Shown here: piece after piece, positions 1 to 64,000 of the stretch
Layout of the letters: each line of letters starts with the position of its first letter
How positions within the stretch are numbered: the first letter of the stretch is position 1
NCBI GenBank assembly: GCA_011620345.1
Contig: WOZJ01000057.1
Span: 62,001 to 126,000, forward strand
Reading direction: 5' to 3'
Length of the DNA: 64,000 nt
Source of the DNA: Nitrospirota bacterium
GTDB lineage: Bacteria > UBA2233
Notes under the pieces: generated by a model
What the model was told of the DNA's origin: nothing
The model's database searches: none
Seen by the model: only the letters and a program-made list of their open reading frames with translations
Translations under genes and position numbers: made by a program

Positions 1-24
1 CAAAAGTCTTGAATTCAGGGCCTC

Positions 25-735
25 CTAGCCGGCAAAGTACTCCGGCGGAAACGAAGATTGAAGCTGCTTGAGGGCTGTCTGAACTTGCTTGGCGTCTTTC
101 CCCTCGATTGTAACAAGCACGACAAACGGGTTGCTCTCGATTTTCGGGTAGGAGCCGATTTGGAGGTCGGGGTGCGCCTTTTGGATGGACGCGAGCGTTT
201 GGGAGAGCCATGACTCCGGAACCAAAAATGTTATCGATTCTATAAAGTAAGGGTCGGCGGAGAACTGCGAGGCGATCACCTCTAACTTCTTCTGAAACAG
301 CCTAGGAACTCCAGGGAGAACGTATACGTTCTCCATCCTCACGATAGGAAACGTTCCGTCGTCGGCCGGGATTAGGCTTGCTCCCTTCGGAATGTAAGCC
401 ATGCGCATCTTTCCTTCGAGGTGTTGAGCCCCAAGCAAGGGAAAGAGGCTGGGTTCTTGGACAAGCGGGATGCCGAAGGCGTAGGCAATCGCTTCCATCG
501 TAACGTCGTCATGGGTTGGTCCAATGCCCCCGGAGGTGATGATCGCGTCAAAAACGTGGCGCAGAGCATTGAGCTCTTGGGCGATGGCCCCGATTTCATC
601 GGGGACAACGACGACCCGTTCGAGTCTGGATCCGAGTTCCCAGATGCGCTTTGCGAGATAAGGCGTATTTTGGTCTTCAACCTTTCCTGTCAGAATCTCG
701 TTGCCCACGACGAGCAGGGCTAGCCTTAGTTCCAT
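25..735 (-). CDS. CinA-like molybdopterin-binding (MoaB/Mog-fold) domain protein
   Basis: A 236-residue protein made only of the N-terminal COG1058 domain of CinA. The family signature SGGIGPTHDD lies at residues 68-77, and the N-terminal strand runs into GNEILTGKVEDQN, both typical of CinA. The C-terminal NMN deamidase (PncC) domain of full-length CinA is absent, so pyridine-nucleotide recycling should not be assumed; single-domain members are known but their reaction is poorly defined. The ATG start lies 3 nt downstream of the yraN stop, so it is probably the last gene of the ribosomal/SRP operon. Confidence 0.85.
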   Translation of the reverse strand: MELRLALLVVGNEILTGKVEDQNTPYLAKRIWELGSRLERVVVVPDEIGAIAQELNALRHVFDAIITSGGIGPTHDDVTMEAIAYAFGIPLVQEPSLFPLLGAQHLEGKMRMAYIPKGASLIPADDGTFPIVRMENVYVLPGVPRLFQKKLEVIASQFSADPYFIESITFLVPESWLSQTLASIQKAHPDLQIGSYPKIESNPFVVLVTIEGKDAKQVQTALKQLQSSFPPEYFAG

Positions 736-738
736 GGT

Positions 739-1086
739 CTACCAGAACGCGTTCTCGATATGATGGATTTTCGGGGTGGATCCGCTAAAATCGATAAAAA
801 CGCAATCAAACCGTGCCTCGTCTGTATCTGTTTCCATGGGATGTCTGAGTAGATAGGCTTGTGCAGCCGCTCGAAGCCTTCGTTGTTGAGCCCTGGTGAG
901 CGCCTCCTCCAAAGGGATCGCCTCGATGTTCGTCCTCCCCTTTACCTCGACAAAGACGAGCGTCCGTCCTGTTCTCGCAACAAGGTCGATCTCCAGCCTG
1001 TGAAACCGGACATTCTGGCCTAGGATTGCAAAGCCTCGCTCAAGCAGAAACTCCTTGGCGAGCTGCTCAGCATGCTTGCCATTCAT
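739..1086 (-). CDS. yraN: YraN/UPF0102 family endonuclease-like protein
   Basis: A 115-residue UPF0102 protein with a restriction-endonuclease-like fold. The conserved acidic strand LEIDLVA is at residues 31-37 (Asp34) and VFVEVKGR at 44-51 supplies the E-x-K pair (Glu47, Lys49). These are the family's presumed metal-binding catalytic residues; the cellular substrate is not established. The ATG overlaps the 3' end of rnhB by 20 nt, indicating translational coupling. The rnhB-yraN pairing downstream of rplS is common in Proteobacteria. Confidence 0.9.
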   Translation of the reverse strand: MNGKHAEQLAKEFLLERGFAILGQNVRFHRLEIDLVARTGRTLVFVEVKGRTNIEAIPLEEALTRAQQRRLRAAAQAYLLRHPMETDTDEARFDCVFIDFSGSTPKIHHIENAFW

Positions 1087-1687
1087 GGTGCTTTAGCGGT
1101 GCGAACGAGACGCGGTGTTCCGGGCATGGACCGAACATCCTGACTCTTTCTACGTGATAGCATGTAGGATACCCCTTGTGTACGGCAAACCCGTATGCCG
1201 GATAGCGGGCATCGAGCTTTTCCATGAGCCTATCCCGCATGGTTTTTGCAAGGATGCTGGCCGCGGCGATCGTACCCGAGAGCATATCTCCTTTAGGAAG
1301 AAGAATGCAGGGAGCTTCCGCCCTAGGGTCTAGCGTGCCGTCCACCAAAAGAATCGAAGGGGAGCATGGAAGCTCATCGAGCGCCCTTTTTGCGGCCAAG
1401 CGGAAGGCTCTTGAGATCCCAAGCGTATCTATTTCCGATGCCAGCGCGAACCCTACGGCCCACAGGCTGTTGAGGCCTACGAGAAGCTTGTGGGCCTTTA
1501 GCCGCTGGCCAGGAGTAAGTTTTTTGGAATCATCGAGCGCAAGGCTCTCCATCGTCGGCGTGTATGTAAACACACCTACCGCCAAAGGCCCGGCAATGGG
1601 GCCTCTCCCCGCCTCGTCCATCCCTGCGAGGCTTAGGCTCGGATCGCCCTGAAATAGCCTGTGCTCTAGGGCATACCCTGCGGCCAA
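1067..1687 (-). CDS. rnhB: Ribonuclease HII
   Basis: Removes ribonucleotides and RNA primers from RNA-DNA hybrids in the cytoplasm. At 206 residues it has normal family length. The signature AGMDEAGRGPIAGP starts at residue 21, giving the catalytic pair Asp24-Glu25. Further metal ligands are Asp116 (LLVDGTLD) and probably Asp134. The ATG directly follows the rplS stop with no intergenic base, so it is co-transcribed and likely coupled. Confidence 0.95.
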   Translation of the reverse strand: MAAGYALEHRLFQGDPSLSLAGMDEAGRGPIAGPLAVGVFTYTPTMESLALDDSKKLTPGQRLKAHKLLVGLNSLWAVGFALASEIDTLGISRAFRLAAKRALDELPCSPSILLVDGTLDPRAEAPCILLPKGDMLSGTIAAASILAKTMRDRLMEKLDARYPAYGFAVHKGYPTCYHVERVRMFGPCPEHRVSFAPLKHHEWQAC

Positions 1688-2056
1688 CTAAACTTCCTGC
1701 TCCCGGTAGGCTACTGTTCCCTTGAGCCTCGTGGCCCGTTTGCCCTTTAGGCCTCTTAGGTAGTATAGCCTGGCCCTGCGAACGTGGCCGCGGCTCAGGA
1801 TCTTGACGTCCGCGATCAACGGGGACATCGTAGGGAAGATTCTTTCGACACCCACGCCGTGAGAAATTTTTCGAACGGTAAACATACTGTCGGAACCGCC
1901 CTTGCGGATACGAATAATAATGCCCCGAAATACCTGGATGCGCTCCTTCTCGCCCTCGCGCACCCTGTAGTGAACTTCTACGGTATCGCCTACGCGTATG
2001 AGGGAAAAGAAGCCGGGTAGGGGCGGAAGCTCAAGCCGGTCGGTCAATGTGTTCAT
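1688..2056 (-). CDS. rplS: 50S ribosomal protein L19
   Basis: 122 residues, close to the usual 115-120. It contains the L19 core with [20 protein letters not shown], the segment around [17 protein letters not shown], and the basic C-terminal segment [19 protein letters not shown]. The start is placed at 2056 rather than an upstream in-frame Met because this ATG forms an ATGA overlap with the trmD stop and has GAGGAG six bases upstream. Trailing order rnhB-yraN is conserved. Confidence 0.95.
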
Positions 2057-2838
2057 GGTTCTCCTCGTTCTCTTTTGATCCATCCTCTTTGATAAGGATA
2101 CCTTCTGTTTTGAATCTTTTCCAGGAGGCGGCGTTCCATTGGGCCCAGGTTGGCCTGTGCAAGCAGTTCGGGACGGTTGAGGAAGGTTGTTAGAAGGGTG
2201 TGGTAACGCCGGAACAGGCGGATCTTGCCGTGATTTCCGGAGAACAGGACGCTCGGAACGCTGTAGCCCTCAAACACTCTTGGCCTTGTAAACTGAGGGT
2301 ATTCGAGTAAGCCGTCGGAGAAGCTCTCCTCGGATACGCTTGATGGGTCGCCCACGACTCCTGGGATCAGCCTGGAAACCGCCTCGATCACGACGAGCGC
2401 GGCGGCTTCCCCGCCCAAAAGTACGACGTCCGTCACGCAGGCTTCATGGTCGACAAAATTAAGAAGACGGTCGTCTACGCCCTCGTAGCGGCCGCAGACG
2501 AGGATGGCCCCCTGGCCTTCGGCCAGGTTTTGAACAAAGGGCTGCGTTAGGCGCTTTCCCCTGGCCGACAAAAGGACAACGGGGGCTTCTTTGGCTTGAA
2601 CGAGTGCCTTTGCCTTTTGGATGGCTTTAGCGAGCGGTGCAGCCTCCATTACCATTCCTGCGCCCCCGCCAAACGGTGCATCGTCCACGTGTCCAAACTT
2701 ATCGCGGGCGAACTCCCTAGGGCTCACGTAGGCCACCTCGATCGTCCGTTCCTCTAGTGCCTTTCCAAGCAACGAGGACTTGAGAGGGGCCTCGAAGTAG
2801 TCCGGGAAAAGCGTGACCAGGCCGAATCGAAATGCCAT
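2053..2838 (-). CDS. trmD: tRNA (guanine-N1-)-methyltransferase
   Basis: SAM-dependent SPOUT methyltransferase that makes m1G37 in tRNAs and prevents frameshifting. 261 residues. The motif [12 protein letters not shown] is at residues 52-63. The trefoil-knot region carries [25 protein letters not shown] and [10 protein letters not shown], all hallmark TrmD segments. It overlaps rplS by 4 nt (ATGA) and lies 39 nt after rimM. Confidence 0.96.
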
Positions 2839-2877
2839 GGGCGTCCGTTCTGCAATTTGGATGAATGGGGCTCTATT

Positions 2878-3390
2878 CTAGGGAAGGCAGGCAGGGTCGA
2901 AAACGACCAAGCGCTCTTCGATGCTGAGCTTATGAACGTAAGTATCGAGAAGGGGGATGAGCACTTCGTTTCGGCCCTCGTCCTGAACTACAAGAATGTC
3001 TAAGTTATGCGGCTTCATGACGCGGTTTACGGTTCCAAAATACCTGCCTTGGGTGTCGAAAGCACGGATACCCACTAAGTCGGAGCTGAAGAACTCCCCC
3101 TCTTGGAGTGAAGGTAGGTCTTCTTCGTGTACGAGAAGCGTGGCGCCCCGTAACTTCTCGGCCTGCTCCAGGGAGCATAGCCCCTCAAATTTCAATAGAA
3201 AGCGGCTGCCGTAAGGCTTTGCTGATTCAATCTTCAAGGACAAGCCTTGCACAAGGACACGGGAACCCTCTCGAAATAAATGGCCGTAGTCTGGCACGGC
3301 CTGAACCCAAACCTCGCCCTTTAGCCCTTTCGGCCTATTGATCTGGCCTATCGTCCGAAGATGAGACACCGTTCCATCAGACTTATTCAT
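2878..3390 (-). CDS. rimM: Ribosome maturation factor RimM
   Basis: Assists 30S head assembly by binding S19. The start at 3390 gives 170 residues beginning MNKSDGTVSH; an alternative ATG at 3405 adds five residues (MQRAR). The N-terminal RimM domain (IGQINRPKGLKGEVWV) and the C-terminal PRC-barrel (near SDLVGIRAFDTQGRYFG and NDILVV-like strands) are both present. I favour 3390 because the DNA just upstream looks like foreign, IS-derived sequence, so the extra residues may be accidental. An unusually long 190-nt gap separates it from khpA. Confidence 0.92.
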   Translation of the reverse strand: MNKSDGTVSHLRTIGQINRPKGLKGEVWVQAVPDYGHLFREGSRVLVQGLSLKIESAKPYGSRFLLKFEGLCSLEQAEKLRGATLLVHEEDLPSLQEGEFFSSDLVGIRAFDTQGRYFGTVNRVMKPHNLDILVVQDEGRNEVLIPLLDTYVHKLSIEERLVVFDPACLP

Positions 3391-3526
3391 TCTTGCTCGC
3401 TGCATGAACGAAGCTGACTTCCTGCTTCGTAGAGGCTGGTTTCACGCGGGCCTTGCGGCCTACGTCAGAGCCTTCCTCTCCACAGGCTGACACCGTGGAA
3501 CTCACGGCCAGGTTTCTCAAGTCCAT
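3383..3526 (-). pseudogene. C-terminal tail remnant of an IS200/IS605-type TnpB
   Basis: A 47-codon reading frame beginning MDLRNLAVSSTVSACGEEGS and containing RKARVKPASTKQE. From memory this matches the tail of many IS605/IS1341 TnpB proteins, whose last codons overlap the omega-RNA (reRNA) scaffold. No RuvC or zinc-finger part remains upstream. The frame differs from rimM and ends inside the rimM 5' end. The assignment rests on recognition of the tail, on the odd gap it fills in an otherwise tight operon, and on the hairpins described in the overlapping RNA entry. It could instead be a chance ORF over a leader. Confidence 0.5.
3406..3526 (-). ncRNA. Candidate omega-RNA-like structured RNA in the khpA-rimM gap
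   Basis: On the minus strand this stretch folds into four successive stems. They are CCGTG/CACGG (3493-3507), GTCAGCCT/AGGCtcTGAC (3464-3491), GGCC-GCAA-GGCC with a GNRA loop (3449-3460), and the 7-bp ACGAAGC/GCTTCGT with a 9-nt loop (3408-3430). The segment CTACGAAGCAGGAAGTC resembles the conserved 3' scaffold of TnpB-associated omega-RNAs. The last stem ends 18 nt upstream of the preferred rimM ATG. Whether it is expressed, or is only a decayed transposon end now serving as a rimM leader, cannot be told from sequence. Confidence 0.45.
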
Positions 3527-3555
3527 ATTACATATGAATGCGCCAGAATAAGCAA
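3527..3555 (-). promoter_or_regulatory. Possible sigma70 promoter ahead of the structured leader and rimM
   Basis: On the minus strand TTGCTT (3550-3555) and TGTAAT (3527-3532) are separated by 17 bases. Matches are 4/6 and 5/6. It would start transcription near 3520, just before the hairpin-rich segment, giving rimM-trmD-rplS an internal promoter. Moderate-quality match only. Confidence 0.35.
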
Positions 3556-3580
3556 CTACACCAGAAACTGTTGAACCCCA

Positions 3581-3841
3581 TTAGGCCATAGGCTCGATGA
3601 TCTCGAGGATTGCCCGCTTACGAACCTTGGCGGAGGCTGCCGACAAGATGGTCCGAATGGCTCGAGCCGTTCTGCCGTCTTTGCCTATAACTTTGCCAAG
3701 ATCCTCCTTCGCCACGCTCAACTCCAGGACGCAGCTTCGCTCCCCGTCTACCTCTTGGACGCGTACAGCGTCTGGGTTGTCAACGAGAACTCGCGCGATT
3801 TGCTCGACAAGATCTTTGAGGCTCTGATTTGCAATGGGCAT
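3581..3841 (-). CDS. khpA: KH-domain RNA-binding protein KhpA
   Basis: A small single-KH RNA-binding protein (86 residues). The GxxG loop is in [18 protein letters not shown] in the second half. The ATG at 3841 is chosen over an in-frame TTG two codons upstream because GGAGG sits six bases before this ATG and abuts the TTG. It follows rpsP by 27 nt, as in the conserved rpsP-khpA-rimM-trmD order. In other bacteria KhpA pairs with KhpB/Jag; no such partner is seen here. Confidence 0.92.
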
Positions 3842-3868
3842 TCCCAACCTCCGCTTTGTGGTGGTGCG

Positions 3869-4102
3869 TTACGTAGCCCGCTTGATCAAACTCCTTACCG
3901 TATCCGTAGGTTGAGCCCCTTGGGATACCCAGTAGGCGTAGCGCTCCTTATCGAGCATGACCTCTATGGATTGCTTGAGGGGGTCGTAAAAACCGAGCGC
4001 TTCGATATAATTTCCGCTTGGTGCTTTAGGCTTTTCCTGGACCACGATCCGGTAAAAGGGCCTGTTACGTTTTCCTTTTCGAACGAGACGAATAGAGAGC
4101 AT
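3869..4102 (-). CDS. rpsP: 30S ribosomal protein S16
   Basis: 77 residues, normal for S16. The N-terminal MLSIRLVRKGKRNRPFYRIV and the following EALGFYDPLKQ are diagnostic. It lies 42 nt downstream of ffh and 27 nt upstream of khpA in the SRP/ribosomal operon. Confidence 0.96.
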   Translation of the reverse strand: MLSIRLVRKGKRNRPFYRIVVQEKPKAPSGNYIEALGFYDPLKQSIEVMLDKERYAYWVSQGAQPTDTVRSLIKRAT

Positions 4103-4144
4103 GGAGTAGTTCCTCCTGTTGGAAGATCATAGGAAGGATTGGCT

Positions 4145-5479
4145 CTAGGGCATACCAGAAAGCAGCCCCCGCAATCCTTTACGATTGCCCGTAAGCTGTC
4201 CGACGAGCTTTTTGGTCTCTTCGAATTGTTTAAGTAGTTGATTGATCTCCTGAACCCTTGTGCCTGATCCAGAAGCGATGCGCTTCCTTCTGGACCCGTT
4301 TAGGATTTCAGGGCGTTGACGCTCTTGGCGTGTCATCGAGTTCAGAATGGCCTCAACGTGCTTGAAGCGCCCTTCCAGTTTGGCGGAATCTATCTCTGAG
4401 GCAACCTTGGAGAACCCTGGGATCATCCCCATGATGCCCGAGAGGGGCCCTAGCTTTTTCATGGTCCGGATCTGGTCGCGGAAGTCCTCGAGCGTGAAGC
4501 TCTTTGTACGGAGCTTTTTCTCGAGCTGTTTTGCGTGTTCTTCTTCGAAGGTTTCCTTCGCCCTCTCGATCAGCGTAAGGACATCGCCCATTCCAAGGAT
4601 CCTCGAAGCCATCCTCTCGGGGTGAAAGACCTCTAGGTCCGAGGGGCGTTCTCCCGTGCCGATGAGCTTGATCGGAACGCCCGTGATTTCTCGCATAGAG
4701 AGCGCACACCCACCCCTGGCGTCTCCGTCCATCTTTGTAAGGACAATGCCGGTAAGTCCTACCGCCTCATGGAACGTGCCGGCAAGCTTGAGGGCGTCTT
4801 GTCCCGTCATGGCATCTGCAACGAGCAAGACCTCTTTGGGTTGGATGCGTTGTTTCATCTGGACAAGCTCTTTCATGAGCGCTTCGTCAGCATGAAGACG
4901 TCCTTGGGTGTCCAGGATGAGCGTGTCGTACCGCGACGTCCTGAGGAAGTCGATAGCCTCCTCAGCGAGCGCAAGCGGGCTTTTTGGGCGTTTTCCCCAA
5001 GGATAGACGTGAACGTTGAGCGCCTTTGCGAGCGTGAGAAGCTGTTCGAGCGCCGCAGGACGCTTGACGTCCGTCGTGGCGAGGAGCGGCTCGAGCCGTT
5101 TGCGTTTCAGGTGGAGGGCCAGCTTTGCCGCCGTGGTCGTTTTACCCGAGCCCTGGACTCCTACAAGAAGGATGACGTGTGGAGGGGCGCCTTTCAAGGC
5201 GAGGTCTTGCGCTTCCGTACCGAGCAGCGCCTTAAGCTCTTCGTGGACAATCATCAGCAAGTGTTGGTCCGGGGTAAGCGATTCGAACACGCGTTGGCCT
5301 AAAGCCTTCTCGCGAACACGCTCCAAGAAGGCTCTGGCCACCTGAAAATGGACGTCCGCCTCAAGCAGTGCCCTCCGGATTTCCCGGAACGCCGCCTCGA
5401 TATGCCCTTCCTTGATGACACCCGTTCCCTTGAGGGTTCTCAGGGCCTCGTTTAGCCGCTCTTGCAGCCTTTCAAACAT
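4145..5479 (-). CDS. ffh: Signal recognition particle protein Ffh (SRP54)
   Basis: GTPase that binds signal peptides with 4.5S RNA and targets ribosomes to FtsY/SecYEG. 444 residues: N domain (1-95), G domain with P-loop GVQGSGKTT (107-115), DVKRPAA (137-143) and TKMDGDARGG (248-257), then the M domain. The normally invariant DTAGR element reads DTQGR (190-194), an unusual Ala-to-Gln change in the G3 region. The M domain end (INQLLKQFEETKKLVGQL) lacks the usual Met-rich MMK stretch. Otherwise intact. First gene of the minus-strand operon. Confidence 0.95.
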   Translation of the reverse strand: MFERLQERLNEALRTLKGTGVIKEGHIEAAFREIRRALLEADVHFQVARAFLERVREKALGQRVFESLTPDQHLLMIVHEELKALLGTEAQDLALKGAPPHVILLVGVQGSGKTTTAAKLALHLKRKRLEPLLATTDVKRPAALEQLLTLAKALNVHVYPWGKRPKSPLALAEEAIDFLRTSRYDTLILDTQGRLHADEALMKELVQMKQRIQPKEVLLVADAMTGQDALKLAGTFHEAVGLTGIVLTKMDGDARGGCALSMREITGVPIKLIGTGERPSDLEVFHPERMASRILGMGDVLTLIERAKETFEEEHAKQLEKKLRTKSFTLEDFRDQIRTMKKLGPLSGIMGMIPGFSKVASEIDSAKLEGRFKHVEAILNSMTRQERQRPEILNGSRRKRIASGSGTRVQEINQLLKQFEETKKLVGQLTGNRKGLRGLLSGMP

Positions 5480-5493
5480 CCGTCGCGCTCCGC

Positions 5494-5560
5494 CCTTGAA
5501 CGATCAAGGATAGGCCTTTCTTTAGGGGTTTTGGTAGAATAGCCTTTATGGGTTGCAACC
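5494..5560. promoter_or_regulatory. Divergent ffh/tsaD intergenic region with short palindromes
   Basis: The 194-nt gap between the divergent ffh and tsaD genes holds a hairpin CCTTGA-ACGA-TCAAGG at 5494-5509, in the ffh leader 14 nt before its ATG. It also holds a perfect 10-bp palindrome GGTTGCAACC at 5551-5560. Either could be a control element. No convincing -35/-10 pair for ffh was found. Confidence 0.3.
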
Positions 5561-5605
5561 AAGGCGGGGATAGGGAAAAACCTGTTCCGATTTGTAAAAC
5601 TTCTT

Positions 5606-5635
5606 TTGCTAAAGCAACCCTGTTCTTCCTATATT
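5606..5635 (+). promoter_or_regulatory. Putative sigma70 promoter for tsaD-rsmA
   Basis: TTGCTA at 5606-5611 and TATATT at 5630-5635, 18 bases apart. The predicted start near 5642 leaves a leader of about 32 nt before the tsaD ATG. Confidence 0.45.
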
Positions 5636-5673
5636 TGCACGGATCAACCGTAAAATCAAGAGTTGAGCATGCC

Positions 5674-6684
5674 ATGGATCGTTCCGTTGTCGTAGGAATC
5701 GATACGTCGTGCGATGAAACCTCGGTGGGCATAGTAAACCCTCGAGGAAGGATGCTCGCGAACATCGTGAGCTCCCAGGCCTCGGTATTCGCGAGCTATG
5801 GCGGGGTTGTCCCTGAAATGGCCGCAAGAGAGCACATGTCCCGTATCCGTGGCGTATACCGGGCTGCCCTCGATGCCGGGCACGTCTGCCCAGAGCAAGT
5901 TGCCGGAATTGCCGTGACCCGGGGGCCTGGGCTTTCAGGCTGCCTTGGCATCGGCATTGCGTTTGCTAAAGGGCTGGGCGTAGGGTTCGATGTTCCCGTT
6001 GTCGGCGTTGACCATGTTGAAGGCCATATCTATGCCGCGTTCTTGGCCTACCCGGAGCTTACCCCGCCGTTTGGATACCTCGTTGCGTCCGGGGGACACA
6101 CGCAGATAGGGGTGTTCGAAAAAGAAGGCAGAATCCGTGTGCTTGGGGAGACGCGAGACGATGCTGCGGGAGAAGCGCTGGACAAAGGGGCGAAGCTGCT
6201 TGGTTTTCCCTACCCTGGAGGCCCGGCACTCGACAGGGTAGGGATGGGGGCGCCTAGGCCGCTAGGCGTTGCGTTTCCACGCCCGCGCATCCCCGGAAGG
6301 CCTCTTTCTTTCAGCTTTAGCGGCCTCAAAACCGCGCTTGCCTTCTATCTTGAACGCACAAGAGGAGATGTCCCCATCTCGGAGCTCGTCCAAACGGCCG
6401 GTGCAGCCTACCTCGATGCCGTCCTGGAAAGTCTCGTGAAACGGGTGTTTCGGCTTACCGAGCAGGCTTCCCTTCGCACGTTCGTCGTCTGTGGGGGTGT
6501 TGCAGCTTCAAGGAGGTTAAGGCAGATGCTCCAAGAACAGGCCGTTTCCAAGGGTTTGACGGTTCGAATACTGTTCCCGCCCCCAGACCTCTGCACCGAC
6601 AACGGAGCCATGATCGCAAGAGCCGGGCTTGTTCGGCTCAGCAAGGGCCATGACGAAACGGATACGCTCGATATTCCAAGATGA
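5674..6684 (+). CDS. tsaD: tRNA N6-threonylcarbamoyladenosine transferase TsaD
   Basis: Catalytic subunit for t6A37 synthesis on ANN-decoding tRNAs. 336 residues from the ATG at 5674; the ORF is open further 5' but family similarity begins at VVGIDTSCDETS. Metal ligands are in DHVEGHIYAA (His114, His118) and the C-terminal CTDNGAMIARAG. TsaB, TsaC and TsaE are not in this window. The stop overlaps the rsmA start (ATGA). Confidence 0.95.
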   Translation: MDRSVVVGIDTSCDETSVGIVNPRGRMLANIVSSQASVFASYGGVVPEMAAREHMSRIRGVYRAALDAGHVCPEQVAGIAVTRGPGLSGCLGIGIAFAKGLGVGFDVPVVGVDHVEGHIYAAFLAYPELTPPFGYLVASGGHTQIGVFEKEGRIRVLGETRDDAAGEALDKGAKLLGFPYPGGPALDRVGMGAPRPLGVAFPRPRIPGRPLSFSFSGLKTALAFYLERTRGDVPISELVQTAGAAYLDAVLESLVKRVFRLTEQASLRTFVVCGGVAASRRLRQMLQEQAVSKGLTVRILFPPPDLCTDNGAMIARAGLVRLSKGHDETDTLDIPR

Positions 6685-7499
6685 CGAACAAAAAGCCTCC
6701 GCTCGGCCAGCATTTCCTAAGGCACCCCGAGCTTGCCCAAAAGATCGTTGCATGCTTGGGGGAAGGCCCGTTTGGCACGGTAGTGGAGATCGGCCCGGGA
6801 AAGGGAAGCCTTACGGAAGCGCTCGTCTCGAAATGCCGCCGCCTTGTTTTGGTCGAGCGCGACCCCAAGCTCATACCTCAGCTGAAAGAGCGTTTCGAGC
6901 CTTTGGGGGTGGAGGTTATTGAAGGGGATGCAAGGACGTTTTCGCTCGGCACGTTTCTTAAAGAAGGCGAAAGAGCATCCGTTGTGTCAAACTTGCCTTT
7001 CTACGCGCAAGCGCCCATTCTCATGACGTTGCTCGAGCAATCCTTTTGGGTTGAGCGCATGGTGTTGATGTTCCAAAAAGAGGTGGCCGAGAGGATTATG
7101 GCGAAGCCCTCCAGCAAGGCTTACGGGCTATTGTCGGTGTTCAGCCAACTTTATTCGTCTATCGAAAAAGGGCTGTTTGTTCCGAAAGGAGCGTTTTCAC
7201 CTAGCCCCAAAGTCGATGCGATGGTGCTCGTATTTGACCCCTATCCGACCCCAAAGGTTTTCCCTAAGGATATCGGCTACTTTTCCTTGCTGTTGAGGCA
7301 TCTGTTCCAATCGCGAAGAAAAACCCTCCGTGCCACGCTTCGGCGGTTGGGCTACAAGGAGGCCCTCGAGAGCCTAAGCCTCGAAGGGGCTGGCGGATTA
7401 TCGACAGACTTTTCTAGGCGGCCAGAAGAGCTTTTCCCCGAAGAGCTCGTGATGCTGGCCGATGCGTTACAGCCTTTTAAAACAAGTAACGAACCATAA
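6681..7499 (+). CDS. rsmA: 16S rRNA (adenine1518-N6/adenine1519-N6)-dimethyltransferase
   Basis: KsgA/RsmA dimethylates two adjacent adenines at the 3' end of 16S rRNA during late 30S assembly. 272 residues. SAM motif I is VEIGPGKGSL (35-44) and the catalytic motif IV is NLPF (103-106), a tolerated Phe variant of NLPY. It starts within the tsaD stop (ATGA) and its 3' end overlaps the convergent outer-membrane gene by 23 nt. Confidence 0.95.
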   Translation: MTNKKPPLGQHFLRHPELAQKIVACLGEGPFGTVVEIGPGKGSLTEALVSKCRRLVLVERDPKLIPQLKERFEPLGVEVIEGDARTFSLGTFLKEGERASVVSNLPFYAQAPILMTLLEQSFWVERMVLMFQKEVAERIMAKPSSKAYGLLSVFSQLYSSIEKGLFVPKGAFSPSPKVDAMVLVFDPYPTPKVFPKDIGYFSLLLRHLFQSRRKTLRATLRRLGYKEALESLSLEGAGGLSTDFSRRPEELFPEELVMLADALQPFKTSNEP

Positions 7500-8979
7500 A
7501 CGTCGCTTCGTCCATGTCCCTGAACTCGCCGATCGTGTCGGATGGGTCGCCGCCCACGAATAAATACGTGCCCACAAGCTGGAGCCATGGCTTGTACTTA
7601 TAGATAAGCTCCAAGCTCCCCACATAAGCCTTGTTCTCGATTTGGTACACGCCCTGAGGGTTGCATTCGATCCTTCCGTCCAGAAAGCTCGTTCGAAGGC
7701 CGAGGCCAACCCTGTGCTTGCTAGGTTCGGAAAAAAGGTCGCCCCCATGGGCCAAGATGACGTCCTGCGTAAACTGGCCCGAGAGGAAGGATCCGGAAGG
7801 CAAAAGAAGAAACTTTTGGGGAAGGAGATAGTCCAGCCCGACCCCCCAAGAAATGCTATCTTTTTTCTTTACGATGTCAGGCACCTCGATTCGGGTCTTT
7901 GATCCGAGCGAGCGTTCGTCTAGTAGGGCGTCGATCGCCCCTCGGACAAGTTGACGCGCGTAGTCGGTTCGCCAGAATGGCCCTTCTAAGTCCTTGTAGA
8001 CGTCTCGGTTGTACGGTCTTCCATGGAAGAATGCCCATTCGAACCGAAGCGTCGTGTCTCCAACGCTCCTTGTCAGGTCGGCCCCGAACATGTGCATGCG
8101 CGTGGAGGTAGGGTAGAGGTCGAGGTCTACCAGCGAGCGATAAAGGCCGCCCGATGGGAAAAGCCGAGTCGTGGCCCCTACGTCTGCGCTGAACACGGGA
8201 AAAGGGTCGAGCCCGGTAAAGTAGTATAGGTGCGTGTCAAACCCTGCCACGTGCTTTGAAAGTCTGAATCCGGTGCTGAAAGAAGAAAGAGCCCCTTCCT
8301 TACCCCAGCCGCGGAGGTTTTGCTGTACGGAGAATCCAGAGAGGAAGGGGTCCCCTTGGAAATACCCCCTCAGATCCTTTGCCACATCCAGTAGGGAAGG
8401 AAAAAAGCGATTCCCCTGCGTAGACAGCCGGTATGGGAAAAACACGGGCGCAAACACCCACTCCAGCTCGAACACGGGCAGGCTGTAGGCGTCGACCTTT
8501 ATGGCAGGAATGCCGATTTTTCGGTCGGCCTCGGGGAGCTCGACAAAGCGGCTGTAGTCTTCAGGGTTGAAAAGGTCCGTCGGCTGGTATTCGTCCAGAA
8601 CGCCCCAGCTGATCTTTTGCTTTCCGATCCGGACGTCAAAGTCTTTAAAAAAGAGGTCTAGGTAGAATTCGTTGACGTCGAGGTAACCCGGCTGGGTTTC
8701 AAACACAGAGAACGGCTTAAGGAAGGGACTTTTCTCCGTGGATGAATGCAGGATGTTGCCGTCGTAGCCCGTCTTGATTTCCGATTCGATCTTTGCGTCT
8801 GGGGAAAAGATAATTGAGGGGTTGAGCTTGAGCTCGGTCGAAGGATTTTCGGAGGGCGTGTTGGCGTTCGCTCGAATGCCGAAACGCTGCTCTAGCCTGC
8901 CCGTTAGGTCGGCCTCGATAGCAAGGGCACTGCTTGCGAAAAGCAGGATAAAAAACAAGGGGGTGGCAAGCTTTGGCAC
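7477..8979 (-). CDS. Outer-membrane beta-barrel protein, DUF1302-like
   Basis: A 500-residue protein with a clear signal peptide (cleavage after about residue 20, SSALA) and a C-terminal strand ending FMVRYLF, the Phe-terminal signal recognised by BamA. The segment around residues 115-160 (KISWGVLDEYQPTDLFNPED, then a motif in ELEWVFAPVFFPYRL) recalls DUF1302 porin-like barrels. The start is GTG and no good SD precedes it. It follows another barrel gene by 55 nt and is probably in its operon. The transported substrate is unknown; the DUF assignment is from memory and tentative. Confidence 0.7.
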   Translation of the reverse strand: MPKLATPLFFILLFASSALAIEADLTGRLEQRFGIRANANTPSENPSTELKLNPSIIFSPDAKIESEIKTGYDGNILHSSTEKSPFLKPFSVFETQPGYLDVNEFYLDLFFKDFDVRIGKQKISWGVLDEYQPTDLFNPEDYSRFVELPEADRKIGIPAIKVDAYSLPVFELEWVFAPVFFPYRLSTQGNRFFPSLLDVAKDLRGYFQGDPFLSGFSVQQNLRGWGKEGALSSFSTGFRLSKHVAGFDTHLYYFTGLDPFPVFSADVGATTRLFPSGGLYRSLVDLDLYPTSTRMHMFGADLTRSVGDTTLRFEWAFFHGRPYNRDVYKDLEGPFWRTDYARQLVRGAIDALLDERSLGSKTRIEVPDIVKKKDSISWGVGLDYLLPQKFLLLPSGSFLSGQFTQDVILAHGGDLFSEPSKHRVGLGLRTSFLDGRIECNPQGVYQIENKAYVGSLELIYKYKPWLQLVGTYLFVGGDPSDTIGEFRDMDEATFMVRYLF

Positions 8980-9034
8980 GCAGCGAACCGTTTTTGATCT
9001 AGCCTACCACCCCCTGGATTCTTCCGGCAATGAT

Positions 9035-9946
9035 CTAGAACTGGTAGGTAACGCCCATGACCGCCTGGTGGTGGAGGTTGAGCCCGTTGGGTATACCGAT
9101 TCCCTTAAGGGGCTTGGCATTCCCCAAGTCGGCAAAGCCAACCGAAAGAGTCAGGTGTTCGTTCCACACGAGCGCGGCGAACACGCTGAACCAGTCGTCA
9201 TACTTGGGTTGCTGCTTGTGTTCGTAACCGACGATAAGCTGTTTACCCTTGTAAACGAGCGGTACGACCGCGATCGACCCCTCGAATACCTCCTCACGCC
9301 GAACGCCGAACCCAAGCAGGCCGTTCAACTCTGCCGTGGTCGAGCGCATCCCGGCCGAAACGATCGTCGGCCATGGGAGGAATGTCAGCGTTTTGCCTAC
9401 CTGGAAATAATAATCCGAGCCCGAGTCTTTGACGTTTGGGTATCCTTCGAGGCCAAGCTTTGGGCCGTTCAGGTGTCTTCCGCTGCCGTCAATCGCCCTG
9501 TAGATGTAGCCGAAACTGATGCCAGGCATCCAGCTTGCAAGTTCGCCTTCCTTGACCAAGGCCAGCTTTGTATGGAAAATATGGAAGTTCTTGTCGAGCG
9601 AAGGCGTCATAACCCAACCCGTGTCGTGGTTGAACACGAGATAGCTGTAGCCGACCTCGAGCCTGTCGAACAGGCCCTCCGTAACGTTCAACCAAAGAAG
9701 GTCGCCGTCTCCTAGCCCTCCTTTGTCAAAATCCTTGCCGCCAAGCGTGGCGTAATGGAAGCCCAAGACCGGCAGGCCTACACGTTGCCAAGCGGCCTGG
9801 CCGAGTTTGATCTTGGAATCGGCGACGTGGTACGTCGGGTTGAGGTAGAACCCGGAATACCCCTCTCCGGCAAGGTTGAACGCGTGCGCCAAAGAGGGAA
9901 TACAAAAAAGCGCGAGGGAAACGAAAAGCCCGACCAATCGCTTCAT
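9035..9946 (-). CDS. Outer-membrane beta-barrel protein of unknown function
   Basis: 303 residues with signal peptide MKRLVGLFVSLALFCIPSLA then HA-F, alternating hydrophobic strands, and a C-terminal MGVTYQF barrel signature. Its glycine- and aromatic-rich pattern resembles DUF3034-type proteins, but I cannot confirm the family. The start has a strong AAAGGAGG eight bases upstream and a near-consensus promoter. First gene of a two-barrel operon with the downstream DUF1302-like protein, which suggests joint uptake of a hydrophobic or other small substrate (inference). Confidence 0.65.
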   Translation of the reverse strand: MKRLVGLFVSLALFCIPSLAHAFNLAGEGYSGFYLNPTYHVADSKIKLGQAAWQRVGLPVLGFHYATLGGKDFDKGGLGDGDLLWLNVTEGLFDRLEVGYSYLVFNHDTGWVMTPSLDKNFHIFHTKLALVKEGELASWMPGISFGYIYRAIDGSGRHLNGPKLGLEGYPNVKDSGSDYYFQVGKTLTFLPWPTIVSAGMRSTTAELNGLLGFGVRREEVFEGSIAVVPLVYKGKQLIVGYEHKQQPKYDDWFSVFAALVWNEHLTLSVGFADLGNAKPLKGIGIPNGLNLHHQAVMGVTYQF

Positions 9947-9982
9947 GATGGCATCCTCCTTTATGGTTATTCACTAAAATCA

Positions 9983-10011
9983 TCTATATACTATGCAACT
10001 CATGTTGTCAA
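9983..10011 (-). promoter_or_regulatory. Strong sigma70 promoter for the two-barrel operon
   Basis: On the minus strand a perfect TTGACA (10006-10011) is followed after 17 bases by TATAGA (9983-9988). The predicted start near 9976 gives a leader of about 30 nt containing the strong SD of the barrel gene. Confidence 0.7.
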
Positions 10012-10027
10012 TGCATGCACCATGCAT
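10011..10027. promoter_or_regulatory. Operator-like inverted repeat abutting the -35 box
   Basis: ATGCATG-CAC-CATGCAT is a perfect inverted repeat with 7-bp arms and a 3-nt centre. It touches the first base of the TTGACA -35 box, a position suited to activator or repressor binding. The regulator is unknown. Confidence 0.45.
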
Positions 10028-10104
10028 CGTGAACGCCGTTGAGAACAAAAAACCTGGAAGGCGAGAATTTAGGTCCTACGGCTGTGCGAACCAAAAACCT
10101 TCCC

Positions 10105-10133
10105 TTGGAAGAAGAAACGTGGTAGCCTACAAT
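10105..10133 (+). promoter_or_regulatory. Putative sigma70 promoter for tRNA-Thr and the rpmH operon
   Basis: TTGGAA (10105-10110), a 17-base spacer, then TACAAT (10128-10133). The predicted start near 10140 is about 17 nt before the mature tRNA 5' end. Confidence 0.55.
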
Positions 10134-10156
10134 TCAAAGGTACCTCCAAGCGAAGG

Positions 10157-10231
10157 GCCGATGTAGCTCAGTGGGAGAGCAACTGATTCGTAATCAGTAG
10201 GTCGGGGGTTCAAATCCCCCCATCGGCTCCA
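10157..10231 (+). tRNA. tRNA-Thr (anticodon CGT)
   Basis: Complete cloverleaf: acceptor GCCGATG/CATCGGC, D stem GCTC/GAGC, anticodon stem ACTGA/TCAGT with loop TTCGTAA (anticodon CGT, reads ACG), T stem GGGGG/CCCCC with TTCAAAT loop. Discriminator base T, and CCA is encoded at 10229-10231. It sits 75 nt upstream of rpmH. Confidence 0.95.
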
Positions 10232-10306
10232 TGGACGAGCAGGGTTATCGGCCTCAATTCGGCCAAAAAAGAATATGATGTGAAGAAAATCAAAGGAGTG
10301 TAGGCG

Positions 10307-10456
10307 ATGAAGCGAACATACCAGCCGCACGTGGTCAAGCGGCTCAGGACGCACGGGTTTCGAGCGCGGATGAAGACGCGCTCTGGCCGGGCTGTGCTTG
10401 CCAGAAGGCGCGCCAAGGGCAGAAAATACCTAAGCGTTTCGGATGAGCGTAGGTAA
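10307..10456 (+). CDS. rpmH: 50S ribosomal protein L34
   Basis: 49 residues beginning [20 protein letters not shown], with the C-terminal basic stretch [15 protein letters not shown]. This is the standard L34. AAGGAG lies eight bases before the ATG. Its last 14 nt overlap rnpA in another frame, the usual rpmH-rnpA pairing. Confidence 0.97.
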
Positions 10457-10856
10457 GCCAGATTTTCGCTTGCCAAAATCGGCCCGATTGACAAGGCGCT
10501 CGGAAATCCAGCGAGTTCTTGATCGCGGGGAAAAGCGGGTTACAAGGCATGTCGTGGTATTCCAGCTTTGCGTGCCTTCCTCTCCAGGGGGAGCTCTGCC
10601 TAGGCTCGGGCTCATCGCTTCTCGGAAAGTAGGCAATGCCCACAAGAGAAACCGAGCGAAACGGTTGCTTCGGGAGGTCTTTAGGCTTCACAGAGGTTGG
10701 TTTGGCCCTGGCGAAGAGGTGGTCTTTTTGGCCAAGCGGGGCGTTGACGGGCTCTGCCTTCAGGATGTCGAAAAGGAGCTAAGGGGTGTTCTCAAGCCCG
10801 AAAGAGCAGGGTATGTGCTTGGGGATTCTCCAGAGGTTTGCCCTATGGTTTCTTAG
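10443..10856 (+). CDS. rnpA: Ribonuclease P protein component
   Basis: Basic cofactor of the RNase P ribozyme (whose RNA is at about 57.9-58.3 kb). 137 residues starting near [19 protein letters not shown], with the signature [18 protein letters not shown]. It overlaps rpmH by 14 nt at the 5' end and yidD by 44 nt at the 3' end. Confidence 0.95.
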
Positions 10857-11049
10857 TGGATATCGAAACATCCTTTCGCCCGTCTTAAAGCCAAGATGCC
10901 GGTATGTACCGAGTTGTTCGTCCTACGCCTTCCAGGCAATCCAGGATTACGGGGTGGTTCGAGGGGGCGTCTTAACGGCCCTTAGGATCGCCCGCTGTCA
11001 CCCCCTCCACCCAGGAGGAATGGATACAGTCCCCCAAAAGCTTTGTTGA
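10813..11049 (+). CDS. yidD: Membrane protein insertion efficiency factor YidD
   Basis: 78 residues, near the usual 70-85. The signature CRYVPSCSSYA and the C-terminal RIARCHPLHPGG are diagnostic. I start at the ATG 10813 ([20 protein letters not shown]) rather than an upstream GTG at 10786 because it matches the family N-terminus. A membrane-associated small protein that helps YidC; it lies 10 nt before yidC. Confidence 0.93.
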   Translation: MCLGILQRFALWFLSGYRNILSPVLKPRCRYVPSCSSYAFQAIQDYGVVRGGVLTALRIARCHPLHPGGMDTVPQKLC

Positions 11050-11059
11050 GGATAATTGT

Positions 11060-12658
11060 ATGGAAAAACGCCTGATTCTCGCGCTCGTTTTGTCAGTACT
11101 CGTGCTTATCTTTTGGCAGCGCTTGTCGAGTCGAATGCTTCCCGGAACCCGGACTGCGGACGATCGCACGAAGGCCTCCCAAAGTGCTGGGGCTGTACCA
11201 AAGGAGCCCTCGGCAGCCCTACCGGACTCCCCAGCAGGGGAAGTCTCAACGTCCTTAAGGGTGCCGGATGAGCCCATGTTGTGGCTCGAAACCTCGAATT
11301 TAAAGTTGGGCGTAGGCCAGCAGACGGGCGCCATCCGCCATGCCCTTGTCAAAGGCTACCAGGAAGATCTTCGTAGGGATTCTCCTATGGTCGACCTTGC
11401 CCATATGGGCCAAGGAATGCTTGCCTCTCCAGTACTCGCGTACGCGACCCAAAGCGGGTTCGAAAGGCTGATGCCTAGCAAGGTCACGGTCCGCCAAGAC
11501 GCAGGGGGCGCAAAGGTTGAGCTGGTGTTCGATGGGTTGCGGGCCGTATACGAAATTCCTCCTCGTGGATATTCATTTTCCGTTGGCATCACCAAAGAGG
11601 CGGGGTATCGGCTGCAAGCCCCTGTCGTTGTACTCTGGCCCTTCGGGACGACCAAGGAGGAGGGGAAGGATCGCTACCACATCTCTAGCTTCCAGGGGCT
11701 CGTTGGCAAGAAGCTTACGAATGTTCCTATGGCTAAGCTCAAGGAGGCCAAAGAGGTTCAAGGCCCGTTCCCTTGGGTTGGGTTTGGAGACAAGTTCTTC
11801 TTCCAGGCCTTGATCGACGATTCTCGGCCATTCCTGGAGGCACGGTTGATCCCCCTGAATGCGCACGGGGTTGTCCTGAGCGTTCCTTTGTTTGACCCTG
11901 CAGCCGGAGAGAGTGCCCTTGCCCGCGACCTAACCTTATTCATGGGCCCAAAGGCCTACGATGTCCTAAAGGCTCAAGGACATGACCTCGTTCGGGTCGT
12001 CGATTTCGGCATGTTTGGTTTTTTGGGCAGGCCACTTTTGGTCACGTTGAAGTTCTTCCACAAGCTCCTTGGCAACTGGGGGTTGGCGATCATCGCAGTA
12101 ACGGTGCTACTCAAGCTGCTCCTAGCCCCCCTTACGCATCAGAGCTACCAGTCCATGCGAAAGATGACGGAGCTCCAGCCAAAGATCCGCGCGCTGCAGG
12201 AGCGCTTCAAGAACGACAGGACCCGCCTAAGCCAAGAGACGATGGCGCTTTACAAGGCCCATAAGGTGAACCCCTTGGGCGGTTGTTTGCCGACGCTTAT
12301 CCAGATCCCCGTGTTCTTCGCGTTCTACTACACGCTGATCAACACGGTCGAGCTTCGTCATGCCCCTTTCTTTTGGTGGATTCAGGACCTCTCGGCCAAA
12401 GATCCTTACCTGGTTACGCCCTTGCTGATGGGGGTCTCGATGATCGCCCTCCAGCTTCTTACCCCAAACCAGCAGAACACGAACCCCACCCAACAGCGGA
12501 TGATGCTGCTTATGCCCATCGTGTTCACGTTCATCTTCTTGAGCCTGCCTTCAGGGCTCGTGTTGTACTATTTGTTTAGCAATATCCTTTCGATCGCTCA
12601 CCTTTTGTTCTTCAGACAGTGGCAAAAGAACAGGCCTTTGCTCGCACAGGCGTCATAG
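11060..12658 (+). CDS. yidC: Membrane protein insertase YidC
   Basis: Oxa1-family insertase, 532 residues. An N-terminal transmembrane segment is followed by a large periplasmic beta-sandwich domain (about 55-330), as in Gram-negative bacteria. Next comes the Oxa1 core with KLLLAPLTHQSYQSMRKM and GGCLPTLIQIPVFFAFYYTL. The 3' end overlaps mnmE by 40 nt. Order rpmH-rnpA-yidD-yidC-mnmE is classical. Confidence 0.96.
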   Translation: MEKRLILALVLSVLVLIFWQRLSSRMLPGTRTADDRTKASQSAGAVPKEPSAALPDSPAGEVSTSLRVPDEPMLWLETSNLKLGVGQQTGAIRHALVKGYQEDLRRDSPMVDLAHMGQGMLASPVLAYATQSGFERLMPSKVTVRQDAGGAKVELVFDGLRAVYEIPPRGYSFSVGITKEAGYRLQAPVVVLWPFGTTKEEGKDRYHISSFQGLVGKKLTNVPMAKLKEAKEVQGPFPWVGFGDKFFFQALIDDSRPFLEARLIPLNAHGVVLSVPLFDPAAGESALARDLTLFMGPKAYDVLKAQGHDLVRVVDFGMFGFLGRPLLVTLKFFHKLLGNWGLAIIAVTVLLKLLLAPLTHQSYQSMRKMTELQPKIRALQERFKNDRTRLSQETMALYKAHKVNPLGGCLPTLIQIPVFFAFYYTLINTVELRHAPFFWWIQDLSAKDPYLVTPLLMGVSMIALQLLTPNQQNTNPTQQRMMLLMPIVFTFIFLSLPSGLVLYYLFSNILSIAHLLFFRQWQKNRPLLAQAS

Positions 12659-13968
12659 CGGCCATTGCGACGGGTCTGGTAGATGCGGCAATCGGCATCG
12701 TCCGCCTGTCTGGCAAGGAGAGCTGGGAACTAATCGGGCCCTGCCTTGCTCCTTCCCCAAAGGCGCCTACCCCAAGAAGGACGTATCGGACGGCGTTCGT
12801 CGACCCAAGAACGGCCGAACTCATGGATGAAGTTCTCGTTGCATTCTACGCGGAAGGTCGGAGCTTTACGGGTGAGCGGATGGTCGAGGTCTTCGGACAC
12901 GGCGGCGTTGCCAACCTGACCTCCATCCTTGGGAAACTGATCGAGCAAGGGGCCAGACAGGCCCTGCCCGGAGAGTTCAGCCAAAGGGCTTTTCTTAACG
13001 GTAAGATCGATCTTACCAAGGCGCTTGCCATCAAGGCGATGGCCCAGTCTGGGAACCCTTTTGCGCTGATTCAGGCAAGGAAGCACCTAGGGGGCGAGTT
13101 TTCGGCGCGACTAGATGCTGTCAGGGGAATGCTCGTGGCTTCGATCATCGACATCGAAGGGGAGATAGAGCTCGAAGAGGATACGCTCAACGAGGGTTCT
13201 CTGGAAAACGTTCTTTTGGGTGCACTCGAAAGCTTGGAAACGCTAGCTAAGGGGCCGAAAGGACTAGCTGGAGAGTTCCGGATCGTGATCGCAGGGGCGC
13301 CGAATGCCGGCAAATCAAGCCTTTTCAACGCGCTTTTGGGTAAGGAGCGATCCATAGTCACGCCGATTCCCGGCACAACCCGCGATTTTTTGGAAGCGAG
13401 CCTTAGGCTTGGCCCCTACGAGGTGCTGCTGATAGATACCGCCGGGTTGTCGAAGGTTCCCAGCGGCCCGGTCGAGAGGTTAGGCATCGAAAAAACCTAC
13501 GAGCTGCTCCGGGAAGCCTCGTTTGTCATCCACCTTGTGGATGTGACAAGCAAGGAAGCCCCGCTCGAAGCCTTCGAGGGCAAGGCTTGGGGGCGAATGG
13601 TCGTCGGTTCCAAAAAAGACTTGCTTTGGTCTCCTAAGCCCCCAGACGATTCTTTTGACATATCTGTAAGCGCTAAGAGCGGGGAAGGAATGGATGCGCT
13701 AAAAAGGCTTTTGATGGGACGACTTGAGCAGCTCGAAGCGCTCTCGAAAGAAGAGGTGTTCGCGCTTGGTGGGTTCGAGCAAGAATCCCTTCAGTGTGCC
13801 ATGGACCATGCCTTGCGGGCGATCGATGGCCTAAAAAAAGGGATGGCGCTGGAGGCCGTATCTCAAGAGCTTTTGGATGCCGTCTCCTGTATTGATCGAA
13901 TAAGCGGGAAAATTCTCGATTTTGAGTTGATGGAAGGGTTGTTCGCCACGTTCTGCGTCGGGAAATGA
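12619..13968 (+). CDS. mnmE: tRNA uridine-5-carboxymethylaminomethyl modification GTPase MnmE
   Basis: GTPase that with MnmG forms cmnm5U34. 449 residues from a GTG inside yidC. The N-terminal folate-binding domain is followed by a helical domain holding the inserted G domain: GAPNAGKS (226-233), PGTTRD (251-256), DTAGL. The C-terminus FATFCVGK matches the FC-G-K functional tail. It joins mnmG by an ATGA overlap. Confidence 0.95.
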
Positions 13969-15797
13969 ACAAGGACAAGCTTGCGCACGCGGTCGTTGTT
14001 GGGGGAGGGCATGCCGGCGTAGAGGCGGCGTGGGTGCTCCATAGATTAGGGGTTCCAACTACGCTCGTGACGCTTTCCAAGGGGACGATAGGTAGGATGT
14101 CGTGCAACCCGGCGATCGGCGGCCTTGCCAAGGGGCACCTAGTCAAGGAGGTTGACGCGCTCGGAGGATTGATGGGGGTGGTGGCCGACCGGACGGCCAT
14201 CCAGTACCGGACGCTCAACGAAAGGAAGGGGGCGGCCGTTCGGGGAACCAGGGTGCAGTCCGACAGGCTAGCCTACGAAAGGGCCGTGCAGTCCTTTATT
14301 TTAAACGCTCCAAACCTTCGTGTCCTCGAGAGTGAGGCCGTGTCGGTTTTGAGCAAGCACGGCAGGATCGTAGGGGTAGGCCTCAAGGACGGCTCGGAGC
14401 TTCCCTGCGGGGCGCTTGTTGTGTGTACGGGAACATTCCTTGGGGGGTTGCTCCATTCGGGCCAGGGTCGTCGTGAAGGGGGGAGGGCAAACGAGCCTGC
14501 CTCCAGTGGGCTTACGGAGAGCTTCAAACGTTTGGGCATTTCCGTAAGGCGCTTTAAGACAGGAACCCCGGCAAGGCTTTTGCGTTCTTCGATAGCCGTG
14601 GATAAGCTCGAGCGCCAAGACGGCGATTGCAGCGTACTTCCGTTTTCGTTCCGGCATAAGGAAGTCACAAGGCGGCAGATCGCCTGTTTTAAGGCATGCA
14701 CGAACGATAGCACGCATGCGATCATCAGAGAAAACCTGCACCTTTCGGCGCTGTACGGAGGCCGCATCGCCGGAATAGGCCCCAGGTATTGTCCGAGCAT
14801 AGAAGACAAGGTCGTAAAGTTTCCAGAAAGGGATCGCCATACGGTCTTTTTGGAGCCAGAAGGGTTTGATTCCCAAGTGGTGTATCCAAACGGCGTATCC
14901 ACCTCTCTCCCCGCAGAGGTACAGGAGGCATTTCTAAAAACGATCCATGGGCTTGAGCATGCGGTGATCCTAAGGCCTGGCTACGCGGTCGAGTACGACT
15001 GCATCGATCCAAAGACGCTCAAGCCTACGCTCGAGCACAAGAAGGTTTCAGGCTTGTTCTTTGCAGGGCAGGTCTGCGGGACGTCTGGCTACGAAGAGGC
15101 GGCCGCGCAGGGGCTTGTCGCTGGCATGAACGCGGCTCACCTGATTCTTGAGCGCTTACCCTTTATCCTTGAAAGACATGAAGCCTACATCGGCGTGCTG
15201 ATCGACGACCTAACGAGCAGGGGGACGGACGAGCCCTACCGGTTGTTTACTTCGAGGGCGGAGTATAGGCTGGTGTTGCGCGAGGATAACGCTGAAACCC
15301 GGCTTGGCCCCAAGGCTCATACGTTGGGCCTGTTGAGCGATTCCGAATTCGGCCTTATGGAGCAAAGGGCAAGGCGGCTTTCTCAAGCCTTGGCCTTTGC
15401 TCGAAGAGATTCGGCTATGAGGCTTGCGTTGATGGAGGCTGATCCGAAGAACCCAGCCCCGTTCGAAGCCCTTGGGCAGGAAGGCCAACTAGGCCCAAGG
15501 GAACGTCTTACGCTTGTGACAGAGCTCGTGTACGAGGGCTATTTAAAGCGCATGCAACGAGAAATCGCCTTGCTCGAGAAAGAAAGGGCGCTTTTTATTC
15601 CGTCGGTGCTTCAGTACGAAGACATCCCCGGCCTTTCTCGCGAGCTCCAAGAAAAGCTCTCCAGGAAACAGCCCAAGACGTTTCTGGAGGCAATGGCGAT
15701 TCCCGGGATGACCCCGTCCGCCTTGAATGCGATCGCTGTTCACATCAAGAAGCTCACATCCTTAAGGCCTAAGTTGTGCGAATCCTTGGGATCTTGA
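13965..15797 (+). CDS. mnmG: tRNA uridine-5-carboxymethylaminomethyl modification enzyme MnmG
   Basis: FAD-binding partner of MnmE. 610 residues. The dinucleotide fold [14 protein letters not shown] is at residues 11-24, followed by the signature [23 protein letters not shown]. The C-terminal helical domain ([30 protein letters not shown]) is present. The stop overlaps the following gene by 22 nt. Confidence 0.96.
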
Positions 15798-16603
15798 CCT
15801 GTTTGATTGTCGCTAGGGGGGTTATGGCCACCACGATCTTTGCCCCAGATGCTTCCATTGTCCCTTTTGACGAGTTTGTCGAGGTTTTAGCCCAAAATGA
15901 CGTGGTTTACCTAGGGGAAATCCACACCAGCCAAGAAATTCACCAGGCCCAGCTGGAAACGATAAAAAGGCTTGAAACACGAAGACCGTTAATCGTTGCC
16001 ATGGAGATGTTCCAGACTCCCTACCAAAGGTTTCTCGATGCCTATACTCAAGGCGCCCTATCCGAATCCGAGCTCCTCGAGGCCACAGAGTACAAAAAAA
16101 GGTGGGGTTACAACCCCGAGTTCTACCTCCCCATCTTAAGGTTTGCCAAGGACCATGGTATCCGGCTTTGGGCAACCCAAATCCCCACGGAGCTCGTTCA
16201 GCAGGTTCAATCCGCGGGTATCGGGAATGTCCAGAGCCCCTACCTGCCGAACCCGCCGATCCTCCCTTCAAAGTCTTACGTGGACAAACTCGAGGAGGTC
16301 TACCAGGGGCACCCGAGGATGGGGAGCTTTGAGGAGTTTTTAGATGTTCAGTTGGGCTGGGATAACGGAACGGCCTTGGCTTTGTTGGAGGCCCTTAGGG
16401 CACACCCTAAGGCTTTGGTTGTCGTCTTGATCGGCCAGGGTCACGTCCAGGAAGGCCTTGGAGTCCCCCAAATTCTTAAGGCCTTGGCCCCTTGGGTTTC
16501 TCAGACGGTGTGTGTTCCTGTTTTTGACCCCTCGGAGCTCAAGCCGGGCGATGATTTTGGTATTTTGATACAAGGGGAAGAATGGAATGGGGGGATTGGG
16601 TAG
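15776..16603 (+). CDS. ChaN-family putative haem-binding (Tiki superfamily) exported protein
   Basis: 275 residues with a GTG start and an N-terminal hydrophobic segment ([15 protein letters not shown]) consistent with a signal peptide. The ChaN motifs [18 protein letters not shown] and [17 protein letters not shown] are clear, and the C-terminal [17 protein letters not shown] is the usual closing block. ChaN of Campylobacter is an iron-regulated haem-binding lipoprotein, while the wider superfamily includes Tiki proteases. No lipobox is seen. Coupled to mnmG by a 22-nt overlap and to the aminopeptidase by 17 nt. Confidence 0.8.
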
Positions 16604-19211
16604 GAAAGGGTGGACATGGGCCGTTTTTTTAGGATGGATCCTGTTGATGAAGGGTAGTGTGGGCGCTCAAGAACTCGGGGGGCGGCTAAGCTTCGAGGAG
16701 GCCAAGTCCCGCTCCTCCTTGATCCGCAACGTTCGCTATGAGGTTTTTCTGGATCTAACGGATCCGGGAGAAGAATTTCTTTCCAGGACCAAGGTGACCT
16801 TCGAGGCCCTGAACGCCAACGAGGGAACGTTTATCGATTTTGCCGCCAAAAAGGTGAACGAAGCCACTTTGAACGGCTCTTCCTTACCGCTTGGGTCTTT
16901 TGGCGACTCTAGACTCAAGATTACTCCGGTTCAGGGGCAAAATGAGCTGTGGGTTGAGGGGGTCGTTCCCTACGAGCACACGGGGGTGGGGTTGCATAAG
17001 TTTGTCGACCCGACCGACGGCAACGTGTATTTGCACACCCAGTTCGAGCCCTTCGATGCCCATAGGGTTTACGCCTGCTTCGACCAGCCCGATATCAAGG
17101 CGACTTTTGTTTTTCGCGTACGTGCCCCGAAAGGATGGCGCGTCGTCTCCAACCAAAGCGCCCTGCAAGCGGCTTCAGAAGGGCAGGAAAGCCAGGAATG
17201 GGCCGATTGGAGCTTCGAGCCCACGCCCCTTATCTCTACGTACGTTACGGCGTTGATCGCGGGCCCGTATGCGGAGGTACGCTCGGAGCACCAGGGTCTT
17301 CCGCTTGCCCTGTACGTGCGTAGGTCTCTTGAGGCCTATCTCGACCCCGAAGAGATCTTCGCAATAACAAAATCGGGGTTGGATTTCTTTGGCGAGCGCT
17401 TCGGCATTCTGTATCCATTTTCAAAGTACGACCAAGCGTTCGTGCCCGAATTCAGCGCGGGTGCCATGGAGAACGCCGGCCTCGTTACGTTCAACGAGCG
17501 CTACGTCTTTCGCTCGAAGGTAAGCGAGGCCTCAAGAGAAGGCAGGGCCAACACCATCCTGCACGAGATGGCCCATATGTGGTTCGGGGATTTGGTAACG
17601 ATGCGCTGGTGGGACGATCTTTGGCTGAACGAGAGCTTTGCCGACTTCATGGCAAGCTATGCGCTTAAGGGGGCAACACGCTTTAAGAACGCCTGGGCCC
17701 ATTTTGCCAACACGGAGAAGGCCCAAGCGCTCCTCCAAGATCAGATGAGCACGACGCACCCGATTGTGGCCCACTACCCGGACACCGAGAGCGTACGTCT
17801 CGGGTTTGACGCGATCACCTACCAAAAAGGTGCTAGCGCCCTAAAACAGCTTATGGCCTACGTTGAGGAGGAGGCTTTCTTTTCGGGACTCAAGCGCTAT
17901 CTTCAGGCGCATGCCCTTGGAAACGCCGAGCTTGCTGATTTTCTGGCCGCGCTTGAACAGGCCTCGGGCAGGGACTTGGGGGGGTGGGCTAGAGCCTGGT
18001 TGCAAACCCCCGGCGCGAACACGATCACCCCGGTTGTCGCTTACCACTCGGACAAGATCGATAGTGTAGCCCTAAGACAAGGTGCGCCTGCAGATCACCC
18101 GACGCTTAGGCCACATCGGTTAGGGGTTGGCCTGTACGCAAAGGTGGGCGGGCGCATGGTGCGGTCTCATGGCCTCATAAAAGACATCGAAGGAAAGAAC
18201 ACCCCCATTCCCGAGCTTGCTTCAGAACAAACCCCGGAAATCCTTCTGCCGAACGATGAGGACCTTACCTATGCCAAGATCCGGCTGGACCCAAAGAGCA
18301 GCAAAGCGGCCGAAAAGAGCCTAAGGCTCATTGAAGACCCTCTTGCGAGGGTGCTCCTTTGGGGGTGCTTTTGGGACATGACGCTCGATGCAGAGTATCC
18401 AACGAGCAGCTGGCTCAAGCTTTTCTACGGCCACGTTCGCTCCGAACCCGACCCTATGGTGCTCGATGCTCTTTTGAGGAGATCTGAGGACGCGCTCCTG
18501 CGCTTTACCGCCGTTGCACGCAGGGGAGAGTCCTGGGCAAGGTTTGCAAGGTTTGCAAAGGAGCGGATGGGGCTTAGCCAGCCCGGCTCCGACCAGCAGC
18601 TTAGCTGGGCCAAGGCGTTTTTTGACACGGCGTACGAAAAGGACCAGCTTTTGCTCATTAAGGGGTTGCTTGATGGAACCGAGCAGATTCCAGGGCTAAC
18701 GATGGATTTTGACCGGCGTTGGCAGGCGATTCTTACCCTTGCCAAGCGGGGGGAAGCGACTAAGAAGTCGATCCAAGAAGAGCTCGAGAAAGACCCAACG
18801 GATATGGGGCAACGGAATGCGGCCCAGGCACGAGCCGCTCTTCCTACTCCAGAGGCCAAGGCATTGGCTTGGAAAGAGGCTACGCAGAACCCTAATATCC
18901 CGTTAAAGACGAGGGAAGCGCTGGCCCTTGGGTTTTGGCAGCCATTCCAGGAGGACGTGCTCGCTCCCTACGCGACGCGTTACTTTGAGGAAGTTCCGAG
19001 CTTCTGGCAAAAGTTCGGGCCCGATGAGGCAATTGTTCTAACGAGAAGGCTTTTCCCCCGATTGTTCGTCAAAGAGGATGTTCTTCAAGCAGCCGAAAGG
19101 CTCCTTCAAGACTCAAAGCTTTCCTATGAGGCAAGGAGAATCTTGATGGAAGGCAAAGACGAGATCCGAAGGGCGCTTAAGGCCATGGCTTGCGACGAAC
19201 GGTCGTTATAA
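16587..19211 (+). CDS. M1-family aminopeptidase (PepN-like), probably exported
   Basis: 874 residues. Zinc site HEMAH at 326-330 followed by WLNESFADF gives the HExxH-18-E set; the exopeptidase motif GAMEN is at 292-296. The opening SFEEAKSRSSLIRNVRYEVF resembles the Streptomyces lividans-type PepN, and the C-terminal half fits an ERAP1-like helical domain. Unusually, it begins with a signal-peptide-like segment (about 10-27, AVFLGWILLMKGSVGAQE), implying periplasmic or outer location, whereas PepN is normally cytosolic. Overlaps the ChaN-like gene by 17 nt. Confidence 0.9.
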   Translation: MGGLGRKGWTWAVFLGWILLMKGSVGAQELGGRLSFEEAKSRSSLIRNVRYEVFLDLTDPGEEFLSRTKVTFEALNANEGTFIDFAAKKVNEATLNGSSLPLGSFGDSRLKITPVQGQNELWVEGVVPYEHTGVGLHKFVDPTDGNVYLHTQFEPFDAHRVYACFDQPDIKATFVFRVRAPKGWRVVSNQSALQAASEGQESQEWADWSFEPTPLISTYVTALIAGPYAEVRSEHQGLPLALYVRRSLEAYLDPEEIFAITKSGLDFFGERFGILYPFSKYDQAFVPEFSAGAMENAGLVTFNERYVFRSKVSEASREGRANTILHEMAHMWFGDLVTMRWWDDLWLNESFADFMASYALKGATRFKNAWAHFANTEKAQALLQDQMSTTHPIVAHYPDTESVRLGFDAITYQKGASALKQLMAYVEEEAFFSGLKRYLQAHALGNAELADFLAALEQASGRDLGGWARAWLQTPGANTITPVVAYHSDKIDSVALRQGAPADHPTLRPHRLGVGLYAKVGGRMVRSHGLIKDIEGKNTPIPELASEQTPEILLPNDEDLTYAKIRLDPKSSKAAEKSLRLIEDPLARVLLWGCFWDMTLDAEYPTSSWLKLFYGHVRSEPDPMVLDALLRRSEDALLRFTAVARRGESWARFARFAKERMGLSQPGSDQQLSWAKAFFDTAYEKDQLLLIKGLLDGTEQIPGLTMDFDRRWQAILTLAKRGEATKKSIQEELEKDPTDMGQRNAAQARAALPTPEAKALAWKEATQNPNIPLKTREALALGFWQPFQEDVLAPYATRYFEEVPSFWQKFGPDEAIVLTRRLFPRLFVKEDVLQAAERLLQDSKLSYEARRILMEGKDEIRRALKAMACDERSL

Positions 19212-20630
19212 ATAGAGGTGCTCAAAAGGCTCCCCAAGGAATACAGGGATTTTGCCCTCGAACGTTGGAGCCCCGAACATTCGAAACAGGTTCTCCTCTT
19301 TTGTGCTGCAGAGCTCCGCTCCAAACGTCTCCAAAGGGATGCCGTAGGTCTTTGCAAGGAGGCTCGCCGATGCTGTGCCTTTGGATAGACGCCCTTGAGC
19401 GCCCTGGAGGATGCCCGCATGGACGCCGGCCACCATACCCGCCTCGAAGAAGAACCCGGCCATCAAATCGCAGGCCAAGTAGACCTCCAGGCCTTCTTGG
19501 CCAAGGCGGCCGGCAAGCGTAATCCCCCCCAATGCCGGGAGGTCTTCGAGGACCAAAACGGGCCTTTCGACCGCCCGAAGGCGTTGGATTAAGTGATCCG
19601 TCTCGTCTTTTGCCGGATGGCCGACCACGAGGCTGAAGGCGCTCGGGATGCGTTTATTTGCTTGCACCTCGATACGGAAAGGCGTTAGGCTGTCATCGCG
19701 CATGACCGGCAAAGGATCGTAAACGCCAAAAAACCCTATGCGTTTGGCGATAAGATGCCTTGGGACCACGTCGAAGGATGGGTACAGGTACGCTACCGGT
19801 ACGGTCAATTTTGGGGGTTCGGCCTCTTTCGGGTCCCGGAACTCAATCGGAAGCGGAACGGGGAGGGTCTTGTCTGCCCCCATCTCCTGGACGAGCGCGA
19901 ATAGGGGCACGTGGAACGCCTTGGCGAGGAACGCAACCGTGTACGAGCCAACCTTGTTGAGGATGTCCCCTTGCTGGCTTGACCTGTCCGAGCCGATCAC
20001 GACCAGGTTCACCTTCCCCCCCGCAAGGGTTTGCAGTACGGCGTTGTCCGCCACGAGCTCGGTCTCGATTTCTAGCGAGAGAAACTCCGGAGCACTAAGA
20101 CGGACACCTTGGCCGTAGGGGCGCGTGAGCGTCGGGTATGCCTTGACCCGTTTTCCTGCCTCTTTAGCGATCGCCAGTGCCAACCCGAGCTCCCCGCTGA
20201 CATGGCAATGGGTCAAAAGGTATGCTGGGTCCGGGAGGAGCTTTGCAAGCCTTTCTGCGCGCGTACGCCTGAGCTTGAGCGTGGTTTGGATGAACGAAAG
20301 GGCACCCTCGGAAATGCCCATGCCTGGCGGTGCATTGGAGAGAATCTGCCTTCCAATCCCATCAAACGGAAATGTCGGCCTTGCGCTTGTAAACGCCTGG
20401 ATAACCTGCTCTGGGCTGAACCCCTCCCGCTCGCCAAGGATAAGCCCGTAGGCCAGGGCGAGTACTTGCCCGAACGCTCGAGTTTGCATTCGTTCTACGG
20501 CCTGGAGGAGTCCTCGCAGCCCTTCGATCGAAACCCAGGACTCCTCCTCGGGTAGACGGGTTTCGTCTAGCAAGCGGAGCTGTTTTCCGTCGAATCGGAC
20601 GGGCTCGAACAGTGCCGGTGTCTTCGGCAT
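19206..20630 (-). CDS. MtnA/eIF2B-family isomerase-like protein with an extra degenerate domain
   Basis: 474 residues. Residues 1-305 match S-methyl-5-thioribose-1-phosphate isomerase (MtnA): LLDETRLP at 20-27, catalytic Cys in LLTHCHV (Cys142), RPYGQGVRLSAPEF (170-183), catalytic Asp in GSDR (Asp215), GDILNKVGSYTVAFLAK (221-237) and YPSFDVVP near 283-290. The normal RGAPAIG substrate loop is altered to TRAFGQ. Residues about 330-440 look like a second copy of the eIF2B-type Rossmann half without the catalytic Asp. Function is therefore uncertain; a sugar-phosphate isomerase is likeliest. Followed upstream by uspA, 20 nt away. Confidence 0.75.
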   Translation of the reverse strand: MPKTPALFEPVRFDGKQLRLLDETRLPEEESWVSIEGLRGLLQAVERMQTRAFGQVLALAYGLILGEREGFSPEQVIQAFTSARPTFPFDGIGRQILSNAPPGMGISEGALSFIQTTLKLRRTRAERLAKLLPDPAYLLTHCHVSGELGLALAIAKEAGKRVKAYPTLTRPYGQGVRLSAPEFLSLEIETELVADNAVLQTLAGGKVNLVVIGSDRSSQQGDILNKVGSYTVAFLAKAFHVPLFALVQEMGADKTLPVPLPIEFRDPKEAEPPKLTVPVAYLYPSFDVVPRHLIAKRIGFFGVYDPLPVMRDDSLTPFRIEVQANKRIPSAFSLVVGHPAKDETDHLIQRLRAVERPVLVLEDLPALGGITLAGRLGQEGLEVYLACDLMAGFFFEAGMVAGVHAGILQGAQGRLSKGTASASLLAKTYGIPLETFGAELCSTKEENLFRMFGAPTFEGKIPVFLGEPFEHLYL

Positions 20631-20650
20631 ATGGCTTCCTTCGTTTTGCG

Positions 20651-21097
20651 TTAATGAATGATCAAGACGCTGCAGGGGGCCTTATGGTTAATTCCATCCG
20701 AGACGCTACCTATGAGGTGGCTTGTCATTTCGGACAGGCCTCTGGATCCGATCACGATCAAATCGACCTCTTTGCCTTTAGCAAGCCGCACAATGGCTTG
20801 GGTAGGCGCTCCCTTCTCGAGGTGGTAGGCCGCCTGCACGCCCTTTTCTTCTAAAAAGGCCCTGTCTTTTTCCAGAACCCCCTTTCCCCAGGCAACAAGC
20901 CCGCTAGAGTACCGCTTTAGGATCTCGCGGGAATCCTCGTCTTTGAAGATTTCCGTTTTTTTGAGATCGTCCGGGATATCGGCCACGCAGACGACAGATA
21001 CCTTGCATCCGAAGACCTCATGCAAATGGCAAGCCGTTTCTCTGGCCTTGTTGGCACACCGAGACCCGTCCGAGCAAAAAAGCAGGTGTTTGACCAT
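20651..21097 (-). CDS. Universal stress protein (UspA family)
   Basis: 148 residues, a single Usp domain. The start MVKHLLFCSDGS gives the usual first strand and Asp, and the nucleotide-binding motif G-x2-G-x9-G-S is present in GSRGLSEMTSHLIGSVSD. An ATP-binding subtype is expected. AAGGAGG precedes the ATG with good spacing. It heads a two-gene operon with the MtnA-like gene and diverges from the glycosyltransferase. Confidence 0.9.
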   Translation of the reverse strand: MVKHLLFCSDGSRCANKARETACHLHEVFGCKVSVVCVADIPDDLKKTEIFKDEDSREILKRYSSGLVAWGKGVLEKDRAFLEEKGVQAAYHLEKGAPTQAIVRLAKGKEVDLIVIGSRGLSEMTSHLIGSVSDGINHKAPCSVLIIH

Positions 21098-21154
21098 CCT
21101 GAACCCTCCTTCTTGATAAACCGCTTAACGATAGGCTAAGGTACTTTATAAAGA

Positions 21155-21172
21155 ATCGCAACACCCTGCGAT
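21155..21172. promoter_or_regulatory. Inverted repeat in the uspA/glycosyltransferase divergent gap
   Basis: ATCGCA-ACACCC-TGCGAT, perfect 6-bp arms with a 6-nt centre. It lies 58 nt upstream of uspA and next to a TATAAA on the uspA strand, so it may be an operator for one or both genes. Confidence 0.35.
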
Positions 21173-21208
21173 AAGAACCCAAACGGAACCTTCGTAGGCT
21201 AAACAAGC

Positions 21209-22189
21209 TTGTCAGATCCCACTTGTCTTTCTCTGAGCGTTGTCATCCCCATAAAGGATGAAGAGGCGAACCTTAAGGCTTTGCACGAGCGTTTGAGCGT
21301 GGTGCTTGGCCATATGGCCAAGCCTTATGAAATTTTGTATATTGACGACGGGAGCGAGGATGGGAGCTTCGCGCTTCTCAAGGCGATCCATGAAGCCGAC
21401 AGGCGCGTAACGGTTGTTCGGTTACGCAAGAACTTCGGCCAGAGTGCCGCCCTTCAGTCTGGTTTTAATGAGGCTAAGGGTGAGCTTATAGTGACGATGG
21501 ATGCAGACCTCCAAAACGACCCTCAAGACATACCAAAAGTTTTGGAGGTACTAGAGCACACCGGGTGCGATGTGGTGAGTGGGGTTCGTTCGAAGCGAAA
21601 AGACCGTTTTTTGACAAGAAAGCTGCCATCTAGGATAGCCAACTGGCTGATTTCCAAAGCTACGGGCGTTCCGGTTCGTGACCTTGGCTGTTCGCTCAAG
21701 GCCTACAAAAGGGAGGTTATTCAGGAAATCCTCGTCTACGGAGAGCTTCACAGGTTCCTGCCCGTTTTGTGCGCGCTTTCCGGCGCGAAGATTCAAGAAG
21801 TCGAGGTAGGACATCACCCAAGGCATGCCGGGAAGAGCAAGTACGGGCTCAACCGTGTGCTCAAGGTGCTTGTCGACCTGCTAGTCCTCCTTTATATACA
21901 ATCGTTCGCCACAAGGCCTCTCCATTTCTTCGGGGTTGCCGGGTTTGTAATGGTACTTTCCGGGCTGGCGATCGATTCGGGGCTTGCCGTTTACAAGATT
22001 CTCTGGAATGCCGACATCGGCAATAGACCGCTCCTTCTGTTCGGGGTCCTTTTGATTCTTAGCGGCCTTCAGGTTTTTCTTCTTGGAATCGTTGCCGAAC
22101 TTTTCCTAAGGAGCCAACTTCTCAGCTCCGGGAAACGCCCCTATGCCGTCCGAAATATCCTCCGTGCAGCCCAAGATACGCTCGGCTAG
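21209..22189 (+). CDS. Family 2 glycosyltransferase, polyprenyl-phosphate sugar transferase type
   Basis: 326 residues, resembling dolichol/undecaprenyl-phosphate glycosyltransferases (DPM1, ArnC, GtrB). GT-A motifs: LSVVIPIKDEEANL, YIDDGSEDGS and VTMDADLQNDP. Two C-terminal transmembrane segments (about 235-260 and 270-295) anchor it in the inner membrane. Probably loads a sugar on a polyprenyl carrier; the sugar is not inferable. The start is TTG with no clear SD. Overlaps the UPF0104 gene by 47 nt. Confidence 0.87.
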   Translation: MSDPTCLSLSVVIPIKDEEANLKALHERLSVVLGHMAKPYEILYIDDGSEDGSFALLKAIHEADRRVTVVRLRKNFGQSAALQSGFNEAKGELIVTMDADLQNDPQDIPKVLEVLEHTGCDVVSGVRSKRKDRFLTRKLPSRIANWLISKATGVPVRDLGCSLKAYKREVIQEILVYGELHRFLPVLCALSGAKIQEVEVGHHPRHAGKSKYGLNRVLKVLVDLLVLLYIQSFATRPLHFFGVAGFVMVLSGLAIDSGLAVYKILWNADIGNRPLLLFGVLLILSGLQVFLLGIVAELFLRSQLLSSGKRPYAVRNILRAAQDTLG

Positions 22190-23138
22190 GCCTAGGTATC
22201 GGGGCCTGACCCGCTTTGCGGCGCGGTTCGGGGTGAGCCTTCTGCTTGTCTGGTTGCTCTTTAAGAGTGTGCCCGTTTTGGATGCGCTCGATTTGCTTAA
22301 GCCTAGAGTGATTCCTTTCATTGCGGCTTCCTTGCTAATGTACCTCGCCGCCCAGGCCTTGTGCGCGTTAAAATGGAAGATCATCGCGGAATCACTCCTG
22401 CCAGGCATCCGGTACGGGCTTGGTTTGTACGTGATTCTTTATTACATCGGGATGTTCTTTTCGATGTTTCTTCCCACAACAGTCGGCGGAGACGTTGCCA
22501 GGGTGTGGTATTTTACTGCAAGGACGGGCAAGCTCAAAGAAAGTGCGGCAAGCGTGTTCCTAGAAAGGGCCACGGGAGGGTTTGGGCTTTTGTCCGTTTT
22601 GGGCGTTGCATACCTTCTGACGGACGCCGAGGTGCTGGCCTCGCTCCCTTGGGTAGGGGGGTTCTTGCAAAACAAGGCCATGGCTGTCCTGGTGTGCATA
22701 CTAGGCGTCGTCGGGGTTCTTGTGTTCGGGCTTTTGGGCAAACGTCTTCGTTGGCTTGAGGTGATGCCCAGCTCCTTAGCCCCGCTTCTTTGGGCCTACG
22801 CCTTTTCCCTCGTCTTTTACGCGGGGTTCGGGTTTGCCCATTACCTCTTGGGGGTTGGGCTCGGGTTGCACGTGGGCTTTTTGTACTACGTGTTCTTTGT
22901 AGCCCTTGTTTCGTTGGTGAGCATGTTGCCCGTGACCGTCTCTGGAATTGGCCTTCGAGAGGGTGGATACGTGCTTTGTCTTCGGGCCGCGGGAGTTCCG
23001 CTGAATAGCGCGACGGCGTTGAGCCTGCTTTGGTTGCTGGTCTTGTTGCTCGGATCTTCTATAGGAGGCATCTTTTACCTTGTTGGGATTGGAAGAACGG
23101 AAGACGGGAGAATTGAGGATGGCCTTCGGCGGCGATAA
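22143..23138 (+). CDS. UPF0104 / lysylphosphatidylglycerol-synthase-TM family membrane protein
   Basis: 331 residues with about eight hydrophobic helices. The family motifs PTTVGGDVARVWYF (first half) and SMLPVTVSGIGLREGGYV (second half) are clear. Members are related to the flippase part of MprF and often sit beside polyprenyl glycosyltransferases, as here; a lipid-translocating role is plausible but unproven. It overlaps both neighbours, so expression with them is coupled. Confidence 0.85.
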   Translation: MPSEISSVQPKIRSARPRYRGLTRFAARFGVSLLLVWLLFKSVPVLDALDLLKPRVIPFIAASLLMYLAAQALCALKWKIIAESLLPGIRYGLGLYVILYYIGMFFSMFLPTTVGGDVARVWYFTARTGKLKESAASVFLERATGGFGLLSVLGVAYLLTDAEVLASLPWVGGFLQNKAMAVLVCILGVVGVLVFGLLGKRLRWLEVMPSSLAPLLWAYAFSLVFYAGFGFAHYLLGVGLGLHVGFLYYVFFVALVSLVSMLPVTVSGIGLREGGYVLCLRAAGVPLNSATALSLLWLLVLLLGSSIGGIFYLVGIGRTEDGRIEDGLRRR

Positions 23139-24135
23139 CGCGCCGATTTCAAACAAGGCATGGACGCTCGTAACGGGTGGGCTTGGTTTTATCGGTTCGC
23201 ACCTTGTCGAGAGCTTGCTAGGCGACGGTGTTCCAGTGCTCGTTCTAGACAATTTAGACAAAAGCACCTATAACCCGATGCTTAGGCTGGAAAACCTATC
23301 GATATTATCGAAGGTTGGCAGATCTAAGGGGGCGGCGTTCCGGTTTATACTCGGTGATACGCGCAACCGGACTCTTATTAAGACGATATTCTCCGCCAAT
23401 CCAATTGGTTGCATCGTAGATTTGGCTGCAAGGGCAGGGGTCCGGCCTTCCCTCCTCGACCCTGTGGGGTACATTCAGGCCAACGTAGAGGGGCTTGTAA
23501 GCCTTCTTGCAGAGGCGAAGGAAGCCGGTGTCCGTCAGATCGTTTACATTTCCTCGTCCTCGGTCTACGGCAATAAGCCAGGCCGTTTTTTTGAGGACGA
23601 TTCCGAGCTCGACCCAAGCTCTCCCTACGGCATGAGCAAGCTTATGGCAGAGCGTTTTCTTGCCCTCTACGCTCGCCTTTACGACCTATCCGGTATCGTG
23701 CTTCGGCCTTTTACGGTTTACGGTCCTAGGCAGCGTCCAGAAATGGCCATTCATAAGTTCCTTAACCAACTTTTCCATGACCGTCCGCTCACCATCTTTG
23801 GGGATGGGAGCATGCGGCGTGATTTTACGCATGTCTTGGATATTGTTGCAGGAATTCGTAGAGCGATCGAGCTGTCCATCCAGCCGGGCGTTGTGCGAAC
23901 CTATAACCTTGGAACCTCGCATCCTGTTTCTTTGTTTGCCCTTATCGAGGCCCTAGAGGAGGCGACAAACAAGAAGGCCGATATTCGGCTCGTTCCCGCC
24001 CCTCCTAGCGAACTTTTTCAAACATGGGCCGACATCACAAAAGCACGGGAGCAGCTTGGGTATTGCCCAAAGATCGGGCTTCAAGAAGGATTGAGCGATT
24101 TTGTTCAGTGGTATAATAAACGCATAAAACCCTAA
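23119..24135 (+). CDS. NAD-dependent nucleotide-sugar epimerase/dehydratase
   Basis: 338 residues, extended SDR. NAD-binding motif TGGLGFIGSHLVE near the N-terminus, the ISSSSVYG strand, and the YGMSK catalytic Tyr-Lys pair. Overall closest in pattern to UDP-glucuronate/UDP-glucose 4-epimerases (FTVYGPRQRPEMAIHKF). The ATG at 23119 is chosen because GGGAG precedes it by eight bases; a TTG at 23080 is the upstream alternative. It overlaps UPF0104 by 20 nt, completing an envelope-glycolipid set with the glycosyltransferase. Confidence 0.87.
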   Translation: MAFGGDNAPISNKAWTLVTGGLGFIGSHLVESLLGDGVPVLVLDNLDKSTYNPMLRLENLSILSKVGRSKGAAFRFILGDTRNRTLIKTIFSANPIGCIVDLAARAGVRPSLLDPVGYIQANVEGLVSLLAEAKEAGVRQIVYISSSSVYGNKPGRFFEDDSELDPSSPYGMSKLMAERFLALYARLYDLSGIVLRPFTVYGPRQRPEMAIHKFLNQLFHDRPLTIFGDGSMRRDFTHVLDIVAGIRRAIELSIQPGVVRTYNLGTSHPVSLFALIEALEEATNKKADIRLVPAPPSELFQTWADITKAREQLGYCPKIGLQEGLSDFVQWYNKRIKP

Positions 24136-24178
24136 AACGCCGCAGTGTTTTTCAAGAATTTAACGGAGGTTTTGAGGT

Positions 24179-24907
24179 ATGTTTATGCCTTTGCAGGGTT
24201 TTGAGGACGAGGCAGAGAGAGAGGATTCGGTTCGGGTTGTCCCCGTCATGTTCACGGCATCTTACGTGCTCTTTCCGGGCAGTACGGTCTCGATCATCAC
24301 CTCCCAGCCTTCGGATATCGCCATGGCAGAGCAAGCGCTCGAGCGGGGGGAGCAGGTCGGGATTCTGCTCAAAAAGACGCTCCCTAGCCTTGCCAAGAAC
24401 CTTGAGGAGGGCTGGTACGAAGTAGGGTGCCTTGGGATGGTCTCCCAAGTCAAGCTGCTCGAGGAGGCGAAGTACGCAATCACTTTCGTGGGCACTCAGC
24501 GCTTCCGCGTGCAGCGCGAAGTGGCAGATTATCCCTTCCCGATTTTTGTCGTACAGGTGCTCAACGATCGTCAGATTTCCGGCTATGTCCCAAGAATGCG
24601 CAAGTTAAGGACGCTTATGGAGGAGCTGTTTCTAGACATCTACAGGCTTTCCGAAGATCAAGAGGACCATGTCGAGTGGATTCTCGAGTTGCTTGACATG
24701 ACCTTCGAGCTAGACGAAGAAGACTTCATGAACGCAGCGTGTTCGAGCATGCCGATCAGCACGCTTGAAAAACAGATGTTACTGGAGTACTCGATGGCCC
24801 TAGAGCGTTTTGAGAAAGCGGCAGAAATCCTGGAGTTTGAGCATAAAAGAAGGCTTCTTGAAAGAGAGGTCCCTTTAGGGGTGCTCTCGTGGGACGCAGC
24901 CTTTTGA
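24179..24907 (+). CDS. LON N-terminal (substrate-binding) domain protein
   Basis: 242 residues resembling the N-terminal domain of Lon alone: VRVVPVMFTASYVLFPGSTV, GCLGMVSQVKLLEE, GTQRFRV, then an acidic helical tail. No AAA or protease domain follows. Stand-alone LON-domain proteins are widespread and their role is unclear, perhaps substrate recognition. GGAGG is about 10 nt upstream. It ends just before the convergent tRNA-fMet gene. Confidence 0.85.
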   Translation: MFMPLQGFEDEAEREDSVRVVPVMFTASYVLFPGSTVSIITSQPSDIAMAEQALERGEQVGILLKKTLPSLAKNLEEGWYEVGCLGMVSQVKLLEEAKYAITFVGTQRFRVQREVADYPFPIFVVQVLNDRQISGYVPRMRKLRTLMEELFLDIYRLSEDQEDHVEWILELLDMTFELDEEDFMNAACSSMPISTLEKQMLLEYSMALERFEKAAEILEFEHKRRLLEREVPLGVLSWDAAF

Positions 24908-24913
24908 GGGAAT

Positions 24914-24990
24914 TGGTAGCGGGGGGTGGATTTGAACCACCGACCTCCGGGTTATGAGCCCGGCGAGCTACCGGACTGCTCCACCCCGCG
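24914..24990 (-). tRNA. Initiator tRNA-fMet (anticodon CAT)
   Basis: Initiator features: unpaired 1-72 (C1/U72), anticodon stem CCGGG/CCCGG with three G-C pairs beside loop CTCATAA, and D stem GAGC/GCTC with loop AGTCCGGTA. T stem GGTGG/CCACC. Discriminator A and encoded CCA. The more usual partner of C1 is A72; U72 also occurs in some phyla. Confidence 0.95.
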
Positions 24991-25011
24991 CCTTTGAAAG
25001 CATCTTTTCTA

Positions 25012-25040
25012 AGTATCCTCCTTTCAGGAAAGAAAGTCAA
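25012..25040 (-). promoter_or_regulatory. Putative sigma70 promoter for tRNA-fMet
   Basis: On the minus strand TTGACT (25035-25040), 17-base spacer, GATACT (25012-25017). The predicted start is about 15 nt before the mature tRNA. Confidence 0.5.
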
Positions 25041-25055
25041 CTACTAGGAGGATTC

Positions 25056-25847
25056 ATGGAACGCTTTGCGTTAATCCTTGGCGTTTCGAGTGGGTTTGGG
25101 AAAGCCACCGCGCTTGAGCTGGCCAAAGGCGGGGTTTCGATATTCGGTGTACACCTCGACCGGAAAGGTGGCCTTGAGGTAGTCGAGAGGCTAAAGAGCG
25201 ACATTGAACGGGCTGGTGTTCGGGCGGTCTTCTTTAACGTCAACGCAGCGGACGACTCTAAGCGATCCTTAGTTATCGAAGAGATGACTCGTCTAAGGAA
25301 TGAATCCTTTTTTCGTTTGAGCGTTTTCCTTCATTCTCTTGCATTCGGTACGCTCAAGCCGGTTGTTGCAAAAAGCCCGAAAGAGCGAGTGAGTCGATCC
25401 CAACTTGAGATGACGATCGATGTCATGGCCAATAGCTTTCTTTACTGGATGCAAGACCTCTATGGGGCGGGGTTCCTTGAGCAGGGTACCCAAGCGTACG
25501 CAATGACTTCGGCCGGAGGTACGCGGGTATGGCCGAGCTATGGGCCGGTGTCCGTTGCCAAGGCTGCCCTTGAGGCGCACGTAAGACAGCTTGCCTACGA
25601 ACTTATCCCAAGCGGAGTGTCCGTAAACGCCATTCTTGCCGGTGTTACCCGGACGCCGGCGCTCGAGAAGATCCCCGGGGCAGAGCAGATGGTCAACCTT
25701 GCCCTCGAGCGTTCGAGCGCAGGCAGGCTGACCGCCCCTGAAGATGTAGGACGTTTGATCGCGACGGTCGCACTCTCTCCTTTCGACAATACCTGGTGTA
25801 CGGGGAACACGATCCGCGTAGATGGGGGGGAAAACCTGGCCGGTTAG
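25056..25847 (+). CDS. SDR-family reductase, probable enoyl-ACP reductase (FabL/FabI-like)
   Basis: 263 residues. N-terminal cofactor loop ILGVSSGFGKATALELAKGG; active-site region SYGPVSVAKAALEAHVRQLA with the Y-x6-K spacing of enoyl reductases rather than the Y-x3-K of ordinary SDRs; C-terminal CTGNTIRVDGG. Downstream ALEKIPGAEQ recalls FabL. It would carry out the last step of fatty-acid elongation. The ATG has AGGAGG five to seven bases upstream; the longer frame into the tRNA is not used. 3' end overlaps gspM by 4 nt. Confidence 0.8.
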   Translation: MERFALILGVSSGFGKATALELAKGGVSIFGVHLDRKGGLEVVERLKSDIERAGVRAVFFNVNAADDSKRSLVIEEMTRLRNESFFRLSVFLHSLAFGTLKPVVAKSPKERVSRSQLEMTIDVMANSFLYWMQDLYGAGFLEQGTQAYAMTSAGGTRVWPSYGPVSVAKAALEAHVRQLAYELIPSGVSVNAILAGVTRTPALEKIPGAEQMVNLALERSSAGRLTAPEDVGRLIATVALSPFDNTWCTGNTIRVDGGENLAG

Positions 25848-26404
25848 GTCTTTGGCCTTAAGAATGTCAATCCTAGCGAAATATCGAGGGTTTCGGCATT
25901 TTCCCTGTTTCTTCTTGCGGAAAAGCTCTGGACGTTGATGCGCGGCCAGGCGCCGTCGAGTTCTCTTAGGAGCGTGATAAGTTTTTCTGGCGGAACTTGG
26001 CTCAATCGCACTTCAAGCGGTTCCGAGGAGATGTCACGAAAGGGTTTTGGCTCCGCTGCAAGCATGTCGCCTAAGTTCTCCCCAAGCTCGAGCTTGGCGA
26101 TTATGGCTTGCATTTCAGCCGCAGGGGAGGGTTTTCCGGCCGCTTTTTGTGCGCTTGAGAGAATTTGGGCTATTCTTTGGCGGGACTCCTGAACCTCCTG
26201 GATATTTGCGGCCAAGTCCCGGATTTGGCGTTGTTTTAGAGGTATGGCCCCTTTCAACCTCTGAAACCGTGTAGCTGCGGGCTCGATTGCGCTTGTCCAC
26301 GCAAAGAAGAAGAGCGCCAACCCAAAAGCAAAGCCAACGAGCCATCGCTCTCTTTGCGAAAGCCTCTCAAAGCGCTCCTTAAGTACACCGACGATACGTT
26401 TCAT
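25844..26404 (-). CDS. gspM: Type II secretion inner-membrane protein GspM
   Basis: 186 residues: short cytoplasmic N-terminus (RFERLSQRERWLVGFAFGLA), one transmembrane helix at about 22-42, a coiled-coil stretch, and a small C-terminal ferredoxin-like periplasmic domain. SQRER before the helix is a GspM trait. Joined to gspL by ATGA. It stabilises GspL in the inner-membrane platform. Confidence 0.88.
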   Translation of the reverse strand: MKRIVGVLKERFERLSQRERWLVGFAFGLALFFFAWTSAIEPAATRFQRLKGAIPLKQRQIRDLAANIQEVQESRQRIAQILSSAQKAAGKPSPAAEMQAIIAKLELGENLGDMLAAEPKPFRDISSEPLEVRLSQVPPEKLITLLRELDGAWPRINVQSFSARRNRENAETLDISLGLTFLRPKT

Positions 26405-27870
26405 AGCGCCGGCGAAAGCTTAAGGAAGAGCGTGAACACGACCCCGTCTTGTTGGACGCGGACATTCTCGAACCGGACGCCTACGAACGGGCCAACAGGG
26501 CGCAAGGCTGCCTTAAGCCTCTCGTAGGCCGTCGTATCCTCTGCAACGGCCAGAACCCGCAGTTCTCCTTGCCGGTAAGACGCCTCATAGAGTTTGGCGG
26601 CACCTTCGGTTAAGAAGATTTGGGCTAGAGTTTCCAGGGCAACACCAAAAGGGGCAGGCCCAACCGCCCCGAGGTATGCCTCCCTAATGTCCCTTTCTTG
26701 AGTGGCTAGCGTTCTTGCCTGGGTCAAAGGGTTGATGACGGGCTGGACTTGCGGGAACGCCTGTGTAAACAGCGCCCTTTCTTGAGATACAAGCGTCTCA
26801 AAGGTTGCCTTGGTCTTCATGTACGTCGCGGCCGTGAGGAGGCCAAAAAGAAGCAAGATAAAGGCCCCTATCGCCGCCCCCTCCTTAAGGAGCGAAACGG
26901 CCTGGGGCAACAAATGTACGCCGTTTCCGTTGCCGATAGTAAAAGGAACTGGCCTCGGAGAGGGTGTTCCATCCAAGAACGCGCGTAGCGCTCCCCTTAG
27001 ATGAAAGGCGTGTCCCCAAGAAGGGTCTTCTTCTAGCCGAACGACCTGAAAGGTTCCGCCAAAGGCCCTTTCGCAAATTTCATACCATTCGGTTTCCCTT
27101 GCTCGGACGACGAGTGGAACGCCGATACTGAGCTCGCCTTGGAGACATTTCAGGACGTAAGCCGCGCCGGTAAGAAGCGCTTCCTTGCTTCCATAAGGCT
27201 TTGCAGGGAGGAATTGTAGCGCGCTTCCTTGGCCTGGAGTGCTATAGCCTACATGAACGCCCGATGTTGATTGGTCAAAGAATAAATGGCCTTTTGGTGT
27301 TGCTTCGCCCTTTTTGCTCCGTAGGGCATGGTTGAGGTCGCGAAGACGCGCGAACCCTTCGCACTCGAGAAAGGCGTTGTCAAGCGAGGCTTCCCGTATT
27401 TCTTTTTTGACGGCTTCCAAGAAGGAACGTTTCATCGCGGCGGCAAGAATCTGAGTGCCTTTCGGAGTACGGTTGGGGACAAGCCCGATAGAAGACCCCT
27501 CAAGTCCCCATAGCAGCCTGGGTTCCAGCTCTAGCGGGGCCACCTTCATGGCATCGCTCGTTTTCGAGAAGGGGAGCACAAGCCCTCTGAATGCAAACAC
27601 CTCTGCGGGTAGGACGATGCAAACGCCTGTCCCTGAGTCCCGTACGGTGTTTGCCAAGTCTTGTGGCAGGGCATCGAGAAGGTCTGCAATGTTAGGCATC
27701 CCGTCGTCGGCTTCATGCTGCTGGCTGTAAACGGAAAAGCTTGGGGCTCCTCTTAAGCCGATCGTTGCATGCAAAAAAACGGCCGGGCTTGAGAAGGGGT
27801 CGATCGCAACATAATCCCCCGTCAAAAGCCGAGAAAGGGACGGCCATGAAAGATTACGAACTAAAGCCAT
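26401..27870 (-). CDS. gspL: Type II secretion actin-like assembly protein GspL
   Basis: 489 residues. A cytoplasmic actin-like domain (about 1-310) that should bind GspE, one transmembrane helix near 330-350 (GAFILLLFGLLTAATYM), then a periplasmic ferredoxin-like domain. Identified mainly by this layout and by its place between gspK and gspM; sequence conservation is low in this family. It overlaps gspK by 10 nt and gspM by 4 nt. Confidence 0.87.
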   Translation of the reverse strand: MALVRNLSWPSLSRLLTGDYVAIDPFSSPAVFLHATIGLRGAPSFSVYSQQHEADDGMPNIADLLDALPQDLANTVRDSGTGVCIVLPAEVFAFRGLVLPFSKTSDAMKVAPLELEPRLLWGLEGSSIGLVPNRTPKGTQILAAAMKRSFLEAVKKEIREASLDNAFLECEGFARLRDLNHALRSKKGEATPKGHLFFDQSTSGVHVGYSTPGQGSALQFLPAKPYGSKEALLTGAAYVLKCLQGELSIGVPLVVRARETEWYEICERAFGGTFQVVRLEEDPSWGHAFHLRGALRAFLDGTPSPRPVPFTIGNGNGVHLLPQAVSLLKEGAAIGAFILLLFGLLTAATYMKTKATFETLVSQERALFTQAFPQVQPVINPLTQARTLATQERDIREAYLGAVGPAPFGVALETLAQIFLTEGAAKLYEASYRQGELRVLAVAEDTTAYERLKAALRPVGPFVGVRFENVRVQQDGVVFTLFLKLSPAL

Positions 27871-28934
27871 ACCCAGCGTAACACCGTAAAACCATCATCC
27901 TTTCTTTGTACAATGCATTCAATCGTTTCCTGAGAACTGCCCACATTCCCCGTGGAAAGGATCCTAAACGTACTGGATGCGGTATTCATGTAGTTTAACA
28001 CGCCTCCAGCCAGCTCGTCGCTCAACCCTGGAATCTTCTGAAGCTCTGCCTTGTCCTCGAGAGGCTCGTTTTCTCGAGACTTGATGATGTCGTCCGCTAC
28101 GAACGGGCTAATTTTGGAAGACAGGCTTTCCAGTACAATCCTGTCAGCCGTGTTTACGTTTACACTCCCTTCCGAGTAGACGGTTATATAAGGCCTGAGC
28201 TTTTCAAAGGTTTCGTGGTCGAACCCTTTGATGAGGCGTATTTCAAGGAGCGTGCTCAGAGGGCCGTTTGTTGGCGTAAAGGGTGTGGTGAGATCTTGGT
28301 AAAAGTCACTTTCCGCCCCGTTCGGTCTTGGCTCATCGTCCGAGTCAAGCCAATCCATAAGGCTCTCTAGGCGCTCTTGGCCAAGTCCAAGCTCCTCAAA
28401 GAGCCGTTCAAGCACCGCTTGGAGCTCCTCGAGCTTGGCTACTTGGCGGCTTCCACCCCCATACCCCTCGCCTGTGGCCTTGTTTTCTTGGCTTTCAACG
28501 GGCTGTTCAGGGCTTCGCGTACCTTTCTCAGGCGAGTCTTGCCCAGGAGGGGAGGGTTGTCCGCCCCCGGGCCGGTTTGTACCTTGAGCGTTTCCGAGAA
28601 AAGCGTTTGGATTGAGCTTTGCGGCCTCGTCTTCGATCGTTAGCGTGATGGTCCCGCCAAGTTGTTTGTCTTGGATACCATTTGGCACCTTGGCCCAGCG
28701 ATCGAAGAAGCTGTCGGATTTGTTTTCCCAAGCGTCCAGCTTGAGCGCAACCTTTGCGATTTCAACCCCGGATGCCGCGAGGGCGTACGCTTTTTGTGAG
28801 GTGGCATACTCCTGAAGGGCTAGTGTATGCGAGACGACGCGCGTGTTTAACCCGACCGTGATCACGCCAAGCAGTGCGATGACGGCAAGTACTAGCAAAA
28901 GTGCAAACCCGCTTGGAGCATACGGCCGCTTCAT
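27861..28934 (-). CDS. gspK: Type II secretion minor pseudopilin GspK
   Basis: 357 residues. Prepilin leader with cleavage in SG-FALLLVLAV; like other GspK proteins it lacks Glu at +5. The large globular domain contains the helix-hairpin-helix-like SVNVNTADRIVLESL and KIPGLSDELAGG. A low-complexity insert (about 115-160) rich in Gly, Pro and Gln interrupts the domain. Caps the pseudopilus tip with GspI and GspJ. ATGA-type overlap with gspJ. Confidence 0.92.
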   Translation of the reverse strand: MKRPYAPSGFALLLVLAVIALLGVITVGLNTRVVSHTLALQEYATSQKAYALAASGVEIAKVALKLDAWENKSDSFFDRWAKVPNGIQDKQLGGTITLTIEDEAAKLNPNAFLGNAQGTNRPGGGQPSPPGQDSPEKGTRSPEQPVESQENKATGEGYGGGSRQVAKLEELQAVLERLFEELGLGQERLESLMDWLDSDDEPRPNGAESDFYQDLTTPFTPTNGPLSTLLEIRLIKGFDHETFEKLRPYITVYSEGSVNVNTADRIVLESLSSKISPFVADDIIKSRENEPLEDKAELQKIPGLSDELAGGVLNYMNTASSTFRILSTGNVGSSQETIECIVQRKDDGFTVLRWVWL

Positions 28935-29671
28935 GGGCTAGGTTTTCCTTGAGGTGGCGAAGTTGAGGCCCCTTGGTTTTGCTGAGGCCGGCCGTTTTGG
29001 GCCTTGTTGTCGCCTGCTTGCCCTTGCTGCAGTCCGGCAGGAATTGGGACAACCTGACGGTAAGTGGCAATGGAGCGAGTGTTTGGGTCTTTGACGCGTA
29101 TTTCCACGGCTACGGCGATGGGAAGGTTCGCGCCTTGCGAAGGGGCATTCGTGCCTAGATTTGGAGGGTTAGGCAATGTATCTTTCCAGGTGTCTCCGTC
29201 AAAAAACCAAAAATTCAGGCTTTGGACGTTTGGGATAAGCGGGTCTAGCGTGCCTCCCTTTTCGAGGCTTCCATCGTAAGGGACCTTGAGCCATCGAAAA
29301 AGCGTCATTACCTTACTTATAGGGTCTTTCATGACGAAATAGCCCACGCAGGCATTGTCTGAAAAGGGCGAGTCGTCGGCTGGATCCTTGCCCAAGAGGG
29401 TCCGGAACAAGACGGCATCAAGGCTTGAATTTCCAAACCCAGTTTGAAAATTTTGAATAGGCTGAGCTTCACCCTTGGCATCGGCCGAAAGGTTGGTCAA
29501 ATCCTTGGTAAGAATAAAAAGCCCCCTTGTCAACGCAACGTGGAACTCTGAGCTGGCGCTCGCGTGTTCCGCTGCGTTGGAGGCCTGAAAAAGGCTAGAT
29601 TGAGCCATTGTCGCGATCATGGCAAGGATGACCGTGACAACGAGCACCTCGAGCAATGTGAATGCCTTCAT
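28931..29671 (-). CDS. gspJ: Type II secretion minor pseudopilin GspJ
   Basis: 246 residues with a very short prepilin leader MKA before FTLLEVLVVTVILAMIA; residue -1 is Ala rather than the usual Gly, while Glu at +5 is kept. The C-terminal 40 or so residues are Gln/Gly/Pro-rich and look disordered. Forms the tip complex with GspI and GspK. Overlaps both neighbours by 4 nt. Confidence 0.9.
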   Translation of the reverse strand: MKAFTLLEVLVVTVILAMIATMAQSSLFQASNAAEHASASSEFHVALTRGLFILTKDLTNLSADAKGEAQPIQNFQTGFGNSSLDAVLFRTLLGKDPADDSPFSDNACVGYFVMKDPISKVMTLFRWLKVPYDGSLEKGGTLDPLIPNVQSLNFWFFDGDTWKDTLPNPPNLGTNAPSQGANLPIAVAVEIRVKDPNTRSIATYRQVVPIPAGLQQGQAGDNKAQNGRPQQNQGASTSPPQGKPSP

Positions 29672-30249
29672 GGGGATTTTTTCGGCTGCTGGGGGGGGTT
29701 GGCAGGCTCTTCTGTGCTGGAGGCATGCTCTTTGGCCTTTTCCTTGGAGCCCTCGCCCATCTTGCCGGACTGGAGCATCTTCTTGAAGGATTCCATTATT
29801 TTTGGGTCTTCTTGAAGAACGAGGCGTTCTCCCAGCGTTTGTAAGGCCCCGGCCTCGTTCCTTTTCTCCAGCCAGGTTTTCACCCCAAGCATCTGGGGGA
29901 AATCCTCGATCGTTAAAGTAACCTCCTCGGCCTTCATCCTCGGGGTCGTTTGTTCAAGCTCTTCGTCTACCCACGGAAGCGGGGGGAATTGAACCGGTCC
30001 CTGCCCGGGTGGGGCGGGTTCTTTTCCTTGAGCGTTGTCCTCCTTGGCCGCCTTCCAGTTTTCGACATCGAGCAGGCCAAACCCCCTCTGGATGACGAGC
30101 GCGTCCTGCAGGCGGGTGGTTTGTCTGGCCACGAGCGCGAGGCTTGCGTTGAGCTCGTCAATCAATGCCACGGCCGTGAATCCGAAAACGGCAAGCGCGA
30201 CGAGCACCTCTAAAAGGCTAAATCCCCGGGTAAAAGGGCTGGTCTTCAT
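29668..30249 (-). CDS. gspI: Type II secretion minor pseudopilin GspI
   Basis: 193 residues. Leader KTSPFTRG then FSLLEVLVALAVFGFTAVA, with Glu at +5. Longer than typical GspI (about 120-130) because of a Pro/Lys-rich middle and a charged, Pro-rich C-terminal tail. Overlaps gspH by 32 nt and gspJ by 4 nt. Confidence 0.9.
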   Translation of the reverse strand: MKTSPFTRGFSLLEVLVALAVFGFTAVALIDELNASLALVARQTTRLQDALVIQRGFGLLDVENWKAAKEDNAQGKEPAPPGQGPVQFPPLPWVDEELEQTTPRMKAEEVTLTIEDFPQMLGVKTWLEKRNEAGALQTLGERLVLQEDPKIMESFKKMLQSGKMGEGSKEKAKEHASSTEEPANPPQQPKKSP

Positions 30250-30793
30250 ACTGCTCGAACAACTTTTCCGGGATCCGTCCGGGTTCTATGGACACAAGAC
30301 CGGTTAATGCGTTCATCCAGAGCGTCTGGATGCGTCCGGTGTTGTCCTGGGCCACCCATACAAAGCGCTCGGGTATGCTGTCCTTCGAAAACGCAAGCGT
30401 AAGCGTTCCCTTCGCGATGGGTTTTCCGCCTCTTTTACGGACCTCAATGATACGAACATCCTTGCCAAGCCTCAAGGTGGCGTAGGGCTGGATCGAGAGG
30501 CGTTCGTTGGAAGCCGTTGGCACTCCGTCTACCCAGACTTCTCCCGAGTCCAGGTCAAGATGGACGTACAAGGGGCTTGGCCGAAGAATAGCGTCTTGCG
30601 AGGCCTGTTCTAGAAGTGCCCTGAGAATTCGAATGTTGCGCTGCCCTTGAAACCCGAAAACCGAGTCCATCCTTGGCACGAGAATGCCGGCCAAAAGAGC
30701 GATTAAAAAGACGACCAGGCCAACCTCGATAAGCGTGAACCCGTTAGCGTCGTCTAGGCGTGAGGCCGATAGGCGCTTGCTCTTCTTGTCCAT
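30218..30793 (-). CDS. gspH: Type II secretion minor pseudopilin GspH
   Basis: 191 residues from the ATG at 30793 (MDKKSKRLSASRLDDANG), then FTLIEVGLVVFLIALLAGIL with Glu at +5. The C-terminal beta domain includes VWVAQDNTGRIQTLWMNALTG. The open frame upstream of this start runs antisense to no known domain and simply overlaps gspG. The 50-nt overlap with gspG is long but there is no later suitable start before the prepilin signal. Confidence 0.88.
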   Translation of the reverse strand: MDKKSKRLSASRLDDANGFTLIEVGLVVFLIALLAGILVPRMDSVFGFQGQRNIRILRALLEQASQDAILRPSPLYVHLDLDSGEVWVDGVPTASNERLSIQPYATLRLGKDVRIIEVRKRGGKPIAKGTLTLAFSKDSIPERFVWVAQDNTGRIQTLWMNALTGLVSIEPGRIPEKLFEQYEDQPFYPGI

Positions 30794-31280
30794 CGCTCGT
30801 TTCAAAGCTTGCAATGTCGTCGTACCCAGGAGATCCAGGTTCGTCAAGCTGGCCGTTTGGGCCAGGCGAGACGATCTCGTAGGGCCTTTGTCTGCCATAC
30901 ATGTCAACATTTCCTGGGGAGAGGTAGGTATAGTCGTTCCCCCAGGGGTCTTTGGGGATGCGTTCCATGTAGCCTTGCGGGTGATAGTTGCGGGGGATGG
31001 GCTCGATCGATGGCGGCTCGATAAGCGCATGCAGACCCTGCTCGGTCGTGGGGTACAGTCCGTTGTCCACCTTGTACATCTGCAACGCCTGCTCGATTTG
31101 GCGGATCTGGGTCAGCGCGGTCGTTTTTCTTGCCTCCTCGACCCTTCCTAAAAGCCTTGGGGCCACGAGCGCGGCCAGCAGGCCGATAATGATAACAACG
31201 ATCATGATCTCGATGAGCGTAAAGCCCTCTTCGTACGGCCAACGGCCTCGGTACTTTTTATCCTTCCCTTTTTTTTGCAT
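30744..31280 (-). CDS. gspG: Type II secretion major pseudopilin GspG
   Basis: 178 residues. Leader ending EEG, then FTLIEIMIVVIIIGLLAALV with Glu at +5. Core motifs LYPTTEQGLHALIEPP, YMERIPKDPWGNDY and SPGPNGQLDEPG are the conserved GspG blocks, including the calcium-site region. Longer than usual (about 140) because of a C-terminal tail ending PIGLTPRRR. Builds the pseudopilus shaft. Confidence 0.95.
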   Translation of the reverse strand: MQKKGKDKKYRGRWPYEEGFTLIEIMIVVIIIGLLAALVAPRLLGRVEEARKTTALTQIRQIEQALQMYKVDNGLYPTTEQGLHALIEPPSIEPIPRNYHPQGYMERIPKDPWGNDYTYLSPGNVDMYGRQRPYEIVSPGPNGQLDEPGSPGYDDIASFETSDGQEEQAPIGLTPRRR

Positions 31281-31288
31281 TTCCGTCC

Positions 31289-32515
31289 CTACTTGATCAA
31301 TTGGTTCATTTCAAAAATAGGCAAGAGGATGCTCATGACGACAAACCCGACTATACCCCCCATAAAAAGGATCATCACTGGCTCGATCAACCCCATGACC
31401 GTCTCGATCGATGATTCCGTTTGCGTCTCGTAGCTCTCCGCCACCTTGAGCAGCATCGATTCGAGCTCGCCCGAACGCTCGCCCACGGAGACCATATGGA
31501 CGAGCATCGGGGGGAACAGCCCGCTTTCTTTGAGCGTTTGAGCCATGGAGCCCCCCTCTCTGATCCTCTCCTGGCAGCGTTGAAGGGCTTCTTGGAAAAG
31601 CACGTTGTTGATGATGGGCCGTGTGATCTCGAGCGCCTTCAGAAGGGGGATACCGGCCGACAGCAGAACCCCTAATGTCCTCGAGAACCTAGCGACAGAG
31701 ATTTTCTTAAGCAAGCCGCCTGCAACGGGAAGTTCAAACAGGAACCGGTCGAACAAGCGTCTGCCGGGCTTTGTCTTCAGGGCGCGGTTCAAGAATACCC
31801 CACCAAGGACACTTATGCCAATAAGCAGCGGAAAGGACTCCTTGAAGAACTCTGACCCCCCAAGGAGAATGCGCGTTGGCAAAGGAAGGTTCTTGCCCAG
31901 TTGGGAGAAAATCGAGCCTACCTTGGGGACGACGTAGGCCATAAGCAGCGTCAAAATCCCCAAGCTCGTAAGCAGGATGAACACGGGGTAGGCGAGCTTG
32001 GAAACGAGTCGGCTCTTTAAAAGCTGTTGTTTTTCTAAGTGCTCGGCAAGCCGCTCAAGGACGGTATCCAGCCTTCCGGTGAATTCTCCCGAGCGAACCA
32101 TGTTGACGTAAAGTTCGGGAAACGCCTTTGGAAACCTTCCAAGCGCGTCGGCCAGTGCGCTGCCTTCGAGCACCTTGTCCTTGATTTGCGAAAGGACCCG
32201 CCTTTGCGTGGCGTTCTCGGTTTGCTCTTCTAATGCCTTGAGCGCCTCGACAAGGGGCAAGCCCGCCTTAAGCAGCGTGGCCAACTGTCTTGTTAAAACC
32301 GCGAGTTCGCCAGAAGCAAGCCTAGGCGACAGCCAGCGCTTAGCCCCGTTGGCAGGCCTCCTCGCATCTTCGGAGTGTTCCTGGACGATCTCGACCGGGA
32401 AAAGCCCAAGCTGCCTGAGCCTGTCTCTGGCGGCACGAGGGTTCTCGGCGTCGAGTACGCCTTCCTTGGGCTTCTTTAAGCCGGGAGAAAGGGCTTTGTA
32501 GCTGAATACCGGCAT
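31289..32515 (-). CDS. gspF: Type II secretion inner-membrane platform protein GspF
   Basis: 408 residues with two T2SSF domains and three transmembrane helices (about 170-190, 220-240, 375-400). The motifs TRQLATLLKAGLPLVEAL and FSRTLGVLLSAGIPLLKALE mark the two repeats, and the C-terminus VMSILLPIFEMNQLIK is typical. Only 3 nt separate it from gspE. Confidence 0.95.
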   Translation of the reverse strand: MPVFSYKALSPGLKKPKEGVLDAENPRAARDRLRQLGLFPVEIVQEHSEDARRPANGAKRWLSPRLASGELAVLTRQLATLLKAGLPLVEALKALEEQTENATQRRVLSQIKDKVLEGSALADALGRFPKAFPELYVNMVRSGEFTGRLDTVLERLAEHLEKQQLLKSRLVSKLAYPVFILLTSLGILTLLMAYVVPKVGSIFSQLGKNLPLPTRILLGGSEFFKESFPLLIGISVLGGVFLNRALKTKPGRRLFDRFLFELPVAGGLLKKISVARFSRTLGVLLSAGIPLLKALEITRPIINNVLFQEALQRCQERIREGGSMAQTLKESGLFPPMLVHMVSVGERSGELESMLLKVAESYETQTESSIETVMGLIEPVMILFMGGIVGFVVMSILLPIFEMNQLIK

Positions 32516-32518
32516 CGC

Positions 32519-34207
32519 TTAAAAGATGTCTTCGCCCGTTACGCGAAGCAGTTCTTGCGTGGTCGTAATTCCTTGGATGACTTTTTGTTTTCCGTCTTCT
32601 CTTAGCGTTACCATTCTTTTTTTGACAGCAAGCTGACGGATCGTGGCGGCGTCGCTCCTCTGGACGACGAGTTCGCGGATTTCATCATCCACGACCAAAA
32701 TTTCGAACAGCGCGATTCTGCCGTGGTAGCCCGTGCCCATGCACGCCTTGCAGCCTTCCCCGTGGAATAGCTGCCCGCTTTGTAGCTCTTCTTGTGCGAT
32801 GCCCGCCTCTTTCAGCTCGAGGGGCTTTGGCGTGTAGGGTTTCTTGCAATGAGGACACACGATACGAACGAGGCGCTGGGCAAGAATGCCCACGACCGAA
32901 GAGGAAACGAGGAAGGGCTCGACCCCCATGTCAATCAGCCGTGTCACGGCGCTTGGGGCATCGTTCGTGTGCAGTGTCGAAAGGACGAGGTGGCCCGTCA
33001 AAGAGGCCTGGATTGCGATCTCGGCCGTTTCTGTGTCCCGGATCTCGCCTACCATGATCACGTCGGGGTCTTGGCGAAGGATAGAGCGCAGTCCGCTTGC
33101 AAACGTAAGTTCAATCTTGGGATTGACATGAATCTGGCCTATGCCTGGGAGCTGGTACTCGACGGGATCTTCAACTGTAATGATATTTTTTTCTGCGGTA
33201 TTAATATGGCTGAGCGCGGCATACAGCGTGGTCGTCTTTCCCGAGCCTGTCGGGCCTGTAACGAGGATGATGCCATGGCTTCTTGTGATGAGCCGCTTGA
33301 TGGTGCTCAGCCTTTCCTGGCTCAAGCCTAGTTCACCTAGTTTGAGTAGGATGACCGTCTTGTCCAATAGGCGCATGACGATCCTCTCGCCGTATGTCGT
33401 GGGGATCGTGGAGAGCCGAATGTCGATATCCCTTCCTGCGATCTTGATCCGAATCCGGCCGTCTTGAGGAAGTCGCTTCTCTGCGATGTTCAGCGATGCC
33501 AGAACCTTTATGCGCGATGCGATCGAAGCTTGCATCCGCTTTGGGGGCCTTAGGATCTCGTAGAGCACGCCGTCGATCCTGAACCGGACGCTCAAGTCCT
33601 TCTCAAACGGCTCGATATGGATGTCGGAGGCCCTTCCCTTTACGGCCTGGACGAGCAGCATGTTCACCAGGCGGATGGCGGGAGCGTCTGAATCGGAATC
33701 AAGGATATCCTGGGGCTCCTCAAGGTCGTGTGCAAACATCTCGAACCCGCCCGCATCCAAATCGCCCATCATTTCCTCGGGGGAATCTCCGCCTTGGTTG
33801 TAGGCCAGGTTAATCAGCGTGAGAACGGCCTCTTTGGGCATGAGCACTTTTCTTGGCGGAATCCCAAGGTGCCCCACGAGGTCGAGGAACGCTTCGTAGG
33901 CGGTAGGGTCAGCCATGCCTACGAAAACATCCCCATGCTCGTCTTTTAGGGGAATGACCATGTGGCGCTTGGCGAACTGGATAGGAATTCCCTCGGTAAG
34001 CTTAGGGTCAATATGCCTCTGGGAGAACTCCCGCACAAAAGGGATGCAGAACTGCACCGAAAGCGCTTCGTAGATGGTCTCTTCAGGGACTAGGCGTTGG
34101 GAGGCGAGCGTCTCTCCTAGCCTTGACCCCTTTGCTTCCTTGATCTTGAGCGCCTCTTCGACGGCTTCCTTTGGGACCTGAAAAGCCTCCGTCAAGATTT
34201 CACCCAA
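32519..34207 (-). CDS. gspE: Type II secretion ATPase GspE
   Basis: 562 residues from a TTG at 34207. The N-terminal MshEN-like domain is followed by an ATPase core with GPTGSGKTTTLYAAL (Walker A), EDPVEYQLPG (Asp box), GEIRDTETAEIA (Walker B), His box LSTLHTNDA, and a tetracysteine zinc site (CPHC and CKAC). The TTG has no SD and the frame stays open 19 codons upstream with sensible sequence. An ATT at 34264 overlapping the gspD stop is preceded by GGGGAGGG, so the true protein may be 581 residues. Confidence 0.93.
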   Translation of the reverse strand: MGEILTEAFQVPKEAVEEALKIKEAKGSRLGETLASQRLVPEETIYEALSVQFCIPFVREFSQRHIDPKLTEGIPIQFAKRHMVIPLKDEHGDVFVGMADPTAYEAFLDLVGHLGIPPRKVLMPKEAVLTLINLAYNQGGDSPEEMMGDLDAGGFEMFAHDLEEPQDILDSDSDAPAIRLVNMLLVQAVKGRASDIHIEPFEKDLSVRFRIDGVLYEILRPPKRMQASIASRIKVLASLNIAEKRLPQDGRIRIKIAGRDIDIRLSTIPTTYGERIVMRLLDKTVILLKLGELGLSQERLSTIKRLITRSHGIILVTGPTGSGKTTTLYAALSHINTAEKNIITVEDPVEYQLPGIGQIHVNPKIELTFASGLRSILRQDPDVIMVGEIRDTETAEIAIQASLTGHLVLSTLHTNDAPSAVTRLIDMGVEPFLVSSSVVGILAQRLVRIVCPHCKKPYTPKPLELKEAGIAQEELQSGQLFHGEGCKACMGTGYHGRIALFEILVVDDEIRELVVQRSDAATIRQLAVKKRMVTLREDGKQKVIQGITTTQELLRVTGEDIF

Positions 34208-34259
34208 AGGCAGAAAGTTCGGAAACGCCCTTACATCCTGTTTCTTGGCTTCCTGGGTT

Positions 34260-36416
34260 CTAATAGTTGCCCTCCCCGAGCCTTTCTGGCCTCAGATGAA
34301 TCTTATTGCGCAGCCTGAACTCTTCGAACATAAGCTCTTGTTCAATCCGGTAGCGGTCGATATCGGACGGCGTACGAATGATGTGGGGCGTAAGAAGAAT
34401 AATGAGATTTTGCTTTGTCGCTTGCGTTCCCTCGGTTTTAAACAGGTATCCCAGGATGGGGATAGAGCCTAAAATAGGCACCTTGCTAATTATTTTCGAG
34501 ACGTTCGTATCGATCAGCCCCCCGATGATGATCGTCGCGTTGTCTTTGACAACGGCGTGCGTTTTGGCCGTTCGCTTGTTGGTCGTGTACCCGAATTGGT
34601 CAGTGTATGAGGCGCTCCTGTCAACCTGAGAAACCTCTTGGTAGATCTCGAGCTGGATAAGGTCCCCCTCGGAGATTTTTGGCGTAATCTTGAGGATAAT
34701 GCCCACGGGCTGACGTTCGATGGAACTTTGGGTCATGCCCGTGGCGGTTAGCGTGGTCCCTGCTTGCATGGGCACTTCTTGGCCTACGTTGATTTCGGAC
34801 TCTTGGTTGTCCATGGCCAAAAGGTACGGCGTGGAGAGCACATCCGAGCGGCTGTCCGAGGCCACGGCCTGGATTACGGCCTGCCACAAGGGGATCTGCT
34901 GGCCGCCAATGTTTACCATCCCGCCGCTGATGGCCGTTGCGGCAAAACCAGGTAGCGAAAATGGGTTCATGAACGTAGAGGAAAACGCTTGTCCGCCCGC
35001 TTGAGCGGCGCTAATTCCTCCAGCCCCTGTTTCCAGGCCCGATTGCATTTGGCTTGGCAAAGTCCCGAGTCCTCCCTGACTTGGCAGCATGCCTGTCTCA
35101 TTCCCTTGCGAGGTGCCTGGCCCCCCGCCCGGCAGGGTCTGTCCGCCCACGGCGTTGTTGCCCACGTTGCCGCCGCCCTTTATCCATACGCCCAAGTCCC
35201 TGGACGCGTTGACGCTGAGCGTCGCGATGAGCCCCTGGACAAACACCTGGTTTCTTCGGATGTCGAGCCTTTTTAAGACCGTCTCGATCATGCGGTAGTC
35301 CTGCTGGGATGCAAACACTATGATAGAATTGGTTCCCTTGTCGGCAGCAATCTTTACGGGCCCCTGGAACTGCCCCGTTACAACCCCTAGCTGGGCCTCC
35401 TTGGTGAGAGCCTGCCCGGCTTGGGCGGACGTTTGCTCGCTAAGCTCCGTTCGTGCGAGCTCCTGGAGAACCTTTGCAACCTCTTCGGCGTCTGCATTTT
35501 TTAGGTAATACACGAACATGTTTCCGTAGGTGGAGGGGGTTTGGACATCTAGCCGCTTGACCACCTCCAGGATCTGAGAGGCCTGAGAGGGGTCTGCCAT
35601 GACGATCAAAGAGTTCGTCCGCTCGTCCGGGATAACCTTGAGCATGCCTCCTAACAACTGTCGAGGGGTAGCGCCCCTTTGGGCCCGACCCCTTGTAAGG
35701 AGCCTTCTTGCCGCCGTACCATACCCCTCGCCAAACAATGAGAGGACTTTGTCCGCCATGTCCGTACAGGAGGCATACTCCAAGGGGATGATCATAATCT
35801 TGGAGAAGGTTTCTGCTACGTCAAACTCTTTGGCGAGCTCCTTTAATCTTGAGATGTTGTTGGCCGTGTCGATCAAAATGATGCTGTTTGTCGTCGGATA
35901 GGCGGCGATCAGGCCATCTTGAGACATCATATTTTGCAGAAGCCCGGCCAAGTCCTGACTGTCCACGTACCGGAGCTTGAGCACTTCCGTGACGAACATC
36001 TCGCCTTCTGGCGTCGTGAAGCCGGGCGTAATCAGGGGTAAGGGGACGTTCCTGGCGTCCTTGGTGGGGATGATTTTAATCGCAGGCCCCGCCTTGACCG
36101 CCGTGAAGCCTTTTAGGTTCAACACGGAAAGGAAGATTTGATAGGCCTGATCGACGCTTACCTTGTCCGGCGTTACGATGGATACCTTACCCCTGACGGA
36201 GTCGTCCACGATGAAATTTTTCCCCGTGATTTTCGAGATGAAGCGTACCATCGCCTGGAGGTCGACGTTTTCGAAGTCGATCCGGACGAGGTTGCCCTGT
36301 ATTTCCGCAGGAAGCTCCTGAGCAACGCTAGCCCCCGACGTAAGGAGCGCGAGCAAAGCGCCCAAGGCAGCGAGGATTTTCACGGGGGGCCTGCGACCTC
36401 CAGATTTACAGGGCAT
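34260..36416 (-). CDS. gspD: Type II secretion outer-membrane secretin GspD
   Basis: 718 residues. Signal peptide (about 12-32, ending ASVAQ), N0 domain, N1-N3 repeats, then the secretin core with VPILGSIPILGYLF near the C-terminus. A Gly/Ser/Gln-rich loop of roughly 60 residues lies between N3 and the secretin core. An internal GTG at 36383 is an alternative start giving a shorter leader. No gspC is found upstream; instead a dihaem cytochrome gene ends 57 nt away. A TATAAA lies upstream but its -35 is poor. Confidence 0.95.
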   Translation of the reverse strand: MPCKSGGRRPPVKILAALGALLALLTSGASVAQELPAEIQGNLVRIDFENVDLQAMVRFISKITGKNFIVDDSVRGKVSIVTPDKVSVDQAYQIFLSVLNLKGFTAVKAGPAIKIIPTKDARNVPLPLITPGFTTPEGEMFVTEVLKLRYVDSQDLAGLLQNMMSQDGLIAAYPTTNSIILIDTANNISRLKELAKEFDVAETFSKIMIIPLEYASCTDMADKVLSLFGEGYGTAARRLLTRGRAQRGATPRQLLGGMLKVIPDERTNSLIVMADPSQASQILEVVKRLDVQTPSTYGNMFVYYLKNADAEEVAKVLQELARTELSEQTSAQAGQALTKEAQLGVVTGQFQGPVKIAADKGTNSIIVFASQQDYRMIETVLKRLDIRRNQVFVQGLIATLSVNASRDLGVWIKGGGNVGNNAVGGQTLPGGGPGTSQGNETGMLPSQGGLGTLPSQMQSGLETGAGGISAAQAGGQAFSSTFMNPFSLPGFAATAISGGMVNIGGQQIPLWQAVIQAVASDSRSDVLSTPYLLAMDNQESEINVGQEVPMQAGTTLTATGMTQSSIERQPVGIILKITPKISEGDLIQLEIYQEVSQVDRSASYTDQFGYTTNKRTAKTHAVVKDNATIIIGGLIDTNVSKIISKVPILGSIPILGYLFKTEGTQATKQNLIILLTPHIIRTPSDIDRYRIEQELMFEEFRLRNKIHLRPERLGEGNY

Positions 36417-36473
36417 TGGCGGGCTCTTGCTTTACCACGGGTTTCCTTCTCTTGAAATTCGTTCAGCCTAAAT

Positions 36474-37853
36474 TTATAGAACTCGAATGAACGCGACAAG
36501 GTCCAGCTTCTCTTCTTTGCTCAGCTTGGTCCCGGAAACAAGGTTGAAAAACTCAACCGTGTCCTCGAGCGTGAGCAACCTCCCGTCGTGAAGGTAGGGC
36601 GGGGAATCCTTGATGCCCCTCAAGGGAAAGGTTTTGATCGGCCCATCTCCGACCATTCTGTGGCCATCTACAGTTTTCGGCTGGAAGAAGCGTTCGGTCT
36701 TTAAATCATGCATCAAGTTGTCCGTATAGTAAGGGGCCGGATGGCAAGTGCCGCACCTTGCCTTGCCGAAAAAGAGCCGTTCTCCGCGTAGTTCTGCTTT
36801 TGAGGCCTTGCCCGGGTCGAGGTAGCCGAAGATATCCAGCTTTGGCGCAGGGGGAAAGTTGAGTATTTCTTGAAACTCGGCCATGGCATGAACCTGATGT
36901 CCCCTATCCAAAATGTTGATCCCCTTTTTAACGGCGATCACGATGTCGCCGTCGAAGTAAGCTCCACGCTGTTCGAACTCCGTGAAATCCTCGACGGTCT
37001 TGAGCGCCCTTTGAGACCCAAATAGCCGCTGAATATTTACCCCTCGAAGGGTTGGAGTATCGATGCGGTGTCGCAGCTCTTGAGGCCTGATGTCGTTTAC
37101 TAAATGAAAAGCCGCGTTGGTATGGCCGTTTGCGTGGCAATCGAAGCAGGCGACGCCAAGGCTAGCCTTTTCCGTTTTTCTGTCTGCGGTCTCGTTGAAC
37201 TCTTGCTGAGGGAAGGGTGTGAGCAAAAGCCTTAATCCTTCGAGTTGTTTGGGGTTTAAAAGTCCGTTAAAAATCTCGAAGTAGTTCATCCTGGTTACGA
37301 GCTGGCCTTTGGAGACATCCCCCAACTCGGGATGGGTTGTTAGGTAGATAGGGGACGGAAACTCCGGCAGGAAGCGGTCTGGAAGGTCAAATTCGACGTC
37401 GAAGCGCTCGAGCGAGCGGCCTTCTTGTTTTTTGATTTCTTCTATTTGGAAGTGGGGATATACTTGGCCTCCCGCCTCGTGCTTAACGTGGGGCAAGGGG
37501 AGGAACCCTTCTGGGTAGAGGCCTTTTTGTTTAATTTCTTCAGGATCCATGCCAGAAAGTCTTTCCCAGGTAACCCCTTGTGGAAGCTTAACCCGAACAC
37601 CTTCCTGAATGGGTTTCCCCTTTGACATTGTCGCACCCGATGGCTTGTCGGATAAATCGTAGCGAAGCTTCAAGTAGTTGAGATGTCGAACCCGGTAGCG
37701 CGGAGCCTCTTTTTTTAGAGTTGTCATGATGGAAGCAAACCCAGCCGTTTGGTCGACAGGCATGTAGCTTGTCTCCGAGGCGAGACCGTCCCCACTGCAG
37801 GCGATTGCCCCGAATAACATTCCAAGGATGCCAAACCTGCTCATTTGGCGCAT
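36474..37853 (-). CDS. Exported dihaem cytochrome c of the MauG/CcpA superfamily
   Basis: 459 residues. Two haem motifs, CFDCH (236-240) and CGTCH (367-371), with the block RGVNIQRLFGSQRALKTVED between them and LRGIKDSPPYLHDGRL near the C-terminus, as in cytochrome-c-peroxidase-like proteins. The N-terminus looks exported; GAIAC could be a weak lipobox. The first 200 residues match no peroxidase domain that I recognise. Electron-transfer or peroxidase role in the periplasm is inferred. AAGGAG is well placed. Same strand as, and 57 nt before, gspD. Confidence 0.85.
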   Translation of the reverse strand: MRQMSRFGILGMLFGAIACSGDGLASETSYMPVDQTAGFASIMTTLKKEAPRYRVRHLNYLKLRYDLSDKPSGATMSKGKPIQEGVRVKLPQGVTWERLSGMDPEEIKQKGLYPEGFLPLPHVKHEAGGQVYPHFQIEEIKKQEGRSLERFDVEFDLPDRFLPEFPSPIYLTTHPELGDVSKGQLVTRMNYFEIFNGLLNPKQLEGLRLLLTPFPQQEFNETADRKTEKASLGVACFDCHANGHTNAAFHLVNDIRPQELRHRIDTPTLRGVNIQRLFGSQRALKTVEDFTEFEQRGAYFDGDIVIAVKKGINILDRGHQVHAMAEFQEILNFPPAPKLDIFGYLDPGKASKAELRGERLFFGKARCGTCHPAPYYTDNLMHDLKTERFFQPKTVDGHRMVGDGPIKTFPLRGIKDSPPYLHDGRLLTLEDTVEFFNLVSGTKLSKEEKLDLVAFIRVL

Positions 37854-37878
37854 AACGGGCTCCTTTTGATTGATTAAG

Positions 37879-37909
37879 GCCGTGTCAACGGCTTGCCGAA
37901 TAAGGCAAG
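37879..37909. repeat. Two adjoining hairpins between yjbQ and the dihaem cytochrome
   Basis: GCCGT-GTCA-ACGGC (37879-37892) runs directly into CTTGCC-GAATAA-GGCAAG (37892-37909). There is no U tract on either strand, so a classical terminator is not supported. They may be a processing or leader structure for the cytochrome mRNA. Confidence 0.4.
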
Positions 37910-37988
37910 ATTAGCATGCAACATGCTTTAGGGGCAATCCGAAAAGAGTGGGATAGGACCTCGAGCGATAGGGAATCTGCTTGGGTCG

Positions 37989-38390
37989 CTATTCCCAGGG
38001 CAGCATGGGGCGTACCCAAAGTTTTCGTGCTCTTGGCCCGTCGAACTCGAGAAACAAGACGCCCTGCCATGGTCCAAGTTTGAGCCTCCCTGCTTCCACG
38101 GGGACGAGGACCGACGGGCCGATGAGACTTGTTTTGATGTGAGCATCGGCATTTCCCTCCGCGTGGCTATAGGAGGGTGCCCAAGGAACTAGCCTCTCGA
38201 GGGCTTCGAGAAGGTCCTTCTGGACATTCGGGTCGGCGTTTTCGTTGATTGTGACTGCGGCCGTGCTATGGGGCGAAAAAATTAGGACGGCGCCTTCTTT
38301 TAGGCCAATTTCCTGAATTTTTTGCTCAATCCTAGGCGTAATATCGAGGGATTGAACGCGTGCCTCAGTTTTGATCGCGAGCTCGAACAT
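37989..38390 (-). CDS. YjbQ family (UPF0047) protein
   Basis: 133 residues, the usual size. Signature SPHSTAAVTINENADP and the C-terminal HIKTSLIGPSVLVPVEAG, LGPWQGVLFLEFDGPR. Some homologues show weak thiamine-phosphate synthase activity, but the physiological role is uncertain. Stands alone, separated from the cytochrome gene by 135 nt. Confidence 0.92.
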   Translation of the reverse strand: MFELAIKTEARVQSLDITPRIEQKIQEIGLKEGAVLIFSPHSTAAVTINENADPNVQKDLLEALERLVPWAPSYSHAEGNADAHIKTSLIGPSVLVPVEAGRLKLGPWQGVLFLEFDGPRARKLWVRPMLPWE

Positions 38391-38412
38391 AAGCCCTCAC
38401 TTCCCGTATTGG

Positions 38413-38440
38413 TTGACTAGGGTTTTATGCTGGTTATATT
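38413..38440 (+). promoter_or_regulatory. Putative sigma70 promoter upstream of dnaK
   Basis: TTGACT (38413-38418), 16-base spacer, TATATT (38435-38440). It would give a leader of about 150 nt. No CIRCE element and no sigma32-type CCCCAT box were seen in the 204-nt gap, so heat control is not evident. Confidence 0.45.
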
Positions 38441-38594
38441 GTTCCTAGAGCTTCAAGAGGCACAAAAAGCCTTCGTCGATACCCCGGTGTTTCGATGGAT
38501 AAAAGATATTATAGTACTTGAACGGTTACGAGATCAAGCTTTCTTTATCCTTATCTTTGAATAATAAAATGCTCATTTAACAGTGGAGGATACC

Positions 38595-40463
38595 ATGGGA
38601 AAAACCATCGGAATTGACCTAGGCACGACAAACTCCGTTGTTGCCGTGATGGAGGGGGGAGAACCCAAGGTCGTTATCAACGAGGAGGGGTCGCGTTTGA
38701 CACCCTCCGTTGTTGCGTTCACCAAAGAAGGCGAAGTTCTGGTCGGACAGGTAGCTAAACGCCAGGCAATTACCAACTCTGAAAACACTGTCTATTCAAT
38801 AAAGAGGTTTATGGGCCGGAAGTACGACGAGATCGCAGACGAGATTAAAAAGGTCCCTTACAAAGTCGTACGTGCTGACAACGGGGATGCCTGGGTTGAG
38901 GCAGGAGGAAAGCGCTATTCGCCGCCCGAGATTTCTGCATTTATCCTAAGGAAGCTCAAGAAGGCGGCCGAGAACTACCTAGGCGAGCCCGTTACGGATG
39001 CCGTGATCACGGTACCCGCCTATTTCAACGATTCGCAGCGTCAAGCCACGAAGGACGCAGGGCGAATCGCGGGGTTGAATGTGCAGCGCATCATCAACGA
39101 GCCTACGGCAGCGGCTTTGGCTTACGGCTTGGATAAAAAGAAGGAAGAGACGATCGCCGTGTACGACTTTGGCGGAGGAACGTTTGACATCTCGATCCTT
39201 GAGGTGGGCGACAACGTGACCGAAGTCAAGGCGACCAACGGGGATACCCACCTAGGGGGCGACGATATAGACCAGCGCGTGATGGACTGGATCATCCAGG
39301 AGTTTAAAAAAGACCAAGGGATCGACTTAAGCCGCGACAGGATGGCTCTACAGCGGCTTAAGGAGGCGGCCGAAAAGGCAAAGGTTGAGCTCTCTAGCAC
39401 CCTAGAGACCGAGATCAACTTACCCTTCATCACGGCCGACGCTACCGGCCCCAAGCACCTTGTGATGAAGTTTTCCCGGGCGAAGTTTGAGCAGCTCTGC
39501 ATGGATTTGTTCGAAAGGACCCTAGAACCATGCCGGAAGGCAATTCAGGATTCGGGCCTAAAGGCATCAGACATCCATGAAGTCGTGTTGGTGGGCGGTT
39601 CTACCCGGACCCCAAAGGTCCAGGAGCTAGTCCAAAGTTTTTTTGGGAAGGAGCCACATCAAGGAGTGAACCCAGATGAAGTTGTGGCTATTGGGGCGGC
39701 TATTCAGGCGGGAGTTCTTAAGGGCGAGGTGAAAGACATTCTTCTGCTGGATGTTACGCCCCTTTCTCTGGGCATTGAGACGCTTGGAGGTGTAACGACG
39801 GTCCTGATTCAGAGAAACACGACGATTCCAACGAGGAAGAGCGAGATTTTTACGACAGCCTCGGACAGCCAGACCTCGGTTGAAATCCATGTCGTTCAGG
39901 GTGAACGCGAGATGGCCAGGGATAACCGGACGCTCGCTAGGTTTCACCTAGATGGGATTCCTGCTGCCCCAAGGGGTGTTCCCCAAATCGAGGTCGCGTT
40001 CGACATCGATGCCGACGGCATTCTGCATGTTTCTGCCAAAGATATGGCTACCGGCAAGGAGCAGAGGGTTCGAGTAACGGCATCTTCTGGGCTGAACGAG
40101 CAGGAAATCCAACGCATGGTTAAGGATGCCGAGCTTCATGCCGAAGAGGATAGGAAGCGGCACGAGGTCGTGCAACTGAAGAATCAGCTTGACTCTCTAG
40201 CCTATGCACTCGAAAAAACGGTGAACGAAAACAGGGGTAAGCTAGAAGCTCCCCATATTGACGAAGCCGAGCGTGCCGTTTCTCGTGCCAAAGAAGCCCT
40301 AAGCGGAGAAGACGCGGAGGCGTTGAGGGGTGCTATCGACGAGGTAAACAATACTTCCCACAAGCTAGCCGAGGTGCTTTACAAACATGCGGCCACAGGG
40401 GAGGGTGCTGAAGGTCCACAGGGTGGAGAAGTGATTGATGCCGAGGTCACAGAAAACAAGTAA
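38595..40463 (+). CDS. dnaK: Chaperone protein DnaK (Hsp70)
   Basis: 622 residues. N-terminal [10 protein letters not shown], ATPase motifs [12 protein letters not shown] and [14 protein letters not shown], linker [14 protein letters not shown], substrate domain, and C-terminal helical lid ending [10 protein letters not shown]. The ATG at 38595 has GGAGG five bases upstream; the GTG four codons earlier is less likely. grpE and dnaJ are not adjacent, so this is an isolated locus that begins a run of protein-quality genes. Confidence 0.97.
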
Positions 40464-40489
40464 CCCAAAGCCGTTCATCCCTAGGGGCG

Positions 40490-40519
40490 TTGAAACTTTG
40501 CAGCGGCGCTGGTTATAAT
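40490..40519 (+). promoter_or_regulatory. Putative sigma70 promoter for htpX
   Basis: TTGAAA (40490-40495) and a perfect TATAAT (40514-40519) 18 bases apart, with a leader of about 45 nt carrying GAGGAGG before the htpX ATG. Confidence 0.6.
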
Positions 40520-40569
40520 AGTTCTTAGGGTAAAAAAGAGCTATTCTCCGAGAGGAGGAAGGGAGAAAT

Positions 40570-41427
40570 ATGGGCCTTCGTATCAGAACAGTGCTGCTTT
40601 TGGGGTTGCTCACAGGAGTGATCGTTCTCATGGGGCAGCTTTTTGGGGGCCGTGGGGGAGCATTATTCGCACTCGGTTTCGCTGCTTTGATGAATTTTGC
40701 GGCCTATTGGTTTTCCGATAAATTAGTCTTACGGATGTACCGGGCCAAACCTTTGACCGAACTGGAAGCGCCGGAGCTGTTTAGGATCGTTCATGGGCTT
40801 GTGCAGAGGGCGGGATTGCCCATGCCCAAGCTTTATTTAATTGGAACGGATTCTCCGAACGCGTTTGCCACCGGAAGGAACCCCGAACATGCGGCCGTTG
40901 CCGTTACACGCGGGCTTATGGGGCTTTTAAATTCCAGAGAAATAGAAGGCGTGCTTGCCCATGAGCTTTCCCACGTGAAAAATCGGGACATTCTGATCAG
41001 CTCAATCGCCGCCACGTTGGCGGGAGCCATTATGTACATGGCGGATATGTTCCGCTTTGCCATGTTCTTTGGTGGCTTTGGAGGCAGAGACCAAGAAGAT
41101 AGCAGAGGCGGAATCTTGCCGATGCTTGCCATGGCCATCCTAGCACCCATCGCTGCGCTCTTGATCCAGATGTCCGTTTCTCGTTCACGAGAGTATTTGG
41201 CAGATGCGACAGGCGCAAGGATCGTCGGAAGTCCCGATGGGCTGATCGATGCCCTCAAGAAACTGGCGGACGGTACAAGAAGGCTTCCCATGGAGGCCAG
41301 CGCGGCAACAGCCCATTTGTTCATCGTGAACCCCTTAAAAGCTGCAAGCCTTGCCAACCTGTTTAGCACGCACCCTCCAATGGAGGAGCGCATCAAGAGG
41401 CTTCGACAATACAGGGCCTATGCATAG
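40570..41427 (+). CDS. htpX: Zinc metalloprotease HtpX homologue
   Basis: 285 residues, M48 family. Zinc motif HELSH at 131-135, with the downstream Glu in [11 protein letters not shown]. Two N-terminal and about two central transmembrane segments place it in the inner membrane with a cytosolic active site. Degrades damaged membrane proteins. Strong SD. It lies between dnaK and clpA; its last codons are part of a 28-bp palindrome. Confidence 0.95.
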
Positions 41428-41436
41428 GCTCTGTAT
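41409..41436. promoter_or_regulatory. 28-bp near-perfect palindrome between htpX and clpA
   Basis: Left arm ATACAGGGCCTATG and right arm CATAGGCTCTGTAT are reverse complements except at one position. The centre TGCA has no spacer. It spans the htpX stop codon and its right end overlaps a TATAAA (41434-41439), 36 nt before the clpA ATG. Fits an operator for clpA or an mRNA hairpin; no U tract follows, so it is not an obvious terminator. Confidence 0.5.
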
Positions 41437-41472
41437 AAAGCGGAAAGAAAGAATCCAGGGGGGTCTTTAGGG

Positions 41473-43731
41473 ATGATCGATCTTTCTCACTATAGGGATC
41501 GCTTGTCAGACTCCGGTTACCGGGTGCTTGCCCAGGCTATCGAGGAGTCCCAGAGACGGCATCATTTCTACCTCGGGGTGGAGCATATCTTTCTGGCCTT
41601 TTCGAAGGTCGAAATGGCTTTTTTTGAGCAGATCTTGGGCGAGCTGAGGCTTGACTCAAAAAAAGTGCTCCACGCATTGAACGAATACTTAAACGTTTGC
41701 AAGCAGTACTTGGGCGGGGGGATGAAAGTGCCGCCGCCAACCAAATCGACCTTCAAGACGGCTTGGGACGAGGCTCAGAGAAGAGGCAGAACCTATATCG
41801 ACGGCATCGACCTGTTTTTGGCTATTTTTCAAGATACAGAAGGGATTCCGGCCAAAATTATGGAAGGTTTTGGTGTTCGTTCAGAATCTGTCGCCCAGGA
41901 AGTGATCCGCTTGGCTCGTAGGAGGGATCAGAAGGCGGAGGAGCTAGAGCGGAGGTATGATTTACCCCCCACCCTCAAGCAGTTCGGCGTCAACGTGAAC
42001 AAGCTCGTGTACGAAGGGAAGGTATCCCCGATCATCGGCCGGGAGAGGGAGATTCGCGAGGTTATCGAAATTCTTTGCCATAGAGAGCGGACCAACTCGG
42101 CTATGGTCATCGGCGAGCCAGGGGTGGGGAAATCCGCCCTCATCGAAGGGCTCGCAAGATGGATTGAGCTTGAGCCCTACAAAGTGCCCAAGCGTCTCCG
42201 TGATATTCAGGTTGTCAACCTTCAGATGAACACGATCGTGGCCGGGACCGTCTTTCGAGGGATGTTCGAAGACAGGATGGAGAAGATCATCAATGAGGTC
42301 AAGGAACGCAAAAACATCGTCCTTTTTGTCGACGAGGCGCACCTGCTCATCGGTGCAGGTTCGGCGATGGGCGTTCCAGCGGATGCGGCCAATATTCTCA
42401 AGTCAGCTTTATCTAAAGGCGAAGTTCAGATTATTGGGGCTACGACGTCTTCCGAGTACAGGCAGTTCATTCAAGAGGATGAGGCGCTTGCAAGGCGCTT
42501 CAAGCCTGTCTATATCGATGAGCCTACAAAGGAGGAGGCCAGGGAGATTGTTTACGGGATCAAGCCCAGGCTAGAGTACAACTACGGCGTGGAGATTTCG
42601 GACGAGGCGATTGACGTCCTGTTGAATATGTCCGACCGCTATTTAAGAAACACCAAGCTGCCGGACAAGGTTATCGGCTGGCTTCACACCTCCTGTGTCA
42701 AGGTCGAGTTAGACAAGCCGGACGAGCCCGTCGTAAAGCCAGAGAACGTGCTCGAGGTGGTTGCCCAGGAATCAAAGCTTCCGATCGATATGGTCTACAG
42801 GGATACTCTGGAACGCTTTAAAGAGCTTGAGGCCCATCTTTCTGGGAGAGTTGTGGGACAACGGGAGGCAATCGCCGCGGTAACCCGTCATCTTCGAGTG
42901 AACAAGGGGCCCCTTAAGGAGAATTTTTCAAGGCCGGACGCCGTCATGCTATTTCTGGGACCTACGGGTGTCGGCAAGACTGAGCTTGCCAAGGTGCTTG
43001 CTGAATTTTTGTTTGGCGATGAGAATCGCATGGTTAGAGTGGACATGTCAGAGTTCCGGGATGGCGCGATAAGCGTTGACAAACTCATAGGGATGCCCCG
43101 CGGGATCGTTGGGTCTGAGCGCGGAGGGATTTTGACAAACCGCGTGAAGGACAATCCTTATAGCCTTGTCTTGCTAGACGAGATGGAGAAGGCCAGCCAG
43201 GAGGTGCTAAACCTTTTTCTTCAGGTGTTCGATGAAGGGTGGCTAACGGATGGGCGCGGGCGAAGGGTGTATTTCAGCGATACGGTAATTGTCATGACCT
43301 CAAACATTGGGGCCGACCGGTTTAAAAAGCTCCTAAAGCCGATGGGGTTCATGGGGGAGCAGGGCCAACTGGCAGACGCCAAAAAGGCCGTCATGCGTGA
43401 CGTGGAAGACGCCTTCTCGCCGGAGTTTTTGAACAGGATGGACGATATCATCGTGTTCAACCCTTTGACTCCGGATGAAATCCGCGCCATCACTCGCATG
43501 TACTTAGACTCGATTGCTGGGCAGATGGCATCGATGCACAAAAAACTCCGGGTAAGCGAAGAGGCGGTCGATATGCTCTCCAAGGAGGGCTATAGCATCA
43601 AGTATGGGGCTCGGTTCTTAAAGCGTTCGATCGACGAAAAAGTCAAGATGCCGGTTACGTTAAACTGGAAAGCCTCGAGCGAGTTCTTTGTCGAAGTTCA
43701 AGAAGGCCGTGTGGCGGTACGTTGGGATTAG
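41473..43731 (+). CDS. clpA: ATP-dependent Clp protease ATP-binding subunit ClpA
   Basis: 752 residues. Clp N-domain (about 1-145), AAA module 1 with GEPGVGKS (about 214-221), AAA module 2 with GPTGVGKT (about 496-503). There is no ClpB/ClpC-type middle coiled coil, which supports ClpA. In module 2 MGF replaces the IGL/IGF tripeptide that docks ClpP, so ClpP interaction is likely but not certain. clpS and clpP are not adjacent. Ends 2 nt before the DUF1844 gene. Confidence 0.9.
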   Translation: MIDLSHYRDRLSDSGYRVLAQAIEESQRRHHFYLGVEHIFLAFSKVEMAFFEQILGELRLDSKKVLHALNEYLNVCKQYLGGGMKVPPPTKSTFKTAWDEAQRRGRTYIDGIDLFLAIFQDTEGIPAKIMEGFGVRSESVAQEVIRLARRRDQKAEELERRYDLPPTLKQFGVNVNKLVYEGKVSPIIGREREIREVIEILCHRERTNSAMVIGEPGVGKSALIEGLARWIELEPYKVPKRLRDIQVVNLQMNTIVAGTVFRGMFEDRMEKIINEVKERKNIVLFVDEAHLLIGAGSAMGVPADAANILKSALSKGEVQIIGATTSSEYRQFIQEDEALARRFKPVYIDEPTKEEAREIVYGIKPRLEYNYGVEISDEAIDVLLNMSDRYLRNTKLPDKVIGWLHTSCVKVELDKPDEPVVKPENVLEVVAQESKLPIDMVYRDTLERFKELEAHLSGRVVGQREAIAAVTRHLRVNKGPLKENFSRPDAVMLFLGPTGVGKTELAKVLAEFLFGDENRMVRVDMSEFRDGAISVDKLIGMPRGIVGSERGGILTNRVKDNPYSLVLLDEMEKASQEVLNLFLQVFDEGWLTDGRGRRVYFSDTVIVMTSNIGADRFKKLLKPMGFMGEQGQLADAKKAVMRDVEDAFSPEFLNRMDDIIVFNPLTPDEIRAITRMYLDSIAGQMASMHKKLRVSEEAVDMLSKEGYSIKYGARFLKRSIDEKVKMPVTLNWKASSEFFVEVQEGRVAVRWD

Positions 43732-43733
43732 AG

Positions 43734-44120
43734 ATGGACACAACGAGCGAATATAAAGGGTTTCGAATCGAGGACAAAAGAAAGCTTGGACGCGAGGGAG
43801 AAGGGAAGACGGATAGGGTCGAAGAGCAGGCAGGCTCTGGCTTGAAGGGGAGTCTCGAGGATACCTCTGTATCTTTTGTCGGCTTTCTGCTTTCTTTGCA
43901 TGCCTCTGCCCTTCTTCATTTAGGCAAGCTCGCAGACCCGAGAACCGGCCTGTATGCCCAAGACTTGCCGCTCGCAAAGCAGACGATCGATATTCTGGGG
44001 ATGATTCAAGAAAAGACGCAAGGGAACCTAGCGGAAGATGAATCGGCCTTATTGAATCATATTTTATATGAGCTCAGGCTGGAGTTCGTCAAGACCAAGA
44101 ACCCACCCAAAGAATCGTAA
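43734..44120 (+). CDS. DUF1844 domain protein
   Basis: 128 residues: a charged, probably disordered N-terminus (1-45), then the DUF1844 block VSFVGFLLSLHASALLHLGK, LAKQTIDILGMIQEKTQGNL and LLNHILYELRLEFV. Function unknown; the family is common in Deltaproteobacteria and Acidobacteria. It starts 3 nt after clpA and precedes degQ, suggesting a link to protein quality control. Confidence 0.88.
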   Translation: MDTTSEYKGFRIEDKRKLGREGEGKTDRVEEQAGSGLKGSLEDTSVSFVGFLLSLHASALLHLGKLADPRTGLYAQDLPLAKQTIDILGMIQEKTQGNLAEDESALLNHILYELRLEFVKTKNPPKES

Positions 44121-44179
44121 CCAGCCCTTGATCTTGTTTGAGCTCTGCTAAAGAATCGAACCGCAAAGGGGAATTTTCC

Positions 44180-45655
44180 ATGCCCGGCAAAAAGATGACG
44201 TATCTGCTTTGGGGTTCCGGCCTTCTCATTGTAGGGGCTTTCGTCGGCCTAGTTTTGTCTTCTGGACTTAAAATAGAGCTTACGCTCCACCCTTCTAAGG
44301 TGGATGCCGAGTCTCAGCCTTCGGTTCCGGTGATTGCCCCGACCTCCTTTGTCGGGGTTGTAAAGCAGGTGTATCCCGCCGTGGTGAACATCAACACCAC
44401 GACGACGGTCAAGGCGCCAAGCTATCCAATGCCATTTTCCGGTCCTTCAGGCTCACCGTTCGATGATTTTTTCGAGCGCTTTTTTGGCCAAATGCCAAAA
44501 GAATTCAAGCAGCGAAGTCTGGGTTCGGGGGTTGTGATCTCAGGAGACGGTTTCATTCTTACCAATAGCCATGTAGTTGAAAAGGCCGATCAAGTCCGGG
44601 TGAGCATTCTTGGCGGCCAGACGTTCGATGCCGAGGTAGTCGGAAAGGACAAAAGTACGGACGTTGCACTGATACGCATCAAGGCAGACAAGCCTCTTCC
44701 TTCCGCAGCGCTCGGGGATTCAGACAAGCTGGAAGTCGGAGAATGGGTGCTTGCAATGGGGAATCCTGTCGGCCTGGATCATACCGTGACCGCGGGGATC
44801 ATCTCTGCCAAGGGAAGAAGCCTAGGCTTGGGCGGTCTTGAAGATTTTCTCCAGACAGATGCTTCGATCAATCCGGGAAACTCCGGAGGACCCTTGGTAA
44901 ACCTTCAAGGCAAGGTGGTAGGCATCAACACGGCAATTCTGGCAAACGCCCAAGGGATCGGGTTCGCCATCCCGGTGAATATTGTACGGACGTTCCTTCC
45001 TCAGTTGAAAACAAAAGGACGCATCGACCGCGGGTGGCTTGGGGTTTCGATCCAAGAGATTACGCCGGAAATTAGGGATGCAATGGGCTTGGGACAAGCC
45101 CAGGGGGCGCTTGTTGCCGACGTGATCAAGGGTGGCCCGGCGGATCGGGCCGGAATCCAGAGGGGTGACATCGTTGCCGAATTTAACGGGAAGCCGATCG
45201 ATCGATATTCGAAGCTTCCGTTGATCGTTTCGAGTGTCCCGCCAGGCAGTATTGCCAGGGTGAAAATCCTAAGAAATGGGAAGGCCTATTCGCTGCAGGT
45301 GAAGGTCGGGACGTTTCCAGACGAAGACGAGACAGCTTCCGGTGATAAGGGGGCCACGAAAGAGCGTTCGTCCTCGGTCATGGGGATGACGCTTGCACCC
45401 TTAACCCCCGAGTTCGCCAGAAGGCACGGCATCGAGGCCGACAAAGGGCTTATCGTTTTGGAGGTTACACCCGGGTCTGAGGCGGATTTTATAGGGATCG
45501 CGCCGGGAGACGTGATTCTTGAGGTAGACAAAAGGCCTTTGAATACCGTTGAGAGCCTAAAATCGATCCTGAAATCGAAACGAAGCGGAGAATCGATCCT
45601 GCTTTTGATAAAGCGCCAGGATTCGACGCTCTACCTTTCTTTGCGGATGCGATAA
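44180..45655 (+). CDS. Periplasmic serine protease, DegP/DegQ (HtrA) family
   Basis: 491 residues from the ATG at 44180. N-terminal signal/anchor helix (about 8-28), trypsin-like domain with triad His131 (TNSHVV), Asp161 (STDVAL) and Ser235 (GNSGGPL), then two PDZ domains (about 285-375 and 395-485). Envelope protein quality control. A TTG at 44138 is a longer alternative. Lies 6 nt before ispE. Confidence 0.94.
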   Translation: MPGKKMTYLLWGSGLLIVGAFVGLVLSSGLKIELTLHPSKVDAESQPSVPVIAPTSFVGVVKQVYPAVVNINTTTTVKAPSYPMPFSGPSGSPFDDFFERFFGQMPKEFKQRSLGSGVVISGDGFILTNSHVVEKADQVRVSILGGQTFDAEVVGKDKSTDVALIRIKADKPLPSAALGDSDKLEVGEWVLAMGNPVGLDHTVTAGIISAKGRSLGLGGLEDFLQTDASINPGNSGGPLVNLQGKVVGINTAILANAQGIGFAIPVNIVRTFLPQLKTKGRIDRGWLGVSIQEITPEIRDAMGLGQAQGALVADVIKGGPADRAGIQRGDIVAEFNGKPIDRYSKLPLIVSSVPPGSIARVKILRNGKAYSLQVKVGTFPDEDETASGDKGATKERSSSVMGMTLAPLTPEFARRHGIEADKGLIVLEVTPGSEADFIGIAPGDVILEVDKRPLNTVESLKSILKSKRSGESILLLIKRQDSTLYLSLRMR

Positions 45656-45661
45656 GGGGGG

Positions 45662-46543
45662 ATGGGGAGCGTTTTTTTTTCCAAGGCGTACGCAAAGCTC
45701 AATCTGACCCTTCGCATTGCCGGTAAAAGGCCAGACGGCTATCACGATATAGAAAGCGTCTTTGAGCAGGTTTCACTTGCCGATGAGCTATGGGTGGCCA
45801 TAGGGGAAGCCGGCGTGTCGCTGCGCATCATGCCCCCAGGTATAGGGGCGGAACTTCAAAAGGACAACCTCGTGCTTGAAGCCCTTCGAATGTTTGCGCG
45901 CCGAGTTAACAGAAAGGTTGGGGCAAGGGTATGGCTTTTTAAGCGTATCCCGGTTGCGAGCGGGCTTGGAGGGGGAAGCTCGGACGCGGCGTGTATGCTC
46001 AGGATTCTCAACCATGCCTTCGGGAAGCCCCTTGCTCAAGAGGCGCTAGCAGAGCTTGCAGTTTTGTTAGGGGCCGACGTGCCTTTTTTCCTTGAACCCG
46101 GATGTCGGCTGATCTCCGGCAAAGGAGAGCGCCTAGGACGCAGCGTTGCAATGCCGGATGGGTACTATGTTATTCTCGTCCCCAAAGAGCGTGTATCTAC
46201 AAAAGACGCCTACGAAGCTTGGGATGCATCATTGACAGCCCCTCAATCCGCCTTTAGAATGGACGTTGGCAAGTTTTTATCGAACGACTTTTTTCTTCCT
46301 GTGTCCGGCATGGTAAGAGACGTTCTGGCGTGTGCACGTTATCTTGAAAAAAGCGGGGCAGAGGAGGTATCGCTATCGGGGAGCGGGCCTTCGACTTTTG
46401 GTCTGTATCTGTCGGAAACAAAGGCGAAGCGGGCCTTTATAGACGCCAAGGAAAAAGGCGTTTACGGAATTTCCCAGCCACTGAGAGGCTTGATCTTTAC
46501 GCATAGCGCGCGAAAGCTTTATCCTATAGCATCTTGCTCATAG
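45662..46543 (+). CDS. ispE: 4-diphosphocytidyl-2-C-methyl-D-erythritol kinase
   Basis: GHMP kinase of the MEP isoprenoid pathway. 293 residues. Substrate motif AYAKLNLTLRIAGKRPDGYH and ATP loop ASGLGGGSSDAA (about 98-109); C-terminal SLSGSGPSTFGLY. Followed by tRNA-Gln as in many Deltaproteobacteria and then by dxs, another MEP enzyme. Confidence 0.95.
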   Translation: MGSVFFSKAYAKLNLTLRIAGKRPDGYHDIESVFEQVSLADELWVAIGEAGVSLRIMPPGIGAELQKDNLVLEALRMFARRVNRKVGARVWLFKRIPVASGLGGGSSDAACMLRILNHAFGKPLAQEALAELAVLLGADVPFFLEPGCRLISGKGERLGRSVAMPDGYYVILVPKERVSTKDAYEAWDASLTAPQSAFRMDVGKFLSNDFFLPVSGMVRDVLACARYLEKSGAEEVSLSGSGPSTFGLYLSETKAKRAFIDAKEKGVYGISQPLRGLIFTHSARKLYPIASCS

Positions 46544-46558
46544 GGGCATCCTATCGAT

Positions 46559-46633
46559 TGGGGCGTCGACAAGCGGTAAGTCATGGGATTTTGGATCCCA
46601 CATTCGGAGGTTCGAATCCTCCCGCCCCAGCCA
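46559..46633 (+). tRNA. tRNA-Gln (anticodon TTG)
   Basis: Acceptor TGGGGCG/CGCCCCA, D stem GAC/GTC with loop AAGCGGTAA, anticodon stem TGGGA/TCCCA with loop TTTTGGA, T stem GGAGG/CCTCC with loop TTCGAAT. Discriminator G, CCA encoded. U1-A72 start is typical of tRNA-Gln. Lies 15 nt after ispE. Confidence 0.95.
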
Positions 46634-46685
46634 TTCATAAAAAAAACCCCGACCCACTTCTCAATATTCCAAGGGATGCTCAGCG

Positions 46686-48572
46686 GTGCTCGAAAAGATT
46701 GACGGGCCGAAGGATCTAAAGCTTCTTTCGCTTGAGGACCTCAAGTGTTTATGCCAGGAAATTAGGGAGCTGATCATCAAGACGGTCTTGGAAAACGGCG
46801 GACACCTGGCTGCTCCGCTTGGCGCCGTCGAGCTCATCGTTGCTCTCCACAGGGCGTTCTCTTCCCCCAAGGATGCCATCGTGTTCGATGTGGGCCACCA
46901 GGCCTACGCTCACAAAATCCTTACAGGCAGGCGCGGTATGTTCCCGACGCTTCGTCGCCATGGAGGGCTTGCACCTTTCCCAACACGAGAAGAAAGCATA
47001 CACGACGCGTTTGGTGTCGGCCATGCGGGAACGGCCATATCAGCTTCGCTCGGAATACTTGCGGCAAAGAGGCGAATTGGTCAGGAAGGCCGTGTAATCG
47101 CGGTTCTGGGAGATGGGGGCCTTACGGCTGGCATGAGTTTTGAGGCGCTAAACCAAGAAGAGGCGCTTAAACAAGGGCTCATAGTCGTTCTCAACGACAA
47201 CGCTATGTCAATTTCGAAGAACGTCGGTGCCTTAGCGAGCTTTCTTAGCAAGGCGCTTGTTTCCAGGCCTCTTCTCAGAATAGAAAGCGAGCTCAAGGGG
47301 ATCCTCAAAAAGAATATCCCCTTCGGGGAGCCTCTTTATTACCTAGGAAAAGGGATCAAAGAGGGGCTGGCTAGTGGTTACCTCGACGTTGGCCTTTTCT
47401 TTCAGTCTTTGGGGTTTCAGTACGTGGGGCCACTCGATGGGCATGATTTGTCTGAGCTTGCCTGGGCCTTTGAGCGGACAAAAGACCTTCGCAAGCCGGT
47501 TTTGGTTCACGTACGAACGAAAAAGGGGAAGGGGTTTGCCCCGTCCGAGTCGGATCCTTGCGCCTACCATGGGGTTGGCATAAAACCCAAAGAGAAGCCC
47601 TCTCCAAACGCTCCTCGCTGGAGCTATTCCAAGGTGTTTGGCCAGGCAATGATTCGGTTGGCGGAGCAAGACGACCGCGTGTTGGCCGTCACGGCAGCCA
47701 TGCCGGACGGGACGGGGCTAAGAGAGTTTTTTACGCGCTTTCCGGATCGTGCGTTTGATGTAGGCATCTGCGAGCAGCATGCCGTCACGTTTGCGGCCGG
47801 TCTTGCTACCCAAGGCCTCAAGCCTGTTGTGGCGATCTATTCGACCTTTCTCCAGCGGGCCTATGACCAGGTAATCCACGATGTTTGCCTGCAGAATCTT
47901 CCTGTTACGTTCGTCATGGATAGGGCGGGGCTTGTGGGGGAGGATGGCCAAACCCACCATGGTACGTTTGACATCGCCTATCTGCGTCCGATCCCAAACG
48001 TGGTTTTGGCTGCCCCGAAAGATTTCAGGGAGTTTGCTCTTTTGCTCAACACGGCCGTTTCCTCAGAGAAGCCGTTTTTTATCCGTATCCCTAAAGCGAC
48101 CGCGGTCTTTAGCCCAAACGGTGGGATCTTAAAAGAAGAAACGCTGCAGGTAGGCAGTTGGGAAGTGCTTACGAAAGGGGAAGGCTTAGCGTTGTTTGGG
48201 ACGGGGCGGACCATAGCGACGTTGCTTTGTCTTGCCCAGAGGCTTCGAGCGAAAGGGTTTGCTCCGATCGTGGTGAACGCCCGGTTCTTAAAGCCGTTCG
48301 ACGGCGCATGCTTGAAATGGTTGAGCAACCTGGCAAACGCTTGGGTAAGCCTAGAAGATGGCGTGAAGATCGGCGGGCTGGGGTCTCTTTTGGCCGAATA
48401 TCTCGCGGATTCGGGCAAGCGTTCCGTTCGGCTCTTAAGGGTTGGCATCGAGGATGCCTTCGTTCCCCATGGAGAGTTAGAAAGCTTAGAAAAAGAGTGC
48501 GGAATGGATGGTGTCTCCCTTGAAGGAAGGTTGCTTGGTTGGCTGGAAAGGGGCGAATGGGTCGAGGCGTGA
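46686..48572 (+). CDS. dxs: 1-deoxy-D-xylulose-5-phosphate synthase
   Basis: Thiamine-diphosphate enzyme that starts the MEP pathway from pyruvate and glyceraldehyde-3-phosphate. 628 residues. ThDP motif VLGDGGLTAGMSFEALN-, ligands around VLNDNAMSISKNVG, second-domain EQHAVTFAAGLATQGLKPV and DRAGLVGEDGQTHHG. GTG start with AAGGGA upstream. With ispE it makes a small isoprenoid cluster. Confidence 0.96.
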   Translation: MLEKIDGPKDLKLLSLEDLKCLCQEIRELIIKTVLENGGHLAAPLGAVELIVALHRAFSSPKDAIVFDVGHQAYAHKILTGRRGMFPTLRRHGGLAPFPTREESIHDAFGVGHAGTAISASLGILAAKRRIGQEGRVIAVLGDGGLTAGMSFEALNQEEALKQGLIVVLNDNAMSISKNVGALASFLSKALVSRPLLRIESELKGILKKNIPFGEPLYYLGKGIKEGLASGYLDVGLFFQSLGFQYVGPLDGHDLSELAWAFERTKDLRKPVLVHVRTKKGKGFAPSESDPCAYHGVGIKPKEKPSPNAPRWSYSKVFGQAMIRLAEQDDRVLAVTAAMPDGTGLREFFTRFPDRAFDVGICEQHAVTFAAGLATQGLKPVVAIYSTFLQRAYDQVIHDVCLQNLPVTFVMDRAGLVGEDGQTHHGTFDIAYLRPIPNVVLAAPKDFREFALLLNTAVSSEKPFFIRIPKATAVFSPNGGILKEETLQVGSWEVLTKGEGLALFGTGRTIATLLCLAQRLRAKGFAPIVVNARFLKPFDGACLKWLSNLANAWVSLEDGVKIGGLGSLLAEYLADSGKRSVRLLRVGIEDAFVPHGELESLEKECGMDGVSLEGRLLGWLERGEWVEA

Positions 48573-49102
48573 GCGGCCCCTTGCGAAGGGATGAAGGGGT
48601 CGAGCGTTTCGAGGCGGAAGGCCCTGAAAATGAAGTTGAGTTTGTTCACGCGGACTACTCTGGCGTTCAAAGGGCAGAGTTTGGGCAAAGATTGGGCGCG
48701 TTTGCGATTGATTGTGGGTTTGTCGTTAGCGCTGCATGCGCCGTGGGGGTTCTGAGCCTTGGTATTTCCGGTCATGGGGCTAGTTTCCAAGAAGGGCTTG
48801 GAGCGCTTTTTGCCCGCCTAAAGGCGGTCTTATGGCTCGCGGCGTTGCTTGGTCTTGCCTATTTCGTGCTTGCGCTTTGGATCTTTGGCCGAACGCTCGG
48901 GAAATACCTCCTAGGTCTCCGCCTGATCAAGCTTGCCCCTAGGTCTCTTAGGTTCGAAGAGGCGCTCTTGAGAGAGTTAGGGCTTCTTTTTTCTCTCCTT
49001 CCGCTTGGGCTTGGCCTTTTATGGCCCTTGTTCGATGCCGAGCGTCGAGCACTCCATGATTATCTAGCAGGGACGCTCGTCATCCGAACTTCTCGAGGCT
49101 AG
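48557..49102 (+). CDS. RDD-family membrane protein
   Basis: 181 residues from the ATG at 48557, overlapping dxs by 16 nt (a GTG at 48569 forming GTGA with the dxs stop is an alternative). RDD-type features: first helix preceded by AEFGQRLGAFAIDCGFV, the loop IFGRTLGKYLLGLRLIK after the second helix, and the closing DAERRALHDYLAGTLVI. About three to four transmembrane segments. Function unknown. Confidence 0.85.
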   Translation: MGRGVSGPLRRDEGVERFEAEGPENEVEFVHADYSGVQRAEFGQRLGAFAIDCGFVVSAACAVGVLSLGISGHGASFQEGLGALFARLKAVLWLAALLGLAYFVLALWIFGRTLGKYLLGLRLIKLAPRSLRFEEALLRELGLLFSLLPLGLGLLWPLFDAERRALHDYLAGTLVIRTSRG

Positions 49103-49227
49103 GCGTGGTGGAGGCTGCAACGGGAGGTCGGCCCTTTCGTGCAAAGCCAAAAAGGGAGCTGTTCGTTCCGTATGCGTGCTTGGCTTGAAAGAAAAGAGGA
49201 CTATCCTATCATAAAGAAGGAGGCGGC

Positions 49228-49470
49228 ATGAAGGTGTGCATTCGAGGGTTTGGTCAAGCGGGCGACTTTTTGGGGAAAGGGGCGCTTCTTGACCTTCAGG
49301 AAGGGGCAACTTTAGAGAGGCTTAAAGCCGTACTGATCGAACGTTACCCGGGCCTAGAAGAGCTTTGGCCTGCCATGGCGATCGCCGTGAACGACGAGGT
49401 CGTGGAAATCGACAAGGTGTTGGCCGAAGGGGATGAGGTGTTTTTAATTCCTCCCGTAAGCGGGGGTTGA
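49228..49470 (+). CDS. moaD: Molybdopterin synthase sulfur carrier subunit MoaD
   Basis: 80 residues, beta-grasp fold, ending in the Gly-Gly (PPVSGG) that becomes a thiocarboxylate. MoaD is favoured over ThiS because moaE follows with a gap of 2 nt. Strong AAGGAGG SD four bases before the ATG. Confidence 0.93.
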   Translation: MKVCIRGFGQAGDFLGKGALLDLQEGATLERLKAVLIERYPGLEELWPAMAIAVNDEVVEIDKVLAEGDEVFLIPPVSGG

Positions 49471-49472
49471 TC

Positions 49473-49916
49473 ATGGAAGGAATGGCGCTTACGAGCATCC
49501 AGGAGGCTCCGATAGATGTTGAGAGTGCGCTTGGTTTTTTAGGCGACCCTGCGGCCGGCGCTCAGGTATTTTTCTTGGGGACCGTCCGTAACAATGGCGA
49601 AGCGGCGTGCGAGGTCGAAGCGATCCTGTACGAATGCCACCTTCCTCTCGCCAAGAAGCGACTTGAGAAACTGGCTCAAGAGACGCTCGAAGCCTTTGAC
49701 ATCCAAAAAGTGGCCCTTATCCACCGCTACGGGATGCTCAAGGTAGGTGAGACGTCCGTTCTTGTGGCCGTCAGCGCCCCTCATAGGGTGCATGCATTCG
49801 AGGCGGCCCGCCATGGGATCGAGCGGATTAAGCATACGCTACCCGTCTGGAAAAAAGAGTTTTTTGCCAACGAAGCCTCGCGTTGGGTCAAAGGGGTTCC
49901 CTTGGACTCAATCTAA
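49473..49916 (+). CDS. moaE: Molybdopterin synthase catalytic subunit MoaE
   Basis: 147 residues. Core FFLGTVRNNGEAACEVEAIL, YGMLKVGETSVLVAVSAPHR, and the catalytic-lysine region IERIKHTLPVWKKEFF. Converts precursor Z to molybdopterin with MoaD. The ATG at 49473 has GGGGG seven bases upstream. Overlaps the convergent LD-carboxypeptidase by 9 nt. Confidence 0.94.
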   Translation: MEGMALTSIQEAPIDVESALGFLGDPAAGAQVFFLGTVRNNGEAACEVEAILYECHLPLAKKRLEKLAQETLEAFDIQKVALIHRYGMLKVGETSVLVAVSAPHRVHAFEAARHGIERIKHTLPVWKKEFFANEASRWVKGVPLDSI

Positions 49917-50822
49917 AAAGGGTGTTTCCAGGTATCTAAGCACGCCCTCTTGGGTATCCAAGCTGGCCCGAATGCCGAGCGGCAGAGGGAGCATATTGGG
50001 CATATGCCCGCTAGGGATGCCCATGACAACGGGAATCTTAAGGTCCTTCAAGGCTTGCAACACGAGCGGTTCGTCCAAAGAAACTCCAAGCGGTCCGAAG
50101 ACTACGGCACTGACCTTCTCGAACACGCCCGCCAGCCTTAATTGAACGAGCATGCGGTAAAGCCTGTGGGACGGCTCCCCAATGTCTTCGAGAAAAAGCA
50201 TCCAGCCTTCAAGGTTGGGCATGAATGGGGTCCCAAGGAGGGACACAACGAGCGACAAGCACCCCCCAGTAACTCTCCCTTGGGCCTTTCCCGGGATGAC
50301 AACTTTGTACTTGGGTCCCATGAGCCGTACCTCTCGGCTGAAACCTCCAGGGTTTAACGCAGCCAGTGTGCATGCAAACCCCTCTTCGGCGTGCTTGGAG
50401 AGTGTAGGGCCATGGAAGGCCACCATGCCTGCTTGGTGGACCAAGAAAAGCAAGATGGCGGTGGCGTCGCTGAACCCTATGAACGCCTTCGGGTTTTCGT
50501 GGAATAACTCAGGGTTCATTAATGGCAAGAGCTCTAGCGCGCCTCCTCCTCCCCGGGCGGCGAGGATTGCCCGGATTTCTGGGTGCGTGAACGCCAAGGT
50601 CAACGCGTCTGCCCGTCTGGAAGCCTTGGCTGCGAAAGGGAGCGCCTCCAACGTTGGTTCCTGGCAAAAGAATGCCCTGTAGCCCAGACGTTCTAGCCGA
50701 TCCTTGCCCGCTTTAAGCTGGTGTTCGCCCAGGTAATGGGAGGGCGATACGATTCCAACGCTGTCACCAGGCCAAACGGGCAGGATCTTGAGGGGCGAAG
50801 TCATCGTGTCTCTAGCCGCCAT
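49908..50822 (-). CDS. LD-carboxypeptidase (S66 family, LdcA-like)
   Basis: 304 residues. N-terminal VGIVSPSHYLGEHQLKAG, nucleophile Ser in IGFSDATAILLF, the RGGGGALELLPLM loop, and C-terminal FLEDIGEPSHRLYRML (Glu) and IPSGHMPN (His) completing a Ser-His-Glu triad. Acts on tetrapeptides in murein recycling, in the cytoplasm (no signal peptide). An ATG at 50804 is an alternative start. The muramidase-like gene lies 15 nt upstream in the same direction. Confidence 0.92.
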   Translation of the reverse strand: MAARDTMTSPLKILPVWPGDSVGIVSPSHYLGEHQLKAGKDRLERLGYRAFFCQEPTLEALPFAAKASRRADALTLAFTHPEIRAILAARGGGGALELLPLMNPELFHENPKAFIGFSDATAILLFLVHQAGMVAFHGPTLSKHAEEGFACTLAALNPGGFSREVRLMGPKYKVVIPGKAQGRVTGGCLSLVVSLLGTPFMPNLEGWMLFLEDIGEPSHRLYRMLVQLRLAGVFEKVSAVVFGPLGVSLDEPLVLQALKDLKIPVVMGIPSGHMPNMLPLPLGIRASLDTQEGVLRYLETPFLD

Positions 50823-50837
50823 GGAACGGAAGGTTTG

Positions 50838-51347
50838 CTAGGCTTTTAAAGTGAACGGGATATCGTAGCCGGTAAAGCGTCCCAAATATTCTTTGATGTC
50901 CGTCCCTAGGGCATCTTGGAAACGGCCAGGCTCTCCAAGGAGGAAAGACCTGAGGTTTCCCACGCCCAAAAGGTGTGCGCTTGCCAAGAGTCCGGATGGG
51001 GTGATTTGAATGCCCGAGATGCCCTTCCCGACATAGGCATCGAGGCCGAGCGCTTGGATATAGCTCCAGAGTTTTGCCATAGAAATGCGTATGGCGTTCT
51101 CTTGCGCCCAGGGGCTCGAAAGGTAATCTTCCTTCGACCAGACCCCGTCCTTGCCCGTCCATTTCCCCTTCCAGTCGTTCTTGGCCGTGCCGTCTTGCAG
51201 GTAGTAGCCTGCATCAATGAGTGCGGCCTCGCCCATTTGGTACTTGCCCAAGTACCCCCAGGGGTTTTCGACATCGTACCTACCGGAGGATTCCCTTAAA
51301 CCCAGTGCCGAAAGGAACGCTTCATAGTCCTTGTTTGCCTCTTCCAT
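50838..51347 (-). CDS. Putative muramidase / transglycosylase-like protein
   Basis: 169 residues from the ATG at 51347 (a TTG at 51368 is an alternative). The block ALGLRESSGRYDVENPWGYL then GKYQMGEAALIDAGYY, with a later GLLASAHLLGVGNLRSFL, matches lysozyme-like domains in which the Glu of RESSG would be catalytic. There is no signal peptide or membrane helix, so it may be cytosolic or endolysin-like. Placed just upstream of an LD-carboxypeptidase, consistent with murein recycling (inference). Confidence 0.65.
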   Translation of the reverse strand: MEEANKDYEAFLSALGLRESSGRYDVENPWGYLGKYQMGEAALIDAGYYLQDGTAKNDWKGKWTGKDGVWSKEDYLSSPWAQENAIRISMAKLWSYIQALGLDAYVGKGISGIQITPSGLLASAHLLGVGNLRSFLLGEPGRFQDALGTDIKEYLGRFTGYDIPFTLKA

Positions 51348-51370
51348 ATGCGTTACAATTCTGACCAAAA

Positions 51371-51399
51371 AAGATAGGAAGCGATGGAAAGTCTGGCAA
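51371..51399 (-). promoter_or_regulatory. Putative sigma70 promoter for the muramidase-like gene
   Basis: On the minus strand TTGCCA (51394-51399), 17-base spacer, TATCTT (51371-51376). It overlaps the start of a small plus-strand ORF. Confidence 0.4.
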
Positions 51400-51539
51400 A
51401 CGAAGCGTTCCGGGATGCTCTCACGAATCTCGTCCTGTGGCTCATCGGGGTGTACGTCCAGTTGCCAGGCCCGCTTAGGGAGGTTGCCGATCGCGTTATT
51501 CTAGAGAATATCGGCTTTTTTCTCAACGTGCTTCTCTAG
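51384..51539 (+). CDS. Small ORF of unknown function, hydrophobic
   Basis: 51 residues starting MESLANEAFRDALTNLVLWL, with a hydrophobic central helix and a hydrophobic C-terminal end. An AGGA lies five bases before the ATG. It fills the gap between the divergent muramidase gene and the convergent FAH gene, whose 3' end it overlaps by 4 nt. No family recognised; it could be a small membrane protein or chance. Confidence 0.35.
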   Translation: MESLANEAFRDALTNLVLWLIGVYVQLPGPLREVADRVILENIGFFLNVLL

Positions 51540-52417
51540 GATTCCGAGCGCACGGGGTTTTCCAGGGTCCCTATCCGTTCAATCTCGATGCGTATTCTGT
51601 CCCCAGGCTTCAGGTAAACGGGTGGGTTGCGGAAATGCCCGACGCCGCCTGGTGTGCCTGTTGCGATGACGTCCCCTGGCTCGAGCGTGAAGCACTCTGA
51701 AAGGTAGGAAACAATTTCTGGCACGCCAAACACCATGTCCGCCGTGGAGGCTTCCTGCATTAAGGTGTTGTTGATCCAGGAGCGTATGCCGAGCCTGCTG
51801 GGGTCGGGGATTTCGTCGGCCGTGACGATCCACGGGCCGAAAGGGGCGAACGTATCGAACGACTTGCCGCGTACCCACTGGGTTTCTGCGTACTGGACAT
51901 CGCGTGCGCTGACATCGTTGAGGATGCTGTAACCGAACACGTACTCTAGAGCGCGTTCTTTCGGGACGTTTTTGGCCTTTTTGGCGATTACGACGGCCAG
52001 TTCCGCTTCAATATCCACCTTCTTTGATGCCTTGGGCAGAACAACGGCCTCGTTTTGCCCGATGATACAGCTTGGCCATTTTGCGAAGATCACGGGAAAC
52101 TTGTGAGGCTTCAAGCTTTGCTCCGCTAGGTGGCCTTTGTAGTTCTGGCCGATGCAGATGATCTTTCCAGGTCTAAGAACTGGAGGGTGAAGCCCGGCCT
52201 CCTCTAGCCTCGAGGATCCGGCTTCGTCCTGGGGACTCGAAGCAGGGGTGTTGCCCAGCGCCTCCTGGGTCTTTTTTATGGCGTCCGGCGTCTCCGACAG
52301 GAATTTTGGAAGGTCTAGAATTTCTTCCTGCAGAAGGTCCGATAGGAAAACGATCCGGGAGGAAAGCAGGATCCCAGGCCTTAAGCGCCCCTCTTCGACG
52401 GCCATGACGAATCGCAT
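51536..52417 (-). CDS. Fumarylacetoacetate hydrolase (FAH) family protein
   Basis: 293 residues from the ATG at 52417, which has TAGGAG seven bases upstream; the frame is open further but without support. FAH core: ICIGQNYKGHLAEQ, acidic metal ligands in VDIEAELAVVI, GYSILNDVSARDVQ, GKSFDTFAPFGPWIV and VIATGTPGGVGH. Members act on 2-keto acids (hydrolases, decarboxylases, isomerases); substrate not inferable. Lies 16 nt after mutS2. Confidence 0.9.
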   Translation of the reverse strand: MRFVMAVEEGRLRPGILLSSRIVFLSDLLQEEILDLPKFLSETPDAIKKTQEALGNTPASSPQDEAGSSRLEEAGLHPPVLRPGKIICIGQNYKGHLAEQSLKPHKFPVIFAKWPSCIIGQNEAVVLPKASKKVDIEAELAVVIAKKAKNVPKERALEYVFGYSILNDVSARDVQYAETQWVRGKSFDTFAPFGPWIVTADEIPDPSRLGIRSWINNTLMQEASTADMVFGVPEIVSYLSECFTLEPGDVIATGTPGGVGHFRNPPVYLKPGDRIRIEIERIGTLENPVRSES

Positions 52418-52433
52418 GCTGAGTCTCCTAGAG

Positions 52434-54671
52434 TTAGCGAAGTTCGACGATGCTGAAAGCCTCGCCGCCCTCGAGGTCATGGCCTGGACGGACGAGGGCA
52501 ATGCCCTGATAGTTTTCCTGGATGGCCTCGCGCAAGAGTCTTCGAAGCGTCCCGATGCCGTGAAGGATCTTGACAGACCCCTTGCCCTTTGTGAGCGCGC
52601 GCGAAATCTGACGCTCGATGAGCCCTAAGGCCGATTCCGCATCCATCCCTCGGACGTCGAGAAGATCCTCGGAATCGCCGGGGGCTTCTTGCAGGTGAAC
52701 CATGACTTGGGGTTTTGGGCCGGCCTTGGGTAGGGGGTGCAGGCTCTCGATCGGGAGTCTGACCTTGAGCTCGCCTAGAAGCACGTCCGCTCGATGCCTT
52801 TCTTGGTTGAGGGCGGCAACGACCCCCTCACCTTTCATCCCCTCTATACGCACCCGGTCCCCTATCAGGAGGGTGCTGGGCATGAAGGCTTCGGGAACCC
52901 TCCCCTCCGGAGAAATGGCCTTAAAGGTTTGGAGCGCTTCCCTTCGGACGGTCTCTTTGAGCGTTCCTGATGTCCTACTCCCTACGGTCTTTTTTCGCTC
53001 TGCTTGAGCAAGGACTTCCTCAAGCCTGTTTTCGAAATCCTTAAGCAGCGTCTGGACACGGCCTCTTTCTTCTTCGAGCCTATGTTTTTCTTCTTGGAGC
53101 TGGTCTTTGAGCGAGAGGTAGGGATCGCTCGCTTTCAGCTCTAGGGCCTTTTTTAGAATCGATTCGGGGAACCCTACGTTGCGGGCCGCATCCAGGGCGA
53201 AACTTTCTGATACTTCGCCCTTTTTTAGGTGGTAGGTCGGAGTTTGGGTTTTTGGGTCGAACTCAAGCGTGTAGACGCTACAAGAACGGTGCGTCTTTGC
53301 CCAGGACTTCATCCAAGGGTTATGCGTGGCGATGAACACGAAGACGCCCTTTTCGAACAGGGCTTCCAGGATGGCCTGGAGCAGCAAGCTGCCCTCAAGC
53401 GGGTCGGTGTTTCTTAGGGGCTCGTCCATCAAGACGAAATCTCCCGGCTCCACCTGCTCTAGGATGGTCTTGAGCCGCGTTAAATAGCCCGTGAACGAAG
53501 AGAGCCCTTCGGCAAGGCTTTCTCCTTCCGCCATTGCAGCATAAATTCCCCGGGGAACAAGCAGAACCGAGCTTTCTTTTACGCAGGGAAGAAGGCCTCT
53601 TTTGACAAGAAGAAGGTTGAGCCCGATCGAGGTTAGAAATACCGTCTTGCCCCCGCCGTTTGGCCCTGTGAGAATGAGCCCAAGCTTGCCTGGTTCAAGC
53701 TCAAAGTCGTGCGGGATGGGCTTTAAACCCTGAAGGATCAGTAGGGGATGGGCTAGTCCCTGAACCTTGGATGGCGGCATCGTCGTTAATTTTGGGCTCT
53801 TGGCGTCAAGCTTGCGTAGAAACTTCGCCTTTGCAACGAGCGTGTCAATTTTCGTGAGAATTTCTAAGTTTGCGCTCAGGTTCGGCATTTCACTCAGGAT
53901 TTTTTCTTGCAATTCTTTTCTAAATCGCTCCAGTGCCTGGTCGTACTCGATACACCGCTGTCTGAAAAGGTTGTTGTGTCGTATGAGCGCAAGGGGTTCC
54001 ATGAAAACCGTGTGTTCGCTCTTGGAGACATCCTGGATGATGCCGCGGAACTTGCCCATCATCTCCTCTTTAATGGGCAAGACGAACCGGCCGTTCCGAA
54101 GCGTGACGTAGCGGTCCTGGAGAAAATTTTGAATCTTGGGGTCATGCAGGGCGTTTTCAAAGAGCGATTCGGTCTGTTTGCGCACTTGCGTAAGCTCGTA
54201 AGCAAGCTCGAGAAGCTCCATCGAAGCATCAGGCCTGACCATGCCTTGGTGATCAAATGCCTCACCAAGGAGCTTGCTTAGCGTATCGAAGTGCGCAAGC
54301 TTTGCGCACAACGAAAAGAGCGGCTCGCAGGCTTGCCATGCGGCCCTTCCGATGGTTCGGGTTCGTTCGAGTACCTCAAGAAATCCTCGGACCCGCAAGA
54401 TGGAAGATGGCGAAATGAGGCCCTGCTCGTGTTCAAGGGCTTCGATCTCCTCAATGCCCTTAGGAAGGACGAACCACTCCACATCTTTGGCCTGAAGGGC
54501 CGCGAGGAGCTTTGCGGCTTCCAGGCAATCGTAGAGTTGCTCGAAACTGTCTAGGAATGGTTCGTCAACCAGCCGGCTTTTGGCCCGCTGCGTTTGGGCG
54601 AGGCTCGCGATATGACGAAAGAGGACATGGACGCTTAGGTCGTCCAAGGTTTGGTGGTCCACAAAAGTCAT
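52434..54671 (-). CDS. mutS2: Endonuclease MutS2
   Basis: 745 residues. Clamp/lever region, ATPase with Walker A GPNGGGKT (336-343) and C-terminal Smr domain with LDVRGMDAESAL. Two departures: Walker B reads FVLMDEPLRNTDP rather than LLDELGAGTDP, and the Smr HGxGxG loop is HGIGTLRR, missing a Gly. In other bacteria MutS2 suppresses recombination or rescues collided ribosomes; the altered motifs may affect nuclease activity. Confidence 0.9.
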   Translation of the reverse strand: MTFVDHQTLDDLSVHVLFRHIASLAQTQRAKSRLVDEPFLDSFEQLYDCLEAAKLLAALQAKDVEWFVLPKGIEEIEALEHEQGLISPSSILRVRGFLEVLERTRTIGRAAWQACEPLFSLCAKLAHFDTLSKLLGEAFDHQGMVRPDASMELLELAYELTQVRKQTESLFENALHDPKIQNFLQDRYVTLRNGRFVLPIKEEMMGKFRGIIQDVSKSEHTVFMEPLALIRHNNLFRQRCIEYDQALERFRKELQEKILSEMPNLSANLEILTKIDTLVAKAKFLRKLDAKSPKLTTMPPSKVQGLAHPLLILQGLKPIPHDFELEPGKLGLILTGPNGGGKTVFLTSIGLNLLLVKRGLLPCVKESSVLLVPRGIYAAMAEGESLAEGLSSFTGYLTRLKTILEQVEPGDFVLMDEPLRNTDPLEGSLLLQAILEALFEKGVFVFIATHNPWMKSWAKTHRSCSVYTLEFDPKTQTPTYHLKKGEVSESFALDAARNVGFPESILKKALELKASDPYLSLKDQLQEEKHRLEEERGRVQTLLKDFENRLEEVLAQAERKKTVGSRTSGTLKETVRREALQTFKAISPEGRVPEAFMPSTLLIGDRVRIEGMKGEGVVAALNQERHRADVLLGELKVRLPIESLHPLPKAGPKPQVMVHLQEAPGDSEDLLDVRGMDAESALGLIERQISRALTKGKGSVKILHGIGTLRRLLREAIQENYQGIALVRPGHDLEGGEAFSIVELR

Positions 54672-54699
54672 CCGGGAATCAAAACCGCCTTACAGTCGG

Positions 54700-54729
54700 T
54701 TGGCAAGCCATGTTCTTGCCTGGTACACT
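54700..54729 (+). promoter_or_regulatory. Putative sigma70 promoter for the DUF2231 gene and fabF
   Basis: TTGGCA (54700-54705), 18-base spacer, TACACT (54724-54729); leader of about 35 nt. Confidence 0.4.
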
Positions 54730-54770
54730 CAAAAGATGCATGAATTATCCTTCAAAACTTGGATGGTGCC

Positions 54771-55250
54771 ATGAATGTTGCCGAGCTCCACCCCGCGTTT
54801 GTTCATTTCCCCGTCGCCCTTACCATTACCGGCCTTCTTTTCTACCTCTTAGGATACGCTAAATGGCCCGAGTTTCAAAGGCTAGCACTTGTTCTGCTCG
54901 CGTTCGCGTTTCTTTTCTCATTTCTTAGTGTATTCACCGGAGAGAAGGCGGCTGAAGTTGCAAAAAGGATTCCTACGATCGAGCAGGCGCTGGAAAAGCA
55001 CGAAGAGCTTGGCGAATGGACCCGTTGGGTGCTCGGGCTTGCTTTTATCGTTGGGATCCTTTCCCAAAGGGTATTCAAGGGGAGCCAGACGTTGGCGGCA
55101 CTGTTCTTTTTGACCTACCTCTTTGCGGCGGGGTTTGTTGGATATACGGGATACCTTGGAGGAGAGCTTGTCCTTGAGCACGGTGCAGGGTTCAGGAATG
55201 TCCTTTCCTTGTCCCCGTTGCCCTTCGAAGAGCCACCAAAAGGGCCGTAG
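54771..55250 (+). CDS. DUF2231 membrane protein
   Basis: 159 residues. N-terminal LHPAFVHFPVALTITGL is the DUF2231 signature with conserved His; four transmembrane helices with a cytosolic or periplasmic loop carrying EKHEELGEWTRW. Homologues are often near haem or redox proteins; role unknown. Divergent from mutS2 and 35 nt before fabF. Confidence 0.88.
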   Translation: MNVAELHPAFVHFPVALTITGLLFYLLGYAKWPEFQRLALVLLAFAFLFSFLSVFTGEKAAEVAKRIPTIEQALEKHEELGEWTRWVLGLAFIVGILSQRVFKGSQTLAALFFLTYLFAAGFVGYTGYLGGELVLEHGAGFRNVLSLSPLPFEEPPKGP

Positions 55251-55285
55251 GTTTGGGTTTTCCAAAAAAGAGGGATTAGTGGTTT

Positions 55286-56530
55286 ATGCGAGTCGTTGTC
55301 ACAGGCGTGGGGTTGGTTACGCCCCTTGGGATTGGGTGGGTGGCCAACCGGCATGCCCTGCTCGAGGGCAAAAGTGGCATCGGGCCGATTACGCGGTTTT
55401 CTGCTGAAGGGTTTGAAGTCAGGATTGCGGGCGAGGTAAAGGGCTTTGACGCGGAAGCGTTTGGAATCACCCAAAAAGACGCTCGCAGGATGGATCTCTT
55501 TACGCTCTACAGCCTGGCCGCGGCCGACATGGCGCTTGCCCAAGCGGGGGTGGGGCAAAAAGACCTCGCAGGGCTTGGGCTTGAGGCTGGCGTGTACATG
55601 GGGGTAGGGATCGGAGGGCTCGGCACGATCGAGGAGAACAAGCGTACCCTGCTCGAAAGGGGCCCAAGGAGGGTTTCGGCATTTTTGATCCCGAAGATCA
55701 TTCCAAACATCGCGGGAGGGACGCTCGCGATCCGCTACAGGATTCACGGACCGAACCTTACGTTTTCCACGGCCTGCGCCGCTTCGGCGCATTCGCTGGG
55801 GGAGGCCTTTTTGGCGGTCCGTTCGGGCAGGCTCCAGCTTGCGCTTGCCGGGGGTGCGGAAGCCGTCGTTACCCCCTTGGCGATTGCAGGGTTCGGCAAC
55901 ATGGAAGCGCTCTCCAAGCGCAACGACGAGCCTACAAGGGCATCGAGGCCGTTCGACAAGGCCAGGGATGGGTTTGTCCTAGCCGAGGGGGCCGCCGTGC
56001 TCGTCCTTGAAGCGCTCGATTGTGCCAAGGCAAGGGGAGCAACAATCCTTGCCGAGGTCGCAGGGTATGGTTTGAGCGACGATGCTTACCACATCACTTC
56101 GCCGGACCCGGAAGGCAAGGGGATGGCTGCATGCATGGCCCGTGCCCTACAAGATTCAGGGTTGAGCCCGGAGTCGGTCGAGTATATCAACGCCCACGGT
56201 ACCTCTACCCGGTACAACGACGCCTTCGAGACGCTTGCAATCAAACGTGTGTTCGGGCAGCATGCCTACAAGCTTGCCGTAAGCTCGACCAAGTCCATGA
56301 CCGGCCATTGCTTGGGCGGTGCGGGAGCGCTCGAGGCCGGGTTCTGTACCATGAGTATCGTCGAGGGATTTTTGCCGCCCACGATCAACTTAGATGAGCC
56401 AGACGAGGGGTTGGACCTCGATTATGTTCCTAATAAAGCAAGGCCGCTCAAGCCTCGCGTGGCAATGAGCAACTCCTTCGGGTTTGGTGGGACGAACGCT
56501 TCGCTCGTCATTAAGGCCTACGAACCTTAA
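55286..56530 (+). CDS. fabF: 3-oxoacyl-ACP synthase II (KAS II)
   Basis: 414 residues. Condensing-enzyme triad Cys164 (STACAASAH), His304 (INAHGTSTRYND), His341 (MTGHCLGGAG). C-terminal SNSFGFGGTNASLV is standard. Elongates acyl-ACPs with malonyl-ACP in the cytoplasm. Followed after 15 nt by a truncated fabH. acpP and fabD/fabG are not adjacent. Confidence 0.94.
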   Translation: MRVVVTGVGLVTPLGIGWVANRHALLEGKSGIGPITRFSAEGFEVRIAGEVKGFDAEAFGITQKDARRMDLFTLYSLAAADMALAQAGVGQKDLAGLGLEAGVYMGVGIGGLGTIEENKRTLLERGPRRVSAFLIPKIIPNIAGGTLAIRYRIHGPNLTFSTACAASAHSLGEAFLAVRSGRLQLALAGGAEAVVTPLAIAGFGNMEALSKRNDEPTRASRPFDKARDGFVLAEGAAVLVLEALDCAKARGATILAEVAGYGLSDDAYHITSPDPEGKGMAACMARALQDSGLSPESVEYINAHGTSTRYNDAFETLAIKRVFGQHAYKLAVSSTKSMTGHCLGGAGALEAGFCTMSIVEGFLPPTINLDEPDEGLDLDYVPNKARPLKPRVAMSNSFGFGGTNASLVIKAYEP

Positions 56531-56545
56531 GGGAGTGATTTTGCG

Positions 56546-56863
56546 ATGTTTCTTGCCGGTTTTGGCAAATACCTTCCGAGCTTGGAGCTGTCCAACGAGG
56601 ATTTCTCTTACCGGCTGCTCACATCGGACGAATGGATCCGCACACGAACGGGCATCCTGAAGGCGGTCTCGAGCAAGATTGGGATTCCTATGGAATCTTT
56701 TTGGACCAACCTGGAACGGTATGGGAACACATCGGCCGCATCCATACCGATCGCCATGTCGGAGCTGCAAGAACAAGGCGGGTTGGAAGGGCAAGCAGCA
56801 TGGGTGTTGAGCCTTGCGTGCGGATCGGGGTTGACGTGGGGAGCCGCCTTGCTGCGTTCCTAG
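56546..56863 (+). pseudogene. Internally deleted fabH (KAS III) remnant, in frame
   Basis: 105 codons. Residues 1-37 (GFGKYLPSLELSNEDF, then TSDEWIRTRTGI) equal the start of FabH; residues 38-105 (IGIPMESFWTNLERYGNTSA and ending GSGLTWGAALLRS) equal its last 68 or so. About 210 central residues are missing, including the catalytic Cys and His; only the Asn of GNTSAAS (Asn61) remains. The reading frame, an AAGGGAG SD and the stop are all intact. No condensing activity is expected. Junction near 56655. Confidence 0.85.
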
Positions 56864-56873
56864 GCTTTCGGCT

Positions 56874-56902
56874 TTCCGCTGAAGCATCTCGAGGGGTATA
56901 AT
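56874..56902 (+). promoter_or_regulatory. Possible promoter for the CAT-anticodon tRNA
   Basis: A perfect TATAAT at 56897-56902 with a weak -35 (TTTCCG, 56874-56879) 17 bases upstream, overlapping the end of the fabH remnant region. Predicted start about 22 nt before the tRNA. Confidence 0.4.
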
Positions 56903-56930
56903 AGATAATTGTGGATACGTAACTGTGCGG

Positions 56931-57006
56931 GGGCCCATAGCTCAACAGGCAGAGCAGCCGGCTCATAACCGGTAGGTTCCTGGTTCGACTCCGGGTGGGC
57001 CCACCA
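56931..57006 (+). tRNA. tRNA with anticodon CAT (elongator Met or Ile2)
   Basis: Acceptor GGGCCCA/TGGGCCC, D stem GCTC/GAGC, anticodon stem GCCGG/CCGGT with loop CTCATAA, T stem CCTGG/CCGGG (one G-U) with loop TTCGACT. Discriminator A, CCA encoded. Not the initiator (normal G1-C72). Elongator Met versus lysidine-modified Ile2 cannot be settled by eye. Confidence 0.92.
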
Positions 57007-57143
57007 AGAGAAAATCGCCTATCGAATGCCATGCATTGTATTTTGCGTGACCTTGCAAGCCAAATCACACTTTTCGGTCCTTCCAAGCCGATGGGTTTCT
57101 TTAAAGCCAACCTAACAAACTTAAGCAAGAAAGGGGGAGGGGA

Positions 57144-57893
57144 TTGCTGAAGCAAGTCCGTGTCCTTTTTCAGTTGCAAGCGCTCCACAAGGATGAAATG
57201 GCTCTTAGGGTGCGCCTAGGTACGCTTCCTAAGAGCATGGAGGAGTTAAGCGAGCAGCTTCTTTCGGAAAAGGAACGCTTACGCGAGCTTTCCGAGCTTA
57301 TGGTTTCCCGGCAGCAACGCCAAGCGAGCATCCAAAAAGAAGTGGTCATCTTTGAGGAAGAGGCCAAGAAGCGGGAAAAACGGCTTTACAACCTCAAAAG
57401 TGATGATGCCTTCCGGGTGTTAATGCGCGAGATTCAGAATCTCAAAAAGGGAAAGAAAATGCTCGAGGAGGAGGCTCTTCAGCTTGAAGAAGACATTCCC
57501 AGGTTCTCCGAAGAGATACAGATGCTTACCTCGAGGGTTGAGCAGCTGGAAAAGGAGTACCACTCCAAGGCCGACTCGGTCGAGAAAGAGTACCAAGGTC
57601 TTCTTGCAGAGCTCGAGCGTGCCTCTTCGCAAATCGAACGGCTTAAGGGGCAGCTGACTCCGGAGTGCGTAAGGCATTATGAGCTGATCCGTTCGAGCTC
57701 GTTGCTGCCTATCGTCGCGCCAGTGCGGAATGGCACCTGTTATGGGTGTTGCATGAACATTCCTCCTCAGCTTTTTAACCGCGTTCAGGCAAACCGGGAT
57801 GTCATCGTTTGTCCGAGTTGCCACCGCATCCTCTATTTCGACAAGAATGGGGAGCTTGATTTAGAAAACGAAGAGGTTATGCTATCAATGTAA
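57144..57893 (+). CDS. C4-type zinc-ribbon coiled-coil protein
   Basis: 249 residues from a TTG preceded by a purine-rich GGGGGAGG. A long coiled coil spans about 10-170 (repeated EELSEQL, LEKEY, ELERASSQ heptads), followed by a four-Cys zinc ribbon (CYGCCMN and CPSCHR) at about 200-232. Family members bind nucleic acids or act as assembly factors, but no function is certain. It is commonly next to rnpB in Deltaproteobacteria, as here. Confidence 0.88.
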   Translation: MLKQVRVLFQLQALHKDEMALRVRLGTLPKSMEELSEQLLSEKERLRELSELMVSRQQRQASIQKEVVIFEEEAKKREKRLYNLKSDDAFRVLMREIQNLKKGKKMLEEEALQLEEDIPRFSEEIQMLTSRVEQLEKEYHSKADSVEKEYQGLLAELERASSQIERLKGQLTPECVRHYELIRSSSLLPIVAPVRNGTCYGCCMNIPPQLFNRVQANRDVIVCPSCHRILYFDKNGELDLENEEVMLSM

Positions 57894-57899
57894 GGCCTT

Positions 57900-58266
57900 G
57901 AAGTTAGGGAGGGGGTCGCGAGTTCCACGGAACTCGAGGAAAGTCCGGACTCCAAAAGGCAGGATGGCCGCTAACCGCGGCTCGGGGTGACCTGAAGGAA
58001 AGTGCCACAGAAAAGAAACCGCCCTCGGTGCAAAAGCCTTGGGTAAGGGTGAAACGGCGAGGTAAGAGCTCACCGGTCCTTCAGCGATGAGGGGCGCATG
58101 GCAAACCCCATCCGGAGCAAGACCAAATAGGGAAGGTATGGGATCGCCTGTTCCGGCCGGTAATTCCGGCGCCTTCCGGGTTAGGTCGCACGCACGTTGA
58201 GGCAAAGAGGAATGACCCTCACCCGCCGTTTGGCGGGGACAGAATCCGGCTTATCCCTAACTTTAA
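57900..58266 (+). ncRNA. rnpB: RNase P RNA (type A)
   Basis: Catalytic RNA that trims tRNA 5' ends. Conserved CR-I segment GAGGAAAGTCCGGACTCC, ACAGAAA-GAAACCGCC, GGTAAGGGTGAAACGG, GGTAAGAGCTCACCGG, CCCCATCCGGAGCAAGACC and AAATAGGG, and the 3' GACAGAATCCGGCTTAT are all present. P1 pairs AAGTTAGGG (57901-57909) with CCCTAACTT (58255-58263), setting the ends. It ends about 21 nt before rsmH. Confidence 0.95.
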
Positions 58267-58286
58267 GGCCTTTCGATGTTTCTACG

Positions 58287-59222
58287 ATGAGCTTGCCACT
58301 TTTGCCTTCGCCTTTTGCCGCCTACCACATCCCCGTCCTTAAGGACGCCGTTGTTTCGTTGGCCTACGGGGCAAAAAACCTTTCCGTCTTGGTGGATGCA
58401 ACCGTAGGAGACGGGGGGCACCTGGAAGCCCTTTTGGGTCTAGTTCCGGAAAGTTGCCGCGTACTCGCTCTTGATCAAGACGCAAGCGCGATCGAACGGG
58501 CAAAGGCCAGGCTTTCCGAGCATCCCCGCTTTGAGTCCATCTTATGGGTCAAGGCGCGGTTTTCCGCTATCCCTGGGCTGCTGAATGAGCTAGGGATGCC
58601 CCAAGCGGGGTTTGTCCTGCTCGATCTGGGGGTTTCCAGCCGTCAGCTGGAGGATCCAGGGCGAGGGTTTAGTTTTCGTCACCCAGGACCGCTGGACATG
58701 CGGATGGATCCGTTTATTCATACGCCTGCCAAAGAGCTGGTCAACACGCTTTCCGAGAAAGAGTTGGCGGATATTCTTTGGGGCTTAGGCCAGGAGCCTA
58801 GGTCCAGGAGGATCGCCAGGGCTATCATGGAGGCCAGGAGAGTCCAGCCAATAGAATCCACCTCGGCCCTTGCCCAAATCATCGAGCGTTCCGTCGGGAG
58901 AAAGGGCCGTTCATTCAAGATCCATCCGGCGACTCGCTCGTTCATGGCGCTTCGGATTGCCGTCAACGACGAGCTTGGAGAGCTGCAAAGAGGGCTCGAG
59001 GGGGCCGTTTCCAAGCTCGGACCGTGTGGTAGAATCGTTGTAATCAGCTACCATTCTCTGGAGGACGGGCTTGTGAAGCGCTTTTTCAAAGCTCGGGACG
59101 ACGGAAGCATCCTTACCAAAAAACCCGTTCGGCCGGACTTGGAAGAGGTTCGTGCCAACCCTCGCTCAAGAAGCGCCAAGCTCCGATGTTTCGAAAAAGA
59201 AGGCCAGAGTTCGTGCATTTAG
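58287..59222 (+). CDS. rsmH: 16S rRNA (cytosine1402-N4)-methyltransferase
   Basis: 311 residues (MraW). N-terminal YHIPVLKDAVVSL, SAM motif VDATVGDGGHLEALL, DLGVSSRQLEDPGRGFSF, PLDMRMD, and C-terminal ISYHSLEDGLVKRFFK, then NPRSRSAKLR. The start at 58287 follows the rnpB 3' end; the longer frame would lie within the RNA gene. No SD. mraZ, its usual upstream neighbour, is absent, and it overlaps murE by 37 nt. Confidence 0.94.
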   Translation: MSLPLLPSPFAAYHIPVLKDAVVSLAYGAKNLSVLVDATVGDGGHLEALLGLVPESCRVLALDQDASAIERAKARLSEHPRFESILWVKARFSAIPGLLNELGMPQAGFVLLDLGVSSRQLEDPGRGFSFRHPGPLDMRMDPFIHTPAKELVNTLSEKELADILWGLGQEPRSRRIARAIMEARRVQPIESTSALAQIIERSVGRKGRSFKIHPATRSFMALRIAVNDELGELQRGLEGAVSKLGPCGRIVVISYHSLEDGLVKRFFKARDDGSILTKKPVRPDLEEVRANPRSRSAKLRCFEKEGQSSCI

Positions 59223-60733
59223 GCCATCTTCTCGAAACCCTTCGTCCGTGCCGGGTTTTAGGGGCAGTTGTGCCGGAAACCCTTTTGTCCGGGATTACCG
59301 ACCACTCCAAACGTGTCCAGCCAGGCTTCGTCTTTGTTGCCCGAAAAGGAGTCAACGCCCACGGGAAATATTTCGTGGCCGAGGCGTTGGCCAACGGGGC
59401 CTCCTGCGTGCTTTTGGAGGATGCCAAGGGTATCGACTCAGGACATGCCTGCCTAATCGAGGTCCCTAAGATAGAAGAGCATATTGCTCATCTTGCCTAC
59501 GGGTTTTACGGGAACCCCCAGCGCCTGCTTAGGCTGATAGGGATTACGGGGACGAACGGAAAGACGACGAGCGCGTGTCTGCTCCAGCAGATGCTTTCTA
59601 GTATTGGAGAGCCATGCGCTTATGTCGGCACGTTAGGGGCAAGGGTTGGTATGGATGCGCCCTTTGAGCCGCTCGAGAACACCACCCCAGGAACTTTCGA
59701 AATGGCCGAGTGTTTGAACAAGGCCCGCCTTGCTGGAGCACGCGCGGTCGCAATCGAAGTATCCTCGCACGCTTTGGACCAGGGCAGGGTGGACGGGCTT
59801 TGTTTCCAAGCGGGGGTGTTCTTAAACCTCTCGCACGACCACCTTGATTATCACTGCTCGATGGAGGCCTACTTTCAGGCCAAAGCCCGCTTATTCCAGG
59901 TGTATATGGGAAAAGGAGGCTTTGCCGCCCTCAACGTTGACGACCCGTTTGGGTGTAGGCTTCTTGAAGGTTTTGGGCAGGGCCGGAAGCTTGGTTTTGG
60001 ATTATGTTCCCAAAAAGGCTTAAGCGCCAAAAACATCGCTTTTTCTCTCCAAGGGACGAGCTTTGAGCTCGTTCTAGACTCAAAGGCCGTAGGAAAGGCC
60101 AGGATACCCCTGGTTGGGCTCCACAATGTTTCTAACGTGCTGGGAGCTTTGGCCCTAAGTGTGGGGCTCGGGTTTGACCCTAGGGCCCTTGTGGCAGCGC
60201 TGGAGCATCTCCCTCAGATCCCGGGCAGGCTTGAGCGCGTGGGACCGAGGGACGGGGGCCCAAAGCCGTGCGTGTTCGTCGATTACGCCCATACGCCGGA
60301 TGCTGTCGAGAGGGTGCTTAAGGCACTTAAGCTCATGAGCCAGGGTAGGCTCATCGGCGTTCTTGGGTGCGGCGGAGACCGCGACCCGTTTAAGAGGCCC
60401 ATCATGGGGAAACTTCTTGCGGAAGTTTGCGACGTTGCCGTCCTCACGCAGGACAACCCTCGAAGCGAGGATCCGCTCGCAATCCTAATGGCGATGGAAG
60501 AAGGCGCAAGAATCTCGGCAAGAAGGTTCGACGGGCAATCCGGGTACGTGTGTATCCCTGACCGCAGCGAAGCCATAGAGTTTGCTCTATCTAGGGCTCT
60601 CCCAGACGATACCGTGGCAATCCTAGGAAAGGGGCATGAGGCCTACCAGATGGTTCGGGGAGTTCGGCACCCATTTGATGACCGCCTTGTGGCAAGGGCG
60701 GTTCTCGATGCGTACAGATCCCCAGGCGTATAG
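59186..60733 (+). CDS. murE: UDP-MurNAc-tripeptide synthetase MurE (meso-DAP-adding)
   Basis: 515 residues. ATP loop GTNGKTT (122-128), EVSSHALDQGRVDG, and the meso-diaminopimelate specificity motif DNPR at 423-426. This points to DAP-type peptidoglycan. It begins inside rsmH; in most bacteria ftsL and ftsI lie between these genes, and neither is present here. Confidence 0.95.
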   Translation: MFRKRRPEFVHLGHLLETLRPCRVLGAVVPETLLSGITDHSKRVQPGFVFVARKGVNAHGKYFVAEALANGASCVLLEDAKGIDSGHACLIEVPKIEEHIAHLAYGFYGNPQRLLRLIGITGTNGKTTSACLLQQMLSSIGEPCAYVGTLGARVGMDAPFEPLENTTPGTFEMAECLNKARLAGARAVAIEVSSHALDQGRVDGLCFQAGVFLNLSHDHLDYHCSMEAYFQAKARLFQVYMGKGGFAALNVDDPFGCRLLEGFGQGRKLGFGLCSQKGLSAKNIAFSLQGTSFELVLDSKAVGKARIPLVGLHNVSNVLGALALSVGLGFDPRALVAALEHLPQIPGRLERVGPRDGGPKPCVFVDYAHTPDAVERVLKALKLMSQGRLIGVLGCGGDRDPFKRPIMGKLLAEVCDVAVLTQDNPRSEDPLAILMAMEEGARISARRFDGQSGYVCIPDRSEAIEFALSRALPDDTVAILGKGHEAYQMVRGVRHPFDDRLVARAVLDAYRSPGV

Positions 60734-60740
60734 GCCCAGC

Positions 60741-62162
60741 ATGATTCCTTTGGGCGTATCGGAGGTTTTGCAGGCAGTTTCGGGTATTGCCCTGGAAAAA
60801 GGTTCAGGCCGGGAGGTTACGGGCGTCGTCGTGCATTCCGGCCTTTGCAAGGAAGGGGTCTTGTTCGTAGCCCTCGAAGGGGAGCGGACCGACGGCCATG
60901 CCTTTCTTGACGAGGCCCTTCAAAAGGGGGCTCTCGGCGTACTGGGAAGGTTCGATAAGCTTACCCGTTGGATGCGCCATGCCTCCCTGGTCAACGGCTG
61001 GATCATTGGGTGCAAAGACCCTCTTTCCGCGCTCGGGGCAATAGCCAAGGCCGTTCGTTCCAAGTCTAAGGCCCCCATGGTGGCCGTTACGGGTTCGAGT
61101 GGCAAAACAACGACGAAAGAAATGGTTGCTTGCGTGCTTGGAGCGGCCTACAACGTCCACAAAAACCCAGGGAATTACAACAACGCGCTCGGCGTTCCTT
61201 TAGCCCTGTTTGAGCTTGAGGCCGCCCACGAGGTCAGCGTGCTCGAGCTCGGAATGAGCAAAAAGGGGGAAATTGCTTATTTGTCGGATATTGTGGCCCC
61301 GGATGTCGGGATTCTCACAAACGTTCAACCTGCACATCTCGAAGGCCTGGGCGGGCTGGGAGAGGTCAAGGAGGCAAAGGCCGAGCTCCTTAAGGGCATG
61401 AACCCCGAAACCGGCATGTTCGTGACCTGCATGGACAACCCATTTGCCTTGGAGGTTGCGCTTCGGTTTCCAGGGGAGAGGCTTTTGGTCTCCATGCAAA
61501 CCAAAGCGGACCTCTACCTGAAAGAGGCGCCGATTTGGGATGGGAAGGCGATGCGTGCCAGGCTCATCGGGCCGGGAGGGGAGATGTTTGAGCTAGCCTT
61601 GCCGTTTCCTGGCGAGCATCTTGTTTGCGATGCCATGATTGCCCTGGCTGTGGGCGCAAGGCTTGGTGTTCCGCTCCATGATGGCTTGCAGAGGCTAAGC
61701 GACTTCCAGCTTCCTTCCTTGCGTTTTGAAACGAGAACGCTGCCCAAGGGGGGGCTTGTCGTGTTCGATGCCTACAACGCAAACCCTGCGTCTATGGAAG
61801 CCTCCTTAAAGGCGTTTTGCATGCTGGCCGAAAGCCTAACGAAGGTTGTCGTATTGGGCGACATGCTCGAGCTCGGAGCCGAAACAGAGCACTATCATCG
61901 AAAACTCGGGGCGTTTGTTGCTGGGCTTGGTATTCAAACCCACTGCATCGGAAACTATGCCACCTGGATTGTCGAGGGCGCCAAGGACTTCGACCCCTCT
62001 TGCGAGATTTATGCCTACCAAAAAGATGCGCAGGAAGATCTATCTATAGCGCTCTCGAGAATAATTCACCATGGCAGCGCCCTGCTCCTCAAAGGCTCTA
62101 GGGCCAACAGGCTGGAAGACTTGTTGGAGTGTATCGAGAACAACCAACTCTCTAAGGAATAA
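60741..62162 (+). CDS. murF: UDP-MurNAc-tripeptide-D-Ala-D-Ala ligase MurF
   Basis: 473 residues from the ATG at 60741, 7 nt after murE (ATG at 60708 inside murE is an alternative). ATP loop GSSGKTT (118-124), HKNPGNYNNALGVPLALFEL, VLELGMSKKGEI, and YNANPASMEASL. Adds D-Ala-D-Ala to UDP-MurNAc-tripeptide. Lies 5 nt before mraY. Confidence 0.95.
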   Translation: MIPLGVSEVLQAVSGIALEKGSGREVTGVVVHSGLCKEGVLFVALEGERTDGHAFLDEALQKGALGVLGRFDKLTRWMRHASLVNGWIIGCKDPLSALGAIAKAVRSKSKAPMVAVTGSSGKTTTKEMVACVLGAAYNVHKNPGNYNNALGVPLALFELEAAHEVSVLELGMSKKGEIAYLSDIVAPDVGILTNVQPAHLEGLGGLGEVKEAKAELLKGMNPETGMFVTCMDNPFALEVALRFPGERLLVSMQTKADLYLKEAPIWDGKAMRARLIGPGGEMFELALPFPGEHLVCDAMIALAVGARLGVPLHDGLQRLSDFQLPSLRFETRTLPKGGLVVFDAYNANPASMEASLKAFCMLAESLTKVVVLGDMLELGAETEHYHRKLGAFVAGLGIQTHCIGNYATWIVEGAKDFDPSCEIYAYQKDAQEDLSIALSRIIHHGSALLLKGSRANRLEDLLECIENNQLSKE

Positions 62163-62167
62163 CGCAC

Positions 62168-63247
62168 GTGCTTTTTCACCTGTCGATCCTGCTATCGGAT
62201 ACGATAAGCTTTTTTAATGTTTTTCGCTATATTTCTTTTCGGTCGATCTATGCGCTTCTTACTGCCTTTGCTCTAGGACTTGCACTTATGCCGCCCTTTA
62301 TCCGATACATGCGAAGGCGCCATTTAAGCCAGGCCCTGCGAGAAGATGGCCCAAAGCAACACCTCGTGAGCAAGGCCGGAACGCCGACAATGGGAGGGGG
62401 CGTGATCCTTACGAGCGCCGTCGTTTCAACCCTACTTTGGGCAAACCTCCAAAGTCAGTTTGTTTGGGGCGGGATCGGGACGTTGTTGGTACTCGGAGGG
62501 CTTGGGCTTGCTGATGACATATGGAAGGTCAAGGCAAGGAGCTCCAAAGGCGTACCCGGAAAAGCCAAGCTCCTGATCCAAGGGCTCTGGGGGGCTGGCG
62601 TCGGGGTTTGGCTTGCGCAGATGCCGGAGGTCGGCACGCTTCTGCAGCTTCCTTTTTTTAAGCACGTTCAGCCTCTTTTAGGGGCATCGTTCTTTCTGTT
62701 TGCCTCCTTGGTTGTCATGGCAAGCTCCAACGCCGTGAACCTTACGGACGGGTTGGACGGGCTTGTGAGCGTTCCGCTCGTTTTTGCCTTCCTGACGTAT
62801 CTGGGGTTGGTCTACTGTGCGGGCAACAAGCTCCTTGCAGCCTACCTAAACGTGACCCACGTACCAGGTTCCGGGGAGGTGTGCATTCTGATCGGCGCGC
62901 TCATGGGGGCAATCGTGGCCTTCCTTTGGTACAACACCTATCCGGCCCAAGTGTTCATGGGAGACGTGGGGTCGCTATCGCTAGGAGGAGCCCTTGGTTA
63001 CGTGGCGCTCATCGCCAAGCAAGAAGTCCTACTCATCTTGGTCGGCGGGCTTTTTGTCGTGGAGGCGCTCTCCGTAATCTTTCAGGTGGCTTCGTTCAAG
63101 CTTAGAGGAAAACGTATCTTTCGGATGGCTCCACTACATCACCACTTTGAGCTTCTTGGCTGGCCGGAACCTAGGGTGATCGTCCGGTTCTGGATTATTT
63201 CAGGCATCTTTGCGTTGCTTGCAATCAGCACCCTTAAGCTCCGTTAG
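62168..63247 (+). CDS. mraY: Phospho-MurNAc-pentapeptide transferase MraY
   Basis: 359 residues with about ten transmembrane helices; forms lipid I on undecaprenyl phosphate. Motifs GPKQHLVSKAGTPTMGGG, GLADDIWK (catalytic Asp pair), NAVNLTDGLDGL, GDVGSLSLGGALG and PLHHHFELLGWPE. GTG start with AAGGAA upstream. Confidence 0.96.
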   Translation: MLFHLSILLSDTISFFNVFRYISFRSIYALLTAFALGLALMPPFIRYMRRRHLSQALREDGPKQHLVSKAGTPTMGGGVILTSAVVSTLLWANLQSQFVWGGIGTLLVLGGLGLADDIWKVKARSSKGVPGKAKLLIQGLWGAGVGVWLAQMPEVGTLLQLPFFKHVQPLLGASFFLFASLVVMASSNAVNLTDGLDGLVSVPLVFAFLTYLGLVYCAGNKLLAAYLNVTHVPGSGEVCILIGALMGAIVAFLWYNTYPAQVFMGDVGSLSLGGALGYVALIAKQEVLLILVGGLFVVEALSVIFQVASFKLRGKRIFRMAPLHHHFELLGWPEPRVIVRFWIISGIFALLAISTLKLR

Positions 63248-63252
63248 CCCAC

Positions 63253-64000
63253 GTGTACCGCCTACGCTCCTGTCAGCCTGTGGGTATCCTTGGTGCCGGA
63301 AAGACTGCAAGGCGTCTTGCGCGCTCTCTTACGAATGAAGGGCTGGCCGTTTGGGTGTACGAGGAGCACCCAAAGAATGTGCATAGAAGGGCGCTGGAGT
63401 ACCTTGCCAAGCTTGGCGTCAAGATGTTTGGGCCTTCCAGCGAGGAAAAGTTCCTCGAGGGGCTTAGCGTTCTCGTCCCTTCTCCCGGCTTTTCGTTCGT
63501 GCATCCTGTGTTTGTGCTTGCCCTTAAGCGCGGGATCCCTTGGGTTGGAGAGCTTGACTTGATCTCTTTGCTTGCAGGCACCCCGCCAAAATTGCTTGCC
63601 GTGAGCGGAACAAACGGTAAAACAAGTGTGTGCTCCTGGGTACAGAATCTTTTGTCCCAGCTTGGACAGCGGGTATTTCGTGCAGGAAATGAAGGCCCGC
63701 CGTTTGGCCGCTTTTTGGGAAGGGCTGGATCGTTCCAGGTCGGGGTATTGGAGACGAGCAGCTTCCAGCTTGCGCAATCTAAGGTCTTTCGACCGAGCGT
63801 GGTCCTTTTGACAGAGATCCGGCCGGACCACCTTTCCTGGCATGGGTCTTTTGAAGCCTACCAGGCCGCCAAGCTCTCCGTCCTCGAGCGGCTTGGGGCC
63901 AAAGATACTGCGATCGTACTCAACCCGGATCCAGTCACCGAAAAGGCCCTGCAAGGGGGCCGGTCGAAGGTTTGGAGTGTAGGCAAGAGAATGTCGTTCG
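63253..64000 (+). CDS. murD: UDP-MurNAc-L-alanine:D-glutamate ligase MurD (partial, runs off the end)
   Basis: The first 249 codons of a frame open to the window end, starting GTG five bases after mraY. N-terminal dinucleotide-like loop GILGAGKTARRLA, ATP loop GTNGKTS (119-125), ETSSFQLAQS and PDHLSWHGSFEAY are typical of MurD. Order murE-murF-mraY-murD is the normal one. The C-terminal domain lies outside the window. Confidence 0.92.
   Translation, partial: MYRLRSCQPVGILGAGKTARRLARSLTNEGLAVWVYEEHPKNVHRRALEYLAKLGVKMFGPSSEEKFLEGLSVLVPSPGFSFVHPVFVLALKRGIPWVGELDLISLLAGTPPKLLAVSGTNGKTSVCSWVQNLLSQLGQRVFRAGNEGPPFGRFLGRAGSFQVGVLETSSFQLAQSKVFRPSVVLLTEIRPDHLSWHGSFEAYQAAKLSVLERLGAKDTAIVLNPDPVTEKALQGGRSKVWSVGKRMSF

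Follow-up and report, generated by a model that had tools for sequence, protein, structure and literature searches.

The khpA-rimM locus

The window, meaning the whole stretch of 64,000 nucleotides from a Nitrospirota bacterium that was analysed, carries on its minus strand an operon in the order ffh, rpsP, khpA, rimM and trmD. The khpA stop codon lies at 3583-3581 and the ancestral GTG start of rimM at 3369-3367, and the gap between them compares with 4 nt in a sister genome of the same genus (G001), which is without the intervening segment, and with ~20-42 nt for the remaining gaps of the operon. A sequence-only reading of this DNA had singled out the khpA-rimM gap as unusual, which the comparison bears out, and had described a TnpB-derived segment at 3383-3555; such a segment is present, but its extent is 3369-3575 (Table 1). 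Elsewhere the window holds a class A bacterial RNase P RNA (57900-58268, 277 bits) and, at other positions, four tRNAs, all ordinary.

The unoccupied rimM site in the sister genome reads ATGGGG/TGTCTC (sequence there GATGGGGTGTCTC), and the window has AATGGGG, then 207 bp ending in GGAACGG, and then TGTCTC. Target duplication is absent and GG stands at the junctions (empty ATGGGGTGTCTC in the sister genome versus GGGG...CGG TGTCTC when occupied, with the site on contig C22 alike), and IS607 elements are known to target GG without target duplication (PMC6188088). Since GG both terminates the element and forms the core of the target, the insertion regenerates the GTG start of rimM exactly. The rimM frame extends into the element through in-frame ATGs at 3390 and 3405.

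Table 1. Mini-element, its parts and its flanking features in the window
Feature	Position	Strand	Basis
rimM, host gene	2878..3405	-	Pfam RimM 2.2e-14; frame open into element
Predicted guide, first ~20 nt of rimM (TGTCTCATCTTCGGACGATA)	3349..3368	-	IS607 reRNA boundary (PMC10711439); 20-nt guide (PMC11061315)
Terminal GG, right junction	3369..3370	-	last G is first base of rimM ancestral GTG; IS607 GG rule from PMC6188088
Complete omega-RNA (reRNA) scaffold, ending at transposon right end	3369..3511	-	covariance model R1, 145.3 bits; 39/41 consensus pairs; sub-threshold RAGATH-18
Whole mini-element, 207 bp, between khpA and rimM	3369..3575	-	empty site in G001; right boundary aligned with relatives at GAACGG; copies also at the ends of contigs C60 and C22/C39
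GAAC, 3' strand of predicted pseudoknot with GUUC loop of first stem	3371..3374	-	invariant, 50/50 right ends; PK2 position of ISFba1 reRNA
47-codon ORF, leftover TnpB C-terminal tail overlapping omega-RNA	3383..3526	-	tblastn; stop TAA overlaps in-frame rimM ATG
RAGATH-18-like scaffold core including GCAA-capped stem	3419..3486	-	Rfam RF03064
IS607 left end (TTCAACAGTT...GTTGC...GGCGCATTCATATGTAATATG)	3516..3575	-	corresponds to the tnpA upstream region of full elements; includes promoter-like stretch of the earlier reading
GGGG left flank, GG target core and TAM-like motif	3576..3579	-	ISXfa1 TAM GGG (PMC10711439); ATGGGG also at C22/C39 site
khpA, host gene upstream	3581..3847	-	Pfam KH_KhpA-B 2.3e-25

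Family assignment and the guide-RNA scaffold

The 47-codon minus-strand frame, which the sequence-only reading took for a TnpB tail, found most of its tblastn matches at 61-83% identity (E down to 4e-9), and several of these are the C-termini of annotated TnpB proteins; a Pfam search of the 47-aa frame gave no match. Relatives compared at the DNA level share stretches identical at 28/28 positions and are 79-84% identical over 140 nt. Judged by this similarity, which is beyond chance, the frame is a true TnpB tail, as had been proposed. Three fetched loci (Hydrogenophilus, Acidiphilium and Thiodictyon) have an annotated IS607 transposase upstream of tnpB, and at a Cupriavidus locus the gene upstream of tnpB is annotated as a recombinase. 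The right ends of relatives align with the window to the final base and all terminate in GAACGG or GAGCGG. Aligned to the left ends of 19 full elements, the left end (~55 bp) reached a summed score of 229.5, where shuffled sequences averaged 135.4 (sd 8.4) and rose no higher than 171.5; it is joined directly to the tnpB 3' end and the right end, an internal deletion. Because of the IS607-type right end, left end and GG junctions without duplication, the element is assigned to the IS607 family of serine recombinase transposons and not to IS200/IS605, the family first suggested for it. The serine transposase TnpA, the mark of autonomous IS607 members, is absent from the element, and since no tnpA was found either there or in the assembly, membership is non-autonomous only. 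The candidate promoter that had been proposed at 3527-3555 falls within the transposon left end, and a sigma-70 consensus scan yielded no promoter match.

A covariance model (R1) built on 41 right ends of relatives, with the window left out, aligned to the window segment over its full length (model 1-142/142) at 145.3 bits and an E-value of 2.1e-35, which upholds the earlier identification of the segment as an omega-RNA. The consensus structure from 50 right ends, the window included, comprises 41 pairs, 22 of which show compensatory changes, and contains the GCAA-capped stem; the stems read from the window beforehand, with a GNRA-capped one among them, are borne out by these pairs. The window retains 39/41 consensus pairs, the two exceptions being an A-C in the GCAA-capped stem and an A-A in the final one, and its strand folded by itself gives essentially the same helices (MFE -54.6 kcal/mol, z -2.5). 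The third scaffold stem has one A-A mismatch and a changed loop in both copies readable there. This alteration may or may not matter; in the ISFba1 reRNA, which has a PK2 pseudoknot, the loops of SL1 and SL3 are dispensable (PMC11061315).

None of the 50 aligned right ends, that of the window among them, departs from GUUC in the first-stem loop or from the terminal GAAC. As invariant strands allow no covariation, support for the predicted GUUC/GAAC pseudoknot comes by analogy, through a position matching that of PK2 in ISFba1 (PMC11061315). A further pseudoknot, between the third-stem loop and a strand near the 3' end, was considered and dropped (34/50 compatible versus 27.6 for shuffled partners, max 34). 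With 39 of the 41 pairs and both pseudoknot strands kept, the scaffold is, as far as its predicted folding goes, structurally intact. Rfam searched at its gathering threshold matched nothing at the segment; in a scan that admitted lower scores, the top match was RAGATH-18 (RF03064), full length (1-71/71) with 24.4 bits and an E-value of 0.02, below the gathering value of 44.9. RAGATH-18 is the core of IS607 TnpB reRNAs (PMC11061315).

Copies, mobility and competing explanations

The genome itself contains two further partial matches to the element, both at contig ends. The match on C60 spans 96 bp at 97% identity with the identical left-end/tail junction, and the start of C22 holds the right 54 bp of the element. 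The C22 site is unoccupied in the sister genome (CCATGGGG/CAGCCG), where it also presents ATGGGG. In the window's own genome, contig C39 terminates with the left flank of this site and then TTCCA, the apparent start of a left end. The C60 and C22 matches cannot be two edges of one copy, as the sister genome and C39 place C39 to the left of the C22 copy, and the window, C39/C22 and C60 copies occupy three different sites. The C39/C22 copy is assembled at its edges alone and may be full length. The recurrence of the same deletion junction in C60 indicates that the shortened element itself has moved.

A search for partners in the assembly, whose completeness is 96.8% over 72 contigs and which breaks at these copies, so that absence is not proof, found no match to the IS607 TnpA family and no TnpB with this tail. 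The two TnpB genes that the genome does have (on C40 and C72) were rejected as partners, their C-termini being unlike this tail; the C72 protein matches a cognate-type TnpB weakly (27% identity) and the C40 protein has no match. In the sister genome, contig C34 (L124) carries an IS607-like TnpA/TnpB locus with another tail, and contigs C25 (L125) and C19 (L123) carry related TnpB loci, again with other tails, the tnpB of C25 being broken by a stop and a frameshift.

The element is very probably a MITE-like, non-autonomous deletion derivative of an IS607-family transposon, in which both ends and the complete omega-RNA scaffold were kept while tnpA is gone and only the tail remains of tnpB. The left end represents the region upstream of tnpA with its presumed TnpA sites, the right end doubles as the omega-RNA scaffold, and movement would occur in trans through an IS607 serine transposase. 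The RNA could arise by read-through of the khpA-rimM operon, which runs in the same direction, or from the left end. In ISXfa1 the TAM is GGG and the right-flanking base belongs to the scaffold (PMC10711439), and a guide of 20 nt is described in PMC11061315; by analogy with these systems the guide is predicted to run into the start of rimM, in support of the earlier suggestion. With a cognate TnpB, the empty rimM site (GGGG beside the guide match) would be cut and the occupied site (AACGG) spared, so that retention of the element would be favoured; without a cognate TnpB, the sole effect would be a longer rimM leader. The RNA is most likely a mobile guide scaffold without a nuclease, which would need a cognate TnpB to be provided before it could act here, and because none was found the scaffold is probably idle in this strain.

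Like bacterial IS MITEs, the element is short and non-autonomous, has at least two copies that share a deletion junction and is presumably mobilised in trans; unlike them it has no terminal inverted repeats, which are absent from IS607, and its right end is a guide-RNA scaffold. The left end, the right end GAACGG (as in the relatives found), the GG target, the lack of duplication and the tnpB tail overlapping the reRNA are shared with IS607, IS1535 and ISXfa1, from which the element differs in the deletion of tnpA and nearly all of tnpB and in its size (207 bp versus ~1.8 kb). The scaffold shares its core architecture with the RAGATH-18/ISFba1-type reRNA (PMC11061315), as seen in the full-length, sub-threshold RF03064 match and in GUUC/GAAC at the PK2 position, but it overlaps the TnpB coding tail, scores 24.4 bits versus 44.9 and lacks a TnpB next to it. 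ORF-less IS607-type IStrons such as the BcISt1 variants (PMC4227781) have similarly lost both ORFs and kept their ends; these are 482 nt or more in length, whereas the window element, at 207 bp and with no group I intron among its Rfam matches, is no IStron.

Other explanations were weighed against that of a mobile deletion derivative. The omega-RNA may be kept as a functional solo guide, working in trans with a TnpB encoded in an assembly gap or on a co-resident plasmid or phage, and either cutting empty sites for retention or blocking rimM transcription. This explanation is possible but doubtful. The complete folded scaffold with its conserved pseudoknot strands, the TAM-like GGGG flank at the empty site only and the pairing on one viral contig of a mini-element (L134) with a tnpB-bearing copy (L145) of nearly identical scaffold all argue for it, and against it stand the failure to find a cognate TnpB in the genome assembly, the altered third stem-loop, the putative status of the RNA and the overlap of scaffold and right end, through which retention for transposition alone would be possible. 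It is improbable that the element is a dead IS607 relic, a full element truncated locally and with no further mobility or function, although neither the transposase nor the cognate nuclease was found in the assembly and relatives have many partial tnpB relics. Both ends are intact, and the left-end/tail junction recurs in a second copy (C60) at another site, so the mere dead IS end entertained by the sequence-only reading does not fit.

An origin in the IS200/IS605 family hardly merits consideration, as the TnpB-like tail reflects a homology that spans both families: full-length relatives have IS607 serine transposases and not Y1 TnpA, the GG junctions and left end fit IS607, and RAGATH-18 RNA co-occurs only with IS607 TnpB (PMC11061315). 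The chance that the segment has been domesticated as a rimM leader, either as a structured 5' region or as a source of a new start codon, is also slim, marginally below that of a dead relic. The in-frame ATG codons, one of which is overlapped by the stop of the tail ORF, and the exact regeneration of the GTG start are in keeping with a leader recruited from an IS, but the original GTG is still usable, the GG rule accounts for the exact fit without selection, and the segment is missing from the sister genome and so not conserved at the locus.

Mini-elements elsewhere

The TnpB omega-RNA is normally seen as the 3' end of its own nuclease gene, and the window element shows a route by which guide RNAs could travel without their nuclease. 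Elements of ends and scaffold that lack the nuclease raise the question of whether guide RNAs can be selfish alone, parasitising TnpB made elsewhere. The khpA-rimM copy offers a clean natural experiment in this regard, with an exact empty site in a sister genome, a predicted guide and a predicted target by its TAM-like motif. Annotation pipelines would miss such an element because Pfam does not recognise the 47-codon frame and the RNA scores under the Rfam threshold. ORF-less IS607-type IStrons are already known (PMC4227781), and 64% of RAGATH-18 RNAs adjoin an IS607 TnpB while about a third do not (PMC11061315); the window element is therefore a variation on a known theme.

The survey for similar elements used the TnpB tail as its bait, and the relative rarity of scaffold-less mini-elements is outside its reach. 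Most of the 91 bacterial and plasmid loci with the tail that had enough upstream sequence also had a long tnpB frame, and the relatives include many partial tnpB relics. Independent mini-elements built on the plan of the window element, with both ends and the omega-RNA but no tnpB, were found on the Sulfuricystis plasmid pSTJ2 (L021), at L084 with longer remnants, and on viral contigs (L134/L135, L139 and L146). The viral contig IMGVR_UViG_3300036768_001232 (17.7 kb; L134/L145/L153/L158) holds a mini-element of ~270 bp and a copy with tnpB only (L145), their scaffolds nearly identical, and represents a ready test pair for the use of guide RNAs in trans. A scan of the viral contigs with the left-end pattern returned four genuine left ends, all four with an omega-RNA, which are too few to argue selection. 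It is conceivable, at a tentative level, that mini-elements consisting solely of a left end, an omega-RNA and a right end form a recurrent class whose spread and persistence rely on TnpA and TnpB borrowed in trans, with every copy directing a resident nuclease to the site it would leave empty; the window element would be one case and the viral mini-element beside a tnpB copy another.

Two additional arrangements were observed among the surveyed loci. At L140/L159 (9990-10245), a second omega-RNA scaffold stands at the contig end ~70-100 bp beyond a right-end fragment (GATGAGTAAGTCTGATGGAACGG), an arrangement that nested or tandem elements could have produced. On a Xanthomonas citri plasmid (L020, ~3977-4140), a lone right end with omega-RNA and without tnpB directly follows an IS3-family insertion.
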